Assembly (NCBI GenBank): GCA_913060665.1 | Contig: CAJXUY010000021.1 | Span: 1-64,000, forward strand | From: an uncultured Oleiphilaceae bacterium | GTDB taxonomy: Bacteria; Pseudomonadota; Gammaproteobacteria; Pseudomonadales; Oleiphilaceae | Direction: 5' to 3' | DNA: 64,000 bases | In this document: piece after piece, positions 1 to 64,000 of the stretch | Layout: every line of letters starts with the position of its first letter | Position numbering within the stretch: the stretch's first letter is position 1 | Program-made: the position numbers and the translations under genes | The notes under the pieces: model-generated | Seen by the model: only the letters and a program-made list of their open reading frames with translations | The model's database searches: none | What the model was told of the DNA's origin: nothing

Positions 1-210
1 CCCGACATAACTCATAAGCTTTCGAGGCGTATCAAAGCGAGACAGGTCACCTAGCTCTGCAATTACGCTTGTGGCTACGAGAAGCCTGACTCCGCGTAAT
101 GCTTGTATCACTTTAACCACCGGATAATAGCGCCACTGTATTACTTGGTGGGTTGGCTCATTGTCTAAGCGCTCTAATCGGCTCTTTCTCTCAGTGATAA
201 ATTCACTCAT
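1..210 (-). pseudogene. IS110-family transposase fragment (C-terminal transposase_20-type region), N-terminally truncated, runs off left edge
   Basis: Minus-strand translation from 210: MSEFITERKSRLERLDNEPTHQVIQWRYYPVVKVIQALRGVRLLVATSVIAELGDLSRFDTPRKLMSYVG. The 'QALRGV...AELGDLSRFDTPRKLMSYVG' part matches the IS110/IS116/IS902 C-terminal signature. An in-frame TAG lies just upstream of the ATG, so no N-terminal DEDD catalytic domain is attached. Confidence 0.75.
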
Positions 211-277
211 CGGCTATATTGTCTAAAGACGATTATATTTATTACTATTAGACAAATAGAGATAACTAAAAAGCGAG

Positions 278-1828
278 ATGAAAATGAAAACAATGAAGGT
301 AGCTAATATAGCGCTGGCTGTGGTATTGGCAGCGGGGGTGGTCTCGACGGCTCAAGTGAGTGCTGAAGAATCTGGCTTGCAGAAAGGTCCAACCAAAATG
401 AAGATGACGACTAAAATTCCTGATGGCATTTCAACCCCAAATAAATTGGTTACTAACACATTAGGGGAGCTGAATTTCTTTGATGGTGTTCCTCACAAAG
501 AAACTGCTGAGAAAGTTTACGATTATGTTGACTTGCATAACGCGGTGAACGCCTATGTTAGTGGGATTCAGATTGCGTCTATGGAAGCTCTAAAGAGAGG
601 GCTTTTAGAGTTTGGTCCCGCTAATCAAACGGCTGTGTTATTTGAAACCCTTATGGACTCAAAGTCACTTTGGTTAACACCGAATACAACATCTGTTTAT
701 ATGGCATCTTGGTTGGAGTTAGATGATGAGCCTATGGTCATTGAAACACCACCCGATGTATTAGGTATTATCGATGATCATTGGTTCAAATATGTCGCAG
801 ATTTTGGGCGCTTAGGCCCTGATAAAGGTAAAGGAGGGAAGTTTTTAATCGTTCCTCCAGGTTATGAAGGGGATATTCCTGAAGGATATTTCGTCTCTCA
901 TGCGAACACATTCGGACATTGGGTAATATGGAGGGGTTTTCAGAAGGATGGCAGCCCTAAGCCTGCTGTTGATGCTACCAAGGCACTGTTTAAAATATAC
1001 TCTCTTTCTCAAAAAGATAACCCTCCGGCAATGACGTTTGTAAATGCTTCGGGAATTGCTAGCAGTACTATCCACCGTATGGATGCAGAAATTTATAATG
1101 AAATAAATGCGGTTGTACAAGAAGAGCCTTCGATGGGAGAAAGAAAAGAAATATTAGGTTCACTAGCGGCTATCGGTATCACAAAAGGTCAGCCGTTTTC
1201 GCCTGATGCCCGAATGAAAAAAATATTGGATGAGGCGGCCAAGATTGGTGCCGCGATTGTTCGGACTCAAATGGCAAAGCCTAGGAGTCACTATTTTTAT
1301 TTGTATGAAAACAGTCAGTGGATAAACCCGTTAGCGTATAAAAGCTATTTATTTGAACATGACGGCGCTAGGTTGTTAGATGCCCGTGGTGCGTTTCATT
1401 TTTATGCAACAGGTATTACTCCGGCTATGTCAGCTAAATTTATAGGGAAAGGCTCTCAGTATGCTATTGCTTACTCGGACAAGGAAGGTAATACATTTGA
1501 TGGAAGCAAAACCTACAAAGTTAATGTACCTGCCAACCCCCCGATGAAAGATTTCTGGTCGTTTACTGTTTATGACAATCAAACACGCTCAATGCTGCAA
1601 ACCAATGAGCAGTTTCCCGGTATAGATAGTAACAAGGAGGGGTTAGTTAAAAATACCGACGGATCATATGATATATACATAGGCCCCTCGGCGCCAAAAG
1701 GCATGGAAAATAACTGGCTTCAAACGATTCCTGGTAAGGGGTGGAATACTATCTTTCGGTTATATGGGCCACTTGAGCCATGGTTCAACAAAACATGGAA
1801 ACCTGGTGAATTTGAATTGGTGAAGTAA
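278..1828 (+). CDS. DUF1254 / DUF1214 domain-containing exported protein
   Basis: 516 aa ORF with signal peptide; N-terminal DUF1254-like and C-terminal DUF1214-like (FWSFTVYDNQTRSML...IYIGP) sequence. Confidence 0.85.
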   Translation: MKMKTMKVANIALAVVLAAGVVSTAQVSAEESGLQKGPTKMKMTTKIPDGISTPNKLVTNTLGELNFFDGVPHKETAEKVYDYVDLHNAVNAYVSGIQIASMEALKRGLLEFGPANQTAVLFETLMDSKSLWLTPNTTSVYMASWLELDDEPMVIETPPDVLGIIDDHWFKYVADFGRLGPDKGKGGKFLIVPPGYEGDIPEGYFVSHANTFGHWVIWRGFQKDGSPKPAVDATKALFKIYSLSQKDNPPAMTFVNASGIASSTIHRMDAEIYNEINAVVQEEPSMGERKEILGSLAAIGITKGQPFSPDARMKKILDEAAKIGAAIVRTQMAKPRSHYFYLYENSQWINPLAYKSYLFEHDGARLLDARGAFHFYATGITPAMSAKFIGKGSQYAIAYSDKEGNTFDGSKTYKVNVPANPPMKDFWSFTVYDNQTRSMLQTNEQFPGIDSNKEGLVKNTDGSYDIYIGPSAPKGMENNWLQTIPGKGWNTIFRLYGPLEPWFNKTWKPGEFELVK

Positions 1829-1840
1829 GCATCATTAAAA

Positions 1841-1887
1841 GGGAGTGCATTGATTTATCAATGATCAATATGCACCCCTCGCTTTTT
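1841..1887 (+). terminator. Probable intrinsic terminator of the DUF1254 gene
   Basis: Imperfect inverted repeat GGGAGTGCATTGAT...ATCAATATGCACCCC followed by T-rich sequence. Confidence 0.5.
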
Positions 1888-1915
1888 GATTTATTGTTTT
1901 TATAGGGAGTTGTAG

Positions 1916-2284
1916 GTGCTTAACACGGAGCCGACAAGCTGGATAGGGTTGATAGCGATATCTGTAGTAATGAGTTTATGTATACGGGTTTTGAACTTTG
2001 TCATCAGGTCAAAAGATAGTGATACCAAAGACTTTAGATCATTATTTCTTGGAAAAGAAGATCTATGGCTGCCATTTTTTATTGGCTCACTGGAAGTGGC
2101 TGCATACTCGTTATTAATTAAGGCCGACTTAGCACCATATATCGGTGCTTGGTTGGCATTTAAAACGGTGAACCGTTGGCACTATAACCCAAATGTAACT
2201 AGAGGCCTTTTTAATCGCTATCTTTTTTCTAATGCTCTCGTGCTAGTTGCGGCATTTATCCTAGCTAAGAATATGTATCTATAG
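1916..2284 (+). CDS. Small integral membrane protein, unknown function
   Basis: 122 aa ORF with several hydrophobic segments. Confidence 0.6.
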   Translation: MLNTEPTSWIGLIAISVVMSLCIRVLNFVIRSKDSDTKDFRSLFLGKEDLWLPFFIGSLEVAAYSLLIKADLAPYIGAWLAFKTVNRWHYNPNVTRGLFNRYLFSNALVLVAAFILAKNMYL

Positions 2285-2424
2285 GGGTAAAAGGGGCTTT
2301 AATCGTTGACATTGAGAGGTGCATAAAGGGTTTATTGAGGTCGCGCGTGAAGCAGGTGTGGGTATAAGTGTTATCTGGGTGGTTATAATTATGAGCCATA
2401 TCTATTAACTGTGAGTGAATCTAC

Positions 2425-2595
2425 ATGTCGAATAAACGAGTGTTATTCTGCGTGATTTCTACCGGTATTCTATTGGTGCTTGTAACTTGGTGGTTAGGGC
2501 ATTTGTGGGCATTTATCATGATCGTGTTTACCGCATTAGGAGCGATTGCGTGGAGTCGTCACGAAAAGGATAAATCGCCTGATAGTGACCGATAG
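2425..2595 (+). CDS. Small membrane protein (56 aa), unknown
   Basis: ATG at 2425: MSNKRVLFCVISTGILLVLVTWWLGHLWAFIMIVFTALGAIAWSRHEKDKSPDSDR. Two hydrophobic stretches; below the ORF-track size cutoff. Confidence 0.45.
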   Translation: MSNKRVLFCVISTGILLVLVTWWLGHLWAFIMIVFTALGAIAWSRHEKDKSPDSDR

Positions 2596-2731
2596 GTGTA
2601 ATTATTTATTAAGTAAATCTCCTTTGTTTGAACTAACAGATGCTGATTAATTTGAGCTTGGTCAGAACATATTTGTTGCCAGATATCCTAAACTACCTTG
2701 ACCTGTTACCTATTAACAACGCTACTTCTTT

Positions 2732-3349
2732 ATGCATATAGCGCATTTTTTATTTAAGGTGAAAACTATGAAATTTATCAGCCCCAGCGCATTATTACTT
2801 TGCGCTCTAGTATCGCTCCCTTTACTGTCGAATGCCGAGACCGCTATTCCTGATCAAGAGCTGAAGGAAGCCCGAACCCTGGTAAAGTCGTTTGCAGGGG
2901 GGTTGAAGTCAGCGTTAAAACCCGCGATGAAAAGTGGCGGGCCGGTTAACGCCATTGATGTGTGTAACCTTCAAGCGGGGCCTATTACTGAAACAATCTC
3001 CTCAGAATCAGATTGGAAAGTTGCCCGTACGTCATTAAAAGTACGTAATGCAAGTAATACCCCTGATGCTTGGGAGTTGCAAACGTTGTTGACATTCGAG
3101 CAACGTAAGGCTGGCGGGGAGGATATAAACACTATTGAACATTCGGAGGTCGTGACACTAGGAGGGCAGTCCACCTATCGCTACATGAAAGCAATACCGA
3201 CAGCTGATCTATGTGTGAAATGCCACGGCAGCCAACTAGATCATCCTGTGGCAGCAAAAGTGAAGGAACTCTACCCATATGATCAAGCTGTTGGATATAA
3301 AGCTGGGGATTTACGTGGGGCGTTTTCATTGCAGAAGTTGAAGTACTAA
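2732..3349 (+). CDS. DUF3365 (Tll0287-like) periplasmic haem-binding-type protein; start probably 2768
   Basis: Signal peptide MKFISPSALLLCALVSLPLLSNA and c-type haem motif CVKCHG near the C-terminus. Confidence 0.8.
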   Translation: MHIAHFLFKVKTMKFISPSALLLCALVSLPLLSNAETAIPDQELKEARTLVKSFAGGLKSALKPAMKSGGPVNAIDVCNLQAGPITETISSESDWKVARTSLKVRNASNTPDAWELQTLLTFEQRKAGGEDINTIEHSEVVTLGGQSTYRYMKAIPTADLCVKCHGSQLDHPVAAKVKELYPYDQAVGYKAGDLRGAFSLQKLKY

Positions 3350-3425
3350 TTTTAGAAGAAACTGCATCCATCGTAGGCTCGAAAATCATAGCACTAAAGA
3401 AATACTATAATCTCTAATATTTCAT

Positions 3426-3470
3426 CGGTCCATATTGGTGCATAATGCTATTATGCACCAATGTGGTGTG
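3426..3470 (+). promoter_or_regulatory. Candidate NtrC (GlnG) binding sites upstream of glnN
   Basis: TGCACC-AATGT-GGTGTG (3454-3470) and a half-match CGGTCC-ATATT-GGTGCA (3426-3442), against the TGCACC-N5-GGTGCA consensus. The same DNA contains a perfect 13-bp inverted repeat ATTGGTGCATAAT-GCT-ATTATGCACCAAT (3434-3462). Confidence 0.6.
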
Positions 3471-3578
3471 GTATTTTTATTGATAAGTGTGTTCTAATAC
3501 TATTACTACAGTGTCTAAAGTTGTTTAAATTTAATTAAATCAATATTTTATAAAAAATATTCAATGCCTTGCTGGAGT

Positions 3579-3595
3579 TTGGTGCAATAATTGCT
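3579..3595 (+). promoter_or_regulatory. Candidate sigma-54 (RpoN) -24/-12 promoter of glnN
   Basis: TTGGTGCAATAATTGCT: the GG and GC dinucleotides are separated by exactly 10 nt, with TTGC at -12, about 110 bp downstream of the NtrC-like sites. Confidence 0.6.
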
Positions 3596-3692
3596 TTTTA
3601 TAATACTATTGATATTTATCAGTAGTATTTAGCCCTAAAGTGGGGCTTTTAAGTGACTATATTATTTTTAAGCAATCAAGTTAGGAACAATT

Positions 3693-5867
3693 ATGAGTGG
3701 AAATGCAGCTAGGTTAGCCGCTATCAGTGCCATTACAAGCGCAAAACCGACCAGTACAGAAATGCCAGCTTCGTTGAATGAAATTTGGGCAAGTGATGTG
3801 TTTAATCTTGCCACAATGGAAGAGTCGCTTTCAAAGAGTGCATTTAAGGCTATTAAGAAAACTGTTCATACAGGAGCCGTTCTCGATGCTGCGACAGCAG
3901 ATATTGTTGCTGCTGCGATGAAAGACTGGGCACTGTCTAAGGGTGCAAAGTTCTTTTCACATATCTTTTACCCTATGACCAATGCCACTGCAGAGAAGCA
4001 TGATGGCTTTATCATTACCAACCCTGATGGTAATGCGATCACTGAGTTTACCGGAAGCCTTTTGATTAAGGGTGAGCCTGATGGTTCATCGTTCCCGAAT
4101 GGTAGTTTGCGTATGACAAACGCCGCTCGTGGTTATACTGCATGGGATCCTTCAAGCCCTGCCTATATCATGAATACGCCAAATGGCGCTACGTTAATGA
4201 TTCCAAGCGTATTTATGTCTTGGACAGGCGAAGCGTTAGATAAAAAGATTCCGTTGTTGCGTTCAAATTCTGCGATGAATGAAGCCGCCAAAAAAGTATT
4301 GACCCTAATGGGTGAGGCTGAAGTTGCGCCGTTGAATTCAAGTTGTGGTGCTGAGCAAGAATACTTCTTGGTTGATGAGAAGTTTGCTGCTAGTCGTCCA
4401 GACTTGTTGTTGGCGGGACGTACACTATTTGGTGCCGCGCCAGCAAAAGGACAACAGTTTGATGATCACTATTTCGGAGCAATTCCTGAGCGTGTTCAGG
4501 TCTTTATGCAGGATTTTGAAGATCAGCTATACAAGTTGGGAATTCCAGCAAAAACACATCACAATGAGGTTGCGCCAGGGCAGTTTGAAATCGCACCTTA
4601 CTATGAAGCAGCTAACGTAGCAGCTGATCATCAGCAATTGTTGATGACTGTATTAAAGAATACAGCAAAGAAGCATGGTTTCTTAGCACTACTGCACGAG
4701 AAACCATTTGCTGGTGTTAACGGATCAGGCAAGCACGTTAACTGGTCTGTTGGTAACTCGACTCAGGGTAACTTGTTAGATCCGGGAAATACACCTGAAG
4801 AGAATCTCAACTTCTTGTTGTTCTGTGGTGCCGTAATTCGAGGTGTTCATAAATATGGGCCGCTCCTTCGTGCCACTATTGCATCTGCGGCAAACGATCA
4901 CCGATTAGGTGCTAACGAAGCGCCTCCAGCGATTTTGTCGGTTTACCTTGGCGACCAGTTGGAAAAAGTATTTAAAGATATCCAAACTGGTAATTTAGAG
5001 CCTAGTGTATGCGGTGGTGTTATGGATTTGGGCTTGTCTCAGATTCTGACTTTCACACGTGACCCAGGTGATCGAAATCGTACGTCTCCATTCGCATTTA
5101 CTGGTAACCGTTTCGAGTTTCGTGCAGTCGGTTCATCGCAATCAGTTTCTGGGCCTCTCGTGGCTATGAATACTATGCTTGCAGATTCTCTTGAGTGGAT
5201 TGCTGGCAAGTTAGAGACTGCACTTGAAGCTGACCCTGATCACAACGTTGCGGTTCTTGCTGTATTGAAAGAGCTGATGGAAGAGCATGGGAATGTTATT
5301 TTTGGTGGTGATGGTTACTCGACTGATTGGCACAAAAAAGCAGTTGAAGAGCGTGGATTGAAAAACACTCCAACCACTGCAGATGCGTTACCTGCATTTA
5401 AAGATGATGACGTTAAATCGCTATTTGAAACCACAGGTGTGCTATCTCCTGTAGAGCTGGAGAGTCGTTATGAGGTGTACTCTGAGCAGTATATCCTAGC
5501 GATCGAAGTGGAAGCCAAATTGGTTATCGATATGGCTACGACGGGTATTTATCCGGCAGCAATGGGTTACCTGTCTGAACTAACTTCAGCGATCAATAGT
5601 GCATCAGGTGCTGGTATCTCAATGGATAGCAGCGTAGCCGCCTCGGTTGCGACTAACGCAGATGCCATGATGAAAGCGGTTGCTACCCTTTCAAGTGCGA
5701 TCGAAAAGCATGACTTTGAGTGTGTCGAAGGACATATGAGATATTGTGCAGATACGCTTTGTGGAATGATGAACGATGTTAGGGGTTACGCTGACACGTT
5801 AGAAGGTCTAGTGACCGATTCTGCATGGCCTTTCCCGAAATACTCAGAGATGCTGTTTATTAAGTAA
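3693..5867 (+). CDS. glnN: Glutamine synthetase type III
   Basis: 724 aa; GSIII-type N-terminus and motifs (NSSCGAEQEYFLVD, HHNEVAPGQFEIAPYYE, NGSGKHVNWS, RTSPFAFTGNRFEFRAVGSSQS). Confidence 0.93.
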   Translation: MSGNAARLAAISAITSAKPTSTEMPASLNEIWASDVFNLATMEESLSKSAFKAIKKTVHTGAVLDAATADIVAAAMKDWALSKGAKFFSHIFYPMTNATAEKHDGFIITNPDGNAITEFTGSLLIKGEPDGSSFPNGSLRMTNAARGYTAWDPSSPAYIMNTPNGATLMIPSVFMSWTGEALDKKIPLLRSNSAMNEAAKKVLTLMGEAEVAPLNSSCGAEQEYFLVDEKFAASRPDLLLAGRTLFGAAPAKGQQFDDHYFGAIPERVQVFMQDFEDQLYKLGIPAKTHHNEVAPGQFEIAPYYEAANVAADHQQLLMTVLKNTAKKHGFLALLHEKPFAGVNGSGKHVNWSVGNSTQGNLLDPGNTPEENLNFLLFCGAVIRGVHKYGPLLRATIASAANDHRLGANEAPPAILSVYLGDQLEKVFKDIQTGNLEPSVCGGVMDLGLSQILTFTRDPGDRNRTSPFAFTGNRFEFRAVGSSQSVSGPLVAMNTMLADSLEWIAGKLETALEADPDHNVAVLAVLKELMEEHGNVIFGGDGYSTDWHKKAVEERGLKNTPTTADALPAFKDDDVKSLFETTGVLSPVELESRYEVYSEQYILAIEVEAKLVIDMATTGIYPAAMGYLSELTSAINSASGAGISMDSSVAASVATNADAMMKAVATLSSAIEKHDFECVEGHMRYCADTLCGMMNDVRGYADTLEGLVTDSAWPFPKYSEMLFIK

Positions 5868-5881
5868 GTCTCTTTGCTCTT

Positions 5882-5976
5882 AGTGTCGTAAAATGACACT
5901 TGGACGGTTAATCTTGTATGGGGTCTGAAAAGACTCCTGGCTTAATGCAGAATTGCAAAGAGAGCAAGATTAACCG
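5882..5976. other. Structured intergenic region (nested inverted repeats) between convergent genes
   Basis: CGGTTAATCTTG (5905-5916) pairs with CAAGATTAACCG (5965-5976). Inside it GGGGTCT-GAAA-AGACTCC (5920-5937) has a GNRA loop. Adjacent hairpin AGTGTC...GACACT (5882-5900). Confidence 0.6.
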
Positions 5977-5988
5977 ATCTCAATGTTT

Positions 5989-6540
5989 CTATTTAACATC
6001 TTCAAAAATGGCTGTTTGTTTACCATCCAGGCTTACCATATTTTTTTCTTTCCAATAATTCTGAACTTCTTTGCTGCCTTTCTTTTCGACCCACTTAGTA
6101 AGCGTCGGGCGTTCATTTTTCAACTCATATAGCGGTACCGCATATCCGCAAGATGTTTGAACAAGATCTATCTTAAGTTCAAAAATCTGACGGGCGCCCG
6201 GTGAATCAGGAAATAAAGAATAGAGCTCACTCCAGCGATCGTCTCTAGTATGGTGAACGGTAGATTTACCATATAGCCTTAGTATCAGAGGCTGTTTGTT
6301 GAAGGAGCAGAACATGACAGTCATTCGCGGGTTTTCTAAAATATGAGCAGCTGTTTCGTTTCCACTGCCTGTTAGGTTGAGCCAAGCAACGGTATTGTTA
6401 TTAATTATCCTAAAGCTATCTAACCCTTTAGGTGAAACATTTATACGCCCTTCAGTCGCCGCAGTGCCAACAAAATAGAGGTGTTGGCTTTTTATAAACT
6501 CGATATGCTTATCATTTAGTCGCTCGAATCTTTCTGACAT
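5989..6540 (-). CDS. Pyridoxamine 5'-phosphate oxidase family (FMN-binding split barrel) protein
   Basis: 183 aa; 'FVGTAATEGRINVSPKGLDSFRI...RMTVMFCSFNKQPLILRLYGKS' typical of the family. Confidence 0.8.
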   Translation of the reverse strand: MSERFERLNDKHIEFIKSQHLYFVGTAATEGRINVSPKGLDSFRIINNNTVAWLNLTGSGNETAAHILENPRMTVMFCSFNKQPLILRLYGKSTVHHTRDDRWSELYSLFPDSPGARQIFELKIDLVQTSCGYAVPLYELKNERPTLTKWVEKKGSKEVQNYWKEKNMVSLDGKQTAIFEDVK

Positions 6541-6767
6541 TGTGCATTCCTTTGTGTCTGGGTAATCAAAAAAGAGAGGTGTTTACGTTATCATGCATTG
6601 CTAGAAACGAGAAGTGGTGGTTGTTTGAGAAATGCATCGAAACAATAAGAAAAAGAGAGGCGTAGCTTGGTAGCTTTTAGTATTATAAAAGGCGATGTTA
6701 GGCTTTTTCTAGCTCCTGAAGTCTAATCTTCGAACTTATTGGAGCTAACTATTAAACGGATTTAATT

Positions 6768-7016
6768 ATGAAAGATTTGTTTTTCTTTGACTCAATGCTA
6801 ACTCCTAAAATAATTACCTTTGTCTACTGGTTGATGTTGATCGGCTCAGTGGGTTCAGGCTTAATGACTATGTTTGGTGGGTATCAGACTGAATTTTTCA
6901 ATGGTTTATTGATGATAGTGGGCGGGGTTATCGGGTCGAGAATCTGGTGTGAACTACTGATTGTACTATTCAAAATTCATGAAAACCTTCAAAAAATAGC
7001 GAATAAATCTGCCTGA
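6768..7016 (+). CDS. DUF4282 domain-containing membrane protein
   Basis: 82 aa, two TM segments, 'SRIWCELLIVLFKIHENLQ' typical of DUF4282. Confidence 0.75.
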   Translation: MKDLFFFDSMLTPKIITFVYWLMLIGSVGSGLMTMFGGYQTEFFNGLLMIVGGVIGSRIWCELLIVLFKIHENLQKIANKSA

Positions 7017-7043
7017 TTTTGTCGTTGTTTTTATAGGTGTACA

Positions 7044-7089
7044 GCCATTTCCGTGAACACAGGGTGATTTTTACCTTCACGGGAATGGC
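7044..7089. repeat. Long intergenic hairpin
   Basis: GCCATTTCCGTGAA (7044-7057) / TTCACGGGAATGGC (7076-7089): 14-bp stem with one G-T pair, no clear poly-T tract. Confidence 0.6.
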
Positions 7090-7157
7090 GTGCGTAGGGT
7101 TGGCGCTATTGCCCTTATCCTATGTTAATGTTAATAAAAACAATATGAGAATCAATT

Positions 7158-7493
7158 GTGCTAAGTAAATCCCTTGCATCATTATCCGATACTGCCACAG
7201 TGGCGCACACTCGTATTCAACAAGATTTTCAGCATATTGACCCTGTAGTCGGCGTTAATCAGAGTATGCGCTCAAATGGTATTCCTGCTGACTTAATGAC
7301 TATCGACTGCTTAAAAAGCGGGAAGCGGATTATCTTGATCTTGCATGACGAGCAACCCAATATTATTAGTTACCAGTTTTCTTACAAAGACATAGACCCT
7401 AGCGACGTGTTTGAACGTATCAAGCTGAGTGAAGTAACTACTCAAACCCTATACGATTGGATGAAAGACTATTTCATCGCGACAGATCATTAA
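7158..7493 (+). CDS. Conserved hypothetical protein
   Basis: 111 aa ORF, soluble, codon-like composition, no overlapping alternative. Confidence 0.6.
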   Translation: MLSKSLASLSDTATVAHTRIQQDFQHIDPVVGVNQSMRSNGIPADLMTIDCLKSGKRIILILHDEQPNIISYQFSYKDIDPSDVFERIKLSEVTTQTLYDWMKDYFIATDH

Positions 7494-7524
7494 TGTTAGC
7501 GTTCCAAGTAAGGCATTGGTGATG

Positions 7525-8259
7525 CTAGGCCATCAATGCATCTCTATTGGACTCAATCCAATGGGTCGATGCATCGTATAGTTCTTTCTTGCTTTTTCCT
7601 TTCGAACAGATGGGCTTTCCGATTTTAACGGTAATTTTCCCCGGCTTTAGTATAAAGCTGTTGGGAGGCATACATAGGCCTGCGTTATGGGCTACTGGCA
7701 CAATAGGTGCTTGACTATGGTGAGCGAGTGCTGCGCCTCCACGGTTGAACTTTACTTGCGTGCCCGCCACTACACGGGTTCCTTCAGGAAAGATGAGCAC
7801 TGAACGGTTATGGGACACCCTATCGTGCCCCTGGGCAATCAGTTGTTTAAAGGCTTGAATAGGCTGTGTTCTATCAAGTGCAATCGGTTCAAGCAATTTC
7901 ATGCCCCAACCAAACAGTGGTATCTTTAGGAGCTCTTTTTTTAAAACAGTGCTGAGCGGTGAGAAGAGTGTCTGGAATAGAAAGGTCTCCCAGCTACTTT
8001 GATGGTTGCTCAGAATAATACACGGCCCTTCTGGGACGTTCTCTTTTCCTTCAATCTCATAATAGACACCGCAAATGACCTTACACCACCACAAAACAAA
8101 TACATTGTATCGAGTAAATACATACTGTCGTTGTTTAATATCGAGCAGTGGTACGATTAATACTGTAGCGCAACAATGTATAAAAAGTACGATATTACAA
8201 CCGACATGAAAAACGAGTGATCTTGCGACCAAGCTTACTCTTAAATATTTATTTGTCAT
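7525..8259 (-). CDS. plsC: 1-acyl-sn-glycerol-3-phosphate acyltransferase
   Basis: LPLAT motifs: NHQSSWE (HX4D/E-type) and FPEGTR. Confidence 0.85.
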   Translation of the reverse strand: MTNKYLRVSLVARSLVFHVGCNIVLFIHCCATVLIVPLLDIKQRQYVFTRYNVFVLWWCKVICGVYYEIEGKENVPEGPCIILSNHQSSWETFLFQTLFSPLSTVLKKELLKIPLFGWGMKLLEPIALDRTQPIQAFKQLIAQGHDRVSHNRSVLIFPEGTRVVAGTQVKFNRGGAALAHHSQAPIVPVAHNAGLCMPPNSFILKPGKITVKIGKPICSKGKSKKELYDASTHWIESNRDALMA

Positions 8260-8478
8260 TATTTCCTAAGGCCAAGTTAACGTAGCGGACTAAGTGTTAC
8301 ACAGTTCTCAATACTCGATATTTTATGAGCATGTGGATGTATGGTCTTGTCATTAGGTAACAATGTATTGACAGATTACATCAGTAAATGAAATATTTAA
8401 TTTACTTAGTAGTATATGCGTGAGTTAAAAATAGGCTCAGGTCTGCTCGAAGGCGGGTTAATCAATAGGAAATAATGA

Positions 8479-8895
8479 ATGAATAACGTCGAAATTATAT
8501 ACCCAGTATTGGCCCATATGCTTCTAGTGGTGTTTCTCTATATCCCCCTTATTATAAGAAAGTCCAAAGCGGTTAAAGATAATGCGGTTGACCTGAAAGA
8601 GACTGCATTGAATAATCAAGCATGGACTCCCGACGTGCAGAAAGTATCGAACAATATCGCTAATCAATTCGAGATACCCATACTATTCTATGCGCTATGC
8701 ATTATTATTGCGTTAACCCATAACGTAGGCATGCTTAATGTAGGGTTGGCTTGGAGCTATGTTGCGCTGAGATACGTTCATACCTATGTTCATATAGGGT
8801 CTAATTTTGTCCCCCTTAGAATGCGCATTTTTGCATTGTCTTTAGTGATAATTCTGGCCATGCTGATTCAACTATCAGTGCAGCTGGTTCAGTAA
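8479..8895 (+). CDS. MAPEG family membrane protein
   Basis: 138 aa, four TM helices; 'VSNNIANQFEIPILFYALC...WSYVALRYVHTYVHIGSN'. Confidence 0.8.
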   Translation: MNNVEIIYPVLAHMLLVVFLYIPLIIRKSKAVKDNAVDLKETALNNQAWTPDVQKVSNNIANQFEIPILFYALCIIIALTHNVGMLNVGLAWSYVALRYVHTYVHIGSNFVPLRMRIFALSLVIILAMLIQLSVQLVQ

Positions 8896-8918
8896 TAGTC
8901 CTTTAAGATAATAAATCT

Positions 8919-11141
8919 ATGAAGTTACGTGCGATATTTAATCATGTTCTCCAGCGGTTAGTCTTTTTGCAGGACCCTTGTTTGCGATTAGGGTTACTCA
9001 TTGTGCTCACCTTGGGAGTTGCGCCTAGCAGTGCTCAAACGGTGAGCGCCGAAAGCCATACAGTCTCGCCATTATTATTGCTAACTCAAGATGAGTCAGA
9101 CTTTCTTAAAACTCACCCTGTTTTGCGCATTCATGCAGAGGCCAACTGGCCTCCTTTTAATTTTATAGAGTACGGACAACCCAAAGGCTTTGTTAACGAT
9201 TACATACGCTTGTTGCAAGAAGTATCAGGCCTTAAATTTCAGTTTATAACTGGGTATAACTGGGATGAATATGTAGAGATGCTTCATAATCATGAAATCG
9301 ATCTGATTTCAAATATGACCATTACCCCAGAGCGCAAGAAGACGGCCTTATTTTCAGAACAAGCAATTGTAGAGGTCGCTGTCGGTTTGCTAACGCCTGA
9401 GAGCAATGCGGAAGTTAATGACCTAGAGGGTATCCGAGATAATAATCTGGTTTTAGGGGTTGTTAAGGGTTTTTATCATGAAGAGCTCATTAGGCGACAC
9501 TACCCTGAAATTACATTATTGCTCGCCAATGATATTCCCGATCTTATCAGCTTAGTCTCGTTAGGCAAGGCTGATGTAGCTCTTTCGACGTATGCTGTGT
9601 TTTCGTTTTATCTAAAAAGAGATTCAAATACCCACTTACACAATACTATCATCTTAAAACATTCGCTTTTTTATCCGTCAGCAGAGCATATCGGTATCAA
9701 TATTGATGATAAACCGTTAAAGAGTATTCTCGATAAAGCAATGAAGCTTATTACCAAAGAGCAGCGTGCATTATTGCAGAGTCGTTGGCCGGTAGCCATT
9801 GAACAGCAACCATTGTTGTCGAATAAAAATGAGCAGTGGAACGAAGACGAAAAGGCCTATTTCACCTATAAAAAGGTGATTAACATGTGTGTCCACCCAG
9901 CTTGGATGCCTTTAGAGGCTATTGATAAGGGAAAACATGTGGGTATGGCGGCAGACTATATTAATCGAATTCAGCAGCAGTTGGGGGTGCCTATCCAGTT
10001 GATTGCTACAAAAAGCTGGTCTGAAAGTATTGAGTTGGCAAAGAGTAGGCAGTGCGATATTTTATCGATGGTAATGGATACGCCTGAGCGTCGTAAGTAT
10101 CTTTCTTTTACCGACCCATACTTGACTATTCCTCTGGTGTTGGCAGCTAGAGGTGATGCTCTTTTTATTGCAGATATGGCTAGCGCCACTAACAAACGCT
10201 TAGGCATCGTAAAGGATTATGCTTTTGCTGAATTACTTAAGGTATCTTATCCGCAGTTAACGTTTGTTGAAATTAGTTCCATCAAAGACGGGTTAGAACA
10301 AGTAGAACGAGGGGAGCTTTATGGTGTTATTGACGCGTTAAGTGTCATTGGTTATGAGTTACAACGGAACCATCCTGAGCTTAAGATAGTCGGGAAGTTT
10401 GATGAATCTTGGCATCTAGGCATTGGCGTCAGGAATGATGTTCCTGTGTTGCTTCATGCATTCAACAATGCAATTAAATTGATTCCTGATAAGACCTTAC
10501 GGGATATCACTAATAAGTGGATTTCAGTACGTTATGAAAAAGCGGCTAATTTTTCAGACTTATGGAAATATCTACCATTCGTTATATTGGCGTTAGGCAT
10601 TTTGTTTTACCGTCAGCTGATACTCAAAAAATATAACAAAAAACTTGAAATGCTTTCGTATACAGACACCTTAACCGGTTGCGCTAATCGACAAAAAATA
10701 GATGAAGTGCTGCTTTATCACCTAAATGACTTTCTGCGTTATGAGGTGCCTTTTAGCGTTGTGCTGTGCGACCTTGATAATTTTAAACAGGTTAACGACA
10801 TACATGGTCATTTGGCGGGTGATACCGTATTGAAACGCTTTGCTAAATTGATGAGGCATAATATCAGAGCCAATGACTTAATAGGGCGATGGGGAGGAGA
10901 GGAGTTTTTGATTGTTTGCCCTAATACAGGTAGTGAAGGCGCTAGTCAGATTGCAATGCATCTTAAAGAGTCATTATCTTCATATATATTTCCTGAGATA
11001 GGGCATGTTACCGCTAGCTTTGGTGTAGCTGAGTACAACGATAATGCTATATCTATAGAAGAGTTGCTTAGTCATGCTGATGTTGCGCTTTATGAGTCGA
11101 AGAATGCTGGCCGGAATAAGGTAAGCGTATATCAACAATAA
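8919..11141 (+). CDS. Diguanylate cyclase with two tandem periplasmic SBP_bac_3 domains
   Basis: Two amino-acid-binding-type domains, one TM (YLPFVILALGILFYRQLI), then GGDEF domain with WGGEEF active site. Confidence 0.88.
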   Translation: MKLRAIFNHVLQRLVFLQDPCLRLGLLIVLTLGVAPSSAQTVSAESHTVSPLLLLTQDESDFLKTHPVLRIHAEANWPPFNFIEYGQPKGFVNDYIRLLQEVSGLKFQFITGYNWDEYVEMLHNHEIDLISNMTITPERKKTALFSEQAIVEVAVGLLTPESNAEVNDLEGIRDNNLVLGVVKGFYHEELIRRHYPEITLLLANDIPDLISLVSLGKADVALSTYAVFSFYLKRDSNTHLHNTIILKHSLFYPSAEHIGINIDDKPLKSILDKAMKLITKEQRALLQSRWPVAIEQQPLLSNKNEQWNEDEKAYFTYKKVINMCVHPAWMPLEAIDKGKHVGMAADYINRIQQQLGVPIQLIATKSWSESIELAKSRQCDILSMVMDTPERRKYLSFTDPYLTIPLVLAARGDALFIADMASATNKRLGIVKDYAFAELLKVSYPQLTFVEISSIKDGLEQVERGELYGVIDALSVIGYELQRNHPELKIVGKFDESWHLGIGVRNDVPVLLHAFNNAIKLIPDKTLRDITNKWISVRYEKAANFSDLWKYLPFVILALGILFYRQLILKKYNKKLEMLSYTDTLTGCANRQKIDEVLLYHLNDFLRYEVPFSVVLCDLDNFKQVNDIHGHLAGDTVLKRFAKLMRHNIRANDLIGRWGGEEFLIVCPNTGSEGASQIAMHLKESLSSYIFPEIGHVTASFGVAEYNDNAISIEELLSHADVALYESKNAGRNKVSVYQQ

Positions 11142-11303
11142 ATATGGCCCTAATCTTATTCACATTCTTTGTGGATAACTGACTGAACAAGTTCTTTACA
11201 GTGCTCTATAGCGCCCTATTTATAAGGGGTTTAAACATCTGTTTAAATATTACTCATTGATGACTGTGTTATGTTGTTCGCGTCGTAAGATAAGAAAAAA
11301 CAA

Positions 11304-11636
11304 ATGATTGAATTAAAAATAGTTGCTCTATTTGTGCTCACCGCAGTTGCAGAGATTTTAGGGTGTTATTTGCCATATCTTTGGCTTAAGCAAGATAAGA
11401 GTCCTTGGCTTCTAATCCCTGCAGCGATAAGTCTGGCGTTTTTTGCCTGGCTGTTGACACTACACCCAACCGCTGCTGGACGCGTTTATGCAGCTTATGG
11501 CGGCGTATACATTCTTGTTGCTGTGTTGTGGCTGTGGGGTGTTGATGGTATTAAGCCTACAGTCTGGGATGCTGTAGGGGCTAGTGTTGCGTTTATCGGC
11601 ATGGCCATTATTATGTTTGCACCAAGAAACCACTAA
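11304..11636 (+). CDS. YnfA/UPF0060 family membrane protein
   Basis: 110 aa; '[15 protein letters not shown]...[11 protein letters not shown]...[10 protein letters not shown]'. Confidence 0.9.
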
Positions 11637-11755
11637 TGTGTAAAAACGTCATTCTCGGACTTTCATTTTAGTTTCTTTATTCTAATTTCTCCCGATAGTA
11701 TGAATAGTCCCTACGTTATTAGGGGTATTATTTTCAGGCTATTAAGGAGGTGTTT

Positions 11756-11860
11756 ATGAATGTTAACTTGTGCAATTGCAAGCTGTTAGTCTATATCTGG
11801 AACTTACAGGTAAAAGACCCGATGGCAGATTTAACCTTTAACTGTGATAATTTCGAATGA
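11756..11860 (+). CDS. Candidate small protein (34 aa)
   Basis: ATG preceded by a perfect Shine-Dalgarno AAGGAGG at suitable spacing; MNVNLCNCKLLVYIWNLQVKDPMADLTFNCDNFE. Confidence 0.4.
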   Translation: MNVNLCNCKLLVYIWNLQVKDPMADLTFNCDNFE

Positions 11861-11893
11861 AGAGATCTATAACTAATAGGAGTTTATACAAAT

Positions 11894-11944
11894 ACTGATG
11901 AGACTATTCTGCTGATTGTTAAGCCTTTCGTCTCATCAGTTTTC
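11894..11944. terminator. Inverted repeat / probable terminator between small ORF and beta-helix gene
   Basis: ACTGATGAGAC (11894-11904) / GTCTCATCAGT (11930-11940) followed by TTTC. Confidence 0.5.
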
Positions 11945-11980
11945 ACTCTATTGTTAACAATTTCTGCTTAACGTTGATGA

Positions 11981-13255
11981 TTACTTAACTGAAACATTAT
12001 GTGTTTCAATATTATCGCCTTTGCTATTCCCTTCAAGTATCACGTTTTTGGTTTTTAGGTAGCCAGATGGTTCACTGATTTCCGCCTCATCTTCAATAAT
12101 CCATTGCCCGGCCTTAATGCCATACTTCTTACTTTCACTAACAGATACCTTGTTTAGTACACCGCCAATGCTGCCTTCACCTAGCTCAGTAAATTGTATG
12201 CCGTCGTCTCCCGATTTGCGCACTATAATTTTTGTCAGGTTTAATGTGATATCCCCTGCACCTTCTTCGTCTGCTTTGATTGCTTCATCTGAGTTACCCT
12301 CAGCGATGATGTTGCGTGCGGTAACGGTGATACTGCCATCGCCTGCTTCATCAAAATCAAGACCTTCATCAAGGTTGTTGCTGGTTTCAACTCGATAGAG
12401 GTTGGCTTGTATGCTGCCATTATCGGCTTCGTCAATATCGAATCCGTCATCTAGGTCGTCTTCGTTATAGAATCCGTTGTCGTTAAGTGTCACGTTGCTC
12501 ATTGTGCTGAAAATGCTACCGTTACCGGCTTCGTCAAGCTCTATCCCGTCCCCCCCATTGCCATCAATATGGCTTCTTACGATCCATGAGGATATATCAC
12601 CGTCACCGCGCTCATCTACTCTAATGCCATCAAAGTCAAGTGCTCCGGTGCCGTTACCGATAAAGTTAGAGTTATAAATCTCAAGGTCGATTCCGATTGA
12701 AGATCCAGCCGTGCCGTTATCAAATGCGTCTGTATTGTCATCAATGTGAAGACCGAATAGCGCTGATGAAAGCACATTAACATTCTTTAGGGTGACCGAT
12801 ATGTCATCGCCTTCGGCATTTTCAGGAACATTCACGACAATACCGCGAGTGGCGCTGTTTTCTACTGTGAGGTTTTTGATGATTAGGTCTGATTGTGTAT
12901 TAAAAACCAGAGTGCCATCTTCAGTAATGGCGGCCTCAAAACCACTGCTATCTACTATGAGTTCAAATATACCTGCGTTTTCGCCATTAAGGGTTGCACC
13001 GTTCCCGATAATGGTTAGCGCTTGTGTACCGGTATAAATCACAGGGGCCGTCAATGGTATATAAGCATTCTTTTTGAATACTATTTTTGAAATAGCGGGA
13101 TCTTGATTAGCCGCTGAAATCGCAGATTGTAGAGACGCTTCATCAAATACCGAATGGTTATTTTTTGCATGAGCAGAAAGTGATAATGCACCCATGGTTA
13201 GAGCGAGAATAGTTTTGTTCATGTTATGCCTTCTAAGAGTGGTTTGATTATTCAA
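11981..13255 (-). CDS. Exported right-handed beta-helix repeat protein with acidic tandem repeats; start likely 13222
   Basis: Signal peptide MNKTILALTMGALSLSAHA; pectate-lyase-like N-terminal part; repeated DxGIxxDEAGxGSI coils at aa ~204-380. Confidence 0.75.
   Translation of the reverse strand: MNNQTTLRRHNMNKTILALTMGALSLSAHAKNNHSVFDEASLQSAISAANQDPAISKIVFKKNAYIPLTAPVIYTGTQALTIIGNGATLNGENAGIFELIVDSSGFEAAITEDGTLVFNTQSDLIIKNLTVENSATRGIVVNVPENAEGDDISVTLKNVNVLSSALFGLHIDDNTDAFDNGTAGSSIGIDLEIYNSNFIGNGTGALDFDGIRVDERGDGDISSWIVRSHIDGNGGDGIELDEAGNGSIFSTMSNVTLNDNGFYNEDDLDDGFDIDEADNGSIQANLYRVETSNNLDEGLDFDEAGDGSITVTARNIIAEGNSDEAIKADEEGAGDITLNLTKIIVRKSGDDGIQFTELGEGSIGGVLNKVSVSESKKYGIKAGQWIIEDEAEISEPSGYLKTKNVILEGNSKGDNIETHNVSVK
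12116..12646 (-). repeat. Protein tandem repeat region (about 6 coils of ~27-33 aa)
   Basis: DGIRVDERGDGDI / DGIELDEAGNGSI / DGFDIDEADNGSI / EGLDFDEAGDGSI / EAIKADEEGAGDI / DGIQFTELGEGSI. Confidence 0.75.
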
Positions 13256-13626
13256 GTAACCCTATAGCGAACAGATTACAAATAAATGACATTTTTGTTT
13301 CCTTTCAAAGGCGCAAATTGTTCATTTGGGGATGTTATTCAAGACCGATATTGGTGATAATGAATTCGATCCTTTTTTGATCCGAATGATTAATTTGGGG
13401 CATGTATCCCACGGGGCGTCTGGGTTCTACGACCAAGATGGTCGTGCTATCGGTCAAGGCCACCGGCATTGAGTTATGTGCGCTATTAAGGATATGTTGG
13501 TGGGTAAAATTCGCTTTTAACGCCGTATTTGCAAGCGCAGTATTCATTGAGCAATGTTACACCTGAAAAATAAAACTTGGGGCAGTTATAACGGGCAGTA
13601 TGAGCTGTTTAGGTGGGCTGGTTATA

Positions 13627-14565
13627 TTATAACTGATTAAGCAGTTTCAGCTCTTGAGGGTGGGGGTTCATATAATAAGCATTGCTGATGTATTCATCAG
13701 GTGCTTTTCGAAAGTGGTGCTTCAATAATGTGATCGGGACGATTAATGGTAGCTCTCCTAAACGGTACCGCTCGATCACTTCGGTAAGCTCGGCTTTATC
13801 ATCAGCGTCTAATGCTCGCTTTAGATAGCCCTGAATATGTTGCAGTACATTAACGTGGTTACCCCTTGTTGCGACCGTTTTAAGTACTAGCATCAAGTCT
13901 AATATGTATTGATTAGCTACTTGTGTGAGGTTGTTTTTGGAGGCGGTGGCAACGAGTTTGCCCAGTGCTCGGTAGTCTTGTTGATGGTGGCTCATCACAA
14001 TCAGCTTATGTTGACTGTGGAACTGAGTGAATTTATGCAGCGTGAGCCCTTCATGGTTCAGCTGTCGCCACCGACTCAAAACGTAAACTCGCTGAATGAA
14101 GTTTTCTCGCAGGCGCGAGTCTCCCAGTCGGCCTTCTTCTTCTATCGGTAAATAGGGTAGGTTTGCCATTGTTCGTTGAGCAAAAATTCCACTGCCTTTT
14201 CGGTGAGGCTGTCCGTTGATAAATACTTTGACTCTCTCCATGCCGCAGCTGGGAGAATCTTTTTTGAAAATATATCCACATAGCTCATTTTGCCAAGCAA
14301 ATTGGCTGTTTGCGCATTCATCGAGTTGTTCCGTTACATTAACCGTTTCATCTTTTACACCTACACACTGTACCTCTTCATTAACTTGAATCAATCGTAT
14401 CGGTTTTCTGGGCACCCCCATACCGATGGCAATTTCCGGGCAAAAGGATTTAAATTCGAAATACTCACTGAGTGTTCCATTGATGTAAGAATGGTTTTTA
14501 TGGCCACCATCATAACGGACTTTTTCGCCCAATAAGCAGCTGCTTATACCTATAGGAATCTTCAT
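13627..14565 (-). CDS. DUF523 and DUF1722 domain-containing protein (YbgA-like)
   Basis: 'IGISSCLLGEKVRYDGGHK...CPEIAIGMGVPRKPIRL' (DUF523) plus C-terminal YbgA/DUF1722. Confidence 0.88.
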   Translation of the reverse strand: MKIPIGISSCLLGEKVRYDGGHKNHSYINGTLSEYFEFKSFCPEIAIGMGVPRKPIRLIQVNEEVQCVGVKDETVNVTEQLDECANSQFAWQNELCGYIFKKDSPSCGMERVKVFINGQPHRKGSGIFAQRTMANLPYLPIEEEGRLGDSRLRENFIQRVYVLSRWRQLNHEGLTLHKFTQFHSQHKLIVMSHHQQDYRALGKLVATASKNNLTQVANQYILDLMLVLKTVATRGNHVNVLQHIQGYLKRALDADDKAELTEVIERYRLGELPLIVPITLLKHHFRKAPDEYISNAYYMNPHPQELKLLNQL

Positions 14566-14776
14566 GTTGGTAATGTCTTTTGACGGTTTTTTAAATAAGC
14601 GTATGGGTTGATTTTAGCAGCTGATGGTATTTTTATGCACTTGGTTTTTCTGTTTCTGTTGTAGGTTCTAGGAGTGTCAAATTGAGTTGGGGCTAACAGG
14701 TTGCTGGTCTGCAATCGGCTGTTCATGTAATGTATTATCATTATCTTATCCAGAAACCACATATGAATAATAAAAA

Positions 14777-15574
14777 ATGAATGTAGATATATTGGGTTTG
14801 AACATTGAATATAGTGATCAAGGTACGGGCACCCCCATACTACTGATGCATGGTAATCCCGATTGTCGTCATAGCTGGAAAATCGTGATCGAACGCTTGG
14901 GCGATGGTGTACGAGTCATTGCTCCGGACTTTCCAGGTTTTGGAGGCTCAGACCCACTGCCCGATGACTTTGACCTGGGCCCCGAAGGAATGGTTAAACT
15001 CTGGAACGAATTTATTGAGTCACTCGAACTAACGGAGCCTATCGTTGTAGCCGTTCATGATTTTGGAGGGCCTTGGTTACTGCCTTGGGTGAGTACTTAC
15101 CCTGAACGAGTGCGAGGTTTATTAATCATGAACACGTTATACCAGACGCAATACCGGTGGCATTTCTGGGCTAGGGTTTGGCAAACGCCCTTGTTAGGTG
15201 AATTATCGATGATGTTGGCAAATAGACCCTTGGTTCGATGGGAATTAAAAAGAGGCTCAGATAATTTTCCTATTTCACTCGCTGATGAAACGTATGATCG
15301 AATGACGCCTATAATGAAAAAAACAGTATTAAGAGTCTATAGGGCTTACGCTAAACCCCAAGAAATTTTTCAAGGCTGGCAACAACAACTCGCAAAGGCA
15401 TTGAAACAAATTCGCTCTCAGGTGATTTGGGGAGACAAAGACCCATATATTCAAAAGGAGTTTGCTTATTACTATGGCAGTTCTGTTACTCATCAGCCGG
15501 AACATGGCCATTGGGTGTATATTACAAACCCAGATTTGGTTGCTAACACATTGAAAGATCTTGCGGGTTGTTGA
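14777..15574 (+). CDS. Alpha/beta hydrolase (haloalkane dehalogenase-like)
   Basis: 'MHGNPDCRHSW', nucleophile-region 'VAVHDFGGPW', C-terminal 'HGHW'. Confidence 0.8.
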   Translation: MNVDILGLNIEYSDQGTGTPILLMHGNPDCRHSWKIVIERLGDGVRVIAPDFPGFGGSDPLPDDFDLGPEGMVKLWNEFIESLELTEPIVVAVHDFGGPWLLPWVSTYPERVRGLLIMNTLYQTQYRWHFWARVWQTPLLGELSMMLANRPLVRWELKRGSDNFPISLADETYDRMTPIMKKTVLRVYRAYAKPQEIFQGWQQQLAKALKQIRSQVIWGDKDPYIQKEFAYYYGSSVTHQPEHGHWVYITNPDLVANTLKDLAGC

Positions 15575-15604
15575 TTTTTTGCAGATATACGACTCTAAGG
15601 TACA

Positions 15605-16516
15605 ATGCCCGCCTCTTGTTTAGTCATAGGCAGTCCTGCAGTCATGAACTCGTCAATCAATGGTCTTATTTCTCTATACGCAGCCATATTGCTACTCGCA
15701 AGTAACGGTTATTTTGCTAAGGGTATTTCAATTGACGTGCTCGATATTACAGCCTATCGTTCAATTATAGCTGGGTTGGCGTTATTACTGTTTTTGGCAA
15801 TAAAACGCCAAAAAATGCGTTTGCTATCACCCTCTCATTATCCCTTATCTATTGGGTTGGGGTTGTTATTGGGGATTCACTGGATCACCTTTTTTTATTC
15901 GATGAGAATATCTACGGTCGCCCTCGGTATGACCGTACTCTATACCTATCCCATCATTACTGTATTTTTGGAAAAGCTATTGTTTAACAAGGCTGTTCGT
16001 TTATATGATGTCGTTGTGGCTATAGCCGTATTAATAGGTGTAGGGTTAATGGCGACAGCGGAGAACGGGCTAGAAGGTGGAAATATCGAAGGGATTCTGG
16101 TCGGGCTGTTATCCGCACTCTGTTTTGCGTGCCGTAATGTGACACAGCAGCATTATATGAAAGGGTACCCCGCCTACCTTACTATCTTTTATCAGGTATT
16201 GGTTATAGGTGTTGTGTTTTTGCCATGGGTGGATGTCGGTGCGATAAAATTGTTGGAGCAGTCTTCTGATGATGTACTTAAGCTGGTGTTACTGGGTGTT
16301 GTGTTTACGGCACTGCCACACTCTTTGTTGGCGAACAGTCTACGGACCATTAGCGCAAAATCAGTTGCGTTGATAGGGTGTCTACAGCCGGTTATTGGGA
16401 CAGTTATTGCCTTTATACTCATTAATGATCAGCCATCTATTCAGGTTTTGGTGGGTGCTGTGATCGTTTTAATCGGTGCTGTTTCAGAGACCATTAAACC
16501 TCAACGGGTGGTGTAA
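15605..16516 (+). CDS. DMT superfamily (EamA) transporter; start probably 15644
   Basis: About 10 TM segments, two EamA repeats. Confidence 0.85.
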   Translation: MPASCLVIGSPAVMNSSINGLISLYAAILLLASNGYFAKGISIDVLDITAYRSIIAGLALLLFLAIKRQKMRLLSPSHYPLSIGLGLLLGIHWITFFYSMRISTVALGMTVLYTYPIITVFLEKLLFNKAVRLYDVVVAIAVLIGVGLMATAENGLEGGNIEGILVGLLSALCFACRNVTQQHYMKGYPAYLTIFYQVLVIGVVFLPWVDVGAIKLLEQSSDDVLKLVLLGVVFTALPHSLLANSLRTISAKSVALIGCLQPVIGTVIAFILINDQPSIQVLVGAVIVLIGAVSETIKPQRVV

Positions 16517-16523
16517 TATCTAA

Positions 16524-17132
16524 TCATAAATGATTACTAATAGCCTCAATGGTAGTCGTCGGATTATGGTAATCAACGGGTATGGGGTAAGTGTTACCCT
16601 CTTTAACTAGCACTAGTGAGGGGAACCCTCGTACTAACGGTCCACGAGCGAGGTTAATTTGATTCTGCAGGTCTTGCTCTATCTCTGGTGAGCTAATATC
16701 CTGCTTAAACTGAGATTCATCTAACCCAATTTCGCAGGCCAGTTGTATTAAGGTTGATGGCTCCGACGGGTTCATCGCTTGAAGGTAGTAGGCTTCTTGT
16801 ATGCGTTGAATCATCGTTTTTTCTTTATGCTGATTTTTTGCCGCTAGCACAGCCCTACAGGCTGGGTAAGTGGAGCGCTTGGGTGAACATTTAGTCCAAA
16901 AATCATAGTTAAACTGGGTGCCAAGTTCAGACTCAATTCGTTTCCAGTGTGACTGAATCGTCAGTGCCAGTGCTTCAGGCATTGGAGCATTCGAGTCGGG
17001 CGCAAGGCCGCCGACGATATATTCTACAGTAATAGTGTTTGATAGGTGTTGTTGAACCTGACGCCAAGTGGGCTTATAACCCCAGCACCAGCTGCACATC
17101 GGGTCATGAAAGTAGAGTAATGTTGAGTTCAT
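16524..17132 (-). CDS. DsbA-family thioredoxin-fold protein
   Basis: 'LYFHDPMCSWCWGYKPTW' with CxxC motif; FrnE/DsbA-like length. Confidence 0.8.
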   Translation of the reverse strand: MNSTLLYFHDPMCSWCWGYKPTWRQVQQHLSNTITVEYIVGGLAPDSNAPMPEALALTIQSHWKRIESELGTQFNYDFWTKCSPKRSTYPACRAVLAAKNQHKEKTMIQRIQEAYYLQAMNPSEPSTLIQLACEIGLDESQFKQDISSPEIEQDLQNQINLARGPLVRGFPSLVLVKEGNTYPIPVDYHNPTTTIEAISNHL

Positions 17133-17461
17133 ATTCTTAGGTCTACCGTCAATAGCGAGGGTTTAGTGCTAGCGCTAACTAGCGCAAATAGTTGTCGATA
17201 TTAGCTTGGCGGCTGCCAGATTTTTTTAGTTGCAGAAGGCCTTTATTAAAGTTATAGCATAAAGGTTCAATGAATTCTCATATTCATCTACTGACAATTT
17301 ACCTATATGAATGAAGGGCTTTATGTATATAAAATAGCTGACCAGCGTTCATAAAGTTTGACGAGAAATATAATCCCTTTATCATATGGCGGTTGCATCT
17401 GGTTGTTTATTGTAGATGACAGTTATTGAATTAGCCGCGTTGATTTGTATTTGGTGAGTAT

Positions 17462-18358
17462 ATGTTTAACTTTTTACCTGCATCATTGATTGGTGTACTT
17501 TGTTCTTTTTTCTTGATAGTGAATACGATTGTGCTATGTACAATAATTTATATTCCAACCATTATTAAGATTATTATTCCTTTAAAATTTGTACAAGTGA
17601 TCTGTACTAAAACCATTATTGTGATTTCTGAGCTATGGATCAGTATTAATAGTGGTTGGATGAAATTATTCCAACGCACCGTGTGGGACGTTGAAGGTCT
17701 TGAAGGCCTTAGCCATAAAGGTTGGTATTTGGTAACTAGTAATCATCAGAGTTGGGTCGATATTTTTGCTTTACAGCATATTTTTAATCGTCGTATTCCT
17801 TTCTTAAAATTCTTTATAAAGAAAGAGTTAATTTGGGTACCCTTTATTGGTGTAGCCTGGTGGGCGATGGACTTCCCATTTATGAAGCGCTACAGCAAAG
17901 AGTTTTTGAAAAAGCACCCAGAAATGCGCGGCAAGGATGTTGAAACGACACGTAAAGCCTGTCAAAAGTTCCGCTATACTCCCGTAAGCGTGATCAATTT
18001 TGCTGAAGGAACTCGATTTACAGACCAAAAACATGCGCGCCAAAAGTCGCCGTACAAAAACTTATTGAAGCCTAAAGTGGGTGGTACCGCGCTAGTGCTT
18101 GATGCGATGGGTGATTGTATTTCTACATTGCTGGATATAACGATTGTGTACCCTGATGGACGGCCTGGATTTTGGGATTTTATGTGCGGCAAGGTTAAGC
18201 GGGTTTCCATACGTATTAACCTGGTAGAAATTCCGCAAGAGTTAAGAAACCGTGATTATAATCAAGATGACCAGCATCGGAATAAAATCAAAAACTGGGT
18301 GGACGAATTGTGGGTGAGCAAAGACCGGTTTATATCTGACTTTAATTCGCTTAAATAA
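17462..18358 (+). CDS. Lysophospholipid acyltransferase (YihG/PlsC-like)
   Basis: NHQSWVD motif, FAEGTRF motif, N-terminal TM. Confidence 0.85.
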   Translation: MFNFLPASLIGVLCSFFLIVNTIVLCTIIYIPTIIKIIIPLKFVQVICTKTIIVISELWISINSGWMKLFQRTVWDVEGLEGLSHKGWYLVTSNHQSWVDIFALQHIFNRRIPFLKFFIKKELIWVPFIGVAWWAMDFPFMKRYSKEFLKKHPEMRGKDVETTRKACQKFRYTPVSVINFAEGTRFTDQKHARQKSPYKNLLKPKVGGTALVLDAMGDCISTLLDITIVYPDGRPGFWDFMCGKVKRVSIRINLVEIPQELRNRDYNQDDQHRNKIKNWVDELWVSKDRFISDFNSLK

Positions 18359-18381
18359 ACACTGTGTTACTATTACAAGCT

Positions 18382-18411
18382 AAAAGGGGCCCTATGTTCG
18401 GCTCCTTTTTT
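18382..18411 (+). terminator. Intrinsic terminator
   Basis: AAAAGGGGCC...GGCTCCTTTTTT hairpin with T-run, just after the acyltransferase stop. Confidence 0.75.
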
Positions 18412-18586
18412 GTGTCTTATTTTACTTGCTGTCACTGGGCTTTACGACGTTAGGTGCAGAGGTATAGTCGGTGAGTGAATCTAAAAAAGATGTAGCATTG
18501 TGTGTTGTCGTGGTTTATCCCTACAGGATGATTCTGCGTGTTATTCTGGCAATATTGAATATTCAAATAATGATTATAGTTAACAT

Positions 18587-19462
18587 ATGAATTATGTCGT
18601 GGACCATAAAATAGCACTTGAACACATTATGATCGAACACTTTTCTGACGCTAGAAAGAGAGTGGATAGTGTTTGTGCAGATCAATTTTTCTCGCTCAAA
18701 ACAGTTACCCAGCGGCACTGGGATAATAGGAAAGACATTCCTCAGGATATAGCTGCCATGCCTCGAGCGGGTTGGGGATTGGCTAAAAAACTAGCCGGTA
18801 AGGGCGGTACCGCCAACCGGGTACCTAGTGGTAAAGAACTGGCGCTATTAGATATTGTGACTGAAGATTTGTTGCAACTGGATAAGTTGTCAGAAACGCT
18901 TAATGATTACCTTGAGAAAGAAGTGAGATCCGTTGGGTTGACTACACAAGAGCTTTCTAATTTATTAGATAAGCGAAATGCGCCAATGGTCGAAACGTGG
19001 TTAAAACAAAGAATAGAAACCCACGCTGTCGCACAGGAAGGTGTTCGAGAGTCACTGGTGTTTATTGCTACAGGGTTAGTCGGGCGAGCATTTTCAGATA
19101 AAGCTGTATTTGGAAGTTCGATGGGTTTGGGGTCAATGGCCGCAACATCACTTTACTTAAGCCATCAAGGTTGGTGGTCAGGGTTGATGGTTCAGGTATT
19201 CGGAGTGCCTGGCTGGGTATCAGTCGCTGGCATGATGGGTGGCGTTGTGGCGACATTGACAGTTATGCCGATACTATCACCGCTGGTTGAGACGGGTGTA
19301 AACCGCTTTAGGGCGCAAAGAATGCTAACCAAAATTGTAGATTCTGTTGAACAGGATATGATGAAGGAAAGCCCAGAGGTTGCAGGGATAGCGGGTCGGT
19401 TAGCAACGTTTATCGGATTGCTGCCTGACTTGTTACAAATTGCGGTTAAGCTTAAAAGTTAA
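18587..19462 (+). CDS. Membrane-associated protein of unknown function
   Basis: 291 aa; soluble helical N-terminus, central hydrophobic segments at aa ~155-235; 15 bp before next gene. Confidence 0.6.
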   Translation: MNYVVDHKIALEHIMIEHFSDARKRVDSVCADQFFSLKTVTQRHWDNRKDIPQDIAAMPRAGWGLAKKLAGKGGTANRVPSGKELALLDIVTEDLLQLDKLSETLNDYLEKEVRSVGLTTQELSNLLDKRNAPMVETWLKQRIETHAVAQEGVRESLVFIATGLVGRAFSDKAVFGSSMGLGSMAATSLYLSHQGWWSGLMVQVFGVPGWVSVAGMMGGVVATLTVMPILSPLVETGVNRFRAQRMLTKIVDSVEQDMMKESPEVAGIAGRLATFIGLLPDLLQIAVKLKS

Positions 19463-19477
19463 AGGTGCTGGATAACT

Positions 19478-20476
19478 ATGCTGAAATTTAATCGAGACAG
19501 GCTACGGGCTAGCCACGAAAGTATTTGGCTCGCAGTTGATTTTGTAATGTTAGGGTTATTGCTATTAAACCTTGCTTTCATACTGTTTGACTCCCTTTAT
19601 ATCACTGAATATTTTAGGGCTACGTTGGATTTTATTTCGCCTTCTATCGCTATGCATTATCAGCCGATCCATAATAATTTTATATTGATTGACCTCTGCT
19701 TTGTTGCGGTTTTCTTTACTGAATTCTGTTTGCGTTGGTTTGTTTCGGTTAAACGTAAGGAATATCTTCGTTGGTACTTTTTCCCGGTTATACACTGGTA
19801 TGATTTGGTAGGTTGTATTCCGCTGGGTGCGACCCGCATATTTAGATTTTTGAGGGTCTTTTCGATTATTTATCGTCTGCATAAATACAAAATCGTAGAT
19901 TTGACGAACTCGAAAATATATCAGTTTATAACCTTTTATTATGATGTTTTCATTGAAGAGCTTAGCGATCGAATTGTAGTAAAGGTGTTGTCAGATGCGC
20001 AGAAAGATCTTCGACAAGGGGCTCCGCTACTTGATGAAATTGCGACTAAAGTGGTGGCGACCCGTCAAGATACGCTTAGTCTTTGGATTGCGTCGGTGCT
20101 GACTCATGCTGGTCACTCAATTGAAGATAAAACATCCGGGGTGGTGATTCGTGATCATGTGAAAAGTAGCGTTTCAAAGGCGGTTCGTGAGAATAGCGAA
20201 GTATCACGGCTAAAACTGGTTCCCGTTTTAGGGAGTTCCATCGAACAAACGCTAGAAAGTGCCGTCGCTGATATTGTGATTCAATCAGTAATTCATCTAT
20301 TGAAAGATATGAGCCCTCAAAAAATAAACTATTTCATTACCCACGGCATTACTGCGACCCCATTGGAAGAAAAAACGTTGGATAAAGAAGTGTTAGCTAT
20401 CGTAGACGAATGTATTGAACTACTAAAAGGCCATGTTTCTAATCAGCGTTGGAAAGCACACTTTGATCAAGACTGA
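19478..20476 (+). CDS. Voltage-sensor-domain-like (ion_trans S1-S4) protein without recognisable pore
   Basis: S2 'FFTEFCLRW', S3 'WYDLVGCIP', S4 'RIFRFLRVFSIIYRLHKYK'; C-terminal ~190 aa soluble and without P-loop selectivity filter. Confidence 0.65.
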   Translation: MLKFNRDRLRASHESIWLAVDFVMLGLLLLNLAFILFDSLYITEYFRATLDFISPSIAMHYQPIHNNFILIDLCFVAVFFTEFCLRWFVSVKRKEYLRWYFFPVIHWYDLVGCIPLGATRIFRFLRVFSIIYRLHKYKIVDLTNSKIYQFITFYYDVFIEELSDRIVVKVLSDAQKDLRQGAPLLDEIATKVVATRQDTLSLWIASVLTHAGHSIEDKTSGVVIRDHVKSSVSKAVRENSEVSRLKLVPVLGSSIEQTLESAVADIVIQSVIHLLKDMSPQKINYFITHGITATPLEEKTLDKEVLAIVDECIELLKGHVSNQRWKAHFDQD

Positions 20477-20577
20477 TTATCCATAACCTAAACCTCCCCT
20501 ATTTAGGCTACTTGTAAATACACATCTTATAGCTAGACTTATGGAACAATTATGTGATTAAAGGCTGAGGTTAATCG

Positions 20578-21126
20578 ATGAAATTAGTACAAACTATTAC
20601 ATTATGCAGTGCCGTTGTTCTATCTATGTTTTCATTCGCCGAAGAAGTGCCAGAGAAAGCTAAAGCATTGGTACCGACTTTTCAGGCTTGGGGTGAAAAT
20701 GCGGTGTTAGTGGATGCGGTTAAGGCACATAATGCGACTGGAATAACCCTAGACGAGATTCAGGCTCGCGATAAAAGTTGGCGTGCAGTTTCAGGCGTTA
20801 ACGACTTTATGAAGGCGTTAATGACCAATAGCGCAGCACAGGAAATGAGCACCCTTGAACAATCCAAACCTTATTTGCTTGAGCTATTTCTCATGGATAA
20901 TCAAGGTGCGAATGTAGCGATGACGAATAAAACCTCAGATTATTGGCAGGGTGATGAAGCTAAGTTTACTGAGAGCTTTAAAGGTGGTGTAGGTGCCGTT
21001 CATCTGGGTGAAGTTGAGTTTGATGAGAGTGCGCAGGCCTACTTGGTGCAAATATCAGTACCCGTTATGGAGGCTGGAAAGGCTATTGGTGCCATTACTG
21101 TCGGCATTAACTTAGACGAACTGTAA
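20578..21126 (+). CDS. Periplasmic single-Cache/PDC-like sensor protein
   Basis: Signal peptide then 'FLMDNQGANVAMTNKTSDYWQGDEAKF...VPVMEAGKAIGAITVGINLDEL', typical of dCache/sCache folds. Confidence 0.7.
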   Translation: MKLVQTITLCSAVVLSMFSFAEEVPEKAKALVPTFQAWGENAVLVDAVKAHNATGITLDEIQARDKSWRAVSGVNDFMKALMTNSAAQEMSTLEQSKPYLLELFLMDNQGANVAMTNKTSDYWQGDEAKFTESFKGGVGAVHLGEVEFDESAQAYLVQISVPVMEAGKAIGAITVGINLDEL

Positions 21127-21170
21127 AAGTCGTTTCAATTAATTCTGTAATTTTTGGTTAGAGAAATACT

Positions 21171-22817
21171 ATGATCTGGTTTAAGAACTTGAAGTTTGTC
21201 TGGAAACTATCAATCCCCATTTTTTTGATAGCGTTCACAATGATAATGCTCTCGTATGACAGTATTAAACTAGTTGATAGGCTATCGATAGAGGGGGAGC
21301 AAATTACTCAGGAGTACATCCCGAGTATAGACTTTCTTCTACAAGCCGATAGAGATGCTTACCAAACGCAAGTGGCAGAGCGAAGCATGCTGTTTTTGAA
21401 ACCAGGTGGAGATGATTACTTGGAAATGAAAAAGCAGCATAATGAAAACCTGTTGCAAGTAGTAGAGAGGGTTACCAAGTTTTCAAAAATTACCCAGATC
21501 GATGGTGCAGCGCCGCTGTTGGATAAGTTTAATAGTGCTTATTCAGCGTGGAGTACTCAATCACTAAAAATTATTGCTGAGCTCGATGCGAAATCGAGAA
21601 TTGGGAGAACGAATGCCCGTGAACTGAGTTTCGGTGAGGGTTTGGCTAGTTTTAGTGAGATGCGAACAACGCTTGATAAGCTATCTGAACTGGCGCTTGC
21701 GGAATCTTCTGTTTTGTCACAGAAAATGAATGATCATATGTCAGTAGCGATCGCACAACAATTAGCCGGATTACTGATTGGCTTAGTGATCTGCCTTGGA
21801 ATAGCGGTGTTTTTTCCTAGACTTATTACTAATGACCTTAATGAAATTAACAGGAAGTTAACCGATATTGCTGAAGGGGAGGGTGATCTTACCGCTCGAA
21901 TTGATATTCGACGAAAAGATGAGCTGGGGAACCTGTCATACTCAGTTAACCGGTTTATCGGCCAGCTTCAAAATATGGTTCAAGAGATTGCAAGTAACAC
22001 CCGTAGTGTCGCAACCGCGGCAGAGGAACTTTCCTCTATTGCTGTAGATGTTAACGAGTCTGTAGCCCAAGAGAGTAGTGCTATAGATATGGTCGTTACG
22101 GCTGTGACTGAGATGGGGGCTGCAGTAGAGCAAGTTGCAGCGAACACCACTGAAACGGCGCAACAGGCTAATGACGCTAGTGATGCGGCGACTACAGGGC
22201 GAGATATCGTCAGTAGTACGATGACAGAAATTGAATTGTTATCAGGTAAGATTCATGATGCCTCAATGGTCATTGAGCAACTTCAGGCCGAGGCCAATAG
22301 TATTGCATCGGTATTAGATGTAATTAGAGGTATTGCCGAACAGACTAACTTGCTTGCTCTTAATGCTGCCATTGAGGCTGCCCGAGCGGGAGAGCAAGGG
22401 CGTGGCTTCGCTGTGGTAGCAGATGAAGTGAGAACACTCGCCAGTAAAACCCAACAGTCGACTCAAGATATTCAAGTTATGATCGAAACCTTACAGTCGG
22501 GTGTAGCGCGCGCGGTTGCTTCGATGGAAGAGGGGACTCAAAAAGCCACTACAACGGTTGAAATTGGCGAGAAAGCCAATAGTGCGCTCGTTGATATTGA
22601 GACGTCAATTCAAGGGATTAATGACAAAGCCATACAAATTGCCAGCGCTACAGAGCAGCAGCACCAAGTCACTGAAGATATTAACAAAAATATGGCAATG
22701 ATTAGTGATCTGTCGAGTCATAGTACAGAAAGTGCTCAGCAAGTTACGAATTCGAGCTCAGAATTAGCAGAGCTATCGGCCAATCTTCAGACTATTGTGA
22801 GTCGCTTTAAAGTGTAG
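21171..22817 (+). CDS. Methyl-accepting chemotaxis protein
   Basis: Two TMs, HAMP, and signalling tip '[40 protein letters not shown]'. Confidence 0.95.
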
Positions 22818-22982
22818 AGTAAAACACTGGCAGAGTTTATCTGTCAGTTCTCTTGTATACTATGTGGCATCATTAGGCAGTGAACTGTCCTGAAAGGCTT
22901 GTACCGCTCAGTCAACCTTCCCTCCTGATATTCACCAGCGGTTATTACCACTTCACCTAGGCATTAATAAGGAGTTATTTCT

Positions 22983-23606
22983 GTGGATCGTATAAAACGT
23001 TTTATCAAAACATCATTTGTAGGCGGGATTTTAGTCTTGCTTCCTATCGTGATATTGGTGTTTTTGTTCAGCTGGGCATTCGAAGTAGTTACCAACCTTA
23101 TTCAACCGCTTACAGACTTAATTATAAAAACTAATGGAATGCCTGAAATACTGGGAGATATGTTAGCTATTTCGGTTATTTTTATCGTTTGCTTTGTGGT
23201 TGGCAGCATTGTATCGACGGGTTTTGGTGTGCTGATGCATAGTTATTTTGATAAATATTTGGTTCGAATAGCGCCTGGTTACCGATTAATTAAAGAAATA
23301 GTAGGGCAGTTTTTTGGCGATAAGTCTTCGTCGCCATTTGCTAATGGTGAGGTAGCCAGAGCTCGTATTTTTGGGTCAAGTTGCAGCACTACAGTGACGG
23401 CTATTGTCACCTCTCGGCATGAAGATGGGGCGTATACCGTTTTTGTGCCCACAGGGCCAAACCCAACATCAGGAAATATGTTTCATTTACCTCAAGAAAT
23501 GATTGAAATTTGTCCGGGTATCAAAGTTGAAGATATGATGAAAACGATTATCGCGTGTGGTGCTGGTAGCGGTGATCTATTCGCGCAGCCTAAAAAAGCT
23601 CTATAG
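22983..23606 (+). CDS. DUF502 domain-containing membrane protein
   Basis: 'GGILVLLPIVILVFLFSWAFEVV...VPTGPNPTSGNMFHLP' typical of DUF502. Confidence 0.9.
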   Translation: MDRIKRFIKTSFVGGILVLLPIVILVFLFSWAFEVVTNLIQPLTDLIIKTNGMPEILGDMLAISVIFIVCFVVGSIVSTGFGVLMHSYFDKYLVRIAPGYRLIKEIVGQFFGDKSSSPFANGEVARARIFGSSCSTTVTAIVTSRHEDGAYTVFVPTGPNPTSGNMFHLPQEMIEICPGIKVEDMMKTIIACGAGSGDLFAQPKKAL

Positions 23607-23750
23607 TGATGTTAAGCCTGATGTTTAATGACTCCTTCGTATGTTCAGTTGAAACAAAGATGTTAAATAACTGTGCTAAGGTCTAATCGTGTTGTTTTAA
23701 AAAGAACGTTAACCCAATAGCTTAAGACTTAATTTAAGGAAGAGTATTTA

Positions 23751-25199
23751 ATGCTAAGACGCACCAAAATTGTTGCGACGTTAGGGCCAGCTACTGACTC
23801 TGTTGAGTCACTTGAAGCGATTATTAGGGCTGGGGTCGATGTTGTCAGACTGAATTTTTCTCACGGTGAAAGTGAAGACCATATTCAACGGGCCAAGCGT
23901 GTTAGAAGTGTCGCTAATAAACAAGGACGGTTTGTGGCTGTATTGGCTGACCTACAAGGTCCTAAAATACGAATAGCCCGTTTTTCATGCGACATAATCA
24001 CGTTGAAGGCCGGTGATAAGTTTGCTTTGGATACTCGCCTAGGTATTAATGATGGCGATCAGCATGCGGTGGGTATTGACCACGAAGCGGTGATCAACGA
24101 TACACGTCCTAATGATATTCTGTTGCTGGATGATGGTAGAATTGAGTTATTGGTTAGCACCAATGATGGTGTTTGTATTGAGTGTGACGTATTAATCGGT
24201 GGCGTACTTTCTAACAATAAAGGGATTAATAAGAAAGGCGGTGGACTGTCAGCTAAAGCGTTAACCGATAAAGATAAGTCTGACATTAAGGTAGCGGCTC
24301 AATTTGATGCAGATTATGTTGCGGTGTCATTCCCCCGTGATGCTGCTGATATGAATGAAGCTAGAACGCTGATAACGGAAGCGGGTTCTGATGCGGGTTT
24401 GATAGCTAAAATAGAGCGGGCAGAGCTTGTCGCTGATAGTGAAATGCTTGATGAGGTTATTCGAGTTTCGAATGGTGTTATGGTTGCGCGAGGTGACTTG
24501 GCGGTAGAGGTGGGTGATGCTGAGTTGGTAGCAATTCAAAAGCACATCATACAGCGTGCTCGCGCACTGAATCGTGTGGTTATTACCGCGACACAGATGA
24601 TGGAGTCGATGATTACAAACCCTATGCCGACGCGAGCAGAAGTATCTGATGTTGCGAATGCAGTGATTGATGGGACTGATGCCGTTATGTTATCTGCTGA
24701 AACGGCGGTAGGTGAATATCCAGTTGAAGTCATAGATGCGATGAATCGTATTTGTACCGGGGCTGAGCGAAGTCTATCTACGCAGGTGTCTCAGCACCGT
24801 ATACATGAGTCATTTGAAAGAATTGATGAGAGTATAGCATTGTCCGCGATGTACGCTGCAAACCATCTCAAGGGCGTTAAGGCGATTGTCAGCATGACCG
24901 AGACAGGGGCCACTCCGTTGTTGATGTCTCGGATACGATCAAAGCTACCTATATTTTCGTTCTCAGGCCAACTTCATACTCAACGCCGAATGGCACTATA
25001 TCGAGGTGTTCAAACAATAGCATTTGATGCGGCAGATGTGGCGAATGAAGAGGTAAATCGGTTTGCTATAGATACACTGCTCAAAAAGAACGTAGTTGAA
25101 GACGGTGATTTGGTGATACTCACCAAAGGTGACTATGTGAATGCACAGTGCGGAACTAACACGATGAAGATCTTGAGCGTTGGCGGGGATATTCGCTAA
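23751..25199 (+). CDS. pyk: Pyruvate kinase
   Basis: 'RRTKIVATLGPATDS', 'VVRLNFSHG', 'VMVARGDLAVEVG', 'ITATQMMESMI'. Confidence 0.96.
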   Translation: MLRRTKIVATLGPATDSVESLEAIIRAGVDVVRLNFSHGESEDHIQRAKRVRSVANKQGRFVAVLADLQGPKIRIARFSCDIITLKAGDKFALDTRLGINDGDQHAVGIDHEAVINDTRPNDILLLDDGRIELLVSTNDGVCIECDVLIGGVLSNNKGINKKGGGLSAKALTDKDKSDIKVAAQFDADYVAVSFPRDAADMNEARTLITEAGSDAGLIAKIERAELVADSEMLDEVIRVSNGVMVARGDLAVEVGDAELVAIQKHIIQRARALNRVVITATQMMESMITNPMPTRAEVSDVANAVIDGTDAVMLSAETAVGEYPVEVIDAMNRICTGAERSLSTQVSQHRIHESFERIDESIALSAMYAANHLKGVKAIVSMTETGATPLLMSRIRSKLPIFSFSGQLHTQRRMALYRGVQTIAFDAADVANEEVNRFAIDTLLKKNVVEDGDLVILTKGDYVNAQCGTNTMKILSVGGDIR

Positions 25200-25207
25200 C
25201 CGGAGTA

Positions 25208-25242
25208 ACAAAAGGCTCGTAAGTTATCGAGCCTTTTGTTTA
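25208..25242. terminator. Bidirectional terminator
   Basis: ACAAAAGGCTCG / CGAGCCTTTTGT 12-bp perfect stem followed by TT; A-run on the other side. Confidence 0.85.
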
Positions 25243-25253
25243 GTAATTTACCG

Positions 25254-25544
25254 TTATGAGCGGCTGGTCACTTCTAATAAGTGGTAGCCAAACTGTGTTT
25301 TAACAGGTCCTAGTACCTTGTTAAGTTCACCGTTAAATACCACTTCATCAAACTCTTTAACCATCTGGCCAGGACCAAATTCACCCAACGCTCCACCTTG
25401 AGCACCTGATGGGCAAGAGGAGAAGTTGCGTGCGATTTCTGCGAAGTCACTGCCACCTTCAATTTTTGCTTTAAGCTCGTTACATTTGTCTTCGCTATCT
25501 ACTAAAATATGTCTTGCGCTGGCACGTGTCATAATTCTCTCCAA
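25254..25544 (-). CDS. ppiC: Parvulin-type peptidylprolyl isomerase; start probably 25532
   Basis: 'ASARHILVDSEDKCNELKAKIEGGSDFAEIARNFSSCPSGAQGGALGEFGPGQMVKEFDEVVF'. Confidence 0.92.
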   Translation of the reverse strand: MERIMTRASARHILVDSEDKCNELKAKIEGGSDFAEIARNFSSCPSGAQGGALGEFGPGQMVKEFDEVVFNGELNKVLGPVKTQFGYHLLEVTSRS

Positions 25545-25585
25545 TTGACGCTAAGGGACGCTGATCGCCTAAGCAAATAAATGAA

Positions 25586-26428
25586 TTAACCGTTTTGTTT
25601 TATGAGGGTGATCCCGTCTTTTTCAATAGTAATCTGACGATTTTTATAGAGTGCGCCAATGGCCATTTTATAGGCTTTCTTGCTGGCGCCGAATGCTTTG
25701 TATATTGCTTCTGGTGCACTCTTATCTGAAAGTGGTAGGTAGCCGCCTTGTTTCTTAAGCTCTTCAAGTACTCGTTCGGATAACGTAGTAACTTTTTTAT
25801 AACCTGGTTGTTGTAGACAAAGGTCTATTTTTCCATCTTCACGAATACGCTTAATATAGCCTTTTATGGTTTGGCCATGTCTCAGAGGGCGATAGACCTC
25901 GCTATCAAATAGTACGCCCCAGTGCTGATTGTTGATGACTGCGTTATAGCCAATATCGGAGTGATCGCAGATCAGCAAGTCAACCTCTAGACCGTTGTGA
26001 TAGCGCCCAGGTTGCTGGTCTAAAAACTTGTTGAGTTTGGATGAGGCAGCAATGCGGTTGGTTTCTTTATCGTAGAAAATCGCAACGACATAAGATTGCC
26101 CTTCAATCATTGTCTGCTTTTGTTCGTAAAAGGGCACCAATAAATCTTTAGGTAAGCCCCAATCGAGAAATGCGCCTACTTGGTTAACTGCAATAGCCTT
26201 TAGGTAAGCAAAGTCACCCACCATTGCTTTGGGTTTGTCTGTTGTGGCGATGATTCTGTCTTCTGAATCAAAATAGATAAACACCTCAACTCTATCGCCG
26301 GCTTTTTTACCTGGAGGAACATACCTGAAAGGCATGAATATCTGACCTAATGAGTCCCCGTCAAGATAAACACCGATATCGGTCTCTTTAATAATTTCGA
26401 GCTCATTGATCTGACCCACTGTAACCAT
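25586..26428 (-). CDS. CvfB-family S1-like RNA-binding protein
   Basis: 280 aa; 'GAFLDWGLPKDLLVPFYEQ' and winged-helix C-terminus. Confidence 0.85.
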   Translation of the reverse strand: MVTVGQINELEIIKETDIGVYLDGDSLGQIFMPFRYVPPGKKAGDRVEVFIYFDSEDRIIATTDKPKAMVGDFAYLKAIAVNQVGAFLDWGLPKDLLVPFYEQKQTMIEGQSYVVAIFYDKETNRIAASSKLNKFLDQQPGRYHNGLEVDLLICDHSDIGYNAVINNQHWGVLFDSEVYRPLRHGQTIKGYIKRIREDGKIDLCLQQPGYKKVTTLSERVLEELKKQGGYLPLSDKSAPEAIYKAFGASKKAYKMAIGALYKNRQITIEKDGITLIKQNG

Positions 26429-26743
26429 CTGAAGTATCCTGCAAGAGATAGAGAATCCGGCGAGTATATCATTGATCTTTCGAAATATTAAAAATCATGT
26501 TGTAGCCAATGGTCGCCATCGGATGTTCTGCGCCATTGTAGTTGGGTTTTTTTGCTTCAAATCGTGCTCGTATCACCAATTTCAAGGTTACAACTAGTTT
26601 AGTGTAATGTTGATATCTTTTTTATTACGGGTTGGTTATGAGTAAGTTGCATATTGGTCTATATAGGTATTAACGTGCTCATAGATAAGCAGGACATATT
26701 CGATTATGATGCCGCTAACTGAAACAGCTAAGAAGATATTCTC

Positions 26744-27358
26744 ATGAATTTACCAGAAGCCATAGATCTTATTAATAGCTTTAGTCAAACAGACCGGATC
26801 AGCGTGGCCGCTGATGGCGCTGTGATTAGTGATGCGTTAGAGCGCGAAAAAGCGATTACATTCCCTGCTGAGCTAAAAGTATATATCGATTCGGTTTGCC
26901 CTGAAAATTCATTGGCGTTTGAAGGTGTAGGGTATCCGGTAGATATTATCTCGAAGGCAGATATATCGTGGAAAATGCCAGGGTTCAATGTTAATGCCGT
27001 CACGGGGCAAAAGATCTCTAGCTGGAATGAAGCTTGGTTTCTGATTGCCAATGAAGGTGGGGAGCCCATAATCGTCAAGCTGAACGAACAGGGCAGTTCA
27101 TCGGTTGTATATAGTGCTCTGCAAGGCGAAGGTCCATGGGACTTTTGTCCAATAGCGGATTCAATAGGGCAGTTTTTATTCTGTGCTGCGGCAGTAGAGC
27201 ATGCATTGAATTTTCCGGGAGTGGTTGAGCCGTTAGATGAAGATTTTAATCTTGCGTGTGAAGCCGCTCAATGGTTGTTTCCGCTTATAAAAAAGCATGC
27301 TGAACCCTATTATGATGAGTGGCTCTCTGTGTTTGAGAATTATTTAGATATTATTTAA
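26744..27358 (+). CDS. SMI1/KNR4 (SUKH)-like protein
   Basis: 'FPAELKVYIDSVCP...WFLIANEGGEPIIVKL...SVVYSALQGEGPWDFCPIADSIGQFL' is SUKH-like. Confidence 0.55.
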   Translation: MNLPEAIDLINSFSQTDRISVAADGAVISDALEREKAITFPAELKVYIDSVCPENSLAFEGVGYPVDIISKADISWKMPGFNVNAVTGQKISSWNEAWFLIANEGGEPIIVKLNEQGSSSVVYSALQGEGPWDFCPIADSIGQFLFCAAAVEHALNFPGVVEPLDEDFNLACEAAQWLFPLIKKHAEPYYDEWLSVFENYLDII

Positions 27359-27435
27359 CGCATTAGGTGATGTTCAACCAGAATTTGCGTTTTTCGATAT
27401 GAGTAGCCTACACATAAAAAACACTATCTGATAAT

Positions 27436-28305
27436 GTGATTACTTTAATCATGACGGGGACTAACTTGATGGAACAAAAAATACAAGAATTATGGAGTGC
27501 GGTTGAGGGGCAAGTTGCGCTTTATGGTGGACGTGTACTCCTTGCGTTGGTAGCGCTAATCGTTGGTTGGTGGGTTGTTAATAAAATTAGCTCGTTAGTT
27601 GATCGGTCACTTCACCAAAATATGCCAGATGAGACGTTGGTAAAGTTCCTATCTAGCGCGTTTGAAATTTCTATTAAAGTACTATTGGTGATTAGTGTTG
27701 CCTCTATTGTAGGCATTGAAACTACATCATTTATCGCAGTTATTGGTGCTGCGGGTTTAGCCGTTGGCTTGGCACTTCAGGGTAGCTTGTCGAATTTTGC
27801 AGGTGGCGTAATGGTACTTATTTTCCGACCGATTCAAGTGGGAGAGTATGTTCAAGCAGCGGGATACGAAGGAGTTGTGCAGGATATTGGCATCTTTGTC
27901 ACCACATTATTGACGCTAGATGAACGCACGATCATTATTCCGAATGGTCCTTTGGCTAATGGCAGTATTGTTAACTACTCTCGGCATGAAACACGTGCCG
28001 TCGAAGTGACTATTGGTATTTCATACTCAGATGATATTAAAGCATCGAAAGAAGCGATGGAGCGCGTACTTGAGAAAGACCCTCGTGTATTAAAAGATAA
28101 AGGTAATGTTGTTGCGGTGACAGACCTTGGTGAAAGCTCTGTAGATTTTATGGTGCGTGCGTTTGTTAAGAATGATGACTACTGGGGATTCTTTTTTGAC
28201 GCGCGAGCGTTACTTAAAGAGGCAGTGGAGTCTGCAGGTGCGACTATTCCATTCCCTCAACGAGATGTGCATATGATTCCTCAAGATAAAAGTGAGAATA
28301 GTTAA
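27436..28305 (+). CDS. MscS-family mechanosensitive channel; start probably 27469
   Basis: 'AVIGAAGLAVGLALQGSLSNFAGGVMVLIFRPIQVGEYVQ'. Confidence 0.93.
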   Translation: MITLIMTGTNLMEQKIQELWSAVEGQVALYGGRVLLALVALIVGWWVVNKISSLVDRSLHQNMPDETLVKFLSSAFEISIKVLLVISVASIVGIETTSFIAVIGAAGLAVGLALQGSLSNFAGGVMVLIFRPIQVGEYVQAAGYEGVVQDIGIFVTTLLTLDERTIIIPNGPLANGSIVNYSRHETRAVEVTIGISYSDDIKASKEAMERVLEKDPRVLKDKGNVVAVTDLGESSVDFMVRAFVKNDDYWGFFFDARALLKEAVESAGATIPFPQRDVHMIPQDKSENS

Positions 28306-28429
28306 TTTTTCGCTTAGACACCAGAGAGGTATTACTTTTCTATGGTGTCTATCATTGTTGCGTAAGAACGATGCGGGCTGGTCATCCCGGCTGGCCCCTT
28401 CGATTACTCAAATCCTATAGAGTTTTAAT

Positions 28430-30961
28430 GTGCTGCCTATTGCCCACTTTTTACCCCAAGTGCTTGAATGTCTGTCAAACAATAATAACCTGGTATTGCA
28501 AGCGGAGCCCGGTGCCGGAAAGTCAACGGCGCTGCCATTAAGCCTGATCGATGCAGAATGGTTAGGTAACAAGAAAATTGTAATGCTCGAGCCTCGGCGA
28601 GTGGCGGCTAAATCAATTGCTCATTATTTATCGAAACAACTAGGTGAAAACGTTGGAGAGCGGGTTGGTTATCAGGTAAAAAATGATAGAAAACTCTCTG
28701 GTAGTACGAAGTTAGAAATCGTAACGGAGGGTATTTTAACCCGAAGACTTCAAAGTGACCCTGAATTATCAGAGGTTGCGCTTATTATTTTTGATGAACT
28801 GCATGAACGCTCAATTCATACTGATTTGGCATTGATGTTAGCGCTGGAAGTTCAGCAGACTATTCGTGAAGATTTAAAATTGTTAGCAATGTCTGCAACG
28901 ATTGATACCGATCTTATTTCAGCTTACTTAGATAATGCACCTGTTATTAAGTGCCCCGGTCGTACTTATCCGGTAAGCGTTAGCTATACTCAAAATGAAA
29001 ACTATCACAACGCCAAACGTTATCTAAGCTCACAGGTTACACAGGCATTATCATCCGTATTGAGTGTTGAGAATAAAGGTGACACGTTAGTTTTTTTGCC
29101 GGGTCAAGCTGATATAAAAAGATCTTTATCAGAAGCAGAGAAGGCGTTTAAAGGTCTATCCGATATGATCTTTTTGCCGCTATATGGTGGTCTATCTATA
29201 GATCAGCAAGAGAAGGCGTTGCTACCCGACCCAAAGGGTAAACGGCGAGTTATTTTCACCACCAATATAGCAGAGACCAGCTTAACCATAGAGGGGGTCA
29301 CCTGTGTTATTGATAGTGGCTTAGAGAAAAATTTAATTTATGACCCTATCAGTGGTATGACCCGGCTGGACACCGCGTATATATCCAAAGCATCGGCAGA
29401 ACAGCGTAAAGGGCGAGCAGGGCGAATTCAAAAGGGTACGTGTATCCGCTTATGGAGCGAGTCGAGACATCACGCGCTTAGAGATTATCAAGGCGAAGAA
29501 ATTCTATCTGCGGACCTTGGGAACCTGGTGCTTGATTTAATGATTTGGGGTCTTTCGGATTTTGAGTCTATTAACTGGTTAACGTCACCGCCCCCAGCGC
29601 ACTTTCAATCAGCTAAACAGCTGTTAGTATCATTGGGGTTAGCGAATGACTCTGGTCAAGTAACAACACTCGGTACCCACGCGTCAAAGCTATCACTTCA
29701 TCCAAGGTTAGCGGCCATGTTGTTGCACGCCAGTGACCCTTTAGAAAAGGAAATAGCCTGTGAGTTAGCGGCTTTGCTATCGGAGAGTGACATTTTTTAT
29801 GCACGGCGGGGCGTCGATATTATTGAACGTCTTATTGCGATACAAGATTACAAAACAAACAAAAGCTCTGCGCTTCAGTCTTGGCCTCTAAAAGCTGCGG
29901 TGGTTGAACAGGTATTAAAGGCGACTCGGTCGTTAAAAAACAGCCTGTCCATTTCAACAACGCTAACCGTATTTTCGCTTATACACTTGCAAGAATATGT
30001 CGGTAAACTTCTTTTAATCGCGTACCCTGATCGCCTTGCCAAAAGGCGTTCAGTTAATGGTGGTCGTTATCAGTTAGCGAATGGAAAAGGTGCCATGCTA
30101 TATGATGAAGATTCGCTTTTTGGAGCTGAATGGTTAGTGGTAAGTGACTGTAATGCTCAAAAAAAAGAGGGGCATATTTTTGGCGCAGCAGTGATCGGGT
30201 TAGGTGATATACATGACTATATCGGTCATTTGATTGACGAAGAGTATAAGTATCAGCTAGATGATAAAAAACAGAGTATTGTAGGAAGGAAGGTATCTTC
30301 ATATCGTGCGATTACGCTAACATCTCAACCTTTAGCCAATATACCTTCAGCAGAGTTTCAAAAATGCCTCAAAAGCTTGTTGGCGTCAGAGGGACTTAAT
30401 CTGCTTAACTGGACTGCCAAATGTGAAGAGTGGCTTGCCAGAGCTGAATGGCTAGGAAACGTTATAGACAATTTTCCCAGGCTATCGCTACAAACCCTGG
30501 CCCAAACCACAGATCATTGGTTATTACCTTACTTATCAAATGTTACAAGCTTGACCCAGCTTAAGCGCGTCAACCTGTATGACTTGATGATAGGTACGCT
30601 AACCTGGGATCAACAACAACTCTTAGAGCGGGAAGCTCCGACGGTATATATGACCCCGAGTGACAAAAAAATCACCATTGTTTATGACAAGCACCAAGGC
30701 CCCACGGTTTCTGTAAGGCTTCAAGAGATGTTCGGCGAGATCACATCACCCAAAATCGGCAATAATACAGTCCCTTTGAGATTTGAACTGCTTTCACCTG
30801 CGCAGAGGCCGATTCAAACGACGAGTGATTTGGAAAACTTCTGGAATACTTCTTATTTTGATGTTGCTAAAGAAATGCGAGGCAAATACCCTCGTCACAG
30901 ATGGCCTGAGAAGCCTCTATTAGAGAAAGCTGGTCATTCTATCAAGCATAGGCGTCGATAA
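28430..30961 (+). CDS. hrpB: ATP-dependent helicase HrpB
   Basis: GTG start; Walker A 'QAEPGAGKSTALP', DEXH 'DELHERS', 'RKGRAGRIQKG', 843 aa with HrpB C-terminal domain ('PRHRWPEKP'). Confidence 0.95.
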   Translation: MLPIAHFLPQVLECLSNNNNLVLQAEPGAGKSTALPLSLIDAEWLGNKKIVMLEPRRVAAKSIAHYLSKQLGENVGERVGYQVKNDRKLSGSTKLEIVTEGILTRRLQSDPELSEVALIIFDELHERSIHTDLALMLALEVQQTIREDLKLLAMSATIDTDLISAYLDNAPVIKCPGRTYPVSVSYTQNENYHNAKRYLSSQVTQALSSVLSVENKGDTLVFLPGQADIKRSLSEAEKAFKGLSDMIFLPLYGGLSIDQQEKALLPDPKGKRRVIFTTNIAETSLTIEGVTCVIDSGLEKNLIYDPISGMTRLDTAYISKASAEQRKGRAGRIQKGTCIRLWSESRHHALRDYQGEEILSADLGNLVLDLMIWGLSDFESINWLTSPPPAHFQSAKQLLVSLGLANDSGQVTTLGTHASKLSLHPRLAAMLLHASDPLEKEIACELAALLSESDIFYARRGVDIIERLIAIQDYKTNKSSALQSWPLKAAVVEQVLKATRSLKNSLSISTTLTVFSLIHLQEYVGKLLLIAYPDRLAKRRSVNGGRYQLANGKGAMLYDEDSLFGAEWLVVSDCNAQKKEGHIFGAAVIGLGDIHDYIGHLIDEEYKYQLDDKKQSIVGRKVSSYRAITLTSQPLANIPSAEFQKCLKSLLASEGLNLLNWTAKCEEWLARAEWLGNVIDNFPRLSLQTLAQTTDHWLLPYLSNVTSLTQLKRVNLYDLMIGTLTWDQQQLLEREAPTVYMTPSDKKITIVYDKHQGPTVSVRLQEMFGEITSPKIGNNTVPLRFELLSPAQRPIQTTSDLENFWNTSYFDVAKEMRGKYPRHRWPEKPLLEKAGHSIKHRRR

Positions 30962-30998
30962 TAAGCGGTTAGTGGACTATGGGTGATTGCTGGTTAGT

Positions 30999-31715
30999 TT
31001 ACTGCACATCAGTACTTTTTATATTAATCTCATAACGTTCGCCATCAGACTCTATTTGAATCAGTTTCACTAAAAGATAGTCCCACTGTTTGGCGAACCA
31101 CAAGGTGCTATCACGTTTATCTGATTCGGAGCGTATTTTTTTAACGACGACCGCGAAGACTTCCCCTAGCTCAGTTTGTATGATTTCCTCGCCTTGAATG
31201 GAAAAATGAAACTCTTTTAGGTGGCCGCCGTCTGCTACGTGATAAACAAGGTCTTGCTTACCTTCCATTAAATCTAGTTTTATTTGTAGTTGATACCCGA
31301 GTTTATCGATTGCATTGTCCGGTATAGCCATTGACCAAGGTATGCCCTGTACATCATTCAATACGGTGTGTTCTTTCCAGTTAAATTCCAATGTTGCTTT
31401 ACGATTACTGACCGCCCAGCCTGTGCGTTTATAGTGGTAAGTAATAGGGACCACTCTTCCATTGTTCCACTGGAAATAAACGGATTCATTAACGTCAGCA
31501 AAAAATGAATCAACGTTAAACTGATAGCGCCAAATGTTATGTGACAGCTGAACGAGTGTGTGATTTGCGGTGCCACTGATAGGGATGCCGTTTTTAAAGG
31601 TGGCGCTGTATTCCGCTACACTGGGTTTTAGTTCAAATGAAGATAGATTGGCTGAGCCGAGCAATAGCCATACTAGGAAGCCGTACTTAAGGTCTGAAAA
31701 AAGTAAACGTCTCAT
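30999..31715 (-). CDS. DUF3108 domain-containing exported protein
   Basis: Signal peptide; 'VAEYSATFKNGIPISGTANHTL...'; position downstream of purN fits known synteny. Confidence 0.8.
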   Translation of the reverse strand: MRRLLFSDLKYGFLVWLLLGSANLSSFELKPSVAEYSATFKNGIPISGTANHTLVQLSHNIWRYQFNVDSFFADVNESVYFQWNNGRVVPITYHYKRTGWAVSNRKATLEFNWKEHTVLNDVQGIPWSMAIPDNAIDKLGYQLQIKLDLMEGKQDLVYHVADGGHLKEFHFSIQGEEIIQTELGEVFAVVVKKIRSESDKRDSTLWFAKQWDYLLVKLIQIESDGERYEINIKSTDVQ

Positions 31716-31972
31716 TCTGCGCTCATTGACGGTATCCGTTTTCGATATCCGCGCCTTATAGGTGAGATGTACCTGAGTATTAGTTGTACGCGTTCAACTT
31801 AATCGTTTTTAGCGCTCGCTTCAAGGGAGTCACAAATAGAACCGCTAAAAAACGGTTATTTTTGGCGCGTAGGGAATGGTGTATGCATGTGGTGAAGGGG
31901 TAAACGATGACCTCTAAAAAAACAGTTCTTCAGAGACCATCGTATTTGAGTACAGATAAATGCACACTAAAA

Positions 31973-32638
31973 CTAGCTACAGGCACCATCTAGGTGTTGT
32001 TTGCCGCTTTCAGGTAATGTGTTTTGATCAAGAATCGCTTGGTTCGCGCTCATTTTTAATCGACCTTCGGCAAACCATTTAATGGCTCTAGGGTAGATTT
32101 GGTGTTCTTGAATGAGAACTTTTCCTGCCAGTGACTCTGCTGATTCACCATCACTGATTGGCACTTTAGCTTGAAGCACATTCGGGCCACCATCAAGCTC
32201 CTCAGTGACAAAGTGGACGGTCACGCCATGTTCAGGCTCGCGATCATCTATTGCTCTCTGGTGAGTGTTCAGCCCACGATACTTAGGCAGTAATGATGGG
32301 TGAATATTAAGCATTCGTCCACTGTAATGCTTGACGAACTCAGGTGTTAGAATTCTCATGAAGCCTGCAAGCACCACTAGATCAGGTGAGTATTGATCAA
32401 TGGTCGCTTGAAGCGCATGGTCAAACTGCTCTCGGCTGTCATAGTTTTTATGAGAAACAACTTCAGTAACAAGGCCTGCATTTGCAGCCCTTGTTAATCC
32501 GAAGGCATTTTCTTTGTTACATATAACCGCTTTAATACTAGCCGGAATGATTCCGTTTTGAGTGGCATCTATTATGGCTTGTAGATTAGATCCGCTCCCG
32601 GAAATAAGAACAACTATCGAGATTTCCGGTTGACTCAT
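31973..32638 (-). CDS. purN: Phosphoribosylglycinamide formyltransferase
   Basis: 'VVLISGSGSNLQAIID', 'NIHPSLLPKYRGLNTHQRAI', 'HGVTVHFVTEELDGG'. Confidence 0.96.
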   Translation of the reverse strand: MSQPEISIVVLISGSGSNLQAIIDATQNGIIPASIKAVICNKENAFGLTRAANAGLVTEVVSHKNYDSREQFDHALQATIDQYSPDLVVLAGFMRILTPEFVKHYSGRMLNIHPSLLPKYRGLNTHQRAIDDREPEHGVTVHFVTEELDGGPNVLQAKVPISDGESAESLAGKVLIQEHQIYPRAIKWFAEGRLKMSANQAILDQNTLPESGKQHLDGACS

Positions 32639-33696
32639 TAAGCACTCAACCCTTTCAGTTCAACTTGTTCTTCATCTGCCTGCGCGGGGGCGATTGAACC
32701 GATAACCCATGGAGACTCACCTTCTGCTTCAAGCAAGGCGATAGCGGCGTCGGCGCTATTTGCAGGTACTACCAATACCATACCCACACCACAGTTTAAT
32801 GTGCGATACATTTCACGGGTTTCGACATTACCTTTCTCTTGTAACCATTTGAATACGGCGGGCATTTCCCAGCTAGTAGTATCGACGATGGCTTTTGTGC
32901 CTTCTGGCAATACACGAGGGATATTTTCAAGTAAACCACCGCCTGTAATATGAGACAGTGCATTTACCTGACTATTTTTTATCAATTTAAGCAGAGATTT
33001 CACGTAAATGCGTGTAGGCTCCATTAATGCGGTCGAAAGGGCTTTATCATCTACGACTTCGTTTAAGTCAGCTTTTGATACTTCTATAATCTTACGGATA
33101 AGAGAATAGCCATTAGAGTGAGGGCCTGATGATGGCAGTCCAATCAATGTGTCGCCAGCGGCAACCTTGCTACCATCTATTATTTCAGATTTTTCTGCGA
33201 TACCGACACAGAATCCAGCTAGGTCATAATCACCGCCTTCATACATGCCAGGCATTTCGGCTGTTTCACCACCGACTAATGATGCCCCTGCCAACTCACA
33301 GCCCGCACCTATGCCTTCAACGACTTGAGCAGCAACATCAACGTCTAGTTTTCCGGTTGCGTAGTAATCTAGAAAAAACAGTGGCTCTGCACCGGCAACG
33401 ATAAGATCGTTTACACACATAGCGACTAGATCAATACCAATAGTGTCGTGTTGTTTTAGATCCATTGCCAGGCGTAATTTGGTGCCTACACCGTCAGTGC
33501 CTGATATAAGAACAGGTTGTTTGTATCCTGTAGGTAGTTCGAAAAGAGCGCCAAAACCACCAAGCCCAGCCATTACTTCAGGGCGACGTGTTTTTTTAGC
33601 GACACCTTTAATGCGTTCAACCAGCGCGTTTCCGGCATCAATATCAACACCGGCATCTTTGTAGCTTATGGACTGAGTTTCTGGCTTATCTGTCAT
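32638..33696 (-). CDS. purM: Phosphoribosylformylglycinamidine cyclo-ligase
   Basis: '[20 protein letters not shown]', '[13 protein letters not shown]', '[13 protein letters not shown]'. Confidence 0.97.
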
Positions 33697-33785
33697 CGGT
33701 TTCTCGGCTGTAGTGGTAGACTATGTTGTAAACATTGAATTAGGGCAAAAATTTGGCCAAATCTGAAAACGCGGTATTTTAGCAG

Positions 33786-35036
33786 GTGACGAATAGAACA
33801 GCCAACGTAGGAACAAATGTTTTATTGGTGTATTATCCTTATTCCATTGCTTTGTGCTTATTTACGGATACTGATTTGAAAACTATTTTTTACGAAAATC
33901 TAATAAAAACATTAGCTAAGCTGACTTTTATCACGTTTATTTTTTCTTTTTCAGGGTTGCTTTCCGCCGCGCAAATAAGTGGGCTATACCAATCAGATGT
34001 TTTAGTGAGTTCTCAAAGTACTGAAGAACGGCAAGAAGCGTTTAGTTTAGCGCTTAAAGAAGTGTTGGTAAGAGTTTCGGGTAAGTCTTCTGTATTAGAA
34101 AATGAGTCGCTAATGGGCGTAGCGAACCAACCAGACCAACTCGTTCAGAAGTTTAGTTATGAAAAAACTGAGGCTGACATTAGCCTTGTTGCGCTGATGA
34201 CGGAGGCAGTTGCGGATCAAGAAAGTAAAACGGACCGCGATAATTTTTACAGAATTAATGTCGTGTTTTCGCGTTTAGCGGTTAGTCAGGCATTAAAAAA
34301 ATATGGTGAACCTGTTTGGGGGAGTAATCGTCCTTCTGTTTTGATATGGCTTGCGTCAGATGACCAAGGTCGGCGCTCTGTGCTGAGTTCAGGTGCAGAA
34401 ACACCTATATCTCAGGCGATAAAAAGGGCTGCGAAAACGAGAGGTGTTCCTGTTTATTTGCCCGTAATGGACCTTGAGGACGAAGCCAATGTTAGCTCAT
34501 CAGATATATGGGGTCTGTTTATTGACTCACTGCATGATGCTTCTGCACGTTATGCAGCGGATTCTAGGGTGGTCGGGCGATTAAAGCAGGGTAATGGAAG
34601 TAACTGGTCGGGCCAATGGATATTTGAATTAAAAGGGTTTGTTTACCGTGGCGACATTGACGAGCAGACGCTTGATGAAAGTGCGATGTTAATGGTGGGG
34701 AGCATTGCTGAAATTCTTGCTGAGCGTTACGCCATATTGGGTGGTGAAAGCTCGCTTAATAGTAAGGTTGAGCTAGAGATTAGTGATATTAACACGATGG
34801 AAGACTATGTGGCTGCAACTCGATATATCAACTCGTTACCGCCTGTTAATAATGCTCAGTTGAATTGGGTTAAAGGCGAAAGGATTCGTTTTACGATTAG
34901 TTTGAATGGCTACCTTGAACAACTATTACAACATATCGAGTTGGATACAACGCTCTCAGAAGAGGTCTCGCAGTCGTTTAATGCAGATGATAGTGCGAAG
35001 CTTTACTATCGCTGGACGAAATTGAACGCTTTATAG
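33786..35036 (+). CDS. DUF2066 domain-containing exported protein (true start probably near 33876)
   Basis: Hydrophobic signal 'LTFITFIFSFSGLLSAAQISGLYQSDVLV' and family-typical 'ALKEVLVRVSGKSSV'. Confidence 0.85.
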   Translation: MTNRTANVGTNVLLVYYPYSIALCLFTDTDLKTIFYENLIKTLAKLTFITFIFSFSGLLSAAQISGLYQSDVLVSSQSTEERQEAFSLALKEVLVRVSGKSSVLENESLMGVANQPDQLVQKFSYEKTEADISLVALMTEAVADQESKTDRDNFYRINVVFSRLAVSQALKKYGEPVWGSNRPSVLIWLASDDQGRRSVLSSGAETPISQAIKRAAKTRGVPVYLPVMDLEDEANVSSSDIWGLFIDSLHDASARYAADSRVVGRLKQGNGSNWSGQWIFELKGFVYRGDIDEQTLDESAMLMVGSIAEILAERYAILGGESSLNSKVELEISDINTMEDYVAATRYINSLPPVNNAQLNWVKGERIRFTISLNGYLEQLLQHIELDTTLSEEVSQSFNADDSAKLYYRWTKLNAL

Positions 35037-35076
35037 ACGTACGAACAGGGAATTCATACACCGGAATGTTTTATAT

Positions 35077-35643
35077 ATGTTCTTAGAATGGCGCCATATT
35101 CCAAATCTGTTAACATTTTTACGGATCGTGCTGGTGATTCCTTTTGCTGCATGCCTCTATTTTGAATACTTCAAACAAGCGTTGATCCTATTCTTTATTG
35201 CGGGGTTATCTGATGGAGTAGATGGTTTTCTTGCAAGGCACTTTCATTGGAAGTCTCGTTTAGGTGAGATAGCAGACCCGTTGGCCGATAAGCTTTTATT
35301 AGTTACCGCTTATGTGGTGCTGACTATTACCGGGCAATTACCGGTTTGGTTAACGGTGTTGGTATTTGCAAGAGATATTATAATCGTAACCAGTGCGCTG
35401 ATTTATCACTACTGGATTGGCGCCTATGAAATGAAGCCTTCAATGTTAGGTAAACTTAATACGTTTGTTCAGATTGTTTACGTGCTCATTGTGGTCGTTT
35501 CATTATCGGGTATTAGTATGCCTATAGTGGTTCTAAATTACGGTGTTTGGGGGGTCGCAGCGCTTGCAGTGTTAAGCTGTGCTCAATATGCCTTTGTGTG
35601 GGGTCGGAAAGCCTATATTCACCGTAAATCTATTAAGGCTTGA
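35077..35643 (+). CDS. CDP-alcohol phosphatidyltransferase family protein
   Basis: Motif 'DGVDGFLARHFHWKSRLGEIADPLADK' (D-G-x2-A-R-like CDP-OH PT motif). Confidence 0.9.
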   Translation: MFLEWRHIPNLLTFLRIVLVIPFAACLYFEYFKQALILFFIAGLSDGVDGFLARHFHWKSRLGEIADPLADKLLLVTAYVVLTITGQLPVWLTVLVFARDIIIVTSALIYHYWIGAYEMKPSMLGKLNTFVQIVYVLIVVVSLSGISMPIVVLNYGVWGVAALAVLSCAQYAFVWGRKAYIHRKSIKA

Positions 35644-36366
35644 TTGTTTTTTATGAAAAGTACTGTTCAGGCTGGTAATCCTCAGCAACTGACTTTGTCT
35701 GTCAAGCTTCGCCAAGATGCTTCGTTTGAAAATTTTTTGGGTGCTGCCAATAAGAAAAATAGTGAAATTCTGAAACATGCGCTTAATTCAGGCGAACTGT
35801 TTGTTTACCTATGTGGTGAGCAATCGAGCGGTAAAACGCACTTATTGAATGCGTCCTGTAATGCTCTCGAAGCGCAGAACAAACGAGTTATGTTTTTTTC
35901 TTTAAAAGATATTGGTGCGTTTGATAAGCAACTTTTTGATGGGCTGGAATCTTTTGATGCGGTCATGCTTGATGATATCGATTTATTGTTTGATGATGCA
36001 GATAGTGAAGAGGCCTTGTTTGACCTCTATAACCGCTTACGTTCAAACGGTAAAATGTTAACGGTGACGGCATCTAAACCGATTGCAAACCAAACTTTAG
36101 CGCTGGCTGATTTAAAGTCAAGGCTAAGTGCGGGCTTGCTGCTTCAATTGTTTAGACTTACTGATGAAGAAAAAGAAGAAGCGCTTAAATCTAAGGCTAA
36201 AGACAAAGGTTTGTGGTTAGGTGATGATACGGCTGCTTATATCATGAAGCGCAGTGACCGTAGTCTTGATGAGTTATTTGGGTTGTTAGATCAGCTTGAT
36301 GATGCCTCATTGAGTGCGCAGCGCAGGCTTACGATTCCATTTGTGAAATCTGTTCTGGGTTGGTAA
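35644..36366 (+). CDS. hda: DnaA regulatory inactivator Hda; start probably 35653
   Basis: 'QLTLSVKLRQDASFENFLGAAN...VYLCGEQSSGKTHLLNA...MLDDIDLL'. Confidence 0.92.
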   Translation: MFFMKSTVQAGNPQQLTLSVKLRQDASFENFLGAANKKNSEILKHALNSGELFVYLCGEQSSGKTHLLNASCNALEAQNKRVMFFSLKDIGAFDKQLFDGLESFDAVMLDDIDLLFDDADSEEALFDLYNRLRSNGKMLTVTASKPIANQTLALADLKSRLSAGLLLQLFRLTDEEKEEALKSKAKDKGLWLGDDTAAYIMKRSDRSLDELFGLLDQLDDASLSAQRRLTIPFVKSVLGW

Positions 36367-36497
36367 TGGTAAAATAACCAGAGTAAGTAATAGAAAAAAA
36401 TTGTGACAAATCACGAACAACTTGATTAAAATATAGTCGGCAAAAAGGATGTGACATTCGAACGCCGATAATAAGAATTATACAACCTGGGGGAAAC

Positions 36498-37289
36498 ATG
36501 AAGCGTGTCATATTTAATTTAAAGGGCGGAGTAGGTAAGTCGAGTATTACCTCCAATCTGGCTGCTATCAGTGCCGCTGAGGGCTTGAGAACGCTGGTTG
36601 TCGATCTGGACCCTCAGGGGAATTCAAGCCAGTATTTGTTGGGTAAGCCAACGGCTGAGCTGAAAGATACGATCGGTGATATGTTTGAGCAGACGGTGGC
36701 GTTTAATATCTTCAATAAAAAACCTGAAGATTTTGTTCATGCTACTCCGTTTAACGGTCTTTATGTTCTGCCTTCGAGCCCTGAGTTGGATTATCTAGAG
36801 CGAAAACTTGAAGCGAAGCATAAAATCTACAAATTAAGAGATGCGCTAAACAAGTTAGGCGAGACATTTGACCGCATCTATATCGATACGGCACCTGCGC
36901 TTAATTTTTATACTCGGTCAGCACTCATTGCAGCAGACCGCTGCCTGATTCCGTTTGACTGTGATGACTTTTCGCGTCAAGCGCTTTACCAGATATTAGG
37001 CGAGATTCAGGACTTACAAGAGGATCATAATCAAGGCCTTAGCGTTGAAGGTATTATAGCCAATCAATTCCTACCCAGAGCGAGCCTACCTCGTCAGCTA
37101 ATTAACGAGTTGTTAGAAGAGCAATTGCCCGTATTGCCCGTGAGACTGTCTTCATCAGTTAAGATGAAAGAGTCTCATCAGGCAAAGAGCCCGCTAATCC
37201 ACTTTGCACCCAAGCATGCACTGACTAAACAGTTTGTTGATTTACATAAGGTCTTAAATGGCGAAAAGGTCGCGCTAGAAGCACTTTAG
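36498..37289 (+). CDS. ParA-family ATPase
   Basis: Deviant Walker A 'NLKGGVGKSSITSNLA', 'VVDLDPQGNSS', 'YIDTAPALNFYTRSALIAAD'. Confidence 0.92.
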   Translation: MKRVIFNLKGGVGKSSITSNLAAISAAEGLRTLVVDLDPQGNSSQYLLGKPTAELKDTIGDMFEQTVAFNIFNKKPEDFVHATPFNGLYVLPSSPELDYLERKLEAKHKIYKLRDALNKLGETFDRIYIDTAPALNFYTRSALIAADRCLIPFDCDDFSRQALYQILGEIQDLQEDHNQGLSVEGIIANQFLPRASLPRQLINELLEEQLPVLPVRLSSSVKMKESHQAKSPLIHFAPKHALTKQFVDLHKVLNGEKVALEAL

Positions 37290-37350
37290 ATCAAAGCATG
37301 CTCGCGGTAGATGGTTAGTGAGCAGTTTTGTTATTCCCGTAACCTATGTA

Positions 37351-37382
37351 GTCATCCCGGGAGTCCATGTGGGCTCCCGGAA
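37351..37382. repeat. REP-like intergenic palindrome
   Basis: CCGGGAGTCC-ATGT-GGGCTCCCGG 10-bp stem in a 'GTCATCCCGGGAG...CTCCCGGAA' context. Confidence 0.5.
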
Positions 37383-37448
37383 TGGTATTAGGGAAAGTAG
37401 AGATAACGGTGGTTTCACCCTGAATACTCGTTACGTCTACTCGTAAAT

Positions 37449-38507
37449 TTACCCTTTTATACCACTCATTAATCGTCCTATTGCAATCCCAAGGCTTTCA
37501 GAACGTTCAGGGTTGCGGAATTGATTCATCACTTCAGGGCGCATATCAGGCACAAACATTAGGTCAGATAACTGCTGATTAAATAGCGTTGTTCCGTCAG
37601 GAATTTGTGATAATTTGTCGAGATATTGCTTCATCAGCTCTTTCTGCTTTAAATGTGTCCAGCAAGTGAGTCCAATGCTTTGGAGGAGGGTTGGGTTCTC
37701 CCCAAAGGGGGATGAAAGTACTAAGCTAATACTATCTGTGATCTGGTCACTTCTTTCTGCTTGAGCAAAGGCTCTTATCGCACTGTCATAAAAGCTAGCG
37801 GGCAGGGTGTCTGGGTGTGATTCTGATAATGCTTGGCATATACGGTTGGTGATGGCCGGTATGATGATAGCAGGTGCTTTTTTGTTTTGGATAAAACGAC
37901 ATAGTGCTTCGAACACTGGGGCGTCTACCCAGCTAATAGCATCGGTTAGAGTGGCGGCTATTTTGTCTTCTGATATTCGCTCGACCACATCTGCGAACCC
38001 CTGAAGGCCTAAGTTGCTCCAGGGTATGCCAGAATTTTTGCTTGATAAATAATCTTGTACCGGCTGATACCAGTTTGAAGGCGGCTCCGCTAGTATTTTA
38101 CTGACTTTGGCGTGTATAGCGGCCTTTTGCTCATCGTCCGGCTCGAATGTATAGACAGATGATTCGCTTCTGTTTGTTTGTTGAGATGAGGTGATTCCAA
38201 GTATGGCAAGCAGCTCTATAATTAATGCATCTCGCGCCTGTGGAATGATTAAGCCTTGCTCATCCAATGGGAGCTTAAAAAACCAGATGGTGTGTTGCTG
38301 GTCTTGGCTTGGGTTCCATACGATTAGTGCGAACTGTGCCTGGTAGTCGAGAGGCCAAGGATACACTGCTTGGCATGATTCAAACGATTCAAATTGCTCT
38401 TGAGTGATATTTCTAATACCTCTACCTATGTTAACCCAGCGGAACTTTAGCTTGGTTGATGCTAACAGTGAGTTTAAAGAAGTAGGGTATTCCATGGTTA
38501 TCCTCAA
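37449..38507 (-). CDS. DUF3549 family protein; start probably 38495
   Basis: 'RWVNIGRGIRNITQEQFESFE...YPWPLDYQAQFALIVW' typical of the family. Confidence 0.85.
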   Translation of the reverse strand: MRITMEYPTSLNSLLASTKLKFRWVNIGRGIRNITQEQFESFESCQAVYPWPLDYQAQFALIVWNPSQDQQHTIWFFKLPLDEQGLIIPQARDALIIELLAILGITSSQQTNRSESSVYTFEPDDEQKAAIHAKVSKILAEPPSNWYQPVQDYLSSKNSGIPWSNLGLQGFADVVERISEDKIAATLTDAISWVDAPVFEALCRFIQNKKAPAIIIPAITNRICQALSESHPDTLPASFYDSAIRAFAQAERSDQITDSISLVLSSPFGENPTLLQSIGLTCWTHLKQKELMKQYLDKLSQIPDGTTLFNQQLSDLMFVPDMRPEVMNQFRNPERSESLGIAIGRLMSGIKG

Positions 38508-38673
38508 TCGTCATTTTTAACAGGGTGGCTTGGTGGGCCATTCTAAAACCTTTATCATAAGGTTCAAAGTAAGAAATGACCTGTATTCGATAATCTAGCG
38601 CATACTATGTGGGTTTATCTATTCAAACTAGAAGATATTTACGAGGTTGGTAGGTGTATATTGAGGTTAGCAC

Positions 38674-38991
38674 ATGCATTCAGAGATAGCTGATCTGCTG
38701 TTGGAGATCGAGTCGGAACTAAGGCGGCTTGCTCTATGGTCACAAAAGCCGGTTACAACCGCACAACTGATGAGTACTGAACCATTTTGTATTGATACAA
38801 TGACGTTTCCAGAATGGGTTCAATTTGTTTTTATTACGCGACTGAACGTTATTGTAGAGCAAGGCGGTGAACTACCTAATGTGAGTGGCATTGCGCCGAT
38901 GGCAGAAGAATATTTTCGAGGGACGAGCATAAATGCTGAGGCGTTTATTGCAGCCATTCAAAAGTTTGATCAATTGGTTGGCTGCTGTTAA
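38674..38991 (+). CDS. YqcC family protein
   Basis: 105 aa; 'EPFCIDTMTFPEWVQFVFITRL...LPNVSGIAPMAEEYF'. Confidence 0.88.
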   Translation: MHSEIADLLLEIESELRRLALWSQKPVTTAQLMSTEPFCIDTMTFPEWVQFVFITRLNVIVEQGGELPNVSGIAPMAEEYFRGTSINAEAFIAAIQKFDQLVGCC

Positions 38992-41738
38992 CTTAATGGC
39001 AAAAAGATTTGGTCGCCTTCGTTAAGCCGCAGGCCATTTCGAATTTCTTGAAATAGTTGGGGGAGCAGCTCACTCGGGAGAGGGTTTGAATACAGGAAGC
39101 CTTGAACGTATCGGCAGCCGTTAATTTTTAAGAACGCCTCTTGCTCTCTCGTTTCTACACCTGTCGCAAAGGTTTTAATGTTCATTTGGTGGGCGATATT
39201 AATCAATGTTTCTGTAATGATCATATCATTTTCATCTTCCGGTATGCCTTTGATAAAGGTACGGTCTATCTTGATGATATCAATAGGTAATTTCTTAAGG
39301 TGACTGAGAGATGAAATGCCGGTGCCAAAGCTATCAATTGTGAGTGTTAGCCCGAGCTGTTTTAGCTTTTTAAGTGTTGTTACCGACTCTTCGAGCTTGC
39401 TGGTAATGGTATTTTCCTCAATTTCTAAAACCAAAAAGCGTGGATTGAAGCGAGTTTCCATCAGTACTCGTTCGATGGTGTTGACGAGTTGAGGGTGGCT
39501 ATATTGTCGATTGGATAGGTTTAGTGTGATTTGTACTGGCGTTTGGCTCATTGCCTGTACGGCCTTCCCCTGAAGACACGCATTCTGCAACGCCCATTCA
39601 CCGATCGCTAACAGTTGACCTGTCTGTTCAGCCACTTTTAAGAAACTGCCGGGCGACAATAGTCCTTTGGTGGGGTGTTGCCACCTCAACAAGGCCTCTA
39701 GTGCAATGATCTGCCCCGTTTCAATGTCAATAATAGGTTGGTAATACAGTTTAAATTCGTTGTGCGTGATGGCATGTCGCAACTCTTGTTCGATGGAGAG
39801 CTGACGAAGCATATCTTCGTTCATTTTGGGGTTATAGAATTGAATATTATTACGCCCGGCACTTTTGGCTTGATACATTGCCATATCGGCATTTTTTAAT
39901 AGCTCTGCGTATAACACTCCATCGTTTGGCGATAGTGATACACCAATACTTGACGTGATGACCAGCTCACCACCAGGAAGCGGAATAGGTGTAGTGATCG
40001 CATCCAGAATATTGCGGGCAACGATCTCAGCACCTTCTACTCCGTTAACATCTGCCAGTAATACGGCGAACTCATCGCCTCCTAGTCGTGCGATAGTGTC
40101 TTCATTTCGAACGCAGGATGTCAGCCTATCTGCGATTACTTTTAATAATTCATCCCCCGCATCATGCCCAAGTGTGTCGTTGATTCGTTTGAAAAAATCG
40201 ATATCCAGATTAATTAGCGCGATCGGGTGCTGATGTCTCAGTGATTGTTTAAGTGCTTGGTTGCAGCGATCTTCAAAAAGCCTTCGGTTTGCTGCGCCCG
40301 TCAGAATGTCAAAGTGTGCGAGATGATGGAGTTGATCCTGCGTAGTTCGGATCTCTGTAATATCCTGACCGATAAGAATAACCCGTGCAATCTCATCATC
40401 CGCGTTGGAGATGCGGTTGATATTCCAAAGCATCGCGTGGGAAGTGCCATCAAATGCCATCGCCTCACTTTCAAGGTTTTCTTTACCCACGCCGCTTTCA
40501 ACTACCTTGGTGATTTTCCAGGCTGTTTCGTCCTGGTGTAGTTGAGGTACAAAACAGTCGATGTAGTTTTTCCCAATGACTTCATCCCGGCTATACCCGA
40601 ATAGTGATTCTGCAGCACTATTCCACTGTTTGATCATGTACTGGGTATCGATAACGATAATTGGGCTGCCGGCCGTTTCAATAAGCGCTTTATAGCGGCG
40701 AGAAGAGCGACGAAAAGACTTCTCTGCCTGCTTTCTTACGTATACTTCGTCGATAAGCTCCTGATTGGTCTCTTGTAGCTGTTCAGTTCGCTGCAATACT
40801 GTGTCTTCAAGCTTGTTTGATACTTTTTGACGCTCTTCAAGCAGCGCACTGACATAAAGGGTGGTGGCAATAATAATCGCTAAAAGGACTTCTAGCATGA
40901 CTAAATCATAAAGGTTGCTAGATGCCGGATTTATTGGGTTTATATAGATTAGGGCGAGAAAAGCGAGAGATAGTGTTATCGAGGTCGCCGCAGTGCAGCC
41001 TGGTTGACTAAAGCGGGTAGCGGCCCATATAGTTAATGGCAGCACCAAAAATACCCCCTGAATGCCTTGGTAAAAAGCCAAAAAGGAGATCATCCCCAAG
41101 CCTATAAACCATGCACTCCATTCGAGTAGCTTTTCTGAAATATAATGAAAGCCAGGAAACTGATGGTGCGCAAGTATTAAAGGCGTAAGGAGTAATATTC
41201 CCGAAAAGTCAGCTAGCGTGAAGAGCAGCATTCTAAGGGTAAAGTTTATATTACTGTCAGGCTGAACAACGTTTATCAGTGCGGCAAATAAAGAGGATGT
41301 CGCAATAATAACCAATACCGACCCAAGAAGAAATGCGAGTAGATTCCGGTCTCTGTCGAATGGGTAGCTTGCATTAGTCACATTCATAAAAAAGTGATAA
41401 ATAAGATAAGGCTGCAGGGTATTTAATAAACCAAACGAGGCTGTCAATATTAATGCATCAGCTAAGCTTTGGCTGGTTAGAAAAAAAACAGATGCGGCGG
41501 CCATTGCTGCGATAAATAATACGGGTAATGATCGATCCCCATAGATAAATATCATGGCGAGTGCAAAACCAGAAGGAAGCCAAACGGGTGTAATCGATGA
41601 ATCAGGGAGTGTTATAAAGGTCGAGAGCCGGGCTAGCATCAGGTAAGTCAACAAGATTGCTATTGTTCTCAGAGGGTGGTCTCTAAAAGGTAGTAACCAC
41701 CTACTTATATTAAACTCAAAGAGCTTACCGGTTGTCAT
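38988..41738 (-). CDS. MASE1-PAS-GGDEF-EAL c-di-GMP turnover protein
   Basis: N-terminal multi-TM MASE1-like domain, PAS, 'RLGGDEFAVLL', 'EALLRWQHPTKGLL'. Confidence 0.93.
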   Translation of the reverse strand: MTTGKLFEFNISRWLLPFRDHPLRTIAILLTYLMLARLSTFITLPDSSITPVWLPSGFALAMIFIYGDRSLPVLFIAAMAAASVFFLTSQSLADALILTASFGLLNTLQPYLIYHFFMNVTNASYPFDRDRNLLAFLLGSVLVIIATSSLFAALINVVQPDSNINFTLRMLLFTLADFSGILLLTPLILAHHQFPGFHYISEKLLEWSAWFIGLGMISFLAFYQGIQGVFLVLPLTIWAATRFSQPGCTAATSITLSLAFLALIYINPINPASSNLYDLVMLEVLLAIIIATTLYVSALLEERQKVSNKLEDTVLQRTEQLQETNQELIDEVYVRKQAEKSFRRSSRRYKALIETAGSPIIVIDTQYMIKQWNSAAESLFGYSRDEVIGKNYIDCFVPQLHQDETAWKITKVVESGVGKENLESEAMAFDGTSHAMLWNINRISNADDEIARVILIGQDITEIRTTQDQLHHLAHFDILTGAANRRLFEDRCNQALKQSLRHQHPIALINLDIDFFKRINDTLGHDAGDELLKVIADRLTSCVRNEDTIARLGGDEFAVLLADVNGVEGAEIVARNILDAITTPIPLPGGELVITSSIGVSLSPNDGVLYAELLKNADMAMYQAKSAGRNNIQFYNPKMNEDMLRQLSIEQELRHAITHNEFKLYYQPIIDIETGQIIALEALLRWQHPTKGLLSPGSFLKVAEQTGQLLAIGEWALQNACLQGKAVQAMSQTPVQITLNLSNRQYSHPQLVNTIERVLMETRFNPRFLVLEIEENTITSKLEESVTTLKKLKQLGLTLTIDSFGTGISSLSHLKKLPIDIIKIDRTFIKGIPEDENDMIITETLINIAHQMNIKTFATGVETREQEAFLKINGCRYVQGFLYSNPLPSELLPQLFQEIRNGLRLNEGDQIFLPLS

Positions 41739-41922
41739 TCATTGCATCCTTGCTTTAATGGAGTTAGTTATCTGGCGAATGAGTGCCGCGTCTTATTATT
41801 ATTTCATCATTTCAAGTAGCCAGTGTAATCTGAAAGTGGCCTTTGATTGTGAAATAAAGCGTATCATTATGTAACTAAATGTAGCTTGGGTGATAATGAT
41901 TTATTGGTGGTTTTTTATTAAC

Positions 41923-42759
41923 TTAAAGCGAAAACCTCATAGAAAGATCAATAGCTTTACAGTCTTTGGTCAGTGCGCCTATTGATATGTAATCAACGCC
42001 TGTTTCTGCAATGGCGGCTAATGTTTGTTTATTGATACCACCTGATGCTTCGAGTTTTGCAACGCCAGAAGAAATCTTAACGGCTTCAATTAACGAGGCA
42101 TTGTCAAAGTTGTCTAGCATTATAATATCTGCTTTGGCGCTGAGAGCCTGTTGAAGTTCAGTCATGCTTTCAACTTCAACTTCTACAGGTTTTCCTGGCG
42201 CGATAGCATGAGCATTTTCTACTGCTTTTTGAATTGAACCACAGGCCATAATATGATTTTCTTTAATCAAGAATGCATCATATAGACCAATACGATGGTT
42301 GTGGCAGCCGCCGAACGTGACTGCATACTTTTGTGCTTGTCTTAAGCCGGGGATGGTTTTACGTGTATCTAGCAGCTTTACATTGGTGTGGGAAACCAGT
42401 GCTGCATACTCCTTACAAATAGTGGCTGTACCTGACAGTGTCTGTAAAAAATTAAGTGCTGCTCGTTCGCCTGTCAGCAGGCCTCTTGCAGGGCCTTCTA
42501 AAGAGAATAGTGCAATATTTGGTTGAACTGAATCACCTTCTTCAACATGCCATATGATCTGTATTTTTGTGTCGACCTGCTTAAATACTTCGTTAACCCA
42601 CTCAATACCACATATAACACAATGATCACGTGTGATCACGGTTGCTTTCGCCTGAGTATTTTCTGGAATTAGCTGAGCGGTAATGTCTCCGCTGCCAATA
42701 TCTTCTTCCAAGGCTGAGGTGACGTTTTTTACAATGGCAGTATGCAACATAGTGTTCAT
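41923..42759 (-). CDS. nadC: Nicotinate-nucleotide pyrophosphorylase (carboxylating)
   Basis: '[15 protein letters not shown]', '[42 protein letters not shown]'. Confidence 0.96.
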
Positions 42760-42873
42760 AAGATGTTATCTGGCTGGTTAAGGGTTTTTGTCAGGCTATG
42801 ATCATGTTTATGCGCTACACACTTGCCGTTAACGATGTTATTGCTAGCGTCGTTTGTACTAACATAGCTTGTA

Positions 42874-43413
42874 CTAACGTTGTATGAGCGTTAGCGTCGT
42901 GTCTTTCTGGTTCAGTTCCAACTGCTTGAGGGCACTCATTCCCATTAAAACATAATCTTCTGAGTTCATTGCAGGGTTGATGCTGGCGCGGACATTATAA
43001 AGGGTTATTGGGCCAATGCTAACCCTTTTAAGAGATGTGTTAAATACAGTGATAATGCCATTAGCGGTCGATGCTTGGGAGCGCCCGTATGGTTGCAGCT
43101 CCATTTTATCAGCCAGTGCCTGTGGTATGACAACATCAGTCGCGCCGGTATCAATCATAAATGTAGCAGTATGGCCGTTGATTTCCCCATTAAAAACATA
43201 GTGCCCATAACGGTTTCGTTCTAGTGCTATGGCTGCCTCGTTTGTGGATTCTGATGTTGTGGATAACTGTTGGTTGGGGTTACGCTGATTATCTTCCCAT
43301 ATACCCAAGAAACGGGTGAGCAGTAGCATTCCGATGACCCAGGCAATAATAGCCATGTTGCGGCCAGTTTTTCTTGACGCTTTACCGTGTTGAGTGTTTT
43401 TGTGTGTTTCCAT
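42874..43413 (-). CDS. TIGR02281-type retropepsin-like aspartic protease
   Basis: One TM, then 'ATFMIDTGATDVVIPQALADKM'; 'VLMGMSALKQLEL'. Confidence 0.88.
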   Translation of the reverse strand: METHKNTQHGKASRKTGRNMAIIAWVIGMLLLTRFLGIWEDNQRNPNQQLSTTSESTNEAAIALERNRYGHYVFNGEINGHTATFMIDTGATDVVIPQALADKMELQPYGRSQASTANGIITVFNTSLKRVSIGPITLYNVRASINPAMNSEDYVLMGMSALKQLELNQKDTTLTLIQR

Positions 43414-43730
43414 TGAGTGACAAGGACTCCATTTATGATAGCGCTAACTATACAAGAGCAGTTATCGCGAGTGAATTAATTTTTTGCAATGCCTGTGGGG
43501 GGGGCTTAGGCTATGCTTACTAGTAAGGCTGTTATTCTATGACTAACGCTTTTTTGTATGAGTTGCTGGTAGTTTTACGTAACGATATCTTAAATTGTGA
43601 ACTACTTCTCGAAGTGACATTTCGTGACATTTGTTGACACAGATGATCTATAAAAGATTGAAATTAAGTGGAAAAATGAATTGTAAATTATAGTGAAATA
43701 TAAGACTTCTTTATCACGTCAGCTATCTCG

Positions 43731-46283
43731 ATGGGTAAGGATCTGATGATAGCTACTTATAGTGAAATCAATATGACGCAGAACCATAATGTAGTTGACC
43801 TCGATAAACTGAGATCGGTTCCAGACGGAAAAACCTCTTCTGGTTCTCTCCCTGCGCCTCTTACTAAGGTAAGGGATTTGGCAATTGGAGAGCTGAAAGC
43901 CTTGTTGCGAAAGCTGTTTGATAATGCCGATGATGCGTTGTTTGAGTTGGCCGATAAGGCTGGATCTAACGGTGAGCAGGCGAAATACTTTGATTCAATG
44001 AGAGAGGTCAGGTTGCAGCGTAAGCAGATTGCGTTGTTAATGCTTCAGTCTGTCGTTAGGTCTTTTAATCAGGTAGGCCGATATAAACTTAGTGGTGTTT
44101 CTTCTACTGAAGCGGCTTCTGACCTTGATTCACTAAGCCTTGTTCAAAACGATGAACTGGAAGAGCGGGTAGCAATTGAGGGAATGGTTAGTAAAACGCG
44201 TAGCGTTTGTGGGCAGTCTGTTGACCATTATCAGATTAGAGTTGAGGCGTTATTGCCGAACGCCAAACTTGATGAGGCTCATATTCCTGCTAGCCCTGAA
44301 GTGCTTGTTCATAGCTTTGTGGATGGTTGTAAAGACCTTCAAGTTGATATTGAAGCAAAGCTTATTGTATTTAAACTATTTGAAAAATATGTGTTGAGTG
44401 GCATTGATATCTTGTATCAGAAAGCCAATCAGCAATTAATTGGCGACGGCGTAATTCCGGATCTTAAACAAGTCCGGTCTTCAGGGCAGAGGGCTACAAG
44501 TCGCCCTTCACCTGGTAGTCGCCCTTCTCCTAACCAAAACGCCCCTTCAAGTAACAGCCTGGTTGATGGTAAAACCGGAGAAGTAATTGAAGAAGATGGC
44601 GGTATGTTTGAAAGTTTGCGAAACATGCTGCACGCACAAGGTGGCGTTCAACAGTCGGGTGGAGGCTATGCGGGTGGCAATGGAGTAGGGGCAAACGGGT
44701 TTACAGAAGTCAGTCGTGATCAGGTTGTATCGGTATTGTCTGATGTTCAGCACGGTATGCCACACCCTCAAGCCGGTAATGGCGCTATCGGAGTGATGAA
44801 TTTTAGAACGCTGCTGATTGAGCAGATGGGTGCCTCTGGGATAGAAGAGCCAAAGCTTAAGAAGGTGGATGATGACGTCATCAACTTGGTATCAATGCTG
44901 TTTGAATTTATTTTAGATGATCGGCAGCTACAGCCCACTATGAAGGCACTGATTGCGCGTCTGCAGATACCAATGTTAAAAGTTGCCATGCTGGATCGAA
45001 ACTTTTTTAACAAAGGTGGGCACCCTGCTCGAAAACTACTTAATGAAATTGCGACAGCAGCGATTGGGTGGAATGAGAAGCCTGAAAGGCAGAGAGACCC
45101 ATTAAAAGAGAAGGTAGAATATATTGTTCAGCACCTGTTAGATGATTTTGACAGTGACTTTAGTGTATTTGAGTCATTGTTGTCGGAGTTTACTCGGTTT
45201 ATTGATATTGAAAGCCGCCGAGGTCAGTTGATCGAACAGCGAACTCGCGATGCTGAAGAGGGTATGGCGAGAAATGAAACAGCGAAAGGTGTTGTTCAAA
45301 AAAGTATCGAGTGCCTTGTGGGTGATAAGCAGTTGCCTGAATCTGCCCAAACCTTGTTAGAAGGGGGGTGGGGGCAATATATGTCGCTGACCTACCTAAA
45401 ACACGGTGAGCAGAGTGCTGAGTGGGCTGGGGCACTATCAGTGGCGGAAAGCTTAATTTGGAGTGTTTGCCCTGATGGTGCAATGGTAGACGCTAGAAGT
45501 CAGTTGTTAAAAATGATCCCTGGTTTGCTTAAAAAACTAAGGGCTGGGTTAAGTGAGGCTTCTTACGACCCGTTTAAGTCGAGTGAGCTGCTTAAATCTC
45601 TCGAAGGGTTGCATATTGATGCGTTACAGATGTTGGCGTCAGCAAGTGTTATTGCGGATAAACCGAAAGCGGAACAGCAAGCAAAATCGAATCAAGAATT
45701 TGGCGACTTAGTTAAGCCGGTAGTCGCCGACAAGCCTGATGCTTCTCTAGCTGATGTTGAACAAGTGGAAACGCTAGATTCCATGACTAAAAGTATGGAC
45801 TCACTTCTTGATGATGTTGATTCGATACTTGATGGTGTTACAGACTCAGCAATCAGTCCGGTGGCGCAAGAGGTTTCATCTGGGCAGGTAGAGCGACCAA
45901 AGCCTTTTGATGAAAAGCGTCAGGCTACAGAGGGCTCTATCCAATCGGTCGTTCCTGAGGCCCAAGTGGTTGAGTCTTCTCAGGTTACACCGCCTGTGGT
46001 GGATGCTGTTAGTATCGAAATGATTGAGTCGTTACGGGTTGGGTCATGGCTAGAATTTCATGAATCAGGAAAAGTTGTGCGCTGTAAGCTGGCAGCCCTG
46101 ATTCGAGTGACCGGAAAGTATATTTTTGTGGACCGAAGTGGTATAAAAATTGCCGACAAGAATAAGTCGGAGTTATTAGAAATGGCCCAACAAGGACAGG
46201 TTAATATTCTTAATGACGGGTTGTTATTTGATCGAGCTCTTGAGTCTGTTATTGGCAACCTGAGAGATAACCGACAAGATTAA
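43731..46283 (+). CDS. DUF1631 family protein
   Basis: 850 aa, family-typical 'FDSDFSVFESLLSEFTRFI' and C-terminal 'GSWLEFHESGKVVRCKLAALIRVTGKYIFVDRSG'; between nadC region and ampD. Confidence 0.85.
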   Translation: MGKDLMIATYSEINMTQNHNVVDLDKLRSVPDGKTSSGSLPAPLTKVRDLAIGELKALLRKLFDNADDALFELADKAGSNGEQAKYFDSMREVRLQRKQIALLMLQSVVRSFNQVGRYKLSGVSSTEAASDLDSLSLVQNDELEERVAIEGMVSKTRSVCGQSVDHYQIRVEALLPNAKLDEAHIPASPEVLVHSFVDGCKDLQVDIEAKLIVFKLFEKYVLSGIDILYQKANQQLIGDGVIPDLKQVRSSGQRATSRPSPGSRPSPNQNAPSSNSLVDGKTGEVIEEDGGMFESLRNMLHAQGGVQQSGGGYAGGNGVGANGFTEVSRDQVVSVLSDVQHGMPHPQAGNGAIGVMNFRTLLIEQMGASGIEEPKLKKVDDDVINLVSMLFEFILDDRQLQPTMKALIARLQIPMLKVAMLDRNFFNKGGHPARKLLNEIATAAIGWNEKPERQRDPLKEKVEYIVQHLLDDFDSDFSVFESLLSEFTRFIDIESRRGQLIEQRTRDAEEGMARNETAKGVVQKSIECLVGDKQLPESAQTLLEGGWGQYMSLTYLKHGEQSAEWAGALSVAESLIWSVCPDGAMVDARSQLLKMIPGLLKKLRAGLSEASYDPFKSSELLKSLEGLHIDALQMLASASVIADKPKAEQQAKSNQEFGDLVKPVVADKPDASLADVEQVETLDSMTKSMDSLLDDVDSILDGVTDSAISPVAQEVSSGQVERPKPFDEKRQATEGSIQSVVPEAQVVESSQVTPPVVDAVSIEMIESLRVGSWLEFHESGKVVRCKLAALIRVTGKYIFVDRSGIKIADKNKSELLEMAQQGQVNILNDGLLFDRALESVIGNLRDNRQD

Positions 46284-46445
46284 TGACCTCATTAAATACT
46301 ATCAGGTCAAGACTTGAGTATAAAAAGTACAGTAACGCGGTTTAAAATTAACTAAGCTTGTAATACCCTTAGGGTGTAATATCGTTGGCATATAGCGCCA
46401 AGGTAGACGATTGCACCAAAGGCTAAAGGAGCTTAGGCTGTTGTT

Positions 46446-47075
46446 ATGACTCAACACGGGATACAACACACTGTTAAAGACTCTGTTATTACACTCAGTA
46501 ATGATGGTGTTTTGGATGGCTGGCTTAAAGGCGTTCGGCGAGTTGTCTCTCCCAACTGTAATCAGCGTCCTGCAGATAACGAAATCAGTTTACTGGTTAT
46601 TCATAATATAAGCTTGCCACCTGGTCAGTATGGTGGTGATCACATTGAGCGTTTCTTTACCAATCGACTTGATCACTCGCTAGATCCTTTTTATAAAGAA
46701 ATTGAAGGGGTAGAAGTATCTTCTCATCTGCTCATTAAGCGAACAGGAGAGATTGTTCAATTTGTTTCGTTTGATGAACGGGCTTGGCATGCCGGGGCCT
46801 CTACGTTTAAAACCCGTGAAAACTGCAATGACTTCTCAATTGGTGTTGAGCTAGAAGGTGAAGACGAGGTTCCCTACACTGATGCCCAATATGAGGTTCT
46901 GGTAAGTATTACGCGATGTTTAACCAAAGAATACCCAGCGATTTCTATAGATCGAATTATAGGCCATCAGGATATTTCTCCTGGCAGAAAAACAGACCCT
47001 GGAAAAGCATTTGATTGGGAACGTTATTTTGACCAAATAAAAGCAAAATCCGATATATCTACTGAAGTTGTTTAA
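46446..47075 (+). CDS. ampD: 1,6-anhydro-N-acetylmuramyl-L-alanine amidase AmpD
   Basis: 'VSPNCNQRPADNEISLLVIHNISLPPGQYGG...HAGASTFKTRENCNDFSIGVELEG...IIGHQDISPGRKTDPG'. Confidence 0.95.
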   Translation: MTQHGIQHTVKDSVITLSNDGVLDGWLKGVRRVVSPNCNQRPADNEISLLVIHNISLPPGQYGGDHIERFFTNRLDHSLDPFYKEIEGVEVSSHLLIKRTGEIVQFVSFDERAWHAGASTFKTRENCNDFSIGVELEGEDEVPYTDAQYEVLVSITRCLTKEYPAISIDRIIGHQDISPGRKTDPGKAFDWERYFDQIKAKSDISTEVV

Positions 47076-47135
47076 GGCCTTGTCGAGGTGATTTAAGGTC
47101 AGATTTTGATATAACCATCAGCAAGGGTGTTATAA

Positions 47136-48020
47136 ATGAGTTTTGTTGTGTTGTTGATAAGTTACGCTCTTCAACAAAAAATGGATTGGCCTTTAAGTTT
47201 ACAGTTTGATCGAGTAACAATTAAATTTCTCCGGCCTGAACACTTTTCAATGATGGCAAAAAGTAGCGGTGCTGCGTATTTCCTACTGCTACTTATTCTA
47301 CTAGCCTATTTTTCGCTTTTTTATGTATTGTTTTTTTTAATCGGGAACACCTTTTTTGGCGCGCTGTCATTGTGTCTTCAGGTTGTTGTTCTTTTGTTGG
47401 TGTTGGGGCAAAAAGGGTTTAAAGATAACCTTGAAAGCTACTTGGTAGCATGGAAAAGAGGCGACTTTGAAGCCGCTGCGTTTAAACAACAAACACTCTC
47501 TGGTGTTAATGGTCGTTTACTACGTGACCCTGTAATGATGCAGAATGAAGTCTCCAAGGCACTGCTCTATCATAACTTTAATCGATTTTTTGTTATAACG
47601 TTTTGGTTTATGGTGGCAGGTCCCGCAATGATAATTGTAGTGAGAGTCGCCGACCTGATCGCTCAGCACTCATCTCATCAACTAAGGCGAGCGGCTGTCA
47701 GCGTAAATGCGGCAATAGAGTGGTTGCCCGCGCGGCTTTTGGCGCTAACCTTTACATTAACTGGTGATTTTAGGCGTTCTATTTCAGGCTGTATGAAGTA
47801 TTGGGTGGATGTTACAAGCGACACGCCTGATGTCTTGGGCGAGGTCGCATCTAGTACTCTTGATAGTTTTTATCTTAATAATGTTATTGATTCCAAAATT
47901 GACAAAGGTATCCTGATTTCAACGGGCGTGAACGGCATCATCGGTATTAGAGGGCTTTTGGGTAGAAGTATGGCTCTTTGGCTTGGCATTTTTGCCATTT
48001 CTGTTATTTTTGCCATTTAG
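47136..48020 (+). CDS. ampE: AmpE regulatory membrane protein
   Basis: Directly downstream of ampD; multi-TM; 'LLYHNFNRFFVITFWFMVAGPA'. Confidence 0.88.
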   Translation: MSFVVLLISYALQQKMDWPLSLQFDRVTIKFLRPEHFSMMAKSSGAAYFLLLLILLAYFSLFYVLFFLIGNTFFGALSLCLQVVVLLLVLGQKGFKDNLESYLVAWKRGDFEAAAFKQQTLSGVNGRLLRDPVMMQNEVSKALLYHNFNRFFVITFWFMVAGPAMIIVVRVADLIAQHSSHQLRRAAVSVNAAIEWLPARLLALTFTLTGDFRRSISGCMKYWVDVTSDTPDVLGEVASSTLDSFYLNNVIDSKIDKGILISTGVNGIIGIRGLLGRSMALWLGIFAISVIFAI

Positions 48021-48060
48021 GTATCGCCATTGCGCTTATTATTGTTTGAATTCTAATCAC

Positions 48061-48672
48061 TTATCCATTATATGGTTTGAGCGTAGGCGTTAATTGATTT
48101 AGAAACTCGCTAACGCTATTAGCAATCGTTTTGTGTGCAGCAAAACCAGCCTTTTCGAGTACAACATGACCGGTGTTATTGTCAATTGCGATGATTTCGT
48201 CATGGTAGGTACAGCCAATAAACAGGGTTAGTGGTAAGCGGTTTTTTTGTTTTGCAAAGGAATGGCCTAGTAAATTCTGCTTAAGCATCTCTTCATCTTC
48301 AGCATTCCATATCTGAATTAAACTCATTTCTCCTGAATCATGAGAAACTACGATACCGTCTGACCAGTAGTGGCTATAGAAGTTGATGATATCTGGATGA
48401 AATTGGACACCTAACGCACTCTCCATATCGGCAAAAATATTGTCTGATTGACGGATAGCCGGTTTCCATTGAACGAGCCCACTTTCATCGGGCTTAGTGT
48501 CTACAATACATTTGGAACTCCAGTTCTCATCGTATTCTACTTTTGGCAAGCTGATATCCAGTTTGCGGGATAGTTCAATGAAACGGTAAAATAATGTCTC
48601 AAGCGCTTTCGGAGTAGAGGGTAGAGGAGTGGCTGAATCACTATTGAGGGTCGAATGAGGGCGTGTAGTCAT
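48061..48672 (-). CDS. syd: SecY-interacting protein Syd
   Basis: 'HPDIINFYSHYWSDGIVVSHDSGEMSLIQIWNAEDEEMLKQNLLGHSFAKQK'. Confidence 0.88.
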   Translation of the reverse strand: MTTRPHSTLNSDSATPLPSTPKALETLFYRFIELSRKLDISLPKVEYDENWSSKCIVDTKPDESGLVQWKPAIRQSDNIFADMESALGVQFHPDIINFYSHYWSDGIVVSHDSGEMSLIQIWNAEDEEMLKQNLLGHSFAKQKNRLPLTLFIGCTYHDEIIAIDNNTGHVVLEKAGFAAHKTIANSVSEFLNQLTPTLKPYNG

Positions 48673-48717
48673 ATAAAATTAAGTCCGTTCTGTCGCTAAC
48701 GAGCGTTAGTCTCTGTC

Positions 48718-49638
48718 TTAAGGGTGGATGGATTCATTTTCGTGCCATAGCCATGCGGCACCCCTAACACCGCTTGAATCACCATGTAGAGCCTTTACCA
48801 GCTTCGTGTTGACCTTATCGGAAAATACATATGAAGACCATACTTTTTCTACTTGCTGGTAAATCGCCTGTATATTTGACATTCCGCCTCCTAGAACAAT
48901 CACGTCGGGGTCTAGTATATTGATAACTGTTGCTAGTGAGCGTGCGAGCCTATCAATATAGTTAGTAAACGCAATATCAGCCTTATCATTTGTTTCGAGC
49001 AGGGCCACAATCTCGGAGGGTGATAAGTTTTGCCCCGTTAAAGACCAGTAGCTGTGTTTAAAGCCGGGCCCAGAGAGGAATGTCTCAATGCAACCTTGTT
49101 TGCCACAGTAGCATGGGGGAAATGGCTGGTCATGTTGGTTTGGCCACGGTAGAGGGTTATGGCCCCATTCACCAGTAATGCCATTTGGACCCTTTAAGAG
49201 AGTTTTGTTAATGGTAATACCGCCGCCTACACCTGTGCCTAAAATGACGCCAAAGGCGGTATTACAGTGTGCTGCAGCCCCATCACTTGCTTCGGATAAG
49301 GTAAAGCAATCAGCGTCGTTTGCAACTCTGACTTCACGCTGCAGTCGATTTTTCAGGTCGTGTTGCAGATCTTCCCCAATTAAACATACGGAGTTCGCAT
49401 TTTTTATTAGCCCGTGGTCTGGAGATAGTGTCCCGGGTATCCCTATCCCGACCGTACCAGTTATCGCGAGTTGAGACTCTGCTTCATGGACTAAACTGGC
49501 GATCGTATTCAAAATGCCATGATAATTATTTTGAGGGGTTGGTCGTCGTTTTCGGTAAACCTCTTTATTTCCTTTTGCTAATGCAATAATTTCTGTTTTG
49601 GTTCCACCTAGGTCAATACCGAATCGCATGCTGGTCAT
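48718..49638 (-). CDS. ROK family sugar kinase (fructokinase / N-acetylglucosamine kinase-like)
   Basis: 'RFGIDLGGTKTEIIAL', 'GTGVGGGI', zinc motif 'CYCGKQGCIETFLSG'. Confidence 0.92.
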   Translation of the reverse strand: MTSMRFGIDLGGTKTEIIALAKGNKEVYRKRRPTPQNNYHGILNTIASLVHEAESQLAITGTVGIGIPGTLSPDHGLIKNANSVCLIGEDLQHDLKNRLQREVRVANDADCFTLSEASDGAAAHCNTAFGVILGTGVGGGITINKTLLKGPNGITGEWGHNPLPWPNQHDQPFPPCYCGKQGCIETFLSGPGFKHSYWSLTGQNLSPSEIVALLETNDKADIAFTNYIDRLARSLATVINILDPDVIVLGGGMSNIQAIYQQVEKVWSSYVFSDKVNTKLVKALHGDSSGVRGAAWLWHENESIHP

Positions 49639-49863
49639 TCCTTTTACAAAATAAAATAATCGTTAACTGTGGTCGAGTATTGCAGATAGATTAACTATCT
49701 ATACAGGTAGTGAACGGTTATTGACATTAAATACTGGGATTTTTGTTTAAGTGAAGCACTTTTCGATATTTAAGCTAGAATTATTAAAAATATCAAACGC
49801 TAATAAGAAAAAGCCGATAAAACGATTGAGGAGTCATTTCTTTTCAGTTGTTGGAGAAAATGT

Positions 49864-51894
49864 GTGAAAAATCTGTTGTTGCCAGCAATGGCGTTGATGA
49901 ACAGACTGACTTATGTATACAAATTTACGCTGATTAGTATTCTATGGTTGATCCCCATTGGGGGCCTCACTTACATGCTCGTTAGTCAGTTAAACGAGTC
50001 AATCGAGCGAGTTGAAAGCGAGGTTGGTGGCTTAAAAGCGTATCAATCGTCCTACCTAATAGTCCAAGAGGCTATTAACTACCGTGATTACCGGTCTGTG
50101 TCCAAGTTGCGTCCGGTAGAAAATATTGATCAAAAGTCCCTCGTCATTCGCAAGAAAATTTCGGTTTTGATTTCTGACCTTGAAGAAATGCAGTTTACGT
50201 TTGATATTAATGGAGATCTTCGTAATCAAATTGCGGGCTTAGCAAAAGACTGGAAGCGAATGGCTGCAGAAGATAGTTTTGAAACTGATTTTGGATACCA
50301 ATTTAAATATTATGATGCATTTGTAGAAAAGGCGCGAAATTTGGTAGCGACGACTACTCAGGTATCTGGTTTAGCTCAAGACTCCTCTAGGGAAATTCAG
50401 TTGTTATTAGAGTTATCGAGCGGCTCGATTATTAATGTTAATGATGTGTTGGGAAGGGCTCGAAGCATAGGTATTTTTGCTTTGAATGATGGCACAGTGA
50501 GCTACGTGATGAGCGATATGCTGAATGAGATATATGACCAGCTCAGTAGTGCGAATACCTCATTAGTGCCGTCGTTGGAAGTGGCGATGAAAGCCAGCAA
50601 TGAAATTTCTCGAACGTTGAGTGTGTCTTCAGAGGCGTTAAAAGGAAGTATTCTGGTTGTTCAAGATTCTGTAGATCAAGACATTATTACGCCAATGCGC
50701 CTTGAAAAACCGATTGACGAATTTGATGGCCTTGTTACGAATGAAATGGATAAATTTAAGAATTTTAATGACCGCATTTTAGTTTATGTCGGGAGCACGC
50801 TAGAAAATCGCTTAAATGAAGAAACGCGCGCACGAATGATGCTGTTTGGTGGGTTAGGCCTGCTGTTAACAGTTATTGTTTACCTATACATGGGGTTTTC
50901 TGTTTCCGTAAGAACGACTATTGCCAGCTTTACCAGTGCTGCACGTAAGGTTGCAAATGGTGATCTTACCGTAACTCTAGAAAAATACACCCATGATGAA
51001 ATGGGAGAATTAACGACCGAGTTCAACCACATGACGGATAAAATGCGGCAGTTAATTCAGATTGTCAGTGGGACAACGGCAGACGTAGATCATCAAGCTC
51101 AGCGCGTTAATGTGACGGCAGTGTCCAATAGTACAGCGGTACAAAAACAGATGGACGAAACAGCTCAGATCTCCGACGCTATGCACCAGATGGTTGATAC
51201 GGTTCAAGAAGTGGCGTCAGCGTCTCAAACAGTATCCGATGCGGCGTTGGGTGCAGACCAAGAAGCGGCTAACGGAAAGCTTGTGGTTGATGAAACACTT
51301 CAGGCTATTGACCACCTTTCAACAGAAATTAAATACTCTGTCGATAAGATTAGTCGAGTGAGCAAAGATAGTGAAGATATCAGCCAGGTAATGGTTGAGA
51401 TTCGGGCGATTGCTGAGCAAACAAACCTGTTGGCACTTAATGCTGCCATTGAAGCGGCTAGAGCGGGGGAGCAAGGAAGAGGTTTTGCCGTAGTGGCTGA
51501 TGAAGTACGAACGTTATCCCAGCGAACACAAAAATCGACAGAAGAAATCGAGTCAATGATTGAACGGCTCCAAAAAGGGGTTAAAGAAGCGGTTAGTTCT
51601 ATGCAGAGTAGTCACTCGACCGCTGGCATTACAGTTGATCAATCCAGTAAAGTTTCGGATGCGTTAACCAGTATCGCTACCAGCATTTCATCAATCGTTG
51701 ATATGAGCCATCAGATAGCCAGCGCAGCCGAAGAGCAGAGCGCTGTGGCCACGAATATCGATAATAATGTTACGTTGATTTCTGGCTTAGGGCAGGAGAC
51801 TGCGGATAATGCTAATGATACACTCAGTGCCAGTAAAGAAATGTCTAGCCTCACTGGCTCGTTGCAGGCTGTAGTAGGTACGTTTACGACTTAG
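49864..51894 (+). CDS. Methyl-accepting chemotaxis protein
   Basis: GTG start; two TMs, HAMP, tip '[44 protein letters not shown]'. Confidence 0.95.
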
Positions 51895-51927
51895 CTAGGT
51901 TTGTCTCCACTAAGCAAATGCTAGTTG

Positions 51928-52869
51928 TTATGTCCCGGTATTTATATGGGGTTTACAACTGCTTCTTACTCTCTTAAGTAGTACTAAGTTTGTAGGGAAT
52001 GTGTCGTCGCAATTTTTAGCTACCAACTCAATATATCCATTAATATACTCTATCTCCGTTTGTTTGCCTGCTCTAACATCTTGAAGCATTGATGACACAT
52101 TGTTAGCTGTTTTTTCAATAACCTCTTTTACGAGTGCCTCAAGTTCATCAGCATTTTTATTAATGTTATTTACCTTCATTACTCGTTCTAGTTCGTGGCA
52201 GAGTGGGGTAATGTTGGCATCAAATAAGGGCTGACCGACTAGTTCTCCGTTTTTACAGTTTAACAATGCTGTGAAAGGGTTTATTGCGCAGTTAATGGCT
52301 AATTTTAGCCAAAGTTTTTCCCATATGGCTGAGTTGTAGGATACGCTAAGGCCAGAGCCAGACAAAAGGGACAATACTTTTTCGGACTCGCTGCTATTAT
52401 TTTGATTCGAAATTGAGCCAACCCAAGTTTCACCTTTACCCGCATAAACAACTGTTTGTGAGTCAGGGCGATTGGCACCCTCGGTGGTTGATGCGGCATA
52501 GATAGGATTACCAGGTAGCAACTGTGTGATTTCTTGTTGGCTACCCATTCCATTCTGAAAAAGAACGATACGACTTGATGGTGTGAGTCTGTTCCTTAAT
52601 TGTTGAACAGCATTCAGTGTGTCATAGCTTTTAGTAAACACCAATAAGGTATCTATCGGGCGGCTATCTTGTGGCGTGGGAGTAGAGCATTCGCAGGGAA
52701 GGGTTATGGTTGTTGTCTGGTTTTTGTCTATAAATCTAAACTGATGACTACGCTTTTCATCAATTTTCTTGAGGAGTAAAACTATACGGTTATCTTTAGA
52801 CAGTTTTGTTGCCCATAAACTGCCCAGTGCGCCAGCGCCTAAAATATGGATAATGGGTTTGTCTGTCAT
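51928..52869 (-). CDS. panE: 2-dehydropantoate 2-reductase
   Basis: 'IHILGAGALGSLWATKLS', 'LFQNGMGSQQEI', 'WEKLWLKLAINCAINPFTALL', 'KQTEIEYINGYI'. Confidence 0.9.
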   Translation of the reverse strand: MTDKPIIHILGAGALGSLWATKLSKDNRIVLLLKKIDEKRSHQFRFIDKNQTTTITLPCECSTPTPQDSRPIDTLLVFTKSYDTLNAVQQLRNRLTPSSRIVLFQNGMGSQQEITQLLPGNPIYAASTTEGANRPDSQTVVYAGKGETWVGSISNQNNSSESEKVLSLLSGSGLSVSYNSAIWEKLWLKLAINCAINPFTALLNCKNGELVGQPLFDANITPLCHELERVMKVNNINKNADELEALVKEVIEKTANNVSSMLQDVRAGKQTEIEYINGYIELVAKNCDDTFPTNLVLLKRVRSSCKPHINTGT

Positions 52870-52965
52870 AGTCTTGTCCCAAGATTGTTCTATTAGAGTC
52901 GAGATTGGGTAAAGGGTTAGACATAGGTATCAGGTGAGATTGTGCGTTAGAACAACAATAAAGCG

Positions 52966-52992
52966 ATCAGGGAGGGTTTAGCCCCCCCTGAT
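52966..52992 (-). terminator. Probable valS terminator
   Basis: ATCAGGGAGGG-TTTAG-CCCCCCCTGAT hairpin immediately after the valS stop; poor T-tract. Confidence 0.5.
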
Positions 52993-52996
52993 ATTC

Positions 52997-55825
52997 CTAA
53001 ATCGCTTTAATCTTTTCTAACTGCTCGTTGAGCTTGTCAAATGTGCTTTGGGCATCGCTGAGCTTGGCTTTTTCTTTTTCAACAACATCTTCTGGGGCTT
53101 TGCTAATAAATTTCTCGTTTGAAAGCTTACCTTTTAGTCGTTGTAGCTCTTTAGATACTTTATCGACCTCCTTACTTAAGCGAGCAATTTCTGAGTCTTT
53201 ATCTATCAAACCAGCCATTGGAACCAATACTTCCATTTCGCCCACTAACTGAGTCGCGGCCAATGGTGGTTCTTCATCGCCAAGCCAGGTAACGGCTTCA
53301 ATTTTAGCTAGCGACTTCAAAAACGTTTCGTTCTGCTCTAGCCGGCGTTGATCTTCGGTTGTACCATTCTTAAGCATGAGCGTGATAGGTTTCGCTGGCG
53401 AGATATTCATCTCGCCCCGAATATTTCTGACCCCAATAATGACACCCTTTAACCACTCAATATCGCCATCAGCGTTTTCATCGATGCGGTTTTCATCCGC
53501 AATAGGGTAGCCTTGGGTCATGATGGTTTCGCCAGACTTGCTTGCTAATGGCGCTACGCGCTGCCAAATCTCTTCAGTAATATAAGGCATTACAGGGTGT
53601 GCAAGACGTAGTATGGTTTCGAGTACTCTAACCAGTGTTTGTCTTGTGCCTCTTAATGTTTCTGGGCTGGCGTTATCGTCCCAAAGTACAGGTTTGGAAA
53701 GCTCTAGGTACCAATCGCAGTATTCGTTCCAAACAAATTCATATATCGCTTGAGCAACATGGTCAAGTCGATAGCTGTCCATGGCTTTGGCTACTTGCAG
53801 TTCGGTTTGTTGCAGTCTTGAGACTATCCAGCGATCAGCAAGGCTTAGGTTTACGTCCCCACCGTTCTGCCCGCAATCCTGCTCTTCGGTGTTCATCAGT
53901 ACATAACGAGCGGCATTCCAGATTTTATTACAGAAATTGCGATAGCCTTCAACCCGACCCATATCAAACTTGATATCTCGACCAGTAGACGCTAATGAAC
54001 AGAAAGTGAAACGTAGTGCATCAGTGCCGTATCCTGAAATACCTTCAGGGAACTCATCTTTCGTTTGTTTGGCTATTTTTTTCGCCATTTTTGGCTGCAT
54101 CATGCCTGTGGTGCGCTTATCTAACAGCGTATCAAGGTCGATGCCGTCAATAATATCCAATGGGTCAAGTACGTTGCCCTTCGACTTAGACATTTTGGCG
54201 CCTTGTGCGTCCCTTACTAGACCGTGAACATAAACGGTTTTGAACGGCACTTGAGGTTTCCCGTTTTCATCTTTGATGAAATGAGTGGTCATCATGATCA
54301 TTCTGGCCACCCAGAAGAAAATGATGTCAAAGCCGGTCACTAATACATCGGTTGAGTGGAAAGTTTTAAGCTCTTCAGTCTCTTCAGGCCACCCTAGTGT
54401 TGAGAATGTCCACAACGCAGAGCTGAACCAAGTATCTAGTACATCTTCGTCTTGATGAATCTCGGCACTCGGGTCTAGGTTGTACTTGCTACGGACTTCT
54501 TCTTCGTTACGACCTACAAATATGTTGCCGCTATTGTCATACCACGCCGGGATTCTATGTCCCCACCATAGTTGACGGGATATACACCAATCCTGAATGT
54601 CTCGCATCCAAGAGAAGTACATGTTTTCGTACTGCTTGGGTACGAATTGTATATCGCCATCTTCAACGACTTTAATTGCTTCTTTCGCTAGAGGCTCTGT
54701 TTTGACATACCATTGGTCCGTTAGCCAAGGCTCGATGACCACACCGGAGCGGTCTCCGCGAGGAACCTTCAATGTATGAGGCTCAATTTTTTCAAGGCAG
54801 CCAAGCGCGTCTAGTTCTTCAACGATTTTCTTACGTGCTTCAAAGCGCTCTAGCCCTGCGTAGGCTTCAGGTGCCTTTTCGCCATGCTGAGTCTCGTAAT
54901 TATCAAAGGTGATAACTGTAAACTCAGATAGAATATTAGCATCACGATCAAGCACATTAATCAGCGCTAAATTGTGTCGTTTACCTACTTCATAGTCATT
55001 GAAGTCATGGGCGGGAGTGATTTTTACACAACCCGTGCCAAACTCTCTCTCAACATAATCATCAGCCACAATAGGAATCAGCCTGTTGGTGATAGGCAGG
55101 CGAATATTTTTACCTACTAAATCAGCATAACGTTCATCTTTAGGGTGAACGGCAACGGCGGTGTCACCTAACATGGTTTCGGGTCGTGTTGTGGCGACGA
55201 CCAAATGCCCGGAGCCATCTTCAAGAGGGTAGCGGAAGTGCCACATTGAACCGTTTTCTTCCTCTGAAAGTACTTCCAGGTCAGAGATGGCGGTGTGTAA
55301 TTTAGGGTCCCAGTTTACTAGACGTTTGCCACGATAAATGAGGCCGTCATCGTAAAGTCGAACAAATACTTCCTGAACCGCAGCAGACATTCCAGGGTCC
55401 ATTGTAAAACGTTCGCGACTCCAGTCTACAGACGACCCTAATCTCCGTATTTGACGGGTGATAGTGTCACCAGATTCTTCTTTCCATTCCCAGACTTTAT
55501 CGAGAAATTTATCTCGACCTAAATCATGGCGGGTCACGCCGTTAGCTGCGAGTTGGCGCTCAACTACCATTTGAGTCGCAATACCTGCGTGATCGGTGCC
55601 AGGCTGCCAAAGCGTATTGCGCCCCTGCATTCGATGGTAACGAATTAAGGTATCCATGACGGTGTTATTGAAACCGTGGCCCATATGAAGGCTACCGGTG
55701 ACATTAGGAGGTGGGATCATAATTGAATATGAATCACCTTCCCCAGAAGGCTTAAAATGACCGGCTTTTTCCCATGTGTTGTACCAGTTTTGTTCTATCT
55801 CGCTTGGCTGGTAAGTTTTTTCCAT
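52997..55825 (-). CDS. valS: Valyl-tRNA synthetase
   Basis: '[31 protein letters not shown]', '[14 protein letters not shown]', C-terminal coiled coil. Confidence 0.98.
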
Positions 55826-55983
55826 AATATCGTCTGCAAAGGCGTTAATGAGTTCGAAAGAATGAGGTATCCCCCTAGTAGGAGGAAAATGGGATTATTA
55901 TACATATCTCAATCACTAACGGGTAGCGTTTGACGGAGGCCGTTGTTATGAAATTATCAATTGTGTTCGTGGATAAAAATGAA

Positions 55984-56391
55984 CTAGCAGTTTTCCGTTT
56001 CGGCTTCAAAATATGTGTGTAGCTCAGTTGCGACTTTATCTTCGATGATGGGGGTAAGTTGATCCAATACTCTGCGAGTAATGGCTTGCACAATAGCATC
56101 GTTTCTATTCGAAATAAAAGGCTCGCGAGGGTTTTTGGTTATAGTGCGGTATGGGTTTTCGTGTTTAAGGTTTTCGGTAAATGCTTCGATGCTTTGAGTG
56201 AACTGCTCCCTTTCCAGTGCTAGCCTGGCCAAGTGCTCGTAGGGGATAAAGGGATTTTCTTTCAGGTCGTCCGCGCCACCTGTGGATGGCGATGGAGAGT
56301 TGGCCTGATGAGCTTGGCTAGGTTGGCGTTTATTAGCGTGATTGTCATTTGTGTCGGTGACTAAGTCTTCCAAAAGAGGTATGTCGTCCAT
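55984..56391 (-). CDS. Hypothetical protein between holC and valS
   Basis: 135 aa, disordered N-terminus, helical C-terminus 'AIVQAITRRVLDQLTPIIEDKVATELHTYF'. Confidence 0.6.
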   Translation of the reverse strand: MDDIPLLEDLVTDTNDNHANKRQPSQAHQANSPSPSTGGADDLKENPFIPYEHLARLALEREQFTQSIEAFTENLKHENPYRTITKNPREPFISNRNDAIVQAITRRVLDQLTPIIEDKVATELHTYFEAETENC

Positions 56392-56495
56392 GTTCTAATC
56401 CAACTTGTCCATTTTATGCTCTTTCGAGGCTCTGTGTTGATTTGGGTGTGGCTTTTAAAGAGAGTATACACGCAATAATACGTACTTAGTGTCAT

Positions 56496-56936
56496 TTATT
56501 TGGGTCTGAAATCATGAATAACGGCTTCAATATTTTCGTTCTTTATTTGGCGGTAGTGATTGCGAAGTTCTCTAAGGATGGCATCGTTCTGGATCACTAT
56601 TTCTGCGACTCTATCGAACTGTTTGTAAAAAGGCGGTAGTTCACTGGCTAGGTTAATTAATAGGTCGTTATGGCCTTTACAGTCTTCAGTAAAACCTATT
56701 GTGACCGAAGGTGATATGTCTTGGGGAGTCTTGATGTTGCTGAGTTCATGGGGCAAAAAACTTTCAATTTTATATGTCCATAAATAGTCATCAATCTCAG
56801 TGGCTTGTTGCAAGTGGTTGGTGTGAATGTAAATGGTATGACCTAGTGTTGTGGCCTTTTCGATTAAGCGAGACAGAAATGTAAGTCGATCACTATGGTC
56901 GACTTTATTAAGAATATAAAAATCTGCTTTGGCCAT
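56496..56936 (-). CDS. holC: DNA polymerase III subunit chi
   Basis: 'KADFYILNKVDHSDRLTFLSRLIEKATTLGHTIYIHTNHLQQATEIDDYLWTYKIESFLPHEL'; between pepA and valS. Confidence 0.93.
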   Translation of the reverse strand: MAKADFYILNKVDHSDRLTFLSRLIEKATTLGHTIYIHTNHLQQATEIDDYLWTYKIESFLPHELSNIKTPQDISPSVTIGFTEDCKGHNDLLINLASELPPFYKQFDRVAEIVIQNDAILRELRNHYRQIKNENIEAVIHDFRPK

Positions 56937-56996
56937 ATTTGAGAGTAACGCGTTAAGGATTATTATGTCTGCCGGTTTTGTATTGTGGACTTAGTT

Positions 56997-57028
56997 AGGA
57001 TACTACTCAACCTGTTGAGTAGTATCCT
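56997..57028 (-). repeat. Perfect 14-bp stem hairpin between pepA and holC
   Basis: AGGATACTACTCAA-CCTG-TTGAGTAGTATCCT. Confidence 0.8.
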
Positions 57029-57034
57029 CTCGGC

Positions 57035-58522
57035 CTAATTTACTTTATTAAGAATGTATTGGGTTAACATCGGTACGGGTCTGCCAGTAGCGCCTTTGTT
57101 TTTTCCTGAAACCCATGCTGTGCCAGCAATATCAAGATGCGCCCATTTCATCTTTTTAGCAAATCGAGATAGGAAACACGCTGCAGTAATGGTTCCCGCT
57201 GGACGACCTCCAATATTTTGCATATCTGCGAAGTTGCTATCTAACTGAGGTTGATACTCATCCCATAGAGGCAAACGCCATGCCTTGTCTGCTGCTTCGG
57301 TACTTGCTGAGAGAAGTTCATCTGCTAGAGCGTCATCGTTGCCGAGTAAGCCTGTTGTGTGATGACCTAGTGCAATAATGCAAGCGCCTGTTAGTGTCGC
57401 TATGTCAACGATAGAGGCGGGGTTATGATTCTGCTCTGCATAGGTTAGAGCATCACACAATACCAATCTACCTTCAGCGTCGGTATTGAGTATTTCGACG
57501 GTTTGGCCGGAGAGAGTCGAAACGATGTCTCCTGGTTTAGTTGCTTTGCCATCAGGCATGTTTTCTGCTGCGGCGACGATGGCGGTTACATTTATGTTAG
57601 GTTTCAGCGATGTGATGGCAGTCATGGTTCCAAATACGCTTGCGGCCCCGCACATATCGTACTTCATTTCATCCATCGACTCACCTGGCTTTAGGCTGAT
57701 ACCGCCGCTATCGAATGTAACGCCTTTACCGACAAGTACATGGGCTTTATCGGATTCTTTACCGCCTTTGTATTCCATAATGATAAGGTGAGCAGGCTCT
57801 TCGCTACCAGCAGACACTGAAAGCAATGAGTGCATGCCAAGAGCAGCCATTTTCTCTTCGTCAAGAATTGTGGTGGTTACGGTGCTGTTATTCTTGGCAA
57901 TCTCTTTTGCTTGGGTCGCTAAATAAGTAGGGGTGCAGATGTTGCCTGGCAAATTACCTAATGTCTTGGCGACCGATACACCTGCTGCGATGGCACTACC
58001 TTCACTAATAGCTTTTTCTGCTTCGGCGCTGTTGATGCTGTCTCCACAGTAAAAAGAAACTGTGTTTAGCTCGGATTTATCAGCCTTAGTGGTTTTAAAA
58101 TCATCAAATATATAAAGTGAATCATTGATGGCTTCAATTGCAAAGCGCATCAACCAAGACTGGCTACAATCTTTCAGAGACACACCATCGAATGATACTA
58201 GTGCTGTTTTTGTCTGGGTTTTTTTGATGGTGTTGGCGGCGGCAACCATTGATTTTTTTAACGTGGCTGCATTGAACGCGTCTTGTTTGCCCAGACCAAT
58301 TAGCAGAATTCTCGTGTGTGACGTGTTATTGCCGTCGAGTAGCATTGTCGAGCCTGCTTTTGCATCAAAGTCTTTACGCTCTATAAGTGTCGAGATGCTT
58401 TGGCTGCTTGCTTGATCTATATAAGACGACTCTGGAGATAGCTGTAAATCCTCAAATAGCGGAAGAACGATGCAGTCTGATTGCTGTTTTTCGGGAGTGC
58501 GCTTCTCTAAAGAGTATTTCAT
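57035..58522 (-). CDS. pepA: Leucyl aminopeptidase
   Basis: 'VLVGKGVTFDSGGISLKPGESMDEMKYDMCGAASVFG', 'NTDAEGRLVL'. Confidence 0.97.
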   Translation of the reverse strand: MKYSLEKRTPEKQQSDCIVLPLFEDLQLSPESSYIDQASSQSISTLIERKDFDAKAGSTMLLDGNNTSHTRILLIGLGKQDAFNAATLKKSMVAAANTIKKTQTKTALVSFDGVSLKDCSQSWLMRFAIEAINDSLYIFDDFKTTKADKSELNTVSFYCGDSINSAEAEKAISEGSAIAAGVSVAKTLGNLPGNICTPTYLATQAKEIAKNNSTVTTTILDEEKMAALGMHSLLSVSAGSEEPAHLIIMEYKGGKESDKAHVLVGKGVTFDSGGISLKPGESMDEMKYDMCGAASVFGTMTAITSLKPNINVTAIVAAAENMPDGKATKPGDIVSTLSGQTVEILNTDAEGRLVLCDALTYAEQNHNPASIVDIATLTGACIIALGHHTTGLLGNDDALADELLSASTEAADKAWRLPLWDEYQPQLDSNFADMQNIGGRPAGTITAACFLSRFAKKMKWAHLDIAGTAWVSGKNKGATGRPVPMLTQYILNKVN

Positions 58523-58826
58523 TGGTGCTCCTGTATGATGGGATAATCGCGAAGAGAGATAACTTACTTTAGCGATAATTTAAAATGGCTGACTATGTTT
58601 AGATAAAGTTTACGTTAAACACAGGTATTTTTCATAATTCATTCCAGCTAAAATGTTGGTATTCTTGGTAATATGACAGAAGAGCACGCTGCAGGGTAGA
58701 GGTTAATACATATTGGGCCATAGCAGGAGCTGCTCTAAATATAAGCATTGAGCTAGGTTTAATAAAAATAAAGAATTGAGTGATATCACCAATTTGAACT
58801 CAGAAACGTCTCTAGGGAATATTTGA

Positions 58827-59918
58827 TTGTTTATTATCTTTCGTTATTTGGCAAAGCAGCTATTAATAAGCATGTTTGCAGTTTCGGGTATTTTATTGCT
58901 TATTTTTATGAGTGGGCGATTTATTAAGTACCTTGCTCAAGCTGCATCAGGCGGAATATCAGCGGATGTTCTATTTACCCTAATGGGTTACAGAATGCCG
59001 GGCTTTCTCGAGTTGATTTTGCCGTTAGGCTTGTTTATCGGGATTTTACTGGCTTACGGAAGAATGTATCTTGAAAGTGAAATGACCGTGCTGTTTGCCT
59101 GTGGCGTGAGCGAACGGCGACTGGTTTTATTGACGATGGGAACATCGCTGATTGTTATGTTCTTGGTGGGTTTTTTGAGTCTGGTGGTGTCCCCTTGGGG
59201 GATGCAAAATGTTGAGCAGATCTTTCGTGATCAGTCTAAATTAACAGAGTTTGAAATGCTTGCGCCAGGTCGGTTTCAGGCACTTAAGACAGGTCAGCGT
59301 GTAACCTACACTGAAGCGTTAAGTAATGACAAAAAAGAGCTTCAGGGTGTCTTTATCTCTGAAAAAGCGTCAGATGGGCAATCACTGATATTGACGACGG
59401 CAAAGACCGGAACGCAATATGTTGACCCGGCCACAGGGAGTCGCTTTTTGGTGTTGCATGATGGCAAGCGGTTTCAGGGAATGCCGGGCGAAATGGGTTT
59501 TAATGTGATTGAATTTGAATCTTACGGTCTAAAAATAGCTGAGCCACCAGAAGAGCATAGGGGGCGTAAGGATGAGTCTATTGGGACACTTGAACTGTTG
59601 GAGTCTTCCAATCCCAAATATGCTGCGCTGTTGCAATGGCGCATTTCATTGCCGATGCTGGTTCCCATTGTTACGTTGTTAGCTATATCACTCAGTCGGG
59701 TTAATCCGCGGCAAGGTCGTTTCTTTCATTTGTTCCCCGCGATGCTTATCTATATCACCTATTTGGGATTGTTAATTGTAGCGCGTAATGCCCTTGAAAA
59801 AGAGAAAATTCCTTCTTGGGTCGGTGTTTGGTGGGTGCATTTGTTGTTCTTTAGTATTGCGATGGGCTTGCTCAGCAAAGGTGCCATTATACGATATTGG
59901 AGGTCTAAGCATGCGTAA
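58827..59918 (+). CDS. lptF: LPS export ABC transporter permease LptF
   Basis: YjgP/YjgQ family; 'LLIFMSGRFIKYLAQAASGGISADVLFTLMGYRMPGFLELILPLGLFIGILLAYGRM'; divergent from pepA. Confidence 0.95.
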   Translation: MFIIFRYLAKQLLISMFAVSGILLLIFMSGRFIKYLAQAASGGISADVLFTLMGYRMPGFLELILPLGLFIGILLAYGRMYLESEMTVLFACGVSERRLVLLTMGTSLIVMFLVGFLSLVVSPWGMQNVEQIFRDQSKLTEFEMLAPGRFQALKTGQRVTYTEALSNDKKELQGVFISEKASDGQSLILTTAKTGTQYVDPATGSRFLVLHDGKRFQGMPGEMGFNVIEFESYGLKIAEPPEEHRGRKDESIGTLELLESSNPKYAALLQWRISLPMLVPIVTLLAISLSRVNPRQGRFFHLFPAMLIYITYLGLLIVARNALEKEKIPSWVGVWWVHLLFFSIAMGLLSKGAIIRYWRSKHA

Positions 59919-60972
59919 GCTAGACCGTTATATTATAGCCAGTGTAGCAGCTGCGATGCTGCTGGTATTGCTTGTCGTTCTTTCACTAGACTTAGTGTTT
60001 AGTTTTATAGCCGAATTAGAGGAGTTAAAGAACGACTATCAGGTAACTGAAGCCATCATGTTCGTGGTGACCACGCTACCACGAAGAATATATGACTATT
60101 TGCCATTGGCAGCTTTTATCGGGTCTCTTATTGGGCTAGGTGCATTAGCAAACAATAGCGAATTAACCGTTATTCGTGCTGCAGGTGTTTCGACTCGACG
60201 AATCGTCTGGTCTGCGATGAAACCTGCTATCGCAATCGTTATTGTTGGCCTGTTGCTAGGTGAGTATGTTGCGCCATATACCGAAAAAATAGCACAAAGT
60301 CAGAGAGCAGTTTCTCAGGGTACGGGTGAGAGCTTGGCGTCCAAGCGAGGTATTTGGCATCGAGAAGGCGACACCTTTATGCACTTTAATGCGGTTGAGC
60401 CAAATGGTGAGTTGCATGGAGTGTCACTGTTTGAGTATTCAGAGGAAGGTTGGTTGGAGCGCTCTCGGTTTGCCAAAAGAGCGATTTATCAGCGTGAAGA
60501 ATGGCTGCTCGAGGATGTTACCGAAACAATATTAACGCCGACCCAGACGTCTGTTGTTAAGTCTCACCTGGTAGCCTGGCGTACAGAGTTGTCACCTCAG
60601 GTGCTTGGCGTGTTGGTGATTAAGCCTGATAACTTATCTATAACAGGGCTGTATACCTACTCAAACTACCTTGTTGAGCAAGACCTTAATGCAAATGTGT
60701 ATCTGATGTCATTTTGGAAGAAGGTGCTAAGGCCTTTGACGACTGCAGTTTTGGTGTTGGTCGCTATCTCGTTTGTGTTTGGTCCTTTGCGGTCGGTGAC
60801 TATGGGGTTTAGGGTGTTTACCGGCATCATTGTAGGGCTGCTGTTCAAATATATGCAGGACTTGTTGGGGCCATCAAGCCTGGTGTTTGGTTTTGACCCG
60901 ATAATTGCAACTCTGGCGCCGATTGTTGTAAGTTCGATGCTGGGGTTCTATTTATTGAGGCGAGCTAGATAA
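59911..60972 (+). CDS. lptG: LPS export ABC transporter permease LptG (ORF track start 59788 is too early)
   Basis: MRKLDRYIIASVAAAMLLVLLVVLSLDLVFSFIAELEEL; ATG at 59911 overlaps the lptF stop by 8 bp. Confidence 0.95.
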   Translation: MRKLDRYIIASVAAAMLLVLLVVLSLDLVFSFIAELEELKNDYQVTEAIMFVVTTLPRRIYDYLPLAAFIGSLIGLGALANNSELTVIRAAGVSTRRIVWSAMKPAIAIVIVGLLLGEYVAPYTEKIAQSQRAVSQGTGESLASKRGIWHREGDTFMHFNAVEPNGELHGVSLFEYSEEGWLERSRFAKRAIYQREEWLLEDVTETILTPTQTSVVKSHLVAWRTELSPQVLGVLVIKPDNLSITGLYTYSNYLVEQDLNANVYLMSFWKKVLRPLTTAVLVLVAISFVFGPLRSVTMGFRVFTGIIVGLLFKYMQDLLGPSSLVFGFDPIIATLAPIVVSSMLGFYLLRRAR

Positions 60973-61000
60973 TTAGCTAGTACTGAGAGAGTGGGGGGAG

Positions 61001-61035
61001 AAGCCTGAAATGGAAGAGGGGCGTTTCAGGCTTTG
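61001..61035. terminator. Bidirectional terminator between lptG and RDD gene
   Basis: AAGCCTGAAA / TTTCAGGCTT 10-bp stem with flanking A/T bases. Confidence 0.6.
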
Positions 61036-61047
61036 TAGAACTTAGTG

Positions 61048-61539
61048 TTAACTTCTCGCTTTCTTGGGTATTCGAACAACTACACTCTCAGAAAAACGAT
61101 CATGCCAGGACATCCCATCCTTATCGATTAACATCCATAAAAAACCTAACCCAAAACATAGTAATGATATTATTGCCATCAAAAAGCGCAGTAGTGCTTG
61201 TAGCCAGCTGATTGATACTGCGTTTTTATTCTGAATGCGGATATGCCAAACCTGCATGCCTAATGTCTGGCCAGTTCGAGTCCAAAAATAGCCGAAGAAC
61301 CCGTATAGCGTAATAAATAATATCGACGACAGTAGTGGGTCGTTTGTAGTTGCGCCTGCTTCAACCATTCTTTCATAATTTTCTGAACCGGCAATACTTG
61401 AGCTGATGGCCATATAAATGCCAGTTGTGGCCAGCATTAAGGCCACGCATATTAATGTATCGTAAAGCATGGCAACGAGACGTCTAGGGAGTGCTGCCTT
61501 TGAAACAAGGTTGCTTTCTTCGGGAAATACTTTTGCCAT
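61048..61539 (-). CDS. RDD family membrane protein
   Basis: 'LPRRLVAMLYDTLICVALM...TLGMQVWHIRIQNKN...DKDGMSWHDRFSESVVV'. Confidence 0.92.
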   Translation of the reverse strand: MAKVFPEESNLVSKAALPRRLVAMLYDTLICVALMLATTGIYMAISSSIAGSENYERMVEAGATTNDPLLSSILFITLYGFFGYFWTRTGQTLGMQVWHIRIQNKNAVSISWLQALLRFLMAIISLLCFGLGFLWMLIDKDGMSWHDRFSESVVVRIPKKARS

Positions 61540-61646
61540 AGTGTTAATTTATTATCCGAGATTTATATAAGAGATAGCAGATTTTCTGCTTGAAGTGCCA
61601 CTATATCATGCGTGTTGGTTTGACTCATAATCGAATCAGCAATTGC

Positions 61647-62555
61647 TTATACCAACAACAATATGATCTCACTGACACCGAAGATAAGGTATAGCCGCCC
61701 CGTCATCGGTGGAAGGCGTTTCAAATCGCTCTTAGTTATTGAGATATGAATGGCAGCTATAGCAACAATGAATGCAGGGCTAAAAATAAGGCCTGCGGTC
61801 CACGCCTGCTGGTTTATGAAGAGGGGTATCATCGACATAAAACTGCATGCGACAAGCACCATATATAGTTTTTTTCCTCTATCTAAGCCCCAGCGAACCG
61901 TGAGCGTTTTAAGGCCCTCTTTTCGGTCACTGGCGTAATCCCGCAGCTCATTTGAGAGTAATAATGCCGAGGTAAGAAAACTGACCGGTATAGAGATACT
62001 GATAGCGCTCACATAGTGTTGGCCTGTTACGGCAAAGCAGGCGCCATAGACCATCAATACACCCATCAAAAAAAACACCAGAACCACACCTAGTCCTCGA
62101 CGTTTATAGTGAATTGGTTCGGTGGTGTAAAAAAGTGCGCCTAAGCCACCCAAAATGGCTAGAATCAAAAGAAACGGGCTGGTTTGATAGGTTAGGTAAA
62201 GCCCAATGATGGCGCAAACAGCAAAACATAACCAGCCTGCCTGATAGTTAAAGGTGATGCGTTTAATATCCGAAGGTGTTAATCGTTGAAGGCTGATGGG
62301 GTTTTTTAGGTCTGCATGATCATTGATGAGATTAACACCTGCCTGTAAAAAGAGCCCTGCTAATAATACCGAACATGCTGAAAGTGAGTTAACTGCTTGA
62401 GCTTTTGCCCCAGCAGCAACCCCTAAACCACAAGTAATGAGTGCCACCGGAAATGAAAACGGCCTGAGCGCTTTGATAAAGCGGTACTTGGGGTTGAGGT
62501 TCTGGTACTCAGGGTGAGGGTGTTGATTTATAGCGTTGATGGTGGTTGATTCCAT
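61647..62555 (-). CDS. UbiA-family prenyltransferase (MenA-like)
   Basis: 'LRPFSFPVALITCGLGVAAG...GVNLINDHADL...SNELRDYASDRKEGLKTLTVRWG'. Confidence 0.85.
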   Translation of the reverse strand: MESTTINAINQHPHPEYQNLNPKYRFIKALRPFSFPVALITCGLGVAAGAKAQAVNSLSACSVLLAGLFLQAGVNLINDHADLKNPISLQRLTPSDIKRITFNYQAGWLCFAVCAIIGLYLTYQTSPFLLILAILGGLGALFYTTEPIHYKRRGLGVVLVFFLMGVLMVYGACFAVTGQHYVSAISISIPVSFLTSALLLSNELRDYASDRKEGLKTLTVRWGLDRGKKLYMVLVACSFMSMIPLFINQQAWTAGLIFSPAFIVAIAAIHISITKSDLKRLPPMTGRLYLIFGVSEIILLLV

Positions 62556-62717
62556 TTTGTTTTAAGTAGTAGCGCTTTTAACAATAAAGAGTTCCTAAAG
62601 TTTTACCAGATATTGACGTTAAGCTCCATAAGAACAGTTTGCTTATTTTGTTTTTGAGCGGCTTTAATTCATTCTGAGTAATATAAGAATGTAGCTCCTA
62701 AAATTGAGGACAGGACG

Positions 62718-64000
62718 ATGAATTCGGTTTCAGCGTTATTTGGGCGATTTAATGAACTATCGAGCCAGTTGACATCTCAACAGCATGGAAATCAAGGTAG
62801 GCATGTAGGGCATGATCAAGCAGCCGGTCGGCATCACGGCCATTCGGATGAAGGTCAGCGCGCGTCAATGTCGCTGTATGAAGTGTCCCTCAGCTTCTCA
62901 AGTACGTCATATTCTAGCCATGACAAAGGCGTAAAAATTCTGGAGCAAGAGCTAGAGGTGAGGTTTAGTGGCGCACGCACGTCTCAGACAGCGCCTTCTT
63001 TTGTTCCCACTTTTCAGCCACCATCGGTTGATGATGTCGCTAATAATGTACTCGGGTTTGTTGAGAATAGAATCAAGCAAGAGGCTGCTGATGGTGCATC
63101 AACTGAACGGCTTGATGATCTATTAAGTCAAGCAAGAGAGGGGGTTGAAAAAGGCTTTGGGCAAGCCAGAGAACAGATTGAAAGCTATGGTTTGATGACT
63201 GACCAGTTAGGTGATGAAATTGATAAGAGCTTTGAGACAATAAACGTAGGGCTTGATGGTCTAGTGGGCACTTATGTGAATGACCATGATGTTGTTGGAA
63301 ATACCTTTAAAAACTCGGGCGACGCCAAAGCATCACCGGAAGATAGTGTAGAGCAAGCAGTTGCTTCTCCAAAAAATGAAGCGGAGAGGTCAGTTGTTTC
63401 ATCATCTGCTAATGATTCATCAGGCACGAGAGATCGTGATGTTTCCGCCCGCAATTCTGCTGTAAATGCAGGATATAGTTCCTTCAGCTCTGTATCTGAA
63501 AGAGCGGCGATTCAAATTACAACTCAGGATGGAGATATTGTCTCGTTTAACCTTGAGCAAATTCAGGCGTCCTTTGAGCGTGGGGAGTTGTCTGCAGATC
63601 GATTTGGGTTTGAATCAAGCCAGTTGGCGGGTCAGTATCAAAGTGGTCAGTATAGTTATTCGGTTGAGGGAGAGCTGGATGAAGGTGAACTTCAGGCGCT
63701 AAATGATTTGATGGTTCAGATAGAGGGTATGTCTGAACAGTTCTTTTCAGGTGATTTTCAAGCAGCATTTCAAAGTGCGTTAGAGCTTGGCTTTGACGGA
63801 GAGGAAATCGCAGGTTTCTCGGTTAATTTATCTCAAACAACCGTTCAACAGGTATCAGCCTATCAGGAGATTGCAGATATAGGGGAGGGGGCTGAGGTGG
63901 TTAATTCAAATTACGCTGAGCGGTTTGACCCATTGTCTGAGTTTTTTGATAGTTTACAAGCTGCTTTTGATAGCGCTAGTCAGTTTTCACAGCCTGCTCA
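62718..64000 (+). CDS. DUF5610-like protein, truncated at right edge
   Basis: Open frame from ATG 62718 to the window end (427 codons): MNSVSALFGRFNELSSQLTSQQHGNQGRHVGHDQ...'DDVANNVLGFVENRIKQEAADGASTERLDDLLSQAREGVEKGFGQAREQIESYG'. Absent from the ORF track because no stop lies in the window. Confidence 0.75.
   Translation, partial: MNSVSALFGRFNELSSQLTSQQHGNQGRHVGHDQAAGRHHGHSDEGQRASMSLYEVSLSFSSTSYSSHDKGVKILEQELEVRFSGARTSQTAPSFVPTFQPPSVDDVANNVLGFVENRIKQEAADGASTERLDDLLSQAREGVEKGFGQAREQIESYGLMTDQLGDEIDKSFETINVGLDGLVGTYVNDHDVVGNTFKNSGDAKASPEDSVEQAVASPKNEAERSVVSSSANDSSGTRDRDVSARNSAVNAGYSSFSSVSERAAIQITTQDGDIVSFNLEQIQASFERGELSADRFGFESSQLAGQYQSGQYSYSVEGELDEGELQALNDLMVQIEGMSEQFFSGDFQAAFQSALELGFDGEEIAGFSVNLSQTTVQQVSAYQEIADIGEGAEVVNSNYAERFDPLSEFFDSLQAAFDSASQFSQPA

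Follow-up and report, generated by a model that had tools for sequence, protein, structure and literature searches.

The question raised by this locus is what a protein does that resembles the voltage sensor of an ion channel and lacks the pore, and whether it works together with the membrane protein encoded just upstream. The locus lies in a contig of an uncultured Oleiphilaceae bacterium (CAJXUY010000021.1), and by the window we mean the whole stretch of 64,000 nucleotides that was analysed. A first-pass annotation had read the two genes, here called ORF A and ORF B, as a two-gene unit and as the best candidate for an undescribed system. ORF A (291 aa) and ORF B (332 aa) are separated by 15 bp. 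Neither had an accepted family in searches of Pfam, NCBIfam, PADLOC and PDB sequences. PADLOC-DB, which covers anti-phage defence, gave no match for A, for B, for the Acinetobacter homologue of B, or for L130, a shorter protein described below. Hydrophobic stretches in ORF A are at residues 157-175, 204-234 and 265-283. ORF B has three strong hydrophobic segments (residues 18-36, 67-85 and 113-131) and none after these. The features of the locus are as follows, with the basis of each in brackets.

17462..18358, + strand: PlsC-like acyltransferase (PF01553, Pfam E 1.8e-14)
18587..19462, + strand: ORF A, 291 aa, adjoining B in the window's genus only (genome comparison)
19478..20476, + strand: ORF B, pore-less voltage-sensor homologue with a predicted cytosolic helical domain (ORF call, homologues, AF2)
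19523..19603, + strand: S1 helix, residues 16-42, with D21, N31 and D38 (AF2 helix 15-42; conservation)
19679..19753, + strand: S2 helix, residues 68-92, F79xxE82xxxR86 (AF2 helix 68-93; motif from PMC4878010)
19775..19822, + strand: short S3, residues 100-115, including HWYDLVGCIP and the counter-charge D109 (AF2 helices 101-105 and 107-111)
19829..19885, + strand: S4 helix, residues 118-136, R120xxR123xxR126xxS129xxxR133 (AF2 helix 118-136; conservation)
19913..20014, + strand: post-S4 helix, residues 146-179, FYY...EE(L/V/I)SDR(I/V)V, probable coupling element (conservation)
20024..20470, + strand: all-helical, predicted cytosolic C-terminal domain, residues 183-331 (AF2, pLDDT mostly 75-89)

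Farther along the window, at 20578-22817, a 182-aa apparently secreted protein with a signal-peptide-like start is encoded directly upstream of a methyl-accepting chemotaxis protein-like gene; these two are possibly a sensor pair.

We compared ORF B with known voltage sensors. The S2 (FFTEFCLRW), S3 (WYDLVGCIP) and S4 (RIFRFLRVFSIIYRLHKYK) segments reported in the first-pass annotation were all present as given. The Pfam Ion_trans model scored 13.6 bits against ORF B (E 0.04), under its 25-bit cut-off. A profile was made from a 68-row alignment of non-redundant homologues. When residues 1-145 of this profile were compared in hhalign with aligned 6-TM K+ channels from bacteria, the match was 97.8% (E 6.6e-13, for one comparison). 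No control exceeded 1.7%, the value for the reversed profile; the 15 column-shuffled profiles reached 0.7% at the highest, and unrelated families stayed at or below 0.5%. The sensor region also matched classical Kv-like channels (95.9%) and the Nav-like channels of its own genome (77.8%), and in the reverse search the ORF B profile retrieved genuine TVGYGD channels in other genomes (L121, E 2e-6; L122, E 1e-5). By profile comparison, then, the N-terminal part of ORF B is a homologue of the S1-S4 voltage sensor, and the earlier reading of the protein as voltage-sensor-like is upheld by a match of 97.8% against no more than 1.7% in any control. Among the closest known systems are bacterial 6-TM K+ channels (PF00520 / PF07885), above all a short-S3 TVGYGD type (L121, L122 and L137). 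Their S1-S4 is homologous to that of B (hhalign 97.4-97.8%), and they share with it a W-x-D-L-x-G/A-C-I-P S3 and an arginine-rich S4. ORF B has a short S3 and hardly any S3-S4 paddle, and a similarly short form is found in these three channels.

We scored residue conservation in a set of 104 homologues. They represent about 16 families of Gammaproteobacteria, and identity falls to about 25% in the most distant. The S4 arginines were nearly invariant (R120 in 102 homologues, R123 and R126 in all 104, and R133 in 103), as were the acidic residues of the other helices: E/D82 in S2 and D/E109 in S3 were present in all 104, D38 in S1 in 101, and D21, also in S1, in 103. Voltage sensors have a signature in S2, published as [FYW]xx[ED]xxx[RK] (PMC4878010). 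It is represented in ORF B by F79, E82 and R86 and was complete in 83 of the 104 homologues; R86 was replaced by Gly in 14 and is missing from some lineages.

In contrast to the 6-TM K+ channels, ORF B has no S5, pore helix, filter or S6. After S4, a single one of the 68 aligned homologues had a TM-like stretch reaching a KD value of 1.6 (at 1.61), and none of the 68 had a K+ or Na+ filter motif. The C-terminal part matched both sets of channel profiles, pore included, at only 0.1%, so that no S5-P-S6 is hidden there. The absence of pore helix, filter and S6 noted in the first-pass annotation is thus confirmed, and ORF B is without a pore. The soluble helical domain of about 190 aa that it placed after S4 was likewise borne out by the predicted helices and by the lack of any notable TM-like stretch.

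An AF2 model of ORF B made from the 68-row alignment had a mean pLDDT of 85.4; it replaced a model made from 24 sequences (pLDDT 66.8). In the model, S1, S2 and S4 are helical, as expected, whereas S3 is broken; a long helix at residues 146-179 is followed by several further soluble helices. A Foldseek search of the full-length model against the PDB gave no significant match (best E 0.75); NavAb, NavMs and KCNQ2 were among the weak matches, with E >5 only. The S1-S4 fold is thus predicted from sequence. The topology is probably N-in/C-in. The charges of the loops agree with this orientation, with 5+/1- in the S2-S3 loop, 4+/1- after S4, and 1+/2- in the S1-S2 loop.

The most strongly conserved part of ORF B lies after S4. 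Mean conservation was 0.70 in the post-S4 region, the highest of three regions, compared with 0.62 in the sensor and 0.47 in the remainder. The motif FYYxxxxEE(L/V/I)SDR(I/V)V was nearly invariant among the 104 homologues (E160 in 104, E161 in 102, D164 and R165 in 103 each), and we infer that this helix links S4 to the cytosolic domain. The domain itself has a conserved PxxG (249-252), K317 and W325, and had no match to any known family. We attribute weak matches to designed repeats, V-ATPase subunit H, a chaperonin and MMS19_C to composition, and did not keep them. In one genome (G661; 2.0 Mb, 93% complete), a 185-aa protein (L224:8051-8608) consists of the cytosolic domain only. Its site is equivalent to that of a locus with full-length B in a relative (L220), and there is no sensor coding upstream of it. 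Retention of the domain alone suggests that the domain is functional and is regulated by the sensor. If the protein is genuine, the domain would work alone and the sensor would modulate it; there is only one such protein, and it might be a degenerate copy.

We propose that ORF B is an inner-membrane regulator: S4 would move in response to voltage, and the invariant E-E-x-S-D-R helix would carry this movement to a partner-binding cytosolic domain. We give this reading a probability of about one half. In the proposed mechanism, the four near-invariant arginines of S4 would face the acidic residues D38, E82 and D109. Upon depolarisation or hyperpolarisation of the membrane, S4 would shift and its arginines would exchange between these acidic partners. 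The post-S4 helix (EE-L/V-SDR) would relay the shift to the cytosolic domain, and this domain would in turn interact differently with a partner at the membrane face. The movement, its coupling and the partner are all postulated. The design would be like that of a voltage-sensing phosphatase, a sensor followed by a cytosolic output, except that the output would be non-enzymatic and helical. Several observations speak against the proposal: the short S3 and paddle, the lack of a significant Foldseek match, the loss of R86 in some lineages, a cytosolic domain outside all known families, and gene neighbours that differ between lineages and so point to no particular output. On sequence evidence, the voltage-regulated effector that the first-pass annotation had suggested for ORF B is the most likely of its readings.

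The S1-S4 region could instead be a retired sensor, its fold and salt bridges structural, with B serving as a static anchor or scaffold for the cytosolic domain. S1-S4 bundles that resemble sensors but have little voltage function occur in TRP channels. The short S3 and paddle, the conservation of the post-S4 motif as strongly as that of S4, and the one genome without the membrane part are all in keeping with this explanation. However, a mere anchor would have no need for arginines at every third position of S4, together with the acids of S2 and S3, in 102 to 104 of 104 homologues from about 16 families. We consider a retired sensor unlikely.

Another explanation is that protons or cations pass through the sensor of ORF B itself, in the manner of Hv1 or of the omega current through the isolated Shaker sensor. 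B is like Hv1 / VSOP in having a pore-less S1-S4 and three S4 arginines spaced RxxRxxR. In Hv1 these three arginines are followed by Asn, to which the small polar S129 of B may be likened. Conduction by B is also conceivable because the Shaker sensor, when it lacks the pore, passes current under hyperpolarisation, according to a passage in PMC13095418 that cites Zhao and Blunck 2016. The criteria for Hv1 are Asp or Glu at the selectivity position in S1 and an invariant Trp in S4 (RxWRxxR) (PMC10377628, PMC7059764). The position of this aspartate, equated with N31 by S1 spacing rather than by structure, lies seven residues before D38 and was Asn in 97 of the 104 homologues, Asp in 5 (Moraxellaceae-type) and Ser in 2. 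At position 122, that of the Hv1 Trp, we found Leu in 40 of the 68 aligned homologues and Phe in 28, and never Trp. An Hv1-like reading is therefore disfavoured, and the proton pathway that had also been suggested for this protein is weakened. Unlike Hv1, B has a C-terminal domain of 190 aa, and a leak needs no large conserved cytosolic domain. Conduction as the function of B is thus improbable, and a regulator with a cytosolic output remains our preferred reading.

In the order, 69 of 295 sampled genomes contained B; in the class, 10 of 369 did, and outside the class no sampled genome did. A scan of GTDB genomes gave at least 557 confirmed B loci, with Alteromonadaceae and Marinobacter foremost among the matches listed. 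Distant members are present in Halomonas and Acinetobacter baumannii. The A. baumannii proteins are annotated either as hypothetical or as 'preprotein translocase subunit SecA', a label that is surely wrong for B (L176:5815-6861, CP040048.1). Two records labelled as phage also contain B homologues, and these look like host contigs. The neighbours of B vary between lineages. They include GloB-like and MltD-like genes in Alteromonadaceae and, in Marinobacter, what we take to be an amidase and an acyl-CoA dehydrogenase, with no functional theme in either.

B might also be an accessory subunit that modifies the gating of a pore-bearing channel, like electrically silent Kv subunits without S5-S6. 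The same genome does encode two Nav-like channels and one TVGYGD K+ channel, and split sensors and pores can assemble, as stated in a passage of PMC13095418. Against this, we noticed in no lineage a channel gene that recurs next to B, and we regard such a role as very improbable.

The pairing of A with B did not hold as a general rule. In each of the five genomes of the window's genus, the two genes lie side by side in the same direction, with differing downstream flanks, and to this extent the pairing proposed by the first-pass annotation was seen; it was seen nowhere else. Among 58 relatives, B was present in 32 and A in 11, and most genomes with B had no detectable A. In six genomes from three other genera that have both, the genes were far apart or on separate contigs (in G022, at 0.86 Mb and 4.65 Mb). 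Such unlinked homologues are one of the findings that the first-pass annotation had itself named as contradicting its reading. The acyltransferase gene upstream of A is fixed in the genus as firmly as the A-B pair, so that common descent explains the linkage. The presence of B without A, and of unlinked A and B outside the genus, rules out A as an obligate partner, and the pair is a local gene order and not a conserved system. That A and B form one two-gene voltage-regulated system is thus hardly credible, despite their adjacency in 5/5 genomes of the genus, given that B occurs mostly without A, that they lie far apart elsewhere, and that descent accounts for the linkage.

In two of the three other genera, A adjoins a gene for an amylase-fold enzyme (PF00128 in G022) and one that is presumably for glucosyl-3-phosphoglycerate synthase. 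These sugar-osmolyte-like neighbours, which adjoin the distant homologues of A at L139:4480-5385 and L142:4151-5227, hint at an osmotic role for ORF A.

For the regulator proposed here, the most concrete candidate target comes from Moraxellaceae. There, minC-minD follow B directly in five genomes, which we assigned to this family by the gene content they have in common with A. baumannii, and minC-minD-minE do so in A. baumannii (CP040048). At five of these six loci, an acyltransferase gene immediately preceded B; in CP040048.1, B (L176:5815-6861) lies between the acyltransferase and minCDE. In three of the Moraxellaceae-type genomes, the best homologue of the window's acyltransferase was the gene adjoining B. 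The acyltransferase-B order is therefore common to two families, in which B itself is only about 25% identical. The link to min was confined to Moraxellaceae; no min genes adjoin B in the window's organism. Membrane potential is required for the membrane binding and oscillation of MinD, as stated in a passage of PMC3793866 that cites Strahl and Hamoen 2010. Because minCDE is immediately downstream of B, and because this machinery depends on membrane potential, the Min division-site machinery stands out as the candidate in Moraxellaceae. Division-site control as the output would apply to Moraxellaceae only, and the analysis gave no evidence of it for the window's organism. The Acinetobacter division protein BlhA is presumably encoded elsewhere than minCD. 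We did not equate B with BlhA, which one paper names apart from minCD. As a separate observation, five Moraxellaceae-type B proteins have Asp at S1 position 31, which corresponds to the selectivity aspartate of Hv1; this sets them apart from the other members of the family.

Pore-less voltage sensors are known from eukaryotes, as Hv1 and the voltage-sensing phosphatases (VSP). In both B and Ci-VSP, a single S1-S4 sensor precedes a cytosolic output domain and there is no pore, and S1 of Ci-VSP, like that of most B, is without the Hv1 aspartate (PMC10377628). In contrast to the animal Ci-VSP, B is bacterial and its predicted output is all-helical, with no match to a phosphatase domain in Pfam or NCBIfam. 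A second, shorter family of about 260 aa, equally undescribed, occurs in other Gammaproteobacteria (L129:1384-2163 and L130:1465-2244, both on the - strand). It resembles B in its pore-less, sensor-like N-terminus and related helical C-terminus, and differs in that its C-terminus is much shorter, its identity to B is about 26%, and its neighbours are others. A 2023 review states, on the basis of database searches, that every prokaryotic voltage sensor comes with a pore (PMC10377628). In open-licence PMC text, we found no paper describing the B family, and channels were the only dedicated voltage sensors of bacteria that we found recorded. The earlier description of the system as undescribed therefore holds for ORF B alone, which has no Pfam or NCBIfam model and no paper in that text.

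Tentatively, B may represent a bacterial voltage-signalling family, in which the sensor of a K+ channel had its pore exchanged for a cytosolic regulator, so that membrane potential would directly control a process in the cytosol, and whose target in Moraxellaceae is perhaps Min. Membrane potential influences bacterial division and signalling. With B, which is present in Acinetobacter and in hundreds of marine and related bacteria, cells may be able to monitor the voltage across their own membrane. If this is true, B would be a prokaryotic counterpart of the voltage-sensing phosphatases in organisms where pore-less voltage sensors were said not to exist. A conserved and genetically tractable family of pore-less sensors, with hundreds of members, would give direct entry to bacterial voltage sensing, and B could also provide compact sensors for voltage indicators.
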